Below are positions 1 to 39,479 of a stretch of 39,479 nt of DNA, in pieces. Under the pieces are notes generated by a model. That model searched no databases. It saw nothing but the letters and a program-made list of their open reading frames with translations, and had not been told where the DNA came from. Origin of the DNA: Thraustochytrium sp. TN22. Taxonomy: Eukaryota > Sar > Bigyra > Thraustochytrida > Thraustochytriidae. The stretch's first letter is position 1; each line of letters opens with the position of its first letter. Location of the stretch: positions 1-39,479 of the forward strand of contig JABLUY010000296.1 of the NCBI GenBank assembly GCA_013306675.1, in the 5' to 3' direction. A program made the position numbers and the translations under genes.

Positions 1-55
1 CATGGCGCATCCGCGACGCGCGCGTGCTGTTCAACCTGTACGAAGACGTGCTGGG
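1..55. repeat. Left arm of exact 55-bp terminal inverted repeat
   Basis: Bases 1-55 are the exact reverse complement of 39425-39479, and the match stops at base 56. An exact 55-base match at both extreme ends of a contig is what a de Bruijn assembler run at k=55 leaves when both ends reach the same repeated node. It could also be a genuine inverted duplication. The sequence is coding: both copies encode the same piece of a DsbA-like protein. Confidence 0.9.
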
Positions 56-182
56 CCGCCGCAGTCTTGCCGCGGGCTTGGTGGCGGGTGCAGGAGAGGG
101 AGTTCAACACACATGCTTGGTTTGGCGTTGGGAGAACAATGTAAGGTCATCGTCAGGCGCCGCTGCTCGTCGTCGTCGTTGA
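3..182 (+). pseudogene. Partial DsbA-like gene fragment entering from the left edge
   Basis: Read from base 3, the first 18 codons encode WRIRDARVLFNLYEDVLG, identical to the right-edge DsbA-like gene (38206-39479, opposite strand). After base 55 the reading continues with unrelated, low-complexity residues to a TGA at 180-182. It is therefore either the broken end of a second family copy or an assembly junction onto a repeat. No functional product can be claimed, and the 5' part lies outside the window. Confidence 0.5.
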
Positions 183-264
183 CGTCGTTGAACGCAGCAG
201 AAGTGAGACGCGGCGACTCTGCCCTGGCGTAGAGACACCGTCCCAGTGGAGCTTGCCATTCATT

Positions 265-1167
265 TTAGAGGAAGAAGTCGTCCTGCTCGACGTCATTGGT
301 CGGGTCAAGAACCTCGTCAGCAGTAGCACCAGCAGCACCAGTAGCATCAGCAGCACCCGCAGCGGGCGCAGACTCGTCCGCGACAGCATCGACGGCGTCT
401 TGAGCAGACTTCTTGGGCCTCCTCTTTGTGGGCTTGTCGGCGTCGTCATCACCGTCGGCCGACGGGCCAGCACGGCTCTTGTAAAAGAGGAGCAAATGTG
501 CCTCGGTGCCGCGCGGCGTGATTTTGGCAAGGTCGCAGGCGCGCTCGCGGCACTTTTCGCGCAGCGCCAGCGTTTCCTCGGGCAGGTCGTCGCGGAAGAG
601 CGAGATGTACAGGCAATCGCGCGGAAAGAACTTGGTGTAGCGCAGGTCGTCAAGAAGCGTGGCCTTGCGCTCGCAAAGAGCAGGGTCGGTGGGGTCCTTT
701 TCGAGTCCGCGCAGAACCTTTTTCAGCTCGCGCTCCACCTTTTGTCGGTCCATGAACTTGGGCTTGTGGTTCTTGCGCGCGAACTCGCGCTCCCGCTTCA
801 CCACCTCCTCGCTCTTGACGCGCTTTTTGACCTCGAAGTGCGCGGCGCCGCCACGGCCTCCGCCGCGGCCCCCGCCGCGGCCACCGCCACGGCCACCGCC
901 GCGGCCCCCGCCGCGGCCACCGCCACGGCCTCCACCACGGCCTTCACGATGGCCTCCGTCACGGTCTCCGTCACGGCCTCCGCCACGGCCTCCGCCGCGG
1001 CCTCCGCCGCGGCCTCCGCCGCGGCCGCGGCCGCCGCCGCGCGCGGCGCCGTCGCCGCGCTCCTTGCGCTCGCGCTCGCGGTCCTGCGCCGCGCCGCGCT
1101 CGTCGTACCGGTTCAGGGCTGCCGGGGCGCCGCCGCCGCCGCGCCGCCGCTTGGCGCCGCGCTCCAT
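265..1167 (-). CDS. EFG1: EFG1-like rRNA-processing protein with RGG tract
   Basis: Probable nucleolar factor for small-subunit (18S) rRNA maturation. About 300 residues from the ATG at 1167, which has A at -3 and G at +4; an in-frame ATG at 1305 would add 46 Arg/Ala-rich residues. Residues about 43-106 are a Gly/Arg RGG-type tract, usual in RNA-binding nucleolar proteins. Residues about 111-200 form a charged helical region with KFMDRQKVERELKK, then DLRYTKFFPRDCLYISLF, which matches the EFG1-family signature of a helix followed by a Y-x-x-x-F/Y-P-K-x-x-K-Y-I-S-L-F type motif. The C-terminus has a basic patch (KPTKRRPKK) and an acidic Ala-rich tail. Fungal EFG1 lacks the long RGG insert, so the N-terminal half looks lineage-specific. 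Family assignment is by eye from the motif; function is inferred from fungal members. Confidence 0.72.
   Translation of the reverse strand: MERGAKRRRGGGGAPAALNRYDERGAAQDRERERKERGDGAARGGGRGRGGGRGGGRGGGRGGGRDGDRDGGHREGRGGGRGGGRGGGRGGGRGGGRGGGRGGGRGGAAHFEVKKRVKSEEVVKREREFARKNHKPKFMDRQKVERELKKVLRGLEKDPTDPALCERKATLLDDLRYTKFFPRDCLYISLFRDDLPEETLALREKCRERACDLAKITPRGTEAHLLLFYKSRAGPSADGDDDADKPTKRRPKKSAQDAVDAVADESAPAAGAADATGAAGATADEVLDPTNDVEQDDFFL
842..1040. repeat. GGC/CGN-rich repeat encoding the RGG tract
   Basis: A degenerate 12-base unit rich in ccgccgcgg/ccaccgcca encodes the GGGR repeats of the EFG1-like protein on the minus strand. Continuing upstream to about 1430 the DNA is extremely GC-rich (ggcgcggcgcg runs), which makes the true start of the gene hard to fix. 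Confidence 0.8.
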
Positions 1168-1502
1168 CCTCCGCCGCGCCGCCTGCCGCCGCCGCCCGCG
1201 CGCCGCCCGCCGCCGCGCTCCGGTTCTGCCTTCGCGCGCAGGCTGCGCAGGCCGCGCAGCGCCGCCACCCATCCCTGCCTCCGCGCATCGTCGCCATCCG
1301 CGCATGCCAGGCCGCGGCGGCCGCCGGCCGCCGCGCGCGCGGCGCGGCGCCGCGCGCCCGCGCGCCGGCCCTGGCCGCGGGCGCGCGCGCGGCGCGGCGC
1401 GGCGCGAGGCGGCGCGGCGCGGTGCGGAGCGCAGCGCAGCGCAGCGGAGCGCGCGCCTGGGACAGGGACGCGGGGCGAGTGTCCCCTAGAATCGCCGCGG
1501 CC

Positions 1503-1850
1503 GGCGCCGTGAAGGAGGTGGACGGGGAGAGCGGGGTGGAGAGCGACTCGGAGAAGAGCGCGACCCAGAGCGACGGGAGTCGGCCCGGAACGGCGCGAGG
1601 AGGGCGGGCGTCTCTGTGAAGGAGGTGGACGTGGAGAGCGACTCGGAGAGCGACTCGGAGACGAGCGCGACCCGGAGCTGGACGTGGAGAGCGACTCGGA
1701 GAGCGACTCGGAGACGAGCGCGACCCGGAGCGACGGGAGTCAGCCCGGAGCAGCGCGAGGAGGGCGGGCGTCTCTGTGAAGGAGGCGGACGTGGAGAGCG
1801 ACTCGGAGAGCGACTCGGAGACGAGCGCGACCCGGAGCGAGGCCAAGCCA
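1503..1850. repeat. Tandem repeats with gactcggag core
   Basis: Blocks containing gtgaaggaggtggac followed by gagagcgactcggagagc recur near 1509, 1619 and 1779. The second and third are 160 bp apart and the first is a shorter, more diverged copy about 110 bp before. Short gagcgactcg subrepeats sit inside each block. No single frame stays open across all copies with a consistent protein, so I treat it as non-coding. It separates the EFG1-like gene from the 3' end of the first 7TM gene. Confidence 0.75.
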
Positions 1851-1883
1851 GGCCAGGCCGCAACGGGGCTGCCGAGGCGGGAG

Positions 1884-3002
1884 TCAGCCCGGAGCGGTGG
1901 CCGGGGCTGCGTGGAGGACGTCGCTGGAGGCGGTGTTGACCGCGAGGAGGTCCTCGTCTTTGGAGGAGGCGGGGTCGCGCGCGGTGTTGGAGGGCACGAC
2001 GCTGCCCGGAGGGGGCCTTCGTCGAGAGCGAGAGGACTGGTTGTCGGTGACGAAGCGCCCGACGAGCAGGCTGCACATCTCGCAGCCGCACATGGACATG
2101 TTGTACATGGGCGCGTTGAGGAGGACGAACTGGCGCACCCAGGGCCAGACGCAGAAGCAGAGGAGCAGGGCGATGTTGGGCAAGGCGATGCCGAATAGGG
2201 AGAAACGCTTGCCCAGGAAGATGTTGGCGCGCAGACGTTGGATCTTTTGGCGAATCTCCGGGTGGTCCAGGCTGTTGCCCGAGACGTCGAGCTGCAGGGC
2301 GTGGAGGAAGCCGTCCAGGCAGGTGTGAAAGCTGATCCCGATGACGGTGATCATAAATATAGAGCCGAGGCTGAGCGCGATGACCCACGAGTCGTTCTGC
2401 GGCGCGACGAGCATGCCCACGGGGGCCACCGAGGAAGCCAGCACCGAGACTGTGGCCAGGGCAGGCACGTGGCGGCGAACAAAGGCCGTCCGGTGGCGCA
2501 TGGACACCTCCCGCGAGCCGATGCCCAGGACCGCGTTCATGTTGTCAATGAAGAAGCGCACAACCTTGACGAAGGTGACGATGAAGGCGGCACCCGCACA
2601 AAAATACGCGAGCGTCTTGGGCACGTGCAGACCGAAGCCCTCGTAGCGCCAGACCCAGCAGGCGATACAGCAGCCCGCGTTGATGGATGCCAGGGCCAGC
2701 CCCAGCGTGTGGTAGGCGACCGCGCGTGTGAGTGTCTTGGCTGCGCTTGCCCTTGCGCGAGTCACGGCGCGCCGCACCTTGACGAGCTCCTTGGCGCGCG
2801 CGAGCACATTGTACAGGCCCATGGCGAGCGCGAGCGCTGCGAAGACATCGAGCAGCGTGCTGGACACGACGCAGCCGCTGGACACGGTAAAGTCGCCACT
2901 TTGCAGGAAGCCCTCTTGGCACACGCAGCGGCCCGTCGCCTCGTCGCAGCTACCGCCTGGGCACGCCTCGGCGGCCGGCCAGAGCGCCACGCACGCGCTC
3001 AT
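1884..3002 (-). CDS. EGF-like plus 7-TM membrane protein, paralogue 1
   Basis: Unrecognised family, three members in this window. The 372-residue product begins with a six-cysteine EGF-like module (Cys 4, 14, 19, 26, 28, 44). About seven hydrophobic segments follow (roughly 48-66, 97-117, 131-151, 180-200, 205-225, 268-288, 290-314), then a polar basic tail. Positions shared with paralogues 2 and 3 are RANxFxGKR before TM6, W-P-W-V-R before TM7, and a C-x-x-L-V-G-R type motif after TM7. The ATG at 3002 is chosen because all three proteins align from a Met just before the first cysteine. An in-frame ATG at 3197 would add 65 residues including a Leu/Gly stretch. Expected topology is extracellular head and cytosolic tail, with TM1 as a reverse signal anchor. 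A receptor role is inferred only. Confidence 0.75.
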   Translation of the reverse strand: MSACVALWPAAEACPGGSCDEATGRCVCQEGFLQSGDFTVSSGCVVSSTLLDVFAALALAMGLYNVLARAKELVKVRRAVTRARASAAKTLTRAVAYHTLGLALASINAGCCIACWVWRYEGFGLHVPKTLAYFCAGAAFIVTFVKVVRFFIDNMNAVLGIGSREVSMRHRTAFVRRHVPALATVSVLASSVAPVGMLVAPQNDSWVIALSLGSIFMITVIGISFHTCLDGFLHALQLDVSGNSLDHPEIRQKIQRLRANIFLGKRFSLFGIALPNIALLLCFCVWPWVRQFVLLNAPMYNMSMCGCEMCSLLVGRFVTDNQSSRSRRRPPPGSVVPSNTARDPASSKDEDLLAVNTASSDVLHAAPATAPG

Positions 3003-4178
3003 GCCGCCGCCGCCGAGGCCGAGGCCGAGGCCGAGGCCGGCCACAAGCAAGAGGCTCTGTCCCGCATCGCGAGCCTGCGTGCGCCGCAGAACTTGAGAAG
3101 CAAGCGCATCCTTCCTTGCCCAAGGTTGCACGGACACTTGGCGCTGGTCACCGTTCTCTGCGTTTGTCCCTGTGCGCTGGTTGAACGGCTTTCTCATGCC
3201 AGTCCAGTAACGTGCAGGGGCGAAGGAGTTGGAGCCAGATAAGCCAAAGCCAAGCGAAACGGAAGCCAAGCGGAAGCCAAGCGCCAAGCGAAAGCCAAGT
3301 CAGGCCGGGAGGAAGGCGCGAGCTCACCAAGGGCAAGGCTCGGCAAGCACGCCGGCGCAGGGTGCCAGGGGGTCGGTTGCTAATAATAGCATCGGAACCA
3401 CGGAGTTGGTCGGAAGCGGACAACGTGCGCCGGGCCACGCTTCCGTGCGACACGAACAGTGCGCTGGCAGGCTGCGCCGATCTCACTGTCAATGCGACTT
3501 GGTGGGTGCTCATGAATGTTCCGGTAGCGCAGGCCGGTAATCGTGCACACCGAGTGAGTCCCCCGCGCTCTGCCGCAAACAACTCTCTACCGCAAATAGC
3601 GCGCGGAATAAGTTAGCGCTCGTGTGGGGAATGACCTTGGTTTAGGTGAACTCACATGGTGCGCTGACCGCCTCGCGGCAGCGTACAAGAAACGAAGAAC
3701 GATGAGAGCGAGCGCGCTCGGCGACGTCTGCCGCGTTCAAGGAGCAGCGCGTGAACATACGGCGCGTATTTATGCACCGTGAGCTTGGAGGTGCCTGTTC
3801 GGGCAGGACCGCGGCCTGGAGCTGCACGAAGCGGAGACTGACCTCATGCTCCGAAGAAGAGCCGCGTCCATGGTTCGGCCTTGATATCAGGATCTGGTTA
3901 ACACGACGCGCTTGGCGGTGCGCCAGCGTCCTTGGCGACGTGCTGCACATTCACGTTTGCTCGCCATGTTCGCGACACGAAAAGGGCAAACGTCGACAAG
4001 CTGCGTCACGCCCGCAGCCAGTGCTGGCAGTCACGTCTGCATGTATTGCCCACCGCAGCAGCAAATGGGCCACGTGCGTCGCGGCTTTTTTGCCAGTGCC
4101 AACTTGGTCGTGCAAAGGCCCATGATGTGCAGAGCACGCGCTTTTCGCGTCGTCACCGATCGTTTGCTATTCTGAAAA
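3003..4178. other. Intergenic, upstream of paralogue 1
   Basis: No convincing gene. 3003-3060 is a gccgag-type simple repeat just 5' of the chosen start. 3239-3300 is a short imperfect repeat of aagccaagcg-like units about 9-11 bp long. From 3600 to 4178 base composition is less GC-rich, and the short open frames have no coherent protein character. Confidence 0.6.
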
Positions 4179-5417
4179 CTACTCCGCAGGGAACTTGTCA
4201 GTCTTGACGAAACCAGGAGTGCCAAGGCGGATGCAAGCGCGAGCGTGATCGCGGATGCTCTCGTGCATGTCGATGAACTGGAGGCCGAGGTCCTTCTCGG
4301 CCTTGGCGTGGCTGGTACGTGCAGCGCGCTTGCCGACACGCGGGAGGACGGAGGCGACGCCAGAGTCGAAAAAGCTGACGAACCAGAGCAGCGGGTACGG
4401 AAGCGTCCTGGTGGGCGGCTTGTAGCCGTACTGGCGCAGATCGTCGGCAAGCACGCGCGTCATCTCGCTCATTGACATGACGCCGGCCACCATGGCGTAG
4501 CGCTGGCCGGCGGCCGCGGGTGTCTCGAGCGCCAGGCGGTGTGCGCGTGCCACGTCGCGAACGTCGACGCAGCCCATCTCCAGGGCAGGCACACCCGGCA
4601 TCTTGCGCATGACAAAGCGGCAGATGACCTCGTGGCTCGTGGCATTGGCCGCCGACAGCGGCGGCCCAATGATGAAGCCAGGATTGATGACCGAAAGCGT
4701 GAAGCAGTCCGGATTGTCCTCGACGAACTTCCACGCAGCGCGCTCCGCCATCGTCTTGGACCGCGGATACGGCTCGGCAGTGGCCTCGTCGGTCCAGAGG
4801 CTTTCCGGCTCGGCCTCGAGCTCCTCCGTGGAGTGGCCCCCCATGATGGCCGCCATGGAGCTCGTGAGCGCCACGTGCTTGACCGTGCCGGCGTCCTTGG
4901 CTGCGCGCAGCACGCGCAGCGTGCCCTCTCGCGCCGGCTTGTACAGCTTCTCCTCCGCCTCCTCCGGCTTGCAGCCCAGAAAGAACGGGCTCGCCACGTG
5001 CGCCACCACGTCACAGCCCGCGCAGGCCGCCTCCCAGCCCTCGTCGGAGCTCAGGTCGGCCTGCACCACCTCAAAGGCCTCGCCGCTTGCCTTCCACGCA
5101 TCCAGGTGCGTCGCCGACCTACTCGCGTCGCGCACCGTGCCCCGCACGCGGTACCCGGCCTCCAGCAGCTCGCGCGCCACGTGCGCGCCCACGTACCCGG
5201 TCACGCCCGTCACGAGCGCCACGCGCTGCGCCATGGCGGCGTCCACGACCACGAACGACAGCACGACGACGAGTACGACGACGGCGAGGCCAGCGCGACG
5301 ACGGCGGCGCAGAGGACGACTGCACGCGACGCGACGCGACGCGACGCGGCCGACCGACCTCGTGATGAAGTTCTGCGAGCCCCTGGGCTCGGAGTGGCGG
5401 CGGAGCCCGGGCCTCAT
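4179..5417 (-). CDS. Membrane-anchored extended SDR (dihydroflavonol-reductase-like)
   Basis: NAD(P)H-dependent short-chain dehydrogenase/reductase of the extended class, close in pattern to dihydroflavonol-4-reductase and cinnamoyl-CoA-reductase-like proteins. Numbered from the ATG at 5417 (412 aa): a basic Arg-rich stretch then a hydrophobic anchor at about 42-61; the Rossmann motif VTGVTGYVG at about 69-77; a conserved R-G-T-V-R-D segment; the catalytic Ser in LTSSMA near 185; and the YPRSK motif giving Tyr216 and Lys220. NPGFIIGPP follows in the substrate region. The internal ATG at 5234 has a perfect gccgccATGG context and would give a soluble protein starting MAQRVALV. I prefer the longer form because Arg-Arg-Arg plus a Val/Leu stretch is a classic signal anchor, but that choice is uncertain. 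The substrate cannot be told from sequence. Confidence 0.82.
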   Translation of the reverse strand: MRPGLRRHSEPRGSQNFITRSVGRVASRRVACSRPLRRRRRAGLAVVVLVVVLSFVVVDAAMAQRVALVTGVTGYVGAHVARELLEAGYRVRGTVRDASRSATHLDAWKASGEAFEVVQADLSSDEGWEAACAGCDVVAHVASPFFLGCKPEEAEEKLYKPAREGTLRVLRAAKDAGTVKHVALTSSMAAIMGGHSTEELEAEPESLWTDEATAEPYPRSKTMAERAAWKFVEDNPDCFTLSVINPGFIIGPPLSAANATSHEVICRFVMRKMPGVPALEMGCVDVRDVARAHRLALETPAAAGQRYAMVAGVMSMSEMTRVLADDLRQYGYKPPTRTLPYPLLWFVSFFDSGVASVLPRVGKRAARTSHAKAEKDLGLQFIDMHESIRDHARACIRLGTPGFVKTDKFPAE

Positions 5418-7109
5418 CACTAAACTCAAGAAGTGAACAAGCGAACAAGACAAGTTCGTCTTGAGTTCGTGACGTCCGAGGCCTCTCGTGTGTCTTGCAC
5501 CCGCCGTCAGTCACAGCAGCCTTGCGCGGCCACGGTGAGTGCCAGCGAGCGCGTGCGCAAAACCCCGCGAAAGCTCGACGTCAAGAGCTCTGTCTGCGAC
5601 GCCTCCGGGGCGGGCGGGCGAGCGAGGAGGCCAGCGGGCAGCCAGACTAGCTAGCTATCTGCAGCAGAGCTGGCAGCAAGCTCTCCATGGCGCCGAAGTC
5701 ACGTGGCTCAAGCCTCAAGGAAGTCATCCTGTACGTCACTCGGCGATCAAGATGCCGTGAACAAGAACCCGAAGCGAGCGAGCCGAGCGAAGCCGAGCGA
5801 GCGAACTCACAGCGTGACTCACGCGCAGGAAGAAAGAAGCTTCAGCCAGCGACGGCAGCGAGCCCCGAGACCGTTCGCAATAGGAGAGCAAACGGCGCAG
5901 GACAGCCGGCGACGTAGACGTCACTGATTGATTGAATGGCCACGTGCGCGCAATGCGCTGCCAAGACGTGCCACGGCGGCGGCGAAAGCCTGAGCCATCC
6001 ATCACCAGTGCGGCGCGAAGCAGGCCGAGTCGTCGCTTGTGACAGCGGCATTTCCACGTTCGGTTCCATGCTTGTGCGGCGTAGTTCCGAGCTCCTCCGT
6101 ACAGCTGACCTTGCAGTGCTCGCGGTCATAGCGGCGCGCATCGCGCGTGGTCTCCCGCGTCGGCACGTACAACGCCGGGGCTCGAGTCGCTCGACGCACG
6201 AACCGTGGCGTCCCAGCCAGCGAGCATAGACCGCCCTCGTCCGCGCTCACTGTCACAATGCGGTCCGCCAGACTCGCGCGCGATCTGCGCGCCCACGAGC
6301 GCCACGCGCTGCTGGTCCCAGGCACCCACGACGAGAACGTACTCGACAAGCAGCAAGAGCAGCAAGACGACGACCACGCACGACAAATCCGCGCTGGGCG
6401 GCGAGGCGGGCGACAATGAATCTGCACTGGCAGGGCTTGGACTCGCGCGCGCTCGCGGACGCTCGTGTGCACGGGAGGCACCTCAGCAGCTCAGCTCAGG
6501 CTCAAGGCCGCCGTGCAGCGTTGGCCACGCCGCGCAAAGCTCGAACGGGTCCTTCGCCGACGGCGACAGCCGCAACGGGCAACGGTGGAGGTACGAGCGG
6601 CTCCGCGAGACCTGCCCCGTGCTCCACGTCTATCTCTCGCTCCGGGTCGCTCGCGCGCAAAGGCTTGCAGAGGTTTCCAGCCCAGCGTCGCGAGTCAGCG
6701 GCCGGACATCCTTGTCCCGGCCACCAGCGAGGACCGTCACAGTCACGGTGGTAAGGGTACGAGCAACTTGGAGCAAGTCGCAGTCGCGCCCGGCCAGGCT
6801 CCGCGCGACGCGCGCGGACCGCCAGTTGCTGTAAAAGTGCAAGCGGTGTTCTCCCGTGGGTCGTGATGCCATGATGAATGGTTGTGCGTGCTCTCAGCGC
6901 TCTAGCAGCGCTCTCAGCGCGCGCGTGACTCTGCCTCGACAAGCTGAGCGAGGCGGCGCGCGCCCGTCTAACTCCGACGCTCCCCCGGCGGGGCCGCTGC
7001 CTCCTGGCCGCGAGGCAGAGGCTGGCGAGCCAACAAAACCCAAACGCTGGCAAGCGGGCGCAGCTCGGTCAAATTTTGGCTTTATCGAACCTTCGTTTGG
7101 CTCGGAACC
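5418..7109. other. Intergenic with SDR relic
   Basis: 1.7 kb between the divergent SDR gene and the gene at 7110. It holds a decayed SDR fragment (about 6255-6405) and gcgagcgagccgagcg-type short repeats near 5770-5805. I see no coherent gene; several frames are open but their residues are those of GC-rich random sequence. Confidence 0.6.
6255..6405 (-). pseudogene. Decayed fragment of an SDR N-terminus
   Basis: On the minus strand this reads a Val/Leu anchor, then QQRVALVGAQIARE. That parallels the anchor and AQRVALVTGVTGYVGAHVARE of the SDR gene at 4179-5417. The DNA is visibly related (gcgcgcccacg, then agcgccacgcgctg), but about 21 bases that would encode the nucleotide-binding TGVTGYVG loop are missing. 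There is no ATG and no downstream catalytic region. It lies 5' of the intact gene in the same orientation, as expected for a relic of a tandem duplication. Confidence 0.5.
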
Positions 7110-8084
7110 ATGGAGAGGAACCTGCGGTCGGCGCGCGAGCACGGAGCCATCGGCGAGGACGAGCTGCGCGCCGGGCTCAAGCACTACATTACAAGCACAT
7201 CGCCGTGCCAAGGATGCGCAGGCGGCGCGCACCCGACGGCGCGCGCGGCCGTCCAGCAGTTGACCTGGCCGGCGCTGGAGAAGGCGCACCGTGACGTGCT
7301 GGACCGGCAGAACAAGCGCATCGAGCGCTTCGGCATCAAGCGCACGTGGCTTTGCTACTGGGACTTCTCGGACGATGAGTTCAAGAAGTCGTACGCGTAC
7401 AACCTGCTGTGCGACGAGGGCACGACGGAGATGATGCAGACCCTGCGCTATGCGGCGCCCTTCCAGCTGTTGAGTGACGTGGCGGCTGTGGCTGATTTGA
7501 ACTTTACTCAGCGCCAGGTGGCGGCGGCGTCCAAGCTGTACCAAGAGTCGATGCTGAGCGGGCCGCGCGGCAACGAGGACGCGCGCGAGGACGCCAAGGA
7601 CCTCATGGCCATTGTCAGCTTCGTGAATCACGGCAACCAAGCCGAGGACGTGGAGCAGGTGCAGAGCATGCTGCCCGCGGATCTGCGCGTGCCCCCTGGC
7701 AGCGTTGATAGCATCAAGGAGGCCTTTGAGCGCGCGGAGCAGGTCGGCCTCGAGCTGGAGCGGAACCTGGGCAACCAAGCCGCTGTGCGCGGCATCCTAA
7801 ATGGCTACCGCAGCGAGAGACTCAGTGCCGAGGAGAAGGCCGTGCAGGACCGGCGCCGCGCCGTTGAAGCCAAGGCGAACCGCACGTGGGCGCTGCGCGA
7901 CAAGATGGGCAAGTTCTGGCGCCAGCGTGGCGCCCCGCTGCGATGGGAGCGCCTTTCCGTGCGCTACAGCATGACGCGCGGTGCGTACGGCGTGCCCATT
8001 TTCACGCCCAAGGTCACGGGCGCCCACCCCGTAGACGAGGACGACTTCATCCCGGAAGTCGACCTCGACGCCCTCTCGCGCTGA
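7110..8084 (+). CDS. Unrecognised 324-residue soluble protein
   Basis: I do not recognise a family. The ATG at 7110 has A at -3 and G at +4. Codon use and amino-acid composition are ordinary for a real protein. Residues about 55-110 are aromatic-rich (RTWLCYWDFSDDEFKKSYAY). A single CxxC (CQGC) sits near residue 33 close to a His, too little to call a zinc site. Residues about 125-260 are predicted mostly helical and charged, and the C-terminus is acidic (EDDFIPEVDLDALSR). No signal peptide or membrane segment. Its stop is about 100 bp from the 3' end of the convergent paralogue 2 gene. Probably a conserved protein of the host lineage. Confidence 0.7.
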   Translation: MERNLRSAREHGAIGEDELRAGLKHYITSTSPCQGCAGGAHPTARAAVQQLTWPALEKAHRDVLDRQNKRIERFGIKRTWLCYWDFSDDEFKKSYAYNLLCDEGTTEMMQTLRYAAPFQLLSDVAAVADLNFTQRQVAAASKLYQESMLSGPRGNEDAREDAKDLMAIVSFVNHGNQAEDVEQVQSMLPADLRVPPGSVDSIKEAFERAEQVGLELERNLGNQAAVRGILNGYRSERLSAEEKAVQDRRRAVEAKANRTWALRDKMGKFWRQRGAPLRWERLSVRYSMTRGAYGVPIFTPKVTGAHPVDEDDFIPEVDLDALSR

Positions 8085-8191
8085 CCCTCTCTGGGGAGTC
8101 CGAGTCAAGGCAAGGCTAAAAGCTGAGCCGAGCTGTGCTCACGCAGTCACTCCTCCTTGGAGCTCGAGCCGTTTGTGCCTTCATCTATTGA

Positions 8192-9388
8192 TCATGATCC
8201 TTCCAATAAGTTTGTTTCTGCTGGCGCGTCGCTGATGCTGAGGACGGGTGTTGAGCTCGCTGGAGTGACCGAGACCGGCGCCACGGAGCTGGAGGCCGTG
8301 TGCGCCGACGCGGCGGCGCTGCCAGTGGCGCCTCGATTCCAGATCGTTGCGACGAGCCCCGTGCGGTAGGTGCGCGTGCGAGAGTAGCTTGTGGCCGAGA
8401 TGGTACGGAGCTGCCGGGCCACGGCCCGCGCCGTGACGAGGCGGCCAATCTGGCAGGTGATTCCCTCCGCCGCGCAGGCGCTCCCGCTGCAGAGTGCCAC
8501 GTGCAGCACGATGAAGCCACGCAACCAAGGCCAGGCGAGGATGGCCACGTTGAAGCCAACGTTGACGACCGCGATGCAGACCGCCGCGCGACGGCCAAGG
8601 CGCGCATTCGCAATGAGGTGCTGCACGCGCGCGCGGTCCGCCGTGGACAAGGACGCCAAGCTTGACAGCGAGCCCTGCAGGCTGCTCTCGAAGCCCTGCA
8701 ACGCCTGCACGACAAAGTACACCGCCACAGCGATGGTGTAGATCATAGACGAGGCCAGAAGAACCTGCCAAAGGTCCTCGTAGGCTGGCCACAGGTAGAG
8801 CCCCCAGGGCGTCACAACGTGGAGCACCACGGCGCCCACGCTCGTAAGCGGCGAGGCGTAGCGCCGCACGCGCTCAATGGCCGCATTGGTACGAAGCATC
8901 GTCACGTCCGCGATGGCCACCATGTTGTCCAAAAAGAAGTGCGTCACCACGAAGACGTACGGCCAGAAGCTGAGTCCACCAAACGTGTGCATAGCCGTCT
9001 TGAGCGGGTCCTCGCCCACCTTGGCGTCGCGCAGCGCCCAGTAGCCAGCCGCGTTCGCCAGGACGCCGCCGCTTGTCAGCAGTCCCAGCACGTGGTACTT
9101 GTGCGTGCGCACAAACGGGTTCACGCCCTTGCCGCGGAAGCGCGTCTTGAGCGTCTGCATGCGCCGCACCTCGTGCAGCCGTAGCGCGAACTGTACCGCC
9201 GCCTGCGCCAGCGTACCAACCAAGATGACGTGCAACAGCAGCCGCGGCACCACGCAATCCTGGCTCTCGCTCAGCTCAAAGTCCCCACCCGACAGGTACG
9301 CATCCTCGCACGCGCACGAGCCCGCCACGCACGAGCCGTGGCCCGAGCACGCCTCAAAGGGCCAGCGCGCCGCGCACGACGTCGGCAT
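8192..9388 (-). CDS. EGF-like plus 7-TM membrane protein, paralogue 2
   Basis: 398 residues. The EGF-like module spans residues 5-45, with six cysteines and the classic CSGHGSC turn. Seven hydrophobic segments lie at about 49-69, 99-119, 138-160, 180-200, 206-230, 267-289 and 291-312, followed by a Ser/Thr-rich cytosolic tail. Close to paralogue 3: both have KYHxLGLLTS at TM2, PWGLYLWPA after TM4, AWPWLR before TM7 and EGxTCQIGR at its end. An in-frame TAG directly precedes the ATG at 9388, so without an intron the protein cannot carry an upstream signal peptide. The EGF-like head must then be exported by TM1 acting as an N-out signal anchor. Function unknown; the architecture resembles an adhesion-type receptor, but no canonical GPCR motif is visible. 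Confidence 0.78.
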   Translation of the reverse strand: MPTSCAARWPFEACSGHGSCVAGSCACEDAYLSGGDFELSESQDCVVPRLLLHVILVGTLAQAAVQFALRLHEVRRMQTLKTRFRGKGVNPFVRTHKYHVLGLLTSGGVLANAAGYWALRDAKVGEDPLKTAMHTFGGLSFWPYVFVVTHFFLDNMVAIADVTMLRTNAAIERVRRYASPLTSVGAVVLHVVTPWGLYLWPAYEDLWQVLLASSMIYTIAVAVYFVVQALQGFESSLQGSLSSLASLSTADRARVQHLIANARLGRRAAVCIAVVNVGFNVAILAWPWLRGFIVLHVALCSGSACAAEGITCQIGRLVTARAVARQLRTISATSYSRTRTYRTGLVATIWNRGATGSAAASAHTASSSVAPVSVTPASSTPVLSISDAPAETNLLEGS

Positions 9389-9619
9389 CTACTTGCCAAC
9401 AAAACGAAGAGAGCGATCTACTCCATGTGCGTCACCGATACGACTCGTGGCGGCTGGACAACCCTCCTCCTCCCCGTCGTTATTTTTCTTCTGTGTGCCC
9501 GTCCGAGTCCGGGCCGCCTTCCCACTGATGAGGCCGTGACCTCCGGGCGACGGCTCCGTGAACTTGAACCAGCCGACTTCCCAGTCATAGGCAGCGGAAA
9601 GTCGGAACCGCGAAAGTGG

Positions 9620-9745
9620 CTCGCTTCTCTCTCGCCGCAACGGCTCCTACGGCCGCGCACCCGCGCAACAGCACCAGCCAGCGCGAAAGCGCGAGCCACT
9701 GCAGCCCCATGTCGACACAAGCCGTTGCGCGGTTGCAGCGCCGCG
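9620..9745. repeat. Duplicated 5'-flank block, copy A
   Basis: This block and 11780-11900 share cgccgcaacggctcct near their left ends, a gcgcgagcca stretch in the middle, and atgtcgacacaagccgttg near their right ends. Copy A lies about 230-360 bp upstream of the paralogue 2 start. Together they show that the tandem duplication producing paralogues 2 and 3 included 5' flanking DNA. The block may contain shared promoter elements. Confidence 0.65.
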
Positions 9746-9886
9746 CAAAGTCGGAAGGCCCCAGGACACAGCACGGAGCATGGAGCGGGGGCAAAGGCCT
9801 TGCAGTGATGACCTCGACCTCCAATCAGTTTCCGCGTTTCCTTCCTCGTCACTGGCACAATCAAAATGTATTTTTCAGTAAGCGTT

Positions 9887-11365
9887 TTAGCTTCCGCCAC
9901 TACTGTGCGTACGGCGCACGCCGCACTCTTGTTTGTGAGGAAGAAATCGCTGGCTCGCGCTACGGCCTTGGAGAACCGGGTGCGAGGGTTTGCGGGCGGG
10001 CTCGCCGTGGTGGCGCCAGCCTTCAGCTCGCAAGACAGCAGGCGCGTCGTTGTATTCGGGTGTCAGCATTAAGCGTCTTGTGGATCGTCTCCATTCAAGC
10101 TGCGCCACTTGGCTCTGGAGCGACAGGTCGGTCACGGAAGATGAAGAAGACGTCCCGACGGACCTGGACTTTTCAGCCAGCGGTGCTGGGGCCACAGAGG
10201 CTGAGACGGCAGCGTATAGCTGGTAGCTGGTCACCGAGGGAGTACGAGATAGAATTCGGTCAGGCGCGATTGAAGAGGTGTTGGAGTCCATCGTCAGATC
10301 CTGCCTGCACAGGATGAAGGAGGAGCTGGCGCCGGGCGCGCGGGTACGGGCGCGCTTGAGCTGACGATCCGTGGCCATGCGGCCGATCTGGCACGTGACG
10401 CCCTCGGCAACGGTGGCACCAGCGCTGCCAAAGGCAACTTGAAGAATTCCAAAGTTGCGGAGCCAGGGCCACGCGCAAAGCGCCATATTGTAGACGAAGC
10501 TGGACACGGCAATGCTGAGCGCCATGCGCTTGCCGAAGATGGCGTTGGCGCGTACGCGCGCCACTTTGGCTCGGTCGTGAGCAGGAAGCGAGGTACTTGA
10601 TGTGAGCGCCTGGCCAAGGACGTTGGCGAAGGAGCGCAGCGCGATGGCGAGCAAGAATCCGGCGAGCATCGTCGTGAACATGAAGGACCCGGCCGCCACA
10701 AGCTCCCATCCGGTAGCCGGCCATAGGTAGAGGCCCCAGGGCGCGATGATGTGAATGCAACAGGCACCCAAGGTGACGAGAGGCTCGCCGACGCGCTGCG
10801 CTCCCGCAAAGGTCCTGCTCGGTGCCCTCACGACCGAGCGGCAGCTCTTGCTCCCGCCGACGCTGTAGCTTATGCGCCTGGCGACCCTGCTGGCGAAGAT
10901 CTCGTTGTTGCGCGTGAAGAATCTGAGCACGTAGATGAGATACGCCCAGATGACACCACCCGCCGTTAGCGTTGCTGTCTTGAGCGCATCTTCGCCTACA
11001 CGTCTCTCGCGTAGGCGCCAGAACATGTAGTTGCAGGCCAGGATGACGCTGCTCGTGAGCAGACCCAAAGCATGGTACTTGTACGTCCGCAAGAATGGAT
11101 TGGGCCCGCGCCCGCGGAAAGCAGTCACCAGAATCCGCGCACGTAGCAGCTCTCGGACGCGCATGAGCACGTTCAGCACGGAAATGGCCAGCGTCAAGAG
11201 CAACTCGGCATGCAAGGCGGTCTCGGGCACTGCGCAGTCTCTGCCCTCGTGCAAAAAGAAGTCGCCGGAGGACAGGAAACCCGCCTCACACGTGCAGGAG
11301 CCCGTCGCCTCGTCGCACGTGCCATGGCCAGAGCACGGTCCCATCGGCCAGCGCGACTCGCACAT
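9887..11365 (-). CDS. EGF-like plus 7-TM membrane protein, paralogue 3
   Basis: 492 residues from the first in-frame ATG at 11365; the frame is open a little further upstream but without an ATG. The EGF-like module has cysteines at 2, 11, 17, 24, 26 and 44. Seven hydrophobic segments lie at about 49-69, 98-116, 131-150, 195-215, 221-243, 280-300 and 304-323. A long Ser-rich cytosolic tail of about 160 residues is roughly twice that of paralogue 2 and could carry phosphorylation sites. The loop between TM3 and TM4 is about 20 residues longer than in paralogue 2. It shares KYHxLGLLTS, VGEDxLKTA, APWGLYLWPA, RANAIFGKR, AWPWLR and TCQIGR with its relatives. The stop is about 500 bp upstream of the paralogue 2 start, same strand. 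Confidence 0.78.
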   Translation of the reverse strand: MCESRWPMGPCSGHGTCDEATGSCTCEAGFLSSGDFFLHEGRDCAVPETALHAELLLTLAISVLNVLMRVRELLRARILVTAFRGRGPNPFLRTYKYHALGLLTSSVILACNYMFWRLRERRVGEDALKTATLTAGGVIWAYLIYVLRFFTRNNEIFASRVARRISYSVGGSKSCRSVVRAPSRTFAGAQRVGEPLVTLGACCIHIIAPWGLYLWPATGWELVAAGSFMFTTMLAGFLLAIALRSFANVLGQALTSSTSLPAHDRAKVARVRANAIFGKRMALSIAVSSFVYNMALCAWPWLRNFGILQVAFGSAGATVAEGVTCQIGRMATDRQLKRARTRAPGASSSFILCRQDLTMDSNTSSIAPDRILSRTPSVTSYQLYAAVSASVAPAPLAEKSRSVGTSSSSSVTDLSLQSQVAQLEWRRSTRRLMLTPEYNDAPAVLRAEGWRHHGEPARKPSHPVLQGRSASQRFLPHKQECGVRRTHSSGGS

Positions 11366-12138
11366 GGTGCGCCCCTTGCGCGTCGCGCGGCGCGTCCTGA
11401 GCGCCCTGCGCGTCGCGAATGGCAGTCCCGCGATTCCGATTCTGCTCGCTCGCAGAACCCGGCATCCGACCACAGGAGCTCATGATTCGCCAAACGATTC
11501 ACACTGGCACTAACACGGGCACGGGCACTGCCCGCCTTGGCCTGTTCTGTCCCGCTTACTCGCCCGCCTCCTCGGAGCCACTTTCCGTCCGAGCCACCAT
11601 CCTGCCTCACCTTGACCGGGCCAGGCAGGCCCGGCAGGGGAAGGCGCTTCTGAGCCTTGCGCCGCAAACCAGGCTCTCGGAAACGGCACGGCGAACAGAC
11701 ACGGCCTGGTGAAACTTCCGTGGGAAGGAAAGGTAGGAGCGCCCGGCTCCGTCCAAATTCCCGCAAGGCAAGGCTGAGGCGGCAGGTCTATCGCCGCAAC
11801 GGCTCCTTCTGCCGCGCACAGCGCGAGAGGCTCAGAGCGCGAGCCAGCCCCTAACCGTCGCACGAGACCATGTCGACACAAGCCGTTGCAGCGCGTACAA
11901 CAGGAGCACCGGGCGCGGAGGCGCCGAAGCGTCAAGCGAGCTAGCGTGTGCTGGCTCCAGCCCTGCTCAAGCGATCGGCGCACAACATCTTTATCGATTT
12001 GGAGCCTGAGCATGAGGCCTCGTCAGGCGAGAGAGATGTGCGCCAGGAGACTGGGGGCCTCGCCAAGGACGCAAGGCAGAGACACTGGTCGTTACGAAGG
12101 TCAAAGATACGTAGGTCAAATAGTTTGTGGGCCAAAGA
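11366..12138. other. Intergenic between ROCO-TIR gene and paralogue 3
   Basis: Both neighbours are on the minus strand, so this holds the 3' end of the ROCO-TIR gene and the promoter of paralogue 3. It includes copy B of the duplicated flank (11780-11900). 11950-12138 is less GC-rich and probably 3' untranslated or terminator DNA of the ROCO-TIR gene. No gene seen. Confidence 0.55.
11780..11900. repeat. Duplicated 5'-flank block, copy B
   Basis: Counterpart of 9620-9745: cgccgcaacggctcct, then a gcgcgagcca stretch, then atgtcgacacaagccgttg. It lies about 415-535 bp upstream of the paralogue 3 start. The right-hand motif is the best conserved part. Confidence 0.65.
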
Positions 12139-15100
12139 TTATTGCGTTGGCGTGATGACTTCCTTGATGCGATTTGCAAGTCGCTCAATGGCGTCCGTCC
12201 TCGCCTGGCCATCCCTCCACATGCTGGTGTAGAGCGGACTGCCAGTGAAGCAAAAGCCAAAGGGTCCCTCCCACACGTCCGTATTGCTCATGTAGGCCTC
12301 CAGCACACAAGGGATCATGCGTGCAACCTTGTGCCTCTTATGGATGTAGCGGAACTCGTCCCGACAATTGCTGTTTTCGCCATCGGGAATGTTCACCTTT
12401 CTCATGTACTCCCTCGAGACGAAGATGACGCTGGCTTTTGACATATCGATCCCCCTCGCCATAGCCGTCATAACATCGCCACGGACCTGCTCCTCGTCGA
12501 GCCAGCACTTTATATTGTGCACCGTCTTGAGTTTATTGGCAACCTCTTTGACGAGCCTGTGCGTCTCGAGGCCTTCGCCCCATGAGTGAGAGAGGAAAAC
12601 ATCGAAGGGCCGGCTCCCGACAATACTGGAAGAGAGAACTTTTCCCTCAGTGACGTTGCTGTCGTCGCTGGAGGCGTTAGCACGTTCGACGCCCCGGGCA
12701 ATGTCCGTGCGTACTTCATTTGCCTCCTGTCGCATAGCCGTGAAGACCTTAAACTTTGCAACGGGAATGCGGATGCTGCTGGTCTTGTCGCGAGACTCGA
12801 CGCTTGAGCCGGTGGCCTCCTTCGCAAGATCACTGAAAGTCGCGCACTTGCCGGGCACATCCGTGCCGTCCGAGCTAAGGACAAGGCACGGCTTGAGCTT
12901 CCCCTTCATGAATTCTGCGTCGATCCGTTGGACCCCCCTTTCGAGCAGCTGGACGTGGTTGGTCAACGGCTGCCCGTCGAGAGGCACGAATCGAAGGATG
13001 ATGCGTTTGCTGTCTGCCTCGCACATGGTCTCGACGGAGCCAAACTTGATGCGCATGGCGTTCGTGAAGACCGTACGGACCTTGACCTGCCCGCGGAGTG
13101 CTTGCACGAAATCCGAGACAACGCGCTGGAAGACGCCCCTCGGCAGAATTGCAAACTCAATGAACGCCACCGCCTCCTGGCCATTTTCAATGCTTGCACG
13201 CAGATCGAGCCGCTGTTGCTCGAGATCCTCGGTGCTTGCAGTCCTGAGCAGGCTGGGCACCAGCAGAGCATCCTTGTCATCGACTTTGTCGCCAATCCCG
13301 GGGCTTGGGCTGGCCAGCAGCATGGACTGCATCAGGTTCACCAGGTACTCCTGCGCGACCGGGTCCTTGTTCGGCTCGCCACCCGGCACATTCGACCAGA
13401 GCCACGTGTACAGCGGCCTCGAAGCCACACCTCGGTCCCTGAGCTTCATGAACTCTTTCTCCAGCTTGGAGGGGAGTTTCTGACCGAAGAAAAGCCTCTC
13501 TTGGTGCACTTCCATGTGCAGACGGTCGCAGATCACGCGAGACAGCTTCTCAAGCAGCCACTGTGGCCGAATCACCACGATTTGACGGAGTTCCTCGACC
13601 CTCCAGAGGTAGATCAGCACGCCCACCTCGTGCATGAACTTGAGCATCTCCTCAAAGTCGTCCTTTCGAAGTCCACAGTCCTCGCGAGCGTTCGACAATG
13701 CTTCGTCATCTAGTTCCAAGTACGGCCGGTGAGGCAAAACCTCACGCCGCAGCTTGTTCACGCAGAGCGTCCAGCGCAGTGACACCTCCATCTTGACAAA
13801 GTCCTTGTCCGTGACGGCCTCGACCAGCAGTGCCCGCAGGCGATCGACGCGGCCGTCCGCTCCCGTGCGGTCCGAGTTGTCGATGGGGAAGAAGTACAGC
13901 TCCTCTTCCTCGTTTCGTAGGATGTCCGGCCTACTCACGCCAACGGTCTCCCTCAGGTAGTCCTCAATGAGGTCCGTGAGAAGGATCTTTTGAATCTTTG
14001 TATGCTCGTCCTTGCTTGGCACCTGGTCCAGAAAGGTCCCGACCAGAACGACACTCGCTTCCGGTGCGTGGAGGCTAATCGAATCCAGCCAGAAGCGAAG
14101 GGTCTCCAGCGCCTGCTTTCGGGTGGCGGTGACGCGCTCGTCCTCGGTGGGCTCGTCCTCCGTGGAACTTCCCTCGAGCACGCCCTTGCCTAGCACCTCG
14201 CGCATGTCGAAGGCCAGGACGTAGACGCCGTAACGCGTCAAGAAGAGATGGTGCAGCGCGTAGAACACCTCCTGGCCACCGTAATCCCAGATGGTGAAGG
14301 TGACCTGATCGTTGACCTTGTCACCCTCGCTGTGGATTCGGGCTACGATTTCCCAGTCGTACGCTTCAGCCACTTCATCATGCTCCAGCTTCGTGGGTTG
14401 GACGCTCTGCTGTTTCGCCTGTGTGTCAGTGGTCGCCTCTTCTGGGACCTCCGATTCTCTCTTCAGTTCAGGCGGCAGCGTGGACGGCTGTCTTGGCGTG
14501 CCTGGCTTGCTCGACTGCTCGAACTCCGGGTCTGGGACGCGCACTTCCACGCCTCTGGAGAGGTGCTCACGAAGATTCGGGATCGTTTCCTTATCTTGCT
14601 GCGGCGTCCAATTTCGAGAGTGCGTCAACTCAAGGTCGATGCCGATGGTGGACACGTGTTCCGGATTGAACGGCAGGTCCAGGAGCGTGTTGATGGTTGA
14701 TGTCTTGCCGGTGCCGCCATTGCCGATGAACATCAGCTTGGCGTGCCCCCAGTGCACCTTCTTGTCGTAGTCGACGGCCGAGCGCGCGCGGGCGGACCAC
14801 TTGGTTCTCATGTTGCTGTCCAGCCGCGCCTTGATGCGGCTCAGGACGCTTGCCGAGATACTCTCGTTCATCGCCAGGTCGAGCTCGTGCAGCCGAGCCT
14901 CTGCCTTTTCCAGAGCGTCCGCGAGCTTCTCCGCGCCCCCTTCGCCAATCTTGTTCATTGTCAGGTAGACCTCACTCAGGTTGGGGTTCTGCGTGAGCGC
15001 AGCGGCGAGCTTGATGGCGCCGCGGTCTTTGATGTTGTTGTACTGGAGGTGCAACACCTGCAGGCTGCGGTTTTTCTTGATGCCTTTGGCGAGCTCGTAC

Positions 15101-15381
15101 GCGCCACGGTCACCGATCTTGCAGGACACCATGTTGAGCCACTTGAGCGATGGATGGCTCGCGAGCGCATCGGCCACGTGCGCGACCGCGGCGCCGTTGA
15201 TCTTGACGGCGCCGAAGCTGAGATGCGTCAGCGCCGTGCTCTCCTTGACGGCAGAGGCGAATGCCTCGACCTGCTCGTCGCTGATCTCCTCGAGCTTAAG
15301 CGCGAGCTTCTCCACGCCGCCCCTGAGCAGGGCGATCGCCTCGTCCACGCTCACTGCTGTCTTGCCCAAGGTCGCCGCCAT
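12139..15381 (-). CDS. LRR-Roc-COR-TIR protein (ROCO family)
   Basis: 1080 residues from the ATG at 15381 (aacATGG context); the frame is open 49 codons further but lacks family character there. Domain order: RI-type leucine-rich repeats about 45-185 (units such as LQVLHLQYNNIKDRGA); Roc GTPase about 211-530 with P-loop GNGGTGKT at 220-227, switch motif WDYGGQE at 365-371 and VGTFLD at about 447-452 in place of NKxD; COR about 530-830, including IVVIRPQWLLEKLSRVI at about 601-617; TIR about 923-1080 starting RPFDVFLSHSW, with CWLDEE at 959-964. A Ser/Pro/Glu-rich insert (about 280-335) splits the Roc domain. By eye, the helix position that holds the catalytic Glu in NAD-cleaving TIRs is not Glu here (near Ala973), so a scaffold role is possible. 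Divergent from the vWA gene pair. Cytosolic signalling is inferred. Confidence 0.9.
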   Translation of the reverse strand: MAATLGKTAVSVDEAIALLRGGVEKLALKLEEISDEQVEAFASAVKESTALTHLSFGAVKINGAAVAHVADALASHPSLKWLNMVSCKIGDRGAYELAKGIKKNRSLQVLHLQYNNIKDRGAIKLAAALTQNPNLSEVYLTMNKIGEGGAEKLADALEKAEARLHELDLAMNESISASVLSRIKARLDSNMRTKWSARARSAVDYDKKVHWGHAKLMFIGNGGTGKTSTINTLLDLPFNPEHVSTIGIDLELTHSRNWTPQQDKETIPNLREHLSRGVEVRVPDPEFEQSSKPGTPRQPSTLPPELKRESEVPEEATTDTQAKQQSVQPTKLEHDEVAEAYDWEIVARIHSEGDKVNDQVTFTIWDYGGQEVFYALHHLFLTRYGVYVLAFDMREVLGKGVLEGSSTEDEPTEDERVTATRKQALETLRFWLDSISLHAPEASVVLVGTFLDQVPSKDEHTKIQKILLTDLIEDYLRETVGVSRPDILRNEEEELYFFPIDNSDRTGADGRVDRLRALLVEAVTDKDFVKMEVSLRWTLCVNKLRREVLPHRPYLELDDEALSNAREDCGLRKDDFEEMLKFMHEVGVLIYLWRVEELRQIVVIRPQWLLEKLSRVICDRLHMEVHQERLFFGQKLPSKLEKEFMKLRDRGVASRPLYTWLWSNVPGGEPNKDPVAQEYLVNLMQSMLLASPSPGIGDKVDDKDALLVPSLLRTASTEDLEQQRLDLRASIENGQEAVAFIEFAILPRGVFQRVVSDFVQALRGQVKVRTVFTNAMRIKFGSVETMCEADSKRIILRFVPLDGQPLTNHVQLLERGVQRIDAEFMKGKLKPCLVLSSDGTDVPGKCATFSDLAKEATGSSVESRDKTSSIRIPVAKFKVFTAMRQEANEVRTDIARGVERANASSDDSNVTEGKVLSSSIVGSRPFDVFLSHSWGEGLETHRLVKEVANKLKTVHNIKCWLDEEQVRGDVMTAMARGIDMSKASVIFVSREYMRKVNIPDGENSNCRDEFRYIHKRHKVARMIPCVLEAYMSNTDVWEGPFGFCFTGSPLYTSMWRDGQARTDAIERLANRIKEVITPTQ

Positions 15382-16663
15382 GTTGGCGAGGAAGGGAGCG
15401 TGGTGCGAACGACGTCTCCAGAGCGTGTTTCGCTGGCGCCCGAGACAGGCGCGCCGCGCGAGTGGTACGCGCTGTGCGACGCCAGCCTCGCTTGTCCTTC
15501 TTAGCCCGACCCCGTCGGCCGCCTGCAACCCCTCGTGTCACCGTGAGGCGCTCCGCACGCGCGTTGCCGCGCAGCGCGCGCGGGAGCCACCGAGGCCCGG
15601 ATGACCGAGCAGAAAAGGGTCTGGCAGACTCTCTGATCAGAGAGAGCACTGCTCATGTCGTCATTCAAGTTCACGGAAGGGCACTGGCAGGCTGGCAGTG
15701 CAACTCGGACAGACCGCCACAGGACCCGCCAACTTGCAGGCCGTCGCATCGACTCGCACACCAACACAACTCTCCGAGTCAGAGACGCAGCGCGGCTTCG
15801 AGGAAGCGACGGCAGCTGCGTCGTAGGCTCGTAGCCGTCACTTGCGGCTCAGCCTTGCGCAACTCCGCGAGGCGGCGCGTGCCCCACAGCCTTGCGACGC
15901 AGTTGCCTGGTCCTGTTGCCAGTCGGCTACTTGAGGAAGTTTTCGATTTGCGTGGCGGGCCCACAGCTGATGCTGGCACGCGCCAGGCGGCCCAGGCCGC
16001 AGCACTTCAAGTCATGGGCGCCTGACTCTGGCCGAGTCCGAGTCCGAGTCACGGTCTGTTGGCGGCGCGCGCATTCCGAGTCGGCGTGCGGATCCGGGCG
16101 GCGGCCGCCGACGTGGGCCAGTGCTTGACCGCTACTGAGCCAGTACTACCGCCTGATCGCTGCCCGGGGCATCTGCGGCAGGCTTGCGAGCCTGCACTGC
16201 AGGCGCCTGCAGCCAGCCTGCAGCCAGGCTCCGTCCCTAGAGAGTGTCTTGGGCGGCCCGGCCGGGCCGGCCGCCCACTGGCAGTGCACTGCAGGCTGCA
16301 GCCTGGCTGCTGCCATTGATTCGAGTCGATCAGTCGTGATCGATCGCGGATGCTGCATCATCGCGTGAGTTTCCGGCGGCCGCACTCGGGCCAGGATCGC
16401 ATGCGGCGCGGCGGCTGTGGCTTTGCGCAGGCAACATGAACAGGCCTGGTAACTTTGTGGCCTTGCGACGACTGCAGGCTGGCGACGACCAACTATAAGC
16501 TTAATTTGCAGCCTGCACGATGAACTTGAAGCGGCCACTGGCACCGTGGACGCAAGGCCTAACTTACTGAGATACACACCCCTGCACGCATTGGTAGCTC
16601 TGCAATGCGGTGGCTAGCCCACGGGCGGCCAGGCAAAACCCAATCGCTGAGGTGCAGGCAACC
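15382..16663. promoter_or_regulatory. Divergent intergenic region, ROCO-TIR and vWA1
   Basis: 1.28 kb between divergently transcribed genes, so it must hold both promoters. 16030-16055 contains three gagtc-type steps. 16190-16320 is dense in ctgcag-centred palindromes and imperfect inverted repeats. 16320-16350 has overlapping gatcgatc/cgatca motifs. No TATA box can be named with confidence, and no gene is seen. Confidence 0.45.
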
Positions 16664-18706
16664 ATGGCCATCATCAACAGGGTGAGCGGGCGAGTGCCGG
16701 GCGTGCTGAAGAAGTTCGCGCTGACCTGCGCGAAGCAGCTACCACTGGCGAGAAGCACTCGATATGGGGGCGGCTCGCAGGGACAAGACCCTCAGGCTGC
16801 GCGACTGGACGAGGTTCAGATCGAGTATTCCACAGAGAGATCTCCGACGCATGTGGCCGAGGCGCACCTGTGGATCATGGACTTCAGCGGCTCCATGAAC
16901 GGGCCCTTCGAGGATGGAGACTACAACCGTCCCACCCTCAAGTACGTGCAGGAGTCGAAGGAACGCTTCACGGAGTGGATCGACACGCTGGACCTGAACA
17001 AGGATGTCTACATTTGCGTTATCAAGTTTGTGGACACCGCGGAGCCCCTCACACGCGACGGCTTCGTGAAGTTAACGCGGAGCTCAAAGGCAGACATCAT
17101 CAGCTCTGTCGAAGGCGCCAGGGTTGGCGGTGGCCCAACCCACATGGTGCCGGCGCTCGACATGTTTCAACAGTTCGAGGCCAAGCTCGCAGAGCGCTTT
17201 GCCACGGACCCGAGCCGTGCCCCTGGGCGACTCCACATGCACATTACCAGTGACGGCATGGTGCATGATCGCGAGCAGGCCGCCCCCAGGCTCCAAGACT
17301 ATGTTGAGGAGGTGCATGGTATGCTCAAGGGTCGACTGACGCACTTGGACAACCCTGCCGAGGGAACGTCCCATGTTTTCCTTTCGGCATTCATCAACAG
17401 CTACGTCATCCACTACTCGGACGACAAGAACAGCATCCACGACTACGCCATGGCGGTCGACTTCTTTCGGAGTCTCTACAAGAATGGCGCCATCGGCATG
17501 CTCCATTTTGCAGAAGGAGAGGATGAGGCCATGCACGAAGCTCGTCATGTAGATGGCTCCGGCGCAATCTGCGTCATGGAGTTGTCCATACCTGCGGACC
17601 GCCGCGACGAGCTCGTCTTTGATTTCTCGGAGAATCCGTTTCTGAGCGACGTGATGGAGATCTTCGAGTGCAGTGAGCATACATGCAAGGTGGCACTCTA
17701 CATGGGCGAGGGTGGACGTCCCTACCGCGTTGCCGTCCCCGTGCGGCGCACCAGCGACCTTGCTGAGCCAGAAGAAGAGTACCAGATCATGACAGCGTCG
17801 CTCCGGGTCATTCGGAACCTGATGGAAGAGCCAAACGAGAACGTCCTCCAGCTCGACTTGTTCTCGAGCCGCAGTGGAACTGCGTCGCAGCCGGCACATG
17901 TGGATCCTGCCATCACTGCCACCAGCGGCAGTCGGGACTCCGCGCGAGACCTTCGTGACGCTGAGGACTTGCTGTACGAGATTCCTGGTCAAGAGCCTGG
18001 TCAGGTTCAGCGCCAGCTCAACCGCCTTGAGGCGACGCAGAGCACGAGAGAAAGCGCTCAGAATCGCAGGTCGGACCTCAGGAGCTTGACCCCAGAGTCG
18101 GGCGGCAGTCGACAGGGATCGCGAGGGCCATCTTGGGACCCGCATCAAGAAGTCCAAATTGTGATCGGACTGCTCGAGTTCGTGGTCAAGGAGCTGGAGA
18201 GGCCCACCAAGGGAGAAAACAAGCTCACGAACGCGGACGCGGCCATCCTCCTCAACCGCGTGCGCCATGCTATTGAACTCAAGGAGGTCCCTCCTGACAT
18301 CGCTTCTAAGGCAGGTCTGGAGGCGACCTTGCGAGGTCCTGACACTTACAGGTACAAACCGGTGCCTGCAGGTCTCATTCAGTTCGTCTCCATGCGGCGT
18401 AGCGCGAGCAAAAGATTTAGCACCGTTAAAGCGGTGCTCACGGACCACGTGAAGCTCGCGCGCGAGTCGACGCGCATCCACGTGCTCACGTACTTCGCGC
18501 GACAGGATCCGGACCAGCGCAAGGAGGCCTGCGAGTGCGAACAAAGCTGTGGAGGCTGCGGAGATCGAGATGAACACGGCGACTGTCTCGGCAACTGCCC
18601 CTGTGGCGACAATCTCGTATATTCCGACAAGTCCAAGCCGAAAGTTGATGATAGCTTTGAGAGCAGCGACGAAGAAGGTGAGGACGACGAGTTGGAAAGC
18701 CCGTAA
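16664..18706 (+). CDS. vWA-domain protein with C-terminal cysteine module, paralogue 1
   Basis: 680 residues from the ATG at 16664 (accATGG, strong Kozak context). Residues 1-30 contain a short conserved leader, VPGVLKKFALTC. A von Willebrand factor A domain spans about 65-270, with the MIDAS metal site DFSGS at 73-77, a Thr in GGPTHM near 159 and ITSDG near 194. A beta-rich region covers about 295-400 and a Ser/Arg-rich linker about 400-490. A helical segment (about 495-615) precedes a cysteine cluster with Cys 623, 625, 629, 632, 641, 645 and 647 around GCGDRDEHGDCLGN, then an acidic tail. No signal peptide, so the cysteines probably bind metal rather than form disulfides. The pair with the gene at 19805 arose by duplication. 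vWA domains bind partners through a metal; the partner is unknown. Confidence 0.85.
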   Translation: MAIINRVSGRVPGVLKKFALTCAKQLPLARSTRYGGGSQGQDPQAARLDEVQIEYSTERSPTHVAEAHLWIMDFSGSMNGPFEDGDYNRPTLKYVQESKERFTEWIDTLDLNKDVYICVIKFVDTAEPLTRDGFVKLTRSSKADIISSVEGARVGGGPTHMVPALDMFQQFEAKLAERFATDPSRAPGRLHMHITSDGMVHDREQAAPRLQDYVEEVHGMLKGRLTHLDNPAEGTSHVFLSAFINSYVIHYSDDKNSIHDYAMAVDFFRSLYKNGAIGMLHFAEGEDEAMHEARHVDGSGAICVMELSIPADRRDELVFDFSENPFLSDVMEIFECSEHTCKVALYMGEGGRPYRVAVPVRRTSDLAEPEEEYQIMTASLRVIRNLMEEPNENVLQLDLFSSRSGTASQPAHVDPAITATSGSRDSARDLRDAEDLLYEIPGQEPGQVQRQLNRLEATQSTRESAQNRRSDLRSLTPESGGSRQGSRGPSWDPHQEVQIVIGLLEFVVKELERPTKGENKLTNADAAILLNRVRHAIELKEVPPDIASKAGLEATLRGPDTYRYKPVPAGLIQFVSMRRSASKRFSTVKAVLTDHVKLARESTRIHVLTYFARQDPDQRKEACECEQSCGGCGDRDEHGDCLGNCPCGDNLVYSDKSKPKVDDSFESSDEEGEDDELESP

Positions 18707-19804
18707 ACACATTTTGCCTGTTGCTTCATGTTGTTTATCTCAGACCGCTCGCAGAATGTCACGCCTGCCTGCCGGGTATGGATGGTCCTCCGGGCCGAGG
18801 CCGAGGCCAAGGCCCGCCGGATGGACTGGCTGCATGATTTAGCGTTGTGGCGGCAAGTCCTGTGACCGGCCCGCTCGTGTCATTTGGGAGCTCGTTGGAC
18901 TCCCTTGGATCCCGCGCAGCCGCTGGCCGGTCCATGCCGCGCCAGCGCATGCGCGGCACTTCGAAGCCGTCAAGCTCGGCGGCCGACGGGCGGCCCGGTT
19001 CTGCTTGGATCTTCGGAGGCCAGGGCCAGGGGTACCAGCGGGTGCTGTGGCTGGCCAGTCGACGCCAGAGCCTGCGCCGATGTAGGCCTAGGCCTAGCGC
19101 GTGCGGTCCTGACAGTGAGCCACGGCGCGTGCCAGTTCAGTACTGCTGCTGCGCTGCAGCTTGCTGCCAACGCACGCCGCCTGCGGACCAACCACACTGC
19201 AAGGTGCGGCGAGTCGGCGACGAATCACGACGATGACTGCCACTGGCCACTGTGACTCGGACTCGGACAGACGGACTCCGACTCCGAGTCGGAGCCGGAC
19301 GCGGCAGACCGAGTTGCGCTCGCCGCTCGCGTTGCCGCCGGGTCGGTTCGGGTGCCGGCCTGCGCAGCCAGGCCAGCCCGCCCATCTCGACCGGCCGTGC
19401 CAGTCTACCCAGATTAAAACTTCAAGTTGTCCGCCAGGCGCCACACAGCGCCGCGCGCTTCTGGGCAGGCTGCCCGCAGCAGCGAGGGAAGCAAGGCGTG
19501 TGCAAGCAGTGGGTTGCTACCAGTTTGGAGCCGCCAGGTGATTTTCTGTGGGTGCGTCGGGGGCGCGGACTCGGGTACTGCCAGTGGTGCGAGTCTTCAG
19601 GAGAATTCATGACGACTCGCTCTCACGCGCTCTCACAGTCAGGCCAGTCGCTGCGTAGCCTGCGTTGATGAGGCGCCGGCGAGTGTTGATGAGGCAAGCG
19701 CTGGCGGCCAGATCGAGCGGCAGAGAGGAATCGCGGGCTCATCAAGGAGGCCAGGTGCGAGCAAGGGACGCGCGGAGCAGTCGCAGCCCACGAGGAGGGG
19801 CATC
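18707..19804. other. Intergenic between the two vWA genes
   Basis: About 1.1 kb, holding the 3' end of vWA1 and the promoter of vWA2. It contains a perfect 9-bp-arm hairpin at 19276-19294 within a gactcgg-rich patch (19253-19305). I see no gene and no extended similarity to the ROCO-vWA1 intergenic region. Confidence 0.5.
19276..19294. promoter_or_regulatory. Perfect 19-nt palindrome, gactcgg-rich
   Basis: ctccgactc, one spacer base, gagtcggag: nine-base arms. It sits about 510 bp upstream of the vWA2 start inside a run of ggactcgga steps. It could be a binding site for a dimeric regulator or chance within a simple-sequence patch. Similar but imperfect gagtc/gactc clusters occur in several other intergenic regions here. 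Confidence 0.35.
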
Positions 19805-21778
19805 ATGCCAGCGGAGCAGGGTATCGCCTCGCGGCGTGACATGGAGAATGGCAGGGTGATAGACGGCTCGCTGCCTGGGCTGCTGCAGCGCTTCGCGGTG
19901 ACGTGCGATTACCAGCTCCCGATGAACGCGTGCACGCGAAAAGTGACGGTAAGTTACGCGTGGAGTCGCTTTCTGAGACCCGACGTGGAGGCCGCGAGCG
20001 CAAGCTTGTGGATCATGGATTTCAGCGGGTCGATGTCCACCGTGGACAACGGCATCCAGCTTGCGGATGCTTCGAAGGAGCGCTTCAAGGAGTGGATCCT
20101 CCAACAGGATGTCCACAAGACGTCCTTCCTGTGCGTGATCAAATTCGAAACCACGGCGCACCCCATCACCGACGGCTTTGTGCGGCTGACGGAGGAGTCG
20201 AGAGCGGAGATTCTCGAGGCGGTGATGAACATTGAGATTGGCGCGTCCACCAACATGGTTCCTGCGCTGGACCTGTTCCTGGAGGCCGAAAGTGCCCTCG
20301 CGCAGCGCCTGATCGACGAAAGGGTCCGGGCGCCGCTCCGGCGACTCCACATGCACATCACTAGCGACGGGTATGTGCACGATCGCCGGGATGCCATTCC
20401 GCGGCTGAAGCAGTATGTGGAGGAGGTGGATGGGGTCCTCATGGAAAGGGCGCAGGGCGGTGTGCCTCAGGACGGGCACGTCTTCCTTTCCACGGTCGTG
20501 AACGGGTACGCCATCCTCAACCAGGTGGGCGCGGTGGCCTTCTTCAAAGACCTCTTCGACGTGATCCCGACTGGCAACCTGTGGACCCGCGACCCGCTCC
20601 AGGCTGGCGGCTACGAACGGACGATCGCCAAGGCACGCCACGTGAGCGGGTCGAACGAGGTCTGCCTGCTGGAGCTCGCCATCCCAGAGCAGCGCCGAGG
20701 CGAGGTCGAGTTCGACACGTCCGTGATTGCGCGGAGCCTGCCTCAGGACATGAACCGTATGGAGGTGAGCGCGCACAAGATCACTCTGCTGGTACCGATG
20801 CAAGACCCTGTGTTGGTGCCGTCACGAAACTTTTCGATCCAGCTCACCTTTTTGACTCAGCTGGAGGAGGCGAGCCACGAATACCACTTCATGGACGCGA
20901 CCTTCAAGACCGTCCAGACGGAAGATGAGATGGTCCCCGAGTCGCGCGACAGGGAGCTTCACCTCGTGGTAGCCACGGAGCGCAACTGGGATCGCGATGA
21001 GCTGCCTTCAAGGCCTGCCATGGTCGTCGTCTCGGAGTCCCGGGAGCAAGCCAGGGACGCCACTTCTGAGGCTAGCGGCGTCCTCCAGCGAAGCGGCGGC
21101 AGCGCAGCTAACAGTGTGCGACGGGCACGGGACCGCCGGAGCGCAAGTGAAGTTCTCACGCGGAACAGGGACGCGAGCGAACATGACCCGCAGGCGCGGC
21201 AATACCAAGAGGTGCGGGTGTCGATGGCGCTGCTTGAGGCTGGCATCACCCGGCTCCAGCGGCCTCCGGAGGAGTTCTCCAACGAAGAGGCTGTTCTCTA
21301 CCTTGACGCGATCGGTCACGCGATCGATACGATGGAGGTCTCTGCGGAGCTCATCCAAGATGCACGTCTAGGGGAGTCAATGCACACCATGACCGGTGAG
21401 GCGATCGTCCGAGTCAGGGAGGTTGACGCGGCCCACGAGGCTGCGTCTCGCGGAGCGCGCGCAGCGCACGGCATTTTCGGCCTGGTCGAAACGCGGCGGA
21501 GGGCTCAGCGCAACAATCGCTGGAGCAACGCCAAGATGATTGTGCGGAACTTTGTGAAGCGCAAATCGATGCAGAGGCGCGTGCTGACCCAAATTAAGAA
21601 GCGCGAAGCCTGCGTGGCGAAGTGCAGCACTGCCTGCGCCCATTGCGGCGACGTCGACTTGGATGGGGTCTGCATGGGTAACTGCAGCTGTGGCGAGAAC
21701 ATCGAGTATGTGGACAGTGATGAGGAGCGCGAGGATGATCTCGACGTCATTTCCGAGGGCGACGATGACGAGCATTGA
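19805..21778 (+). CDS. vWA-domain protein with C-terminal cysteine module, paralogue 2
   Basis: 657 residues from the ATG at 19805; the ATG at 19841 aligns better with the paralogue 1 start and is an alternative. Same architecture as its neighbour: leader LPGLLQRFAVTC; vWA domain about 65-265 with MIDAS DFSGS at 72-76 and ITSDG near 186; beta region; Ser/Arg linker; helical segment; cysteine cluster Cys 603, 607, 611, 614, 623, 627, 629; very acidic tail. The spacing C-x3-C-x2-C-x8-C-x3-C-x-C is the same in both paralogues, and D-x-D-x-x-G-x-C lies inside it. Long stretches such as RLHMHITSDG and FxGSM-type motifs are conserved, while the linkers have diverged freely. No membrane segment. Likely cytosolic or nuclear. 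Confidence 0.85.
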   Translation: MPAEQGIASRRDMENGRVIDGSLPGLLQRFAVTCDYQLPMNACTRKVTVSYAWSRFLRPDVEAASASLWIMDFSGSMSTVDNGIQLADASKERFKEWILQQDVHKTSFLCVIKFETTAHPITDGFVRLTEESRAEILEAVMNIEIGASTNMVPALDLFLEAESALAQRLIDERVRAPLRRLHMHITSDGYVHDRRDAIPRLKQYVEEVDGVLMERAQGGVPQDGHVFLSTVVNGYAILNQVGAVAFFKDLFDVIPTGNLWTRDPLQAGGYERTIAKARHVSGSNEVCLLELAIPEQRRGEVEFDTSVIARSLPQDMNRMEVSAHKITLLVPMQDPVLVPSRNFSIQLTFLTQLEEASHEYHFMDATFKTVQTEDEMVPESRDRELHLVVATERNWDRDELPSRPAMVVVSESREQARDATSEASGVLQRSGGSAANSVRRARDRRSASEVLTRNRDASEHDPQARQYQEVRVSMALLEAGITRLQRPPEEFSNEEAVLYLDAIGHAIDTMEVSAELIQDARLGESMHTMTGEAIVRVREVDAAHEAASRGARAAHGIFGLVETRRRAQRNNRWSNAKMIVRNFVKRKSMQRRVLTQIKKREACVAKCSTACAHCGDVDLDGVCMGNCSCGENIEYVDSDEEREDDLDVISEGDDDEH

Positions 21779-23422
21779 TGCTCGTGGAGGAAGTATAAAA
21801 ATTAAAATGGATCAAGCAGTTTGAATGAGTTGTGAGCTCTGCGCGTGGAGCAATACAAGCGCGCGGGCATCTGCCAACGTGCCAGTGTGTCACTTGTGAC
21901 TCAATTCGGACACCGGCGGCCGAGGCCCGGGAGCTCTGCTTCGAGGTTCGATCCGCACATCCGGACCGACCCACAAAGCGCGGCAGCGTCTGCGTCGTTC
22001 CCTCTTTCTCAGAGAGCAGTCATGCCGGGCCGCGGCCAACCCCTCGGCCTCGGCCGTTACGACTGCCCAGTTGCCTCAGAGTCAGGGCGCCTCCGAGTCA
22101 GGCTCCGACTGGCTGTTTGCGTGCGTCGCCACTGCGCGCCACTGCGTGCTCGCTCGCGTTCCGAGCACCTCGGGCTCGCCCGAGGTTCGAGGCGCGTCCC
22201 ATTTGGGCCAACGGCGGCCGTTGCCTCCCTGATCGCATTCCGTGCGCCTCTCCGGGTAAGGCCGCCAACTGCACAGTGAGTGCGTTGTGCTGCTACACAG
22301 TGGCGCCGCGGCCGGCGAGCGCCGGCGAGGCCGCGCGTAGTAAGTTAGTATCGTTGGTCCAGGGTCGGCGAGTGTCGGCGAGCGTCGGCAACGGGCTCGC
22401 GTCCCGGCGCGAAGGACCCGGGTCCATCGGTTGCCGGGCACGCAAGCGCAAGCTCGAGCGCGAGAACTGACCTTACTAGGCTAGTTGAGCAAAGGCCGCC
22501 TCCGGGTGCGGTCCGGATCCGAGTCGAGGCATTGCATTGCGAGCTCGCTAGCTGCACGTGCAGCTGGGCGGCGGCGCGGCGCGCTTCATTCGGTCCGCGT
22601 CGGCAGCTGGCAGGGCGGTTTTTGTCTTGACTACAAGTTGGAGGCCTGCCTCAGCCGCGCTGCACAGCCAGGTCTGGATCCTGGCGCAGCCCGTGTCGCC
22701 CGTGAAGATGTGCTCTTTCTGCACAAGCAGCCACAAGCACACTGCGCCGTGGTGCAGCGCAGGCCGGCGGCGCCGCATCCGACTCCGGCTTGGATTTCGC
22801 TCGGAGGGCGCCGGCCGGAGCTCGCCGTGGGCCTCGCGGGGCTCGCTGCACCCGTCCGCTCGTCCTGCGCTGCACTGCGCGCGCGGTGGCTGGCTGGCGC
22901 GGTCCGGCCGGGCGGCCAGTCCACGGCGCGCCAACGGCGGCGGCGGCGCTGCGCCACGGGCGCTCGCCCCTCTCAGCCAGGCCCGGCTCCCTCGGTCGCC
23001 TCGCCGGGGCCCGAAACCGGCGTCCCGCCTCGGCGCGCAGTCGAGGAACCGGCAGCCAGGACGCGGCCGCGGCGCTTCCAGCCTCGGGCAGCGCGGCGAG
23101 CGCAGCGCAGCGCAGCCCAGCGCAGCGCAGCAGCGCAGCGCAGCGCAGCAGCGCAGCCTTCAGGTCGCCAGGACCAACCACGCGCGACTTGGCCGGACGC
23201 GACTGGGGCAAGTGAGGGAAGGCGGAGCGGAAGTGGCGGTTGGGCGGAGGCGCAGTGGCGGCAAGTGGGCGCAAGCGGCGCGGCGCGCGCGCAAGTGCGA
23301 GGGGAGGCAGTCGCGGTTGGCTGCGCGCGAGCGCGCGGCGGCGCGGCGGCGCGGAGGAGCAAGGCGCGGGGAGGGGAGGAGCGCGGCGGCGGCGGCGGCG
23401 GCGCGGAGGCAGCGGAGCGACC
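21779..23422. other. Intergenic upstream of the PurF gene
   Basis: 1.64 kb. 21779-21820 is AT-richer (aagtataaaaattaaaatgg) and fits the 3' untranslated region or polyadenylation area of vWA2. 22070-22110 and 22500-22535 carry cgagtc clusters. 22830-23422 is extremely GC-rich, with a gcagc microsatellite at about 23093-23160. The frames open here are Arg/Ala-rich artefacts of composition. Confidence 0.5.
23093..23160. repeat. gcagc pentamer-type microsatellite
   Basis: Runs of agcgcagcgcagc with occasional cagcag steps, about 68 bp, some 260 bp upstream of the PurF start. It is likely to be length-variable and could lie in the 5' leader. Confidence 0.7.
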
Positions 23423-25009
23423 ATGTGCGCGATCCTGGCGCTGCTGCTGGCGGACACGACGGCGCACTGCAGGCAGGCGCTCTTCGACGGGCTGACGGTG
23501 CTGCAGCACCGCGGGCAGGATGCGGCGGGCATCGTGACGTCGTGCTCGTCGCCGATGGACGACTCGACGCGGCTGAACCAGTGCCGCGGGCTGGGCATGG
23601 TGCGCGACGTGTTCACGCACGACGAGATGCTCAAGCTGGAGGGCAACTGCGGCATCGGGCACTGCCGGTACCCGACGGCCGGGCGCACGACGTCGCCGGA
23701 CGAGGCGCAGCCCATGTACAACAACTACCCGTGCGGGCTGGCGCTGGCGCACAACGGAAACCTGACGAACAAGAACCAGCTGCAGGACCACGTGCGCGGC
23801 CTGCACCGCCACCTCAACACGCAGAGCGACAGCGAGGCCCTGCTGAACGTCTTCGCGGAGGAGCTGCGCCTGCAGCTGGACTCGCGCGACGGCCTGCGCA
23901 CGGCCAAGATGGAGCCGGCCTGCATCTTCGCGGCCGTCAAGCGCACCATGGAGCTCTGCCGCGGCGGCTACTCGGTGGTGATGCTCGTGCACGACGTGGG
24001 CGTGCTGGCCTTTCGCGACCCGTGGGGCATCCGCCCCGTCATGGTGGGCTCGCGCCGCAGCCAGACGCTCGAGGGCGGCATCGACTACGTCTTTAGCTCC
24101 GAGTCGGTGGCCTCGGACACGATGGGCTTTGACATGCTGCGCGACGTGCGCCCCGGCGAGTGCGTGCTGGCCGTGCCCATGAAGCCCAACGAGCCGCGCG
24201 ACGACCTCGGCCTCATCTCGCAGCAGCTCGTGGGCGACGGCAACACTGTCGTGCCCTGCCTCTTCGAGTACGTCTACTTTGCGCGCCCGGACTCCATCAT
24301 GAACGGCGTCTCCGTCTACGAGTCGCGCCTGCTCATGGGCGAGAAGCTCGCCGACAAGATCAAGCGCGAGCACCCGGACGAGCACATTGACGTCGTCATC
24401 CCCATCCCGGACACGAGCCGCACCTCTGCGCTCGCGCTCGCCTCCCGCCTCGGCATTCCCTACCGCGAGGGCTTCATCAAGAACCGCTACATTGGCCGCA
24501 CCTTCATCATGCCCGAGCAGTCGCAGCGCAAGAAGAACGTGCGCCTCAAGCTCAACACCGTCCGGGCCGAGTTCGAGGGCCGCAACGTCCTCCTCGTCGA
24601 CGACTCCATCGTGCGCGGCACCACCTCGACGCAGCTCGTCTCCATGGCGCGCGACGCCGGCGCCAACAAGGTCTTCTTTTGCTCCGCCGCGCCGGAGATT
24701 CGCCACCCCAACATTTACGGCATCGACCTGCCCACCGTCACCGAGCTCGTCGCGCACAACCGCTCCACCGAGGAGATCGCCGAGGTTCTCAACTGCGACT
24801 GGGTCCTCTTCCAGGAGATTGAGGACCTCGAGGACTGCGTGCGCGCCCTCAACCCCGACCTTCGCAACTTTGAAGGATCCACCTTTTCCGGCTGCTACGT
24901 CACCAACGACGTGGACACCGACTACTTTTCCTCGCTCGCCAAGGAGCGCTCCGACGTGGCCAAGGTGGAGCGGGAGCGCAGCATCCGCTCCACTCCTTCG
25001 CAGGCCTGA
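23423..25009 (+). CDS. ADE4: Amidophosphoribosyltransferase (glutamine PRPP amidotransferase)
   Basis: First committed step of de novo purine synthesis: PRPP plus glutamine to 5-phosphoribosylamine, in the cytosol. 528 residues, close to yeast and E. coli enzymes. The Met is followed directly by the nucleophile Cys2, so there is no propeptide. Glutaminase (Ntn hydrolase) domain with LQHRGQDAAGI at about 27-37, GIGHCRYPTAG near 77-87 and AHNGNL near 109. Phosphoribosyltransferase domain with the PRPP loop VLLVDDSIVRGTTS at about 388-401. The PEIRHPNIYGID segment has Asn where iron-sulfur-type enzymes have Cys, so this is the E. coli/yeast class without an Fe-S cluster. Residue 3 is Ala where the family nearly always has Gly (MCGI). 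Strong start context (gaccATG). Confidence 0.96.
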   Translation: MCAILALLLADTTAHCRQALFDGLTVLQHRGQDAAGIVTSCSSPMDDSTRLNQCRGLGMVRDVFTHDEMLKLEGNCGIGHCRYPTAGRTTSPDEAQPMYNNYPCGLALAHNGNLTNKNQLQDHVRGLHRHLNTQSDSEALLNVFAEELRLQLDSRDGLRTAKMEPACIFAAVKRTMELCRGGYSVVMLVHDVGVLAFRDPWGIRPVMVGSRRSQTLEGGIDYVFSSESVASDTMGFDMLRDVRPGECVLAVPMKPNEPRDDLGLISQQLVGDGNTVVPCLFEYVYFARPDSIMNGVSVYESRLLMGEKLADKIKREHPDEHIDVVIPIPDTSRTSALALASRLGIPYREGFIKNRYIGRTFIMPEQSQRKKNVRLKLNTVRAEFEGRNVLLVDDSIVRGTTSTQLVSMARDAGANKVFFCSAAPEIRHPNIYGIDLPTVTELVAHNRSTEEIAEVLNCDWVLFQEIEDLEDCVRALNPDLRNFEGSTFSGCYVTNDVDTDYFSSLAKERSDVAKVERERSIRSTPSQA

Positions 25010-25191
25010 GCTCTCTGCTCCTCGACCAACCAACCAACCACCACCCCACGATGACGGAGCTGATCGCGACGTGACGAACCACAGCCTGCACTTGTTGTTC
25101 CCATCTAACGATGATGCTTTTGATTGATGAAAAGAAAGAAAAAAACAAAAAACAAGAAAGAAAGAAAGAAGAAAATGCAGAGCCCCCAGTC

Positions 25192-25341
25192 GTGCCGCCC
25201 ATTTGAAATGGGAAAAGGCGGCCCCGCTTGCGAACCGTGAGGACACACGAGCCGAGGCAAGTCTGGGCAAGTCCGGTGCCGCCCATTTGAAATGGAAAAA
25301 GGCGGCCCCGCTTGCGAACCGTGAGGACACGAGCCGAGGCA
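25192..25341. repeat. Two direct copies (period 84 bp) with internal palindrome
   Basis: Copies start at 25192 and 25276 and each runs about 65 bp: gtgccgcccatttgaaatgg, then a shared aaggcggccccgcttgcg, then cgtgaggacac and gagccgaggc. In copy 1, 25198-25212 is a perfect palindrome (cccattt, g, aaatggg); copy 2 has lost one outer pair. Could be a 3'-end processing or protein-binding element, or the remains of a small mobile element. Confidence 0.8.
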
Positions 25342-25461
25342 TTCTCAGCCGAGACGAGACGAGATGTCAGAGAGACGAGACGAGTCTGCGACGAGACTCG
25401 GCTCATCTCGGCTCCCGCGGCTCGGTGCGACGCAATGCGAACCTCACTTTTCGCAAAACGA

Positions 25462-25512
25462 CATGACTCTTGCGCCTCCATGACTCTCGCGTCTCCATGA
25501 CTCTTGCGCCTC
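25462..25512. repeat. Three tandem 17-bp repeats
   Basis: catgactcttgcgcctc is repeated three times head to tail at 25462, 25479 and 25496; the middle copy differs at two positions. It lies about 95 bp beyond the 3' end of the B12D-like gene. Confidence 0.85.
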
Positions 25513-25605
25513 CCATCATCTGCCTCGCTCGGTCAGTACAGGGCTCAAATGTGTGTATGTGTAAAGGGTGTTGCTACATCTACCGCGATCTGCAAGTCCC
25601 AGACT

Positions 25606-25875
25606 TTACAGGCGCTTGACGAACGGCTTGTTCATGCCGTCGACGACGAACATCTTGTAGCCGGCGAGGCCGAGGGCGAAGCCGATGATGCCAACAATGG
25701 GGAGGATCTCCGGGGAGGCCTTGGCGTTCATCCACTTCTCCATGAAGGGGGGCTCCTTCTGCAGGACGTTGAGGTGGCCGCCCTCGGACATGCCCTTCTG
25801 GGGGAACTTCTCCGCCGTGGTGGACATCTGGCGGCGGCCGGCCTGGGCGGCGCGAGCGACGGTCTGGCGGAACAT
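25606..25875 (-). CDS. Small mitochondrial membrane protein, B12D/NDUFA4-like
   Basis: 89 residues. The N-terminus (MFRQTVARAAQAGRRQMSTT) is Arg/Ser/Ala-rich without acids, a typical mitochondrial targeting sequence. It is followed by a polar segment and one membrane helix (ILPIVGIIGFALGLAGYKMF, about 57-76) and a short basic C-terminus. Size, single helix and the pre-helix PE-x-x-P pattern fit the B12D / NDUFA4 (MLRQ) group of inner-membrane proteins linked to respiratory complexes. The resemblance is general and I cannot name the exact member. ATG at 25875 with A at -3. Convergent with the PurF gene; divergent from the large gene at 27549 across 1.7 kb. Confidence 0.65.
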   Translation of the reverse strand: MFRQTVARAAQAGRRQMSTTAEKFPQKGMSEGGHLNVLQKEPPFMEKWMNAKASPEILPIVGIIGFALGLAGYKMFVVDGMNKPFVKRL

Positions 25876-27548
25876 CTTCTTGAAAGAGGTTGAGTGTGAG
25901 CGGCTGCTGCTGCTGCTTCTGGTTTGGTCTCGAGTTTGGTTTTTGGTTGCAGGTTTGCTTCGCCTCGGCGCCTCGCCCCGCCTCGCCTCGCGGCTGCCGC
26001 TGCTCGCTCACGTGGCAGTGGCAGTGGGAAGGAAGTCAGTCGTCGCGCTGTGGCTGCCAGCCACTGCCTCTGCTGCTGCGCAGTGGGGGTCAGAGGGGCG
26101 TCGCCGACGTCGGCGCCGCGCAGCCACACGTGCGCCAAGGTGCGCGCCTCTACGCTCGCCTACGCCTAACGCTACGCCACTTTTGGAAATCCGCTTTCGC
26201 GGCTCAGCGTGCTGTGCAACAACATCCTCCCCTGCGCCACTGCACCGCACTTTACCACCCCCTCCGAGTCCGAGCTCGGTCCTGTTCGCTCAGCCAGAAT
26301 CAAGCCAAGCCTTGGAGGAGGGAGTCTTGGACGAGCGCCTGCTCCATCCCACGCGCGCCGCCGACCTCGTGCCGCCGCCGCCCTTTCACGCGTGCGTCCA
26401 GTCCGGCACAGCGCCGCTGCTGGCCAGCGCACCAGTGCGTCAACTCCTACAAGTGAAGGCCCACAGCTGCACTACCACCGGATGACGCGCGAGCCTGCGT
26501 GCTGACGCTCCGAGGCCGAGGCGCGCGCAGGCAGGCAGGCAGGCTCGCGCTCGCGCTCGGCGCGAGGCTGCGAGGCTGCGCCGCGCCAGGCCTGGCGGCT
26601 CGTGACGGGCACTGACGGCGCCGCGCGCGCTCGGGAAAGCCGCCGCGATCTCGAGGCAGGAGAAGCTGGGCATGACCGCCGCCGCGACGACGACGCCGGC
26701 GCACGCGGGACTACGAACTACCTCCGAGAACACGCCGTTGCGGAGGTTGCCAAGAAGCGCATGCCATCGCTCCCTCGCGTCTTGCCTCATCACACATGTC
26801 AATGGCCATCGCGCGGTTCTTGCGCCGTGCAACAAGTTCGGCCTGGCTGTGGCGGGCCAGCCTGCCAGTGCCTGGCTCCGCCGCTGGGCCTTGATTTCAC
26901 TGCTAACCTCAAACCTCGCGCGCCGCCTCGCGCGCCTCGCCTCTTGCTCGTGCAGTGTGCCCGGCTCGCTGCCAGCGCCGGGTTGGCCCAAGGCTGGCTG
27001 CTGCAGTGCAGTGAATCAGTGATCGAGCGGGTGTGCGCGCCGCGTGCGGTGGCCAGGTGGCGGCTTATCGCAAGGACCACTGGTTCTGGGCTGCTCTGAG
27101 GCGCTCTCAGGATGCCTGGCTGGCGACAACCGCGACTGGCGACAGCCACGGCGCGACAACCAACTGGCCGCTCCTGCTTGCTGAGCTCGCAGCTGCAGCT
27201 GTCGCAACCAGCCACCACCACGGCAAGCCCGGGCGACTGACGGCGCCGCTGCCGGCCAAGGCCAACGTCGACCTGCGATTCTTTGCGGTTCTCGGGCCTC
27301 CATCTTATGCTGCCAGAGTGGCAGAGACGCAGTGCGCCGCGCCGCGCCGCGCCGCGCCGCGCGCTTACGTCACGCAGCGCAAGGTATGCTGATCATGACA
27401 ACCAAGCAAATGCCCTTGGTTCCCTCAAGTGCGCAAAATGTCGCACACGGAGGGCCCACTGGCGGTTTCCGAGCCTAGGCGAGCCTCTAGCTAGCGCGTT
27501 GCGGACATCACCTCACGGCATCGCCTCGCCTTCAAGTCAAGTGCGCAA
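25876..27548. promoter_or_regulatory. Divergent intergenic region
   Basis: 1.67 kb between the B12D-like gene (-) and the large gene at 27549 (+), so both promoters lie here. 25895-25920 on the plus strand is a short tgctgctgct run just upstream of the small gene. 26260-26275 has a ccgagtccgag step. No open frame has convincing protein character. Confidence 0.45.
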
Positions 27549-30500
27549 ATGGTGGGCGGCGTGGCGGTGACGGTGCGTGGGCTCGTGGTGCCGAACCGGA
27601 ATGCGCGGCAGGTGTCCACGCGGCATGACCCAGCGCGCTACGAGGCGCTCTGGGAAGACCTGCGTGCGGCGCTGGCGGGGCTGCAGGAGGAGGGCGGCCC
27701 GCTGAGCGACGCCCCCCTTGCGCTGACGGTGCAGCGTGACCCGACGCCGAAAAAGGCGGTGCTGGGTTCTTTCGAGATCACGCTCGAGGTGGCCGGCGCG
27801 AGCTACCTGGTCTTCAGCAAGGTACACCGCGGCCGCTTTCCGTCTGTGCGTGGCGTGCTGCGCAGGGTGCAGACACTCCTGGGCCGCGAGCTGCGCAGCG
27901 CGCTCGTGGAGACGCCGCCCGCCCTCGCACCGGGCCTCGAGCGCCCACTGCACAGGGTGCACCTCGTCGTCACGGATGCCGCCGATGGCTCGCTGCTGCG
28001 CGTGCGCGATGACTTGCATGCGCCCAACGGGGCCAGCCTCCTCTGCACCGACAGCTGCGGCTACGATATGTCCGTGCTCGCCGACGACCCGGACCTCGCC
28101 TTCGTGGAGGCCGAACCCTATTCGTTGCTGCACTTCACCGTGCGCCACCCGGGCTGGGCGCTTGTCACCCCAACGCACGAGGTGCTCGTCGACCCGGCTG
28201 GCCCGGCGCTTCTGCACCTCGTCGTGGCGCGCACCGCCCAGGTGCGCGTGCGCCTCGCCTCCGCGAGCGGGCGCTCGCTCGGGCCTGGTGTCCCGGTCGT
28301 CGTGGAGACCTGCGCCCGGACTGGCCTGCATGTGCTGCCCCGCTTCGCCGCGGGGTCCGCTGCACCCGCCTCGCCGCGCACCGTGCTCACCGACGCCGAG
28401 GGCGGCGTCACGCTCCATGATTTCTGCGGCACCGAGCTCCGCATCTCGGGCGGTCCGGCCTCCGGCAACGCCGACTGGCGCTTCACGCAGCCGCCTGTCC
28501 GCGTCCTGCTCGCGCGCGGCCCACAAGGCCCCGCCAGGGGCAGGAGGAGCAAGAACAACGCGATGGACGCGGTGAAGAAGGACGCGGCGCTGGACCTTGG
28601 GGACGTGGGCATGTCCTATGATGTGCGCGACGCTTGGATCGTCGACAGTGACGAGGACGACGACGAGGAGGAGGAGGACGGCTTTGAGCCCAAGACACAC
28701 GACGCCGACATTGCAGAGCGCGAGCGCGCCGCCAGCGCGCCGCGGGCATTCGCCGCCCCTCGGACGTGGCACGACCACGAGGCGCCGTGCGTCGAGGTGG
28801 CCATTGACGGCGCGGTCCCGAGCCGGCGCTGGGCGACCGTGGTGGTCAACGCAGGCGGCGCATGCGTGTGCAGGCACACATCCACGCGCGGCGGTGTCAT
28901 CGTGCGCGTCCAGGGCGGCACCAAGGCTTGGTGCACGTGCCGGTGCGCCGCCGAGGCCGGCCTCGGCCTGCGCCGCACGCTGGGCTACCAGGCGCTGGCC
29001 CGCGGCGCGCACGTGCTGTGCGACTTGGGCGACGGTTGGGAGCCGGCGCGCCTGCTGCGCCGCTCCGCGCAGGGCGTGCTGCACTGCAAGCCAGAGACCT
29101 CGCCCAACGAGGTGGCGCTCCCGGTCACCAGCGTGCGCCCCGCCGCTGCGCTCGCCCGGCCCGATGTGTGCAAGGCGCTCGTGCGGGCGCTCGCCACGGT
29201 CGGCCCGCTCGTCTACGCGCCCGTGCGCCGCTGTCCCACACGTCTGCATGTGCACGGGCTGGCGGCGGCCGCCGCGGGGCTGACGGGCGTCCACCTGCAG
29301 GTCCGCGCCCTGGACGGCCAGCTCGTTGGCCTCGTCACCGGCCTCGACCTCACGGCCGGCTGGCTGGATCTGGCTGACGGCCTGCTGACGCCCGTGCCGC
29401 ACGCCAGCCTGCTCCTGCTGGACGACGAGCTCGCCTCGGCGACCTCCGCAGCTGCGTCTTCGTCGCCGCGCTACATGACGGCCACGGCCTTTGCCGGCTG
29501 CTTGGCCCTGCAGACCTTTGGCACCGCCCAGGACGGCGCACATGGCGATTGGACCGCCTATGCCGCCGTGGCCAGGGCCGTGCGCATGCCGCCCCGCACC
29601 TCCTTGCGCGCCGGGGCTGCTCGCAAGGATGCCTCTTCGGCCCTCGTGCAGGTTGACCTGCGCGAGGACGCCGTCCTCAACTTTGCCAATCAGCCGGCGC
29701 TGCATCGGCAGCACTTTTCCGTGCGCCTTGGTGCCTCCGTGCAGGCGCTCCCTGCGGCGCTTGGGGCCGGCACGCTGGTCCTGGTGAGCGAGTCCGTCTG
29801 GAGAGCCAGACCTGAGCGCCTCGCGTTGCCCACCGAGCGCCTCTTGGACAGCGCGCTCTGGGCCGACCTCCCGGCGCCGCGCGGCGTCTCGCACGTCCTC
29901 GTCCCGGTGCTCGACCAGCACGAGGAGCTGCGCGTCTCCGTGCAGCTCGACGACCCGTGTCACGAGCTGACCGCCGCGCTTTTTGCTGACCCAAGCGACC
30001 CACTGCCGCTCCTCGCCGCCCTGCCTCCGCTCCAGGACCAGCAGCGCCACCTCGACGAGGTCTTGCACCGCGACATCCAGGACTTGGCGGCTGCCAAGGT
30101 CCAGGCCCTCCTTCGCACGCGCAGCGCCTCGGCACTCTACGCAAAGCAGCGCCTTGGTGCGCTGCGTTTGCAAACTTGGCTGCGACGTGTTCGTGAGCGG
30201 GTAAGAGAGCATGAACAGCAAGAGCGTCAACAACAACGAGAGCGCGAGCGAGAGCGAGAGCGAGAGCTAGAGCGCGAGCGAGAGCGAGAGCTAGAGCGCG
30301 AGCGCGAGCGAGAGCTAGAGCGCGAGCGAGAGCTAGAGCGAGAGCGAGAGCGAGAGCGAGAGCGAGAGCGAGAGCGAGAGCGAGAGCGAGAGCGAGAGCG
30401 AGAGCGAGAGCGAGAGCGAGAGCGTGAGCTCCAGCGAATCGCCGAGCGCGTCTTCGACGGTCCCGCTCCACCTTCGCGCGTCTTCGACGGTCCCGCTCCA

Positions 30501-31772
30501 CCTTCGCACGTCTTCGACGGTCCTGCTCCACCTTCGCACGTCGAGCAAGTCCGTGCCTCCCTGCCAGTGCTCTCGCTCAAGAAGGATAGCACACTTGTGA
30601 CTGCGCGCGTCGAGTCCGCCGGCCGCGAGGAAAACCAAGAGGACCACGTCGACGACAGTGATGACGCGCATTACTACGAACTGGACGAGGACTTTGACGA
30701 GGAAACTTCCGCGCACGGTGCCGACTGTGACAGGGTTGAGGGCGCGGCGGCTGGCGCGGCTGCGGCTGGCGCGGCTGCGGCTGGCGCGGGGGCGGCGGCT
30801 GGCGCGGCGGCGGCGGCTGACGCGGCGGCCTCTGACGCTGACGCGGCAGTCTCGGCCGTTGGCGACGGCGCTCTACCTCTGGAGAGCTCTGCTCGGACTT
30901 GGGGCACGCGCAGGTCTCTACTAGAGCTGCAGCAGAGCGCCCGCAGCTCGTCCAGCGTCGCGTCTGCCGCTCGCAGCCTCCCTCACAGCGCATCCTCCAG
31001 TCCTCCCAGTCCTTCCAGCTCTTCGTCGCGACGTTCGCGTGCCGCCTCGCAGGCCTCTGCGGCGGGCTCCTCCTCCTCCTCGCAGCCTCTCTCCTGTGTC
31101 GCTTCGCCCTCCTCGCGGTCTTGCGCCGCGTCACCCTCGGCTCGGTCCAGCTCCGCAGGCTCCGCGGGCTCCGCGGGCTCCGCGGGCTCCGCAGGCTCCG
31201 CAGCCAGCACGGGCTCCGCAGCCAGCGCGGGCTCCGCCAGCGCGGCTCGTTCGCCCGGCGCGGCCACGGGCGCCTCCTCGGCGTCGCCGTGCTCCGAGTC
31301 CAGGTCGCCGCGCGAGTCCCTGGGCCTGGCGGTGACGCCCGGTGAGAAGACCGTGCGGACATCCCCCAGCAGCGCGGCACGTGCCGGCAGCGCGCAGGCG
31401 CAGGCGCAGGCCGCGCCTCAGGAGCTGGCGGCGGCCGTGCTCGAGCTGCTCGCGGCGTCCGTGTCGGGGTCCGAGGCGTCCGAGGCCGAGTCCGAGCCGA
31501 GCTCGGCCGCGGGCTCGGCCGCGAGCTCGCCCGCCAGCGGTCGCGGCGGCCCTGGCCAGGGCGCTGGCGGCCTTGGCGGCGAGCCTGCAGGGCCAGGGGA
31601 CTTGGAGCGGCGCTCCGAGGGTGCTTCGAGCGGCAAACAGGCGACGGCGCAGGCGCTGCAGGCAGCCGCGGCGCTGCTGGCGGGAGGGCCCTCGTTTTCG
31701 GAGGACTCGAACTCGGACTCGGACTCGGACGCACGGTCGAGCTCGGGCTCGTCGAGCTTGGCCGTTAGTTAG
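27549..31772 (+). CDS. 1407-residue protein: degenerate Rdx/SelW-like N-terminus, IQ-like motifs, Arg-Glu helix, Ser-rich tail
   Basis: Not recognised as a whole. Residues about 33-110 resemble the Rdx/selenoprotein-W fold in its later half (GSFEITLE, then YLVFSKVHRGRFPS), but the redox CxxC/CxxU site is absent. Residues about 135-330 are beta-rich and about 370-385 form a pure Asp/Glu run. About 400-830 is a long globular region with a CVCRHT/CTCRC cysteine pair near 438-465. Residues about 848-885 hold two IQ-like motifs (VQALLRTR, LQTWLRRV). Residues about 897-961 are an Arg-Glu hexamer-coded charged helix. Three exact-length 10-residue VFDGPAPPS-type repeats follow (about 967-997), then Ala/Gly and acidic stretches and a 500-residue Ser/Ala-rich disordered tail. 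ATG at 27549. A calmodulin-binding scaffold is a reasonable guess only. Confidence 0.75.
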   Translation: MVGGVAVTVRGLVVPNRNARQVSTRHDPARYEALWEDLRAALAGLQEEGGPLSDAPLALTVQRDPTPKKAVLGSFEITLEVAGASYLVFSKVHRGRFPSVRGVLRRVQTLLGRELRSALVETPPALAPGLERPLHRVHLVVTDAADGSLLRVRDDLHAPNGASLLCTDSCGYDMSVLADDPDLAFVEAEPYSLLHFTVRHPGWALVTPTHEVLVDPAGPALLHLVVARTAQVRVRLASASGRSLGPGVPVVVETCARTGLHVLPRFAAGSAAPASPRTVLTDAEGGVTLHDFCGTELRISGGPASGNADWRFTQPPVRVLLARGPQGPARGRRSKNNAMDAVKKDAALDLGDVGMSYDVRDAWIVDSDEDDDEEEEDGFEPKTHDADIAERERAASAPRAFAAPRTWHDHEAPCVEVAIDGAVPSRRWATVVVNAGGACVCRHTSTRGGVIVRVQGGTKAWCTCRCAAEAGLGLRRTLGYQALARGAHVLCDLGDGWEPARLLRRSAQGVLHCKPETSPNEVALPVTSVRPAAALARPDVCKALVRALATVGPLVYAPVRRCPTRLHVHGLAAAAAGLTGVHLQVRALDGQLVGLVTGLDLTAGWLDLADGLLTPVPHASLLLLDDELASATSAAASSSPRYMTATAFAGCLALQTFGTAQDGAHGDWTAYAAVARAVRMPPRTSLRAGAARKDASSALVQVDLREDAVLNFANQPALHRQHFSVRLGASVQALPAALGAGTLVLVSESVWRARPERLALPTERLLDSALWADLPAPRGVSHVLVPVLDQHEELRVSVQLDDPCHELTAALFADPSDPLPLLAALPPLQDQQRHLDEVLHRDIQDLAAAKVQALLRTRSASALYAKQRLGALRLQTWLRRVRERVREHEQQERQQQRERERERERELERERERELERERERELERERELERERERERERERERERERERERERERERERELQRIAERVFDGPAPPSRVFDGPAPPSHVFDGPAPPSHVEQVRASLPVLSLKKDSTLVTARVESAGREENQEDHVDDSDDAHYYELDEDFDEETSAHGADCDRVEGAAAGAAAAGAAAAGAGAAAGAAAAADAAASDADAAVSAVGDGALPLESSARTWGTRRSLLELQQSARSSSSVASAARSLPHSASSSPPSPSSSSSRRSRAASQASAAGSSSSSQPLSCVASPSSRSCAASPSARSSSAGSAGSAGSAGSAGSAASTGSAASAGSASAARSPGAATGASSASPCSESRSPRESLGLAVTPGEKTVRTSPSSAARAGSAQAQAQAAPQELAAAVLELLAASVSGSEASEAESEPSSAAGSAASSPASGRGGPGQGAGGLGGEPAGPGDLERRSEGASSGKQATAQALQAAAALLAGGPSFSEDSNSDSDSDARSSSGSSSLAVS
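30228..30430. repeat. gagcga/gagagc hexanucleotide repeat in coding sequence
   Basis: About 200 bp of imperfect gagagcgagagc units, in frame in the large gene, encoding alternating Arg and Glu with occasional Leu-Glu steps. The purest part is about 30335-30422. Such perfect hexamers change length easily; any multiple of six keeps the frame. Confidence 0.9.
30449..30540. repeat. Three tandem 30-bp coding repeats
   Basis: Units starting at 30449, 30479 and 30509 (cgtcttcgacggtcc, then gctccaccttcgc) encode VFDGPAPPS plus one variable residue. They are almost identical at the DNA level, so the expansion is recent. Confidence 0.9.
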
Positions 31773-33047
31773 CGAGAAGAGAAAAGACGAACACGCAGCG
31801 GCGCAGCCTGCGAGTCGAGTCTCGAGGCGGCGGCGGCGCGTCCCAGCCTGCGATGCAAGATCTTGCGGGTCAGGACCAGCACGTGGCTGGCGGCTGGCGC
31901 CGCGGGCCCGCGGCTCGCTGCGGCTTGGTCGCCATGGTCGCGTGCTCGCCGCGCGCGATCGAGCCTGGGCCGCGCGGCCTTTCGCGCCCTCGGGCGACCA
32001 CTGCGCTGGCGCTGCGCTGCGCTGGCCGTGTGCGGTGTCAGAGCCTGAGTGCGGCCCGCGCCGGCGACGGCAGGCGGCGCACCGATTGATGCGAAGAGCG
32101 TGCGCTCCGAGCAGGCCGTGGACCGCGGCCGGCCGAGCCGCGAAGAGCTCCTTCCTCGGGTTGAGACTCTCTGAGACAGTGATGATGAGCGCGCCGCAGC
32201 GCGGTGAAAGCTCGGACTCGAGTGCCGCCCGCGAGCAGCGTGCGCGCGGCGTGTGCCGGCGTGTGCGGGTTGCCGAGAGCGGTGAGCGGGCCCGAGCCGG
32301 GTGAGGCTTGGCTCGGCTCCCGTCTTCGCCTCACTCGCACCGCGGCGCGGCCCAGGCCGAGGCCGGCACGCTGCGCAGGCCCGATCCCAACGGTCGCGCC
32401 GCGCCGCGTCGCCGCGGCGCAGCTCCGTCGCGGCGCCCGCCCGCCGCCTGCCTGAGGCGCCGCGCCGCGCCGCGCCGCGCCGCGCGTTGCCGGAAGCCTC
32501 CTGCTTTCTGTTGTCGCATGCGTGTCCTTCACTCTTTCATTCGCCTCCGCAGCTCACCGTCCGCAGTGCGCCTGCTCACGCCTCGCCCTCGCGCCGCGAG
32601 TCGAGTCGAGTCGAGTCGAGTCGAGTCGAGTCGAGTCGCGCGGCCGAGCGCGTGACGGTCGCCGGTCGCGGGCCGGCGCGGCCGTCCGGCGCCGGCGGAG
32701 CGCAGCGGCGGGCAGGACTCGGAGCCTGCGGCGCGAGCGCCCGCCCCGCCTCGGCGCGGCCCAGCAGCGCGCGCGCGAGCAGGGAGCGCGGGTAACGGCG
32801 GCAGCGACAAGCGGCGGCAGATAGGAGCCGCAAGCCTTGCTAGCAGAGGGGACAAGGGCGCCAGCAGGCAGAAGGAGCTGCGGGAGGTGGTTAGGTCGGG
32901 GCGCGCCGCTGCGGGCCCGGACTCGCGCGGCCGGCTGGGCTGCGGCCGGGCGGCGGCGAGGCGCGCGGCAGAGCCCGATCGACGAGCGGAGCGGCGGCGC
33001 AGCGCGGGGCGCGGCGCGGCGCGGCGCAGGGACGCGACGCGGCGCGG
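31773..33047. other. Intergenic, very GC-rich
   Basis: 1.28 kb between two plus-strand genes. It contains a gagtc pentamer microsatellite (32598-32638) and gcgccgcgccgcgcc runs near 32460-32490. No gene seen. The region just before 33048 is made of gcggcgcg steps and may be the 5' leader of the next gene. Confidence 0.5.
32598..32638. repeat. gagtc pentanucleotide microsatellite
   Basis: Eight consecutive gagtc units, perfect, 41 bp. It is the longest perfect run of the gagtc motif, which recurs in shorter clusters in other intergenic parts of the window. Confidence 0.92.
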
Positions 33048-33323
33048 ATGGTCGGGCTCCACGTTTTCATCCACGTGACGCGCGGCCGCAAGCCGACCAA
33101 GTCCATCGTGGTGGACGACGACGAGGCGGGGCTCTCGCTGGCGCGCTGGCTGCGACAGAGGGAGGGCCGCGACACGCGCTATTATAACGGCAGCGTGGAT
33201 GATGTGGCGTTTTTCCACGACCGCTTCCTCAGGGACGAGGTGAACTACAACGCCACCATCGAGGAGCTCTGCGGAGACTACGACGGCGTCACGCTCTACT
33301 GGGACCCGGGGGAGGGCAACTGA
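33048..33323 (+). CDS. Unrecognised 91-residue protein
   Basis: ATG at 33048. The composition is clearly unlike the surrounding GC noise: alternating hydrophobic strands (MVGLHVFIHVTRG, KSIVVDDD, GVTLYWDPGEG) around a charged helix (LSLARWLRQREG). A strand-helix-strand order in about 90 residues would suit a small beta-grasp or similar fold, but no family signature is visible. No signal peptide or membrane segment. TGA at 33321. Could be a conserved small protein of the lineage. Confidence 0.6.
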   Translation: MVGLHVFIHVTRGRKPTKSIVVDDDEAGLSLARWLRQREGRDTRYYNGSVDDVAFFHDRFLRDEVNYNATIEELCGDYDGVTLYWDPGEGN

Positions 33324-33640
33324 TCACTATGCCAGGACGGCGGGTGGCCCTCTTTATATCCATCCCACTCCGCTGGCAGTCACGCCCGGCGCGACGCGAT
33401 AGCAAGCAGGCTCTTCGCCTCCCTTCTTTCTTTCTGTATGTCTACAGGCACGGCCTTCTTGATCACCACAACACACAAACACGGACGCGCTCGATCTCGA
33501 CCTTGAGTTTCGCTACAACCCCATGAACATCTTTCCTAAGCCCCGGACTCGGTATCAAACAAACTATTCTTCGCGACATTTTCCACATTCCTTCCCTCCG
33601 AGGCACTTGCCGCGCGACCTTGACATCCATGATGACGGAG

Positions 33641-34711
33641 AGGTCCCGGCTTGTTGTCGACCCTGGACAGGGAGCACTCCAGCGGCCGGTCCTCGTTAAG
33701 AGGTCCCATGCCACGCGCGCTGCCGCGCAGCACCGCCAGCATGTTAACCGTGGCGTTCCACTCGCAGCGCAGCACGTCGAGGTCCGTCACGGCTGGTTGT
33801 CGACCCTGGGCAGGGAGCACTCCAGCGGCCGGTCCTCGTGATGAGGTCCCAAGCTCCGCACGCGCTGCCGCGCAGCCGCGCCGCCAGCGTGTTGCCCGCG
33901 GCGTTCCTCTCGTAGCGCAGCACGTCGAGGTCCGTCACAGCTGGTTGTCAACCCTGGGCAGGGAGCACTCCAGCGGCCGGTCCTCGTGATGAGGTCCCAA
34001 GCTCCGCACGCGCTGCCGCGCAGCCGCGCCGCCAGCGTGTTGCCTGTGGCGTTCCACTCGCAGCGCAGCACGTCGAGGTCCGTCACGGCTGGTTGTCGAC
34101 CCTGGGCAGGGAGCACTCCAGCGGCCGATCCTCGTTCAGGCCCTGGTCCTCGTTATGAGGTCCCAAGCCCCGCGCGCGTGCCGCCACGTTTGGATGTCGC
34201 CGCTGCCGCCAGCGTGTTGCCCGTGCCGCGCACCGCCACCAGCGTGTTGCACATGCCGTTCCACTCGCAGCGCAGCACGTTGAGGTCCGTCACGGCTGGT
34301 TGTCGACCCTGGACAGGGAGCACTCCAGCGGCCGACCCTCGTTCAGGCCCTGGTCCTCGTTATGAGGTCCCAAGCCCCGCGCGCGCGCCGCGACGTTTGG
34401 ATGTCGCCGCTGCCGCCAGCGTGTTGCCTGTGCCGCGCACCGCCGCCAGCGTGTTGCCCGTGCCGCGCACCGCCGCCAGCGTGTTGCACATGGCGAGTTC
34501 CACTCGCAGCGCAGCACGTCGAGGTCCGTCACGGCTTGTTGTCGACCCTGGACAGGGAGCGCTCCAGCGGCCGGTCCTCGTTCAGGCCCTGGTCCGTGAT
34601 GAGGTCCCAAGCCCCGCGCGCGCGCCGCCACATTTGAATGTCGCCGCTGCCGCGCAGCACCGCCAGCGTGTTGCCCGTGGCGTTCCACTCACAGCGCAGC
34701 ACGTCGCCGTC
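33641..34711. repeat. Tandem array of SEH1 3'-end copies
   Basis: Six copies of the last part of the SEH1 gene, the rightmost being in the gene. The landmark gttgtcgaccctgg recurs with its cga ending at 33660, 33803, 33950, 34099, 34306 and 34545, giving periods of 143, 147, 149, 207 and 239 bp. The longer units carry extra 30-bp internal steps (ccgccagcgtgttgc at 34413, 34443 and 34473; two steps in the previous unit). Copies differ by few bases, so the array is young. All lie in the same orientation, 3' of SEH1. On the minus strand the copies still read DLDVLRCEWNATGNTLA but are frameshifted relative to one another. Confidence 0.88.
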
Positions 34712-35593
34712 GCGGTCCGAGGCGAGCTCAGCCTCGCGCACCGGCGATGCATACGTCGGCAGCGGCGCCGGCGCCGGCCCATCCGCAGCGTGGCCCTCCG
34801 CGGCCCCCGCCGCGGCGGCGTCCGCCGTCGTCGCCTCGTTTGCGTCCAGCTTGAAGATGTGCACGTGCGCGCCCGTGGCGGCGGCGATGAGGTGGTAGGC
34901 GCGCCCGAGGTTGGGTGCCCACGAGAGCGCCGAAATGCTGGGGCCGTCCACCGGCACGCTGTACAGAAGCGAGCGGCTGCTGCGCCCCTTGTAGCGCCAC
35001 ACGACAATGCGCCGCGCCAGCGCCACCGCCAGCATCTGTGTGTCGAAGCGCGCCTCGTTCCACGAGAGCCGCGTGGCGCCCTCGTCGTCGGCGTCCGCCA
35101 CCGGCCCGCGGCTCGGGTCCGCCGCGAACGAGTCCGCGATGTCCCATGCGTCCGGCTTGCTCGTGCTCTCCGAGAAGAGACGCACCCAGCCGTCCGACGA
35201 GCACGTGGCCAGGCACAGCCCAATGCCCGTCTGGTAGTGCCGCGGCACGAAGGCCAGGTCGTTCACGGTCGCCGTGCTGTCGGTTGCCAGCGTCGCGGCG
35301 CGGATCCACGCCTTGGACTGTTTCTCCCACACGATGATTTGGCTGTCGATCGAGCACGAGACCAGCAGCTGCTGCCCGAACGCCGGGTGCGCCCAGACCA
35401 CCTTCCACACGGCGCTGTTGTGCTGCTTGGGCAGGCTAGAGTCGAGCCGCCACGCCCCGTCTGCCTCGTCCGTGAGCCACACTTGCACGCCATGGTCCGC
35501 GCCGCACGTCGCGATCTTCGTCCCGTAGTGGTTGTACGCTGCGTCCAGCAAGAAGTCTCTGTGCTCCGTCTTGATGTAGCCGAGCCGCTCCAT
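34529..35593 (-). CDS. SEH1: SEH1-type WD40 nucleoporin
   Basis: Member of the nuclear-pore Y (Nup107-160) complex and, in animals and fungi, of the TORC1-regulating GATOR2/SEACAT complex. 354 residues from the ATG at 35593. Six WD-type blades: HRDFLLDAAYNHYGTKIATC (11-30), AVWKVVWAHPAFGQ (61-74), ATVNDLAFVPRHY (108-120) with LATCSSDGWVRLF (128-140), a blade near 172-201, SALSWAPNLGRAYHLIAAAT (221-240), and VLRCEWNATGNTLA (298-311). The WAHPAFGQ and WAPNLGR signatures favour SEH1 over SEC13. An Ala/Pro-rich insert (252-294) is unusual. The last 20 or so residues after AWDLIT and the TGA stop come from the junction with the tandem repeat array. An ATG 86 codons upstream is possible but reads only Arg/Ala-rich residues. 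Confidence 0.88.
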   Translation of the reverse strand: MERLGYIKTEHRDFLLDAAYNHYGTKIATCGADHGVQVWLTDEADGAWRLDSSLPKQHNSAVWKVVWAHPAFGQQLLVSCSIDSQIIVWEKQSKAWIRAATLATDSTATVNDLAFVPRHYQTGIGLCLATCSSDGWVRLFSESTSKPDAWDIADSFAADPSRGPVADADDEGATRLSWNEARFDTQMLAVALARRIVVWRYKGRSSRSLLYSVPVDGPSISALSWAPNLGRAYHLIAAATGAHVHIFKLDANEATTADAAAAGAAEGHAADGPAPAPLPTYASPVREAELASDRDGDVLRCEWNATGNTLAVLRGSGDIQMWRRARGAWDLITDQGLNEDRPLERSLSRVDNKP

Positions 35594-35814
35594 GGCGCCC
35601 GAAGCGCGCGCCGTCCAGCACGCACCGTCAGCGCGCGCGCGCAGGGGAGCGGACGGGCGGGCGGACGGCCGACCGCCACCAATGGCTGCGGCGCCTGCCT
35701 GCGGCCGGCCGGTGAGGCTCGCTCTCCGACGGGCACGCGGACGAACGTGATAAATAATTTGCCTTGCCAAGCCTGAGAGAGGCCAAGGCACAGGCCAGGC
35801 TCGTCTCCGGGACG

Positions 35815-36114
35815 ATGGAGATGTACGAGACGCGCCTCCGCAATGCGGCACTACGGTGCGCGGAGAACATCAAAGTGCTGTACGACAAGGCGGATCCGAA
35901 CACACAGGCTGAGATCGTGCTCCAGGATGACTTCCGGCACGAGATCATGCTCATTCATCCGCACGACCGAGGCGGAGTCGTCCCGGCCCCCCAAAAAGCT
36001 CAACGTCTACGAAGGAGACAAGGCGGCAACTGGCAGCACAACCGCACGCAAGAAGTCTCACGTTTGGAGGTGCACGAGCGTACCAGTAGTATCATCAAAC
36101 AGAATCTTTGCTGA
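35815..36114 (+). CDS. Small unrecognised ORF, possible frameshift
   Basis: The ATG at 35815 (acgATGG) lies 222 bp from the divergent SEH1 start. The first 52 residues (MYETRLRNAALRCAENIK, then AEIVLQDDFRHEIMLIHPHD) look like a real helical protein. After a run of six C and five A at 35978-35988 the frame continues with basic, protein-unlike residues to 36114. With one base fewer in that run, the alternative frame gives PKKLNVYEG and a more natural tail ending at 36133. There is a faint resemblance to the C-terminal helix of Mediator subunit 22 (YE-x-x-x-R-x-A), too weak to use as a name. Could be intact, frameshifted by sequencing, or a fragment. Confidence 0.45.
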   Translation: MEMYETRLRNAALRCAENIKVLYDKADPNTQAEIVLQDDFRHEIMLIHPHDRGGVVPAPQKAQRLRRRQGGNWQHNRTQEVSRLEVHERTSSIIKQNLC

Positions 36115-36370
36115 GGAGCTGATGATTGAATGACTTGGTCACGACGCAAGGCCAGGGCCGACCGAAGTGAAAGAGCGCACAAGAGGAAATGAGCGCCACG
36201 GGACGGCAGCGTGGACTGGCTCTGCTCGTGAAAGAACTCGGGGCAGTCGGAGCAGTTGCGCGCGAGCAGCCAGGAGGTGGTGTGGCCCGCGCTTCACTCG
36301 CTGGGAGAGAGGAAAGGTGCTTGCTTCGCAGGGCCGAGGAGGGCACGTGCGGTGCAGGCCGCAGTCTTAC

Positions 36371-37097
36371 TTACTCGCTGGGGGCCGCGGGGGCCGCGGC
36401 AGGCGCGGCGGCCGGGGCCGCAGCGGCCGGGACCGTGGCCGGGTTGGTGACGGCAGCGCTGGGGGCAGGGCCGCCCGGGCCGCCGGTGGGCGCGATGGCG
36501 CCGAGCGGGTGTGGGTGCACGACAAACTGCATGGCGTTGGCCTCGGTGCCGTTGCTAAAGGTGACGTGCGTGAACTCGGGCTGCACGTCGAGGTCGAGGT
36601 CGTCGTCGACCAGGTAGCGGCGCGCGTAGCAAATGCCGTCCACGGCGCGGAAGACCGGGTTCTGGCCCACGGCCGTGATCTTGACGTTGACGGACTCGCG
36701 CACGTTCTTGGCGATGGCGCCGGCGAGCTGGCTTGTGCTGGAGGACCCGGCCGACTTGAGGTTCTGGTACGAGTCCGCGGCGGGGCGGTTCGCCTGCACG
36801 GGCGCCTTCTTGAGGTTGAGCAGGATGAGGTCCTTGATCTCGCCGCCCGTGTAGCCGCGCGAGACCTCCACGACCAGGTCGATGCCGTCCGTCTCCAGGT
36901 ACGAGCGCGCGATGGCAACGGCCTTGACGGCCTGGTTCACCGACGCCGGGCCCACCGCCGACAGCACGGGCGGCTCGCCCTCGCGCGACGTGTGCGCGAT
37001 GGACCCGGCCACCTGCTTCACCGGGCTGGCCGCCGCCACGGCCAGCACCTTGCGGCCGTGCGTAAAGTCGGGCAGCGCCACGCCCTCGGCGCCGCCT

Positions 37098-37137
<40 letters not shown>

Positions 37138-37309
37138 GGGGCTTGCCCACGCCGTTGCCTTCGCGCCGCCGGCCGCCGTTGCCGCTGCCGCCGCGCCCGC
37201 CGCGCCCGCCGCGCCCGCGCCCGCGGCCCCCGCCGCGCGCCGCGCGCTTCTCGTCGCCGCCGGCCTCGGCCGCGCCGCCGCCGCCCGCCGCCGCCGCATC
37301 ATCCGCCAT
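36371..37309 (-). CDS. RGG protein with two SpoVS (Alba-fold) domains
   Basis: 312 residues from the ATG at 37309. The N-terminus (1-75) has Ala/Gly stretches, an RGG-type tract (GGRGRGRGGRGGRGG) and a run of 15 Gly. SpoVS domain 1 (about 87-150): KVLAVAAASPVKQVAGSIAH, then AVGPASVNQAVKAVAIARSYL and DGIDLVVE, which is the bacterial stage V sporulation protein S pattern almost complete. Domain 2 (about 184-246): QLAGAIAKNVRE, AVGQNPVFRAVDGICYARRYL, DLDLDVQPEF, more diverged. The C-terminus is Ala/Pro-rich. Alba-superfamily proteins bind nucleic acids, and RGG tracts bind RNA, so an RNA- or DNA-binding role is a fair inference. SpoVS is best known from bacteria; a tandem pair fused to an RGG region in a eukaryote suggests ancient transfer and remodelling. 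Confidence 0.82.
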
Positions 37310-38205
37310 CGCGCCTGCGCAGCAAGCGCCGCGAGCGCACGCGCCCTCCGGGACCGCCCGCCGCCGCCGCCCTCCGCGCCCGCGCCCGCGCCGCCTCGGC
37401 GTCGGCGCTCTGCCTGCCGGCCTGTTGGTCGTCGGTCAGGGCCCTCTCGGCACCCATCACGGTCGCTATCCTGATCCTGCGCTGCCGGAGCCGCCTCTCG
37501 CTCGCGGCCACTGGTTGCCAAGCGCCCGCTCCCGGATTGCCCACTCGCGCGCGCGGATAGCCGACTTGCGCCGGCCCGGCCTAACTCGCCTCATCTCGTC
37601 TCGTGCCTTCACTTGGAGCTGGCGCACCTCCAGGGCGCCGCCCGCGTCCGGGTCCACGACGGCGGCGGCCTGGCCCTCCGAGTCGATGACGCCCGCGACG
37701 TCTCGGACCCCGGAGCGAGCGAGCTGCGAGCGAGCGAGCTGCGAGCGAGCTGCGAGCGAGCAGCAGCCAGCACAGCCAGCAGCACGTGGCGAGGTTCGCA
37801 GATCGGAGACCGAACTTGGACGCCGGCAACTGTGTGGAGGCGGGGTCCACTTCCCGAGTCCGAGTTGTGCGAGCATTAGGCCTAGCCTAGGCAGGACAAG
37901 GTGGAGCTCGAGTTGGCTACAAGGAGAACAATGGCATTGTCGCGGCGTCGGAGGAGTCCAAGTACCTAATCTGCTGGGAAACTGCATAAAGCGCTCACAG
38001 TCAGGGAGGAAAGGTGGCAACGATGTGGCCTCTCGCGACGCAAGAAGTGGAGGGAGACGGACAACAGACGTTCCATGGCCTGTGCTACGGACCTGTTGCT
38101 TTGCCTGCGCTCTGCGCTCAGCGCTTTCGCGAGATCGTCAACTTCAAGACAAAGATGCCCTCTGCACTACAACACTGCAAGCATCAACTTCTTCTGTTAC
38201 ACGAA
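37310..38205. other. Intergenic
   Basis: About 0.9 kb between the DsbA-like gene's stop and the SpoVS gene's start, both minus strand. 37715-37765 is a gagcgagctgc repeat; 37855-37870 has a ccgagtccgag step. 37895-38205 is less GC-rich and probably 3' untranslated DNA of the DsbA-like gene. No gene seen. Confidence 0.5.
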
Positions 38206-39479
38206 TCACTCCTCGGCAAGCTGGTCTTGATGCCATGCCGCGAGCGAGCGAAGGATGCGCTGCTCAATGAGGAAGAGGCGGTCCTGACCCCAAGCGGAGG
38301 TGTCGAGAAAGGCAACCACCGGGACACCCCAAAAGCCCTGGGAAGTCATCTCGTGGCGGTTCTCGTCCGCGACCGCCTGCCAGGAGTTGTCGCGCAGGAG
38401 ACGCGGATCCCAGCGCAAGCCGGCGTCGCGACAGATCCGCTCCAGGCCAGCGTGCGTGTGCGCGTCGGTGGCGCGCGCATACACGTTGGAGGACCAGGCG
38501 AGCACGAAGTCGCGCTCGCGCCCCTGCTTGCGCGCCTCCATGAAGAGCGCAAAGGCGTCGCGGACCGGCTGGCCCAGCGGATCGCAAAAGAAGCCGTACT
38601 GGGACCAGCCCAGCCGACTTGCCTCACGGCGCGCGTCGCGCACAATGTAGAGCCGCTTGGCCAGCGGCACGGGCAGCCCGCGCATGACCATGGGCAACAC
38701 CGGCCGGATGCGCACGGTGAGACCGTAAAAGTCGGCCATCTCGAAGAGCGGGCGCAGCACCACCTGCGAGTACGGTGACCTGAACGAGAAGAAGACGTCG
38801 ATGGGCGGAAGGTGCAGCAGCTGCTCCGGCGATGCGCGGTACGCCGTCACGGCGCGCGGCCGGTCGCGGAAGAGCAGCGTGCACGTCCTGCTAAAGGTCG
38901 TCAGCGACGACGGCAGGGCCAGCGAGAACAGCGAAGGCTCACCCACGCCCTCCGGGGCGCCGCGCCGCGAGCCGCGCCGGCTGCCGCCGCTGCCGCTGCC
39001 GCCGCTGCCGCTGCTTGTGGCCCGCGAACGCCGCTGCCGGCCCGTGCGCCGCGCGCGGCCCTCCGCCAGCAGCAGTGCCTCCAGGTAGTGCATGCGGTCC
39101 ACGCCCCAAAACCACTCCAGATTGTAGTACGCCATGCCCGATAGGTAGTGGCCTTGGGCGCGCAGCCGCCGCGCGTTCGAGTCCAGCTTGGCGTGCGTCG
39201 CGCCCTCCGACGCCAGGCTGCCCGGACCCTCCGCCTCCGCGAACGACCTCAGTGCCGCCAAGTCGTCCCCCAAGAGGTGCGCCGACGCCTCCGATACGCG
39301 CTCCAGCAGCTCGCGCGTCGCGCTGCTGCCGTCCAGCACCGTGTCATCCAGGTTCGCCACGGCCCAGCGCTCCGCCACGCGCACGGCCGCCGGCCGCGGG
39401 AAGCTGCTCATGGCCGGCGCCGGCCCCAGCACGTCTTCGTACAGGTTGAACAGCACGCGCGCGTCGCGGATGCGCCATG
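38206..39479 (-). CDS. Tandem DsbA/kappa-GST-like thioredoxin-fold protein (5' end cut off)
   Basis: At least 424 residues, open to the window edge; no in-frame ATG is needed inside, so the start lies beyond 39479. The second half is a full DsbA-like domain: DVFFSFRSPYSQVVLRPL with SPYS where disulfide oxidoreductases have CxxC, VLPMVMRGL with the cis-Pro region, a helical insert, then FWGVPVVAFLD and WGQDRLFLIEQ. The SPYS motif points to the 2-hydroxychromene-2-carboxylate isomerase / kappa-class glutathione-transferase branch. The first half ends with AYYNLEWFWGVDRMHYLEALL, which mirrors the same WGxDRxxxxE ending, so the protein is a tandem of two DsbA folds whose first N-terminus is missing here. 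A Gly/Ser/Arg linker joins them. The substrate is unknown; glutathione use is inferred. Confidence 0.75.
   Translation of the reverse strand, partial: WRIRDARVLFNLYEDVLGPAPAMSSFPRPAAVRVAERWAVANLDDTVLDGSSATRELLERVSEASAHLLGDDLAALRSFAEAEGPGSLASEGATHAKLDSNARRLRAQGHYLSGMAYYNLEWFWGVDRMHYLEALLLAEGRARRTGRQRRSRATSSGSGGSGSGGSRRGSRRGAPEGVGEPSLFSLALPSSLTTFSRTCTLLFRDRPRAVTAYRASPEQLLHLPPIDVFFSFRSPYSQVVLRPLFEMADFYGLTVRIRPVLPMVMRGLPVPLAKRLYIVRDARREASRLGWSQYGFFCDPLGQPVRDAFALFMEARKQGRERDFVLAWSSNVYARATDAHTHAGLERICRDAGLRWDPRLLRDNSWQAVADENRHEMTSQGFWGVPVVAFLDTSAWGQDRLFLIEQRILRSLAAWHQDQLAEE
39425..39479. repeat. Right arm of exact 55-bp terminal inverted repeat
   Basis: Exact reverse complement of bases 1-55. It lies inside the DsbA-like coding sequence. 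Confidence 0.9.

Follow-up and report, generated by a model that had tools for sequence, protein, structure and literature searches.

The gene at positions 12139–15381 of the window (the whole 39,479-nucleotide stretch of Thraustochytrium sp. TN22 contig JABLUY010000296.1 that was analysed) encodes leucine-rich repeats (LRRs), a Roc GTPase region, a COR segment and a C-terminal TIR domain. With moderate confidence, we favor the reading that the product is an NLR-like cytosolic receptor with an LRR sensor, a Roc-COR switch and a NADase-competent TIR output. In the proposed mechanism, the N-terminal LRR arc would sense a ligand, the Roc-COR GTPase/dimerization module would act as a nucleotide-dependent switch and activation, probably through GTP-driven assembly, would allow Roc-COR to gather the C-terminal TIRs; the assembled TIRs could then cleave NAD+, causing its depletion or producing a messenger of the cyclic ADP-ribose type, and NAD+ cleavage would lead to defence or cell death. 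Across the family, one Roc-COR-TIR chassis would be combined with variable N-terminal sensors, which in many members appear to be arrays of phase-2 exons, each with one LRR, that are duplicated and diversified. The features of the window gene are as follows.

12139–15381, minus strand: coding sequence of the LRR-Roc-COR-TIR protein (1080 residues, single open frame, stop included; whole-length match in the own-genome search)
14857–15315, minus strand: five LRRs of 28 residues each, fused in one frame (residues 23 to about 175; LRR_6, 7.1e-15; RNase-inhibitor/NLR type)
13867–14751, minus strand: Roc GTPase region (residues 211–505; Pfam Roc, 6.3e-17, and Ras, 7.3e-9; outer limits set by us)
14701–14724, minus strand: G1/P-loop GNGGTGKT (residues 220–227; motif position)
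14635–14652, minus strand: STIGID (residues 244–249), a candidate G2, which we take to be G2 by its likeness to the Roc motif
14332–14619, minus strand: Pro/Glu/Ser/Thr-rich insertion from candidate G2 to G3 (residues 255–350; sequence inspection)
14269–14289, minus strand: G3/switch II WDYGGQE (residues 365–371; motif position)
14026–14037, minus strand: TFLD (residues 449–452), a candidate and presumably G4 by its motif
13246–13773, minus strand: COR-A (residues 537–712; Pfam PF16095, 2.4e-9; same place in the genome-wide profile search)
12682–13245, minus strand: region after COR-A (residues 713–900), presumably COR-B
12142–12612, minus strand: TIR domain (residues 924–1080; TIR_2, 2.3e-13; profile matches to solved TIRs)
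12355–12357, minus strand: codon of Glu1009 (in NCRDEF), aligned with the Cat1 active-site residue E74 (profile alignment and own-genome TIR alignment)

Domain architecture and the catalytic position of the TIR domain

The coding sequence (protein P0001) runs from an ATG at 15381 to a stop at 12139, within a frame of 1132 codons without a stop; the coordinates given in the initial annotation are correct. Paralogs in the same genome are 42–49% identical over most of the length of the protein, and such openness of the frame together with this identity lies far beyond what chance would produce. The LRR-Roc-COR order with a C-terminal TIR was borne out by a Pfam scan, in which LRR_6, Roc, COR-A and TIR_2 all exceeded their cut-offs (E-values listed above), COR-A with 37.7 bits (cut-off 35.3) and TIR_2 with 51.1 bits (cut-off 28); the other TIR model, PF01582, scored 18.9 in this protein, below its cut-off of 21.3. 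The motifs singled out at the outset, GNGGTGKT, WDYGGQE and RPFDVFLSHSW, begin at residues 220, 365 and 924, and KCWLDEE begins at residue 958. The LRRs start at residues 23, 51, 79, 107 and 135 with a period of 28 residues, and PDB matches to them are headed by RNase inhibitor chains and include the LRRs of NLRs.

A Roc with a P-loop and switch II is followed directly by COR, which defines a ROCO protein. Of the 31 other ROCO loci with a letter at the column of Asp366 in G3, 30 conserve this residue. The COR-A margin in the window protein is modest; genome-wide, 42 of 46 COR-A matches exceed the cut-off, the best with 52.9 bits. Residues 713–900 had no Pfam match of their own, and residues 535–900 show 32–43% identity to 18 other loci carrying the same kind of TIR. 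Neither NB-ARC nor NACHT was found in the protein by the Pfam scan up to an E-value of 1; it may work like an NLR and, lacking both, is not classed as one. The proposal that Roc-COR stands in place of NB-ARC/NACHT nevertheless holds, as Roc-COR occupies the NLR switch position and the genome contains 46 COR-A matches against two for NB-ARC and eight for NACHT, a comparison confined to these two among the STAND NTPase families.

The solved TIRs matched by the TIR profile comprise Cat1, 3h16, AbTIR and plant TIRs, and Cat1 (3.9e-6) and AbTIR (3.4e-5) are NADases. The catalytic Glu had been described as replaced near Ala973, which does not agree with the alignment: the Glu sits 36 residues further along, at Glu1009. 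Cat1 active-site residues S7, H8, D33 and E74 align with S931, H932, D962 and E1009 of the window TIR, while N9, N10 and S68 of Cat1 are not conserved. All 51 own-genome TIRs in the alignment have Glu at the Glu1009 column and both bacterial TIRs have Ala, and loss of the catalytic Glu is rejected from its placement and its invariance in the own-genome TIRs examined. The link between Glu1009 and a known active site is a single sequence alignment, that with Cat1; the printed 3h16 and 7uwg alignments end before this residue and the SEFIR alignments place no Glu there. A NADase-competent TIR with Glu at the catalytic position is the best explanation of these data. No PADLOC model of a whole defence protein was matched, the one partial match being PDC-S66 (136–216 of 282) over residues 911–995, and an NCBIfam search gave no match.

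The Roc-COR-TIR family and its candidate LRR exons

Profile searches of the genome (37.9 Mb, 453 contigs) gave 46 COR-A and 123 TIR_2 matches, and a TIR_2 match lies 535–1003 bp downstream of COR-A in 36 of the 46. TIR is also fused to ARM, PDZ, NPHP3_N and WD40 domains; C403_3537, for example, combines PDZ with TIR and has neither Roc nor COR, and NPHP3_N, another STAND NTPase family, is present in two of the nine proteins scanned. In all nine close pairs, which we picked, dN/dS is below 1 (0.22–0.67 for Roc-COR and 0.07–0.42 for TIR). Before Roc, it is 0.31–0.42 in the four pairs that gave a value and have either LRRs or N-termini of unknown kind, mostly at high dS, and these regions show no excess of changes by this measure. 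A value of 1.14 for putative LRRs of C288b/C288c was dropped because what precedes Roc in both loci is a partial TIR together with a repeat, not LRRs (for C288b also by Pfam). No relatives were found among viral contigs.

At 11 further ROCO loci, individual LRRs ahead of Roc appear to have phase-2 exons of their own, mostly of 84 or 87 bp, as called from splice signals only. AG and GT signals of phase-2 exons flank 32 of 51 LRR cores (30 of the 32 being exactly 84 or 87 nt), compared with 0–2 at each of 13 control offsets. Two candidates are probably spurious: the Roc exon ends its LRR run with C86:69163 (93 nt), and C11:294939 is preceded by another LRR in the same frame; without them the count is 30 of 51. 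An LRR-exon search pattern matches 63 places genome-wide and its reversed control none; seven of 32 exon candidates lie outside the tested ROCO genes, and four of the 11 loci with candidate upstream LRR exons have no TIR_2 match. Locus C86 records one recent exon–intron duplication, with neighboring exons 88.5% identical, the introns that follow them 94.4% identical and the residue altered in five of the six changed codons. Introns are more alike than exons in this locus only; in C53 the exons (63–78%) are more alike than the introns (44–67%), a pattern of older history. Among the LRRs, the three highest entropies are at positions 2, 3 and 5, and positions 20 and 22 are also variable in the 84-nt class.

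The window gene is an exception in this family, since its repeats form an intron-free, fused run and are not divided among single-LRR phase-2 exons. Three further loci (C188, C402 and C398) have open frames with fused LRRs, and one frame of C11c holds two LRRs. The window gene also has a long branch (0.81) and, given this and its fused LRRs, may be atypical or retired.

Weighing of the alternatives

The alternatives overlap and their probabilities do not sum to one. The 123 TIR_2 matches, including the fusions to ARM, PDZ, NPHP3_N and WD40, offer many possible TIR partners, and the TIR could serve, much as in Toll-like receptor/MyD88 signaling, as an adaptor for assembly without enzymatic activity, with Roc-COR driving a scaffold to which other TIR proteins are recruited. 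This is unlikely, as the catalytic-position Glu is present in all of the aligned own-genome TIRs and NADases are among the solved relatives by sequence, whereas adaptor TIRs generally lack that Glu. Large, recently duplicating families with variation focused on the sensor are more characteristic of receptors that serve immunity or recognition, and the present family would fit these better than a role of ROCO signaling in feeding, chemotaxis, stress or self-recognition, with TIR as output. Such a non-immune role is a minority possibility, slightly more credible than an adaptor: a phagotroph could recognize prey by LRRs, ROCOs of Dictyostelium are reported to act in chemotaxis, cell division and development (PMC4104024), and many ROCO genes of brown algae reportedly react to other stresses (PMC11378527).

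A retired or processed copy, with LRR exons fused via an RNA intermediate and now drifting, is an improbable reading of the window gene. Its intron-free LRRs, set against the exon signals in 11 other loci, and its long branch would fit, and a Tetrahymena study expected LRR-exon fusion by retrotransposition and reported one possible case (PMC6564038); against this, the 1080-codon frame and the G1, G3 and TIR motifs are intact, C188, C402 and C398 likewise hold fused LRRs within open frames, and C11c has a frame with two LRRs. Although LRR-ROCOs are reported as common in prokaryotes (PMC11378527), bacterial contamination or chance concatenation of domains is practically negligible: contamination is rejected since many contigs of this assembly bear paralogs that have splice signals, and searches of bacterial DNA, which were not sensitive surveys, turned up two matches in a single endosymbiont genome, both to TIR only, and one weak match on a Nostoc plasmid. 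The NLR-like sensor is the best reading because the family is large and its LRRs are varied; this part of the initial annotation stands, whereas the loss of the catalytic Glu proposed with it does not, as Glu1009 is kept.

More tentatively, and with somewhat less than even confidence, a non-photosynthetic, probably single-celled protist might possess a combinatorial intracellular immune repertoire in which duplicating single-LRR exon arrays, and in some members N-terminal TIRs, are joined to a common Roc-COR switch and a NADase TIR, with ROCO in the role of NB-ARC/NACHT and sensor diversity arising by exon shuffling and perhaps alternative splicing. If so, Roc-COR, which is also the switch in LRRK2, the protein linked to Parkinson's disease, would be a main-line switch of protist immunity, given a family of about three dozen Roc-COR-TIR genes of which several have LRRs.

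Comparison with known systems

TIR outputs are known below plant NLRs and CRISPR CARF proteins. Plant TIR-NLRs combine an LRR sensor, a P-loop switch and a TIR output; the window protein has the corresponding three modules in reversed order, LRR first and TIR last, with a Roc-COR GTPase where TIR-NLRs have NB-ARC/NACHT, and its LRRs are of the RNase-inhibitor type, as in metazoan NLRs. Cat1, a CRISPR-associated TIR NADase, shares the four aligned active-site residues, with N9, N10 and S68 not conserved in the window TIR; it is described as having a CARF sensor, a cyclic tetra-adenylate trigger and an active site between two TIRs of a filament (PMC12162218).

In Tetrahymena LRR genes, one LRR per phase-2 exon and tandem duplication of exon–intron units are likewise reported, with exons of exactly 90 bp and, in the available part of that account, no ROCO or TIR described (PMC6564038). 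Roc-COR also occurs with TIR in the TPR-ROCO-TIR of Chondrus crispus, which has TPR rather than LRR and five ROCOs in total (PMC11378527), and a figure legend lists TIR among the domains of Trichoplax Roc-COR proteins (PMC4104024); for neither do the available parts of these papers describe single-LRR exon arrays. In Kaur et al. (2020; PMC7159879) and PMC8195603, Roco is named in the reference lists only.

The LRR-ROCOs of the brown algae Ectocarpus and Saccharina, reported as candidate immune receptors with the immune role unproven, share LRR-Roc-COR, variable LRR sites and phase-2 single-LRR exons (here as signals in paralogs). They number 9–47 genes (PMC11378527), compared with 46 COR-A matches here. 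For the unicellular SAR relatives of these algae, Teng et al. (2024; PMC11378527) report at most four ROCOs. In the available part of that study, brown algae have 72-bp exons and LRR-Roc-COR as the sole arrangement, without TIR, whereas here the candidate exons are mostly of 84 or 87 bp, most COR-A loci have TIR and the LRRs of the window gene are fused. ROCO-TIR proteins and exon-shuffled LRR-ROCOs were each already known separately; the present family would join two separate stories, that of brown-algal single-LRR-exon LRR-ROCOs without a known output and that of TIR enzymes with a known one.

Domain organization of the LRR-Roc-COR-TIR gene

The LRR-Roc-COR-TIR gene of the window is a single open frame of 1080 residues on the minus strand, running from 15381 (ATG) to 12139. 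In a Pfam profile search, its protein (P0001) gave matches above the curated cut-offs to LRR_6, Roc, COR-A and TIR_2, which confirms the domain order proposed in the initial annotation and makes the architecture secure; a second TIR model (PF01582) scored below its own cut-off. Against PDB chains, the N-terminal part of P0001 matched ribonuclease inhibitors first, with the LRRs of NLRs also present, and the middle matched LRRK2 and chains titled 'Rab family protein', which we take to be bacterial ROCOs. The principal features of P0001, in residue numbers, are as follows.

23, 51, 79, 107 and 135: starts of the five leucine-rich repeats (period 28 residues)
220: P-loop
365: switch II
924: TIR box

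A Pro-, Glu-, Ser- and Thr-rich stretch of ∼95 residues separates the candidate G2 and G3 motifs. Judged by sequence, the gene has the features of a ROCO protein.

Several neighboring frames also form groups. Two adjoining open frames on the plus strand (16610–18706 and 19805–21778), with von Willebrand A matches below the Pfam cut-off, share 34% identity across 712 aligned positions and are probably tandem paralogs. Three open frames on the minus strand (1884–3287, 8192–9388 and 9887–11473) have weak EGF-like matches, one of them above the Pfam cut-off, and a mutual identity of 29–43%; they appear to constitute a local family adjoining the ROCO gene.

Catalytic glutamate of the TIR domain

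A profile built from 14 TIRs of the same genome, including that of P0001, was run against the PDB. The best match was Cat1, a CRISPR-associated TIR NADase (3.9e-6). SEFIR-domain chains came next, at 5.1e-6, and bacterial TIRs matched at 1.5e-5 or less strongly. Counting along the profile alignment, Ser7, His8, Asp33 and Glu74 of Cat1 correspond to Ser931, His932, Asp962 and Glu1009 of P0001, and Asn9, Asn10 and Ser68 are not conserved. Cat1 provides the sole PDB alignment that extends to Glu1009: those of 3h16 and 7uwg stop short of it, the SEFIR alignments place no glutamate at this position, and the best match of P0001 searched as a single sequence (3h16, E value 0.018) also ends before it. 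Glutamate occupies this column in all 51 aligned TIRs from the same genome (the subset of the TIR_2 matches covered by collected loci, near-identical copies included; the TIR at C288:29556, outside every listed locus, was excluded), and the two bacterial TIRs have alanine. The earlier proposal that the catalytic glutamate had been replaced near Ala973 is thus contradicted, as the equivalent of Cat1 Glu74 is the invariant Glu1009.

According to the Cat1 paper (PMC12162218), the active site is lined by Ser7, His8, Asn9, Asn10, Asp33, Ser68 and Glu74 of one TIR and Lys121 and Tyr122 of another; the N10A, D33A, S68A, E74A, K121A and Y122A variants were all impaired in growth arrest, and D33A lost activity only partly in vitro. 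The alignment favors an enzyme-competent TIR in the window gene, and NADase activity would be the likely output of the protein.

The ROCO–TIR family and its predicted single-LRR exons

The source assembly (37.9 Mb in 453 contigs) was searched exon by exon with domain profiles, and these counts are lower bounds. It contains at least 46 COR-A matches (42 above the cut-off), at least 123 TIR_2 matches (114 above), at least two NB-ARC matches and at least eight NACHT matches (one below), the last two counts excluding NPHP3_N and other STAND families. A same-strand TIR_2 match lies 535–1003 bp downstream of 36 of the 46 COR-A matches, and a 37th pair, at C215:26266, was recovered through a tblastn match to P0001 residues 909–1074. 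A profile search of this assembly gave no match to a chlorophyll-binding protein, which suggests a non-photosynthetic organism; we assume it to be unicellular.

Two kinds of TIR were distinguished by eye, a window-like kind with C-x-x-E-F and a shorter kind. In a Roc-COR tree of 37 of the 42 collected loci (four of fewer than 600 residues and a PDZ protein were omitted), the 19 loci with a window-like TIR are separated from all the others by a branch whose support is 100/99, and the fusion of Roc-COR to this TIR therefore seems to have been inherited and not to have arisen repeatedly. N-termini vary among the ROCO loci. The window gene has fused LRRs, as do C188, C402 and C398. A second, N-terminal TIR (TIR-Roc-COR-TIR) is present in three loci, two recognized by Pfam (C288b and C215b) and one by eye (C288c). 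Other TIR proteins (nine examined with Pfam) carry ARM, PDZ, NPHP3_N with WD40, NPHP3_N or Mind-bomb SH3 matches. The TIR of C331 (L029) is fused to LRRK2-type ARM repeats and is 43% identical to the window TIR, and that of C403 (L032, L075) is fused to a PDZ domain and is 55% identical; the TIR module appears to move between proteins. The genome probably encodes a further architecture of NLR-like type in C242 (L079), where a large frame combines two stretches of TIR with an NPHP3_N NTPase match and numerous WD40 repeats. A tandem TIR array of six consecutive TIR_2 matches occupies C160:192–5666 on the plus strand; the matches at 1247, 2290, 3333 and 4376 are spaced by 1043 bp, with one in-frame TGA in each.

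In C53, C77, C86, C406, C421 and other loci, separate single LRRs, often in differing frames, precede the Roc exon, and their edges read cag/C CTT and /GTGAGT or /GTACGT. The window gene, whose LRRs run on in a single frame, is for that reason atypical of the family. Among 51 LRR cores in the collected loci, 32 have both the AG and the GT of a predicted phase-2 exon (87 nt in 16, 84 nt in 14, 90 and 93 nt in one each), seven have the acceptor only and 12 have no signal; the control gave 0, 1 or 2 at each of 13 offsets. Eleven of the 12 signal-less cores are the fused repeats of C188, C402, C398 and C217. Of the predicted exons, 25 (two of them probably spurious) lie upstream of a same-strand COR-A match in 11 loci, seven with a COR-A–TIR pair (C11b, C406, C53, C77, C85, C86 and C99) and four outside such pairs (C11c, C121, C285 and C421); the other seven exons lie elsewhere. 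The exon pattern including the acceptor has 63 matches in the genome and none in the reversed control. Exon arrays are spaced by 311–318 bp in C149, 301–321 bp in C379 and 315–316 bp in C321, the last immediately preceding the ROCO match at C321:167786. Because the long arrays of near-alike exon starts at C149:53464–55396 and C379:288–1881 are on contigs without a COR-A match, predicted LRR exons would seem also to serve, or to be stored, outside ROCO genes.

Exons 1 and 2 of C86 are 88.5% identical and their following introns 94.4%; six codons differ, five nonsynonymously, at LRR positions 2, 3, 5, 8 and 27. C53 is the opposite, with exons 63–78% and introns 44–67% identical. Among 53 distinct matches to the exon pattern, positions 2, 3 and 5 of LxxNxI, presumably exposed on the LRR arc, accept 15–17 kinds of residue and positions 8 and 9 accept 8 and 10, the others being fixed or nearly so by the search pattern. 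In 31 exons cut from the loci (C85 omitted, one spurious exon included), entropy is likewise highest at positions 2, 3 and 5, whichever length class is taken, with positions 20 and 22 close behind in the 84-nt class. In nine hand-picked close pairs, dN/dS is below 1 for Roc-COR (0.22–0.67) and TIR (0.07–0.42). Before Roc, the computable pairs gave 0.42 (C288a/C288c), 0.31–0.41 (three further pairs) and 1.14 (C288b/C288c, where LRRs are absent), so that the nine pairs lend no formal support to positive selection acting on the LRRs.

Comparison with known systems

An expanded LRR-Roc-COR-TIR family was not found described in the literature searched, which is weak evidence that no such description exists, given that subscription papers were mostly uncovered. 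The study of Teng et al. (2024; PMC11378527) describes 72 bp phase-2 LRR exons in brown-algal LRR-ROCOs (groups 3 and 4 excepted), with four concave sites under positive selection and LRR-ROCO as the sole domain arrangement, and mentions a TPR-ROCO-TIR in Chondrus. TIR is among the domains that a figure legend names for Trichoplax Roc-COR proteins (PMC4104024), and phase-2 LRR exons of 90 bp are given for Tetrahymena (PMC6564038). As for NLRs, the product of the window gene is none by its domains, but its anatomy resembles that of an NLR.
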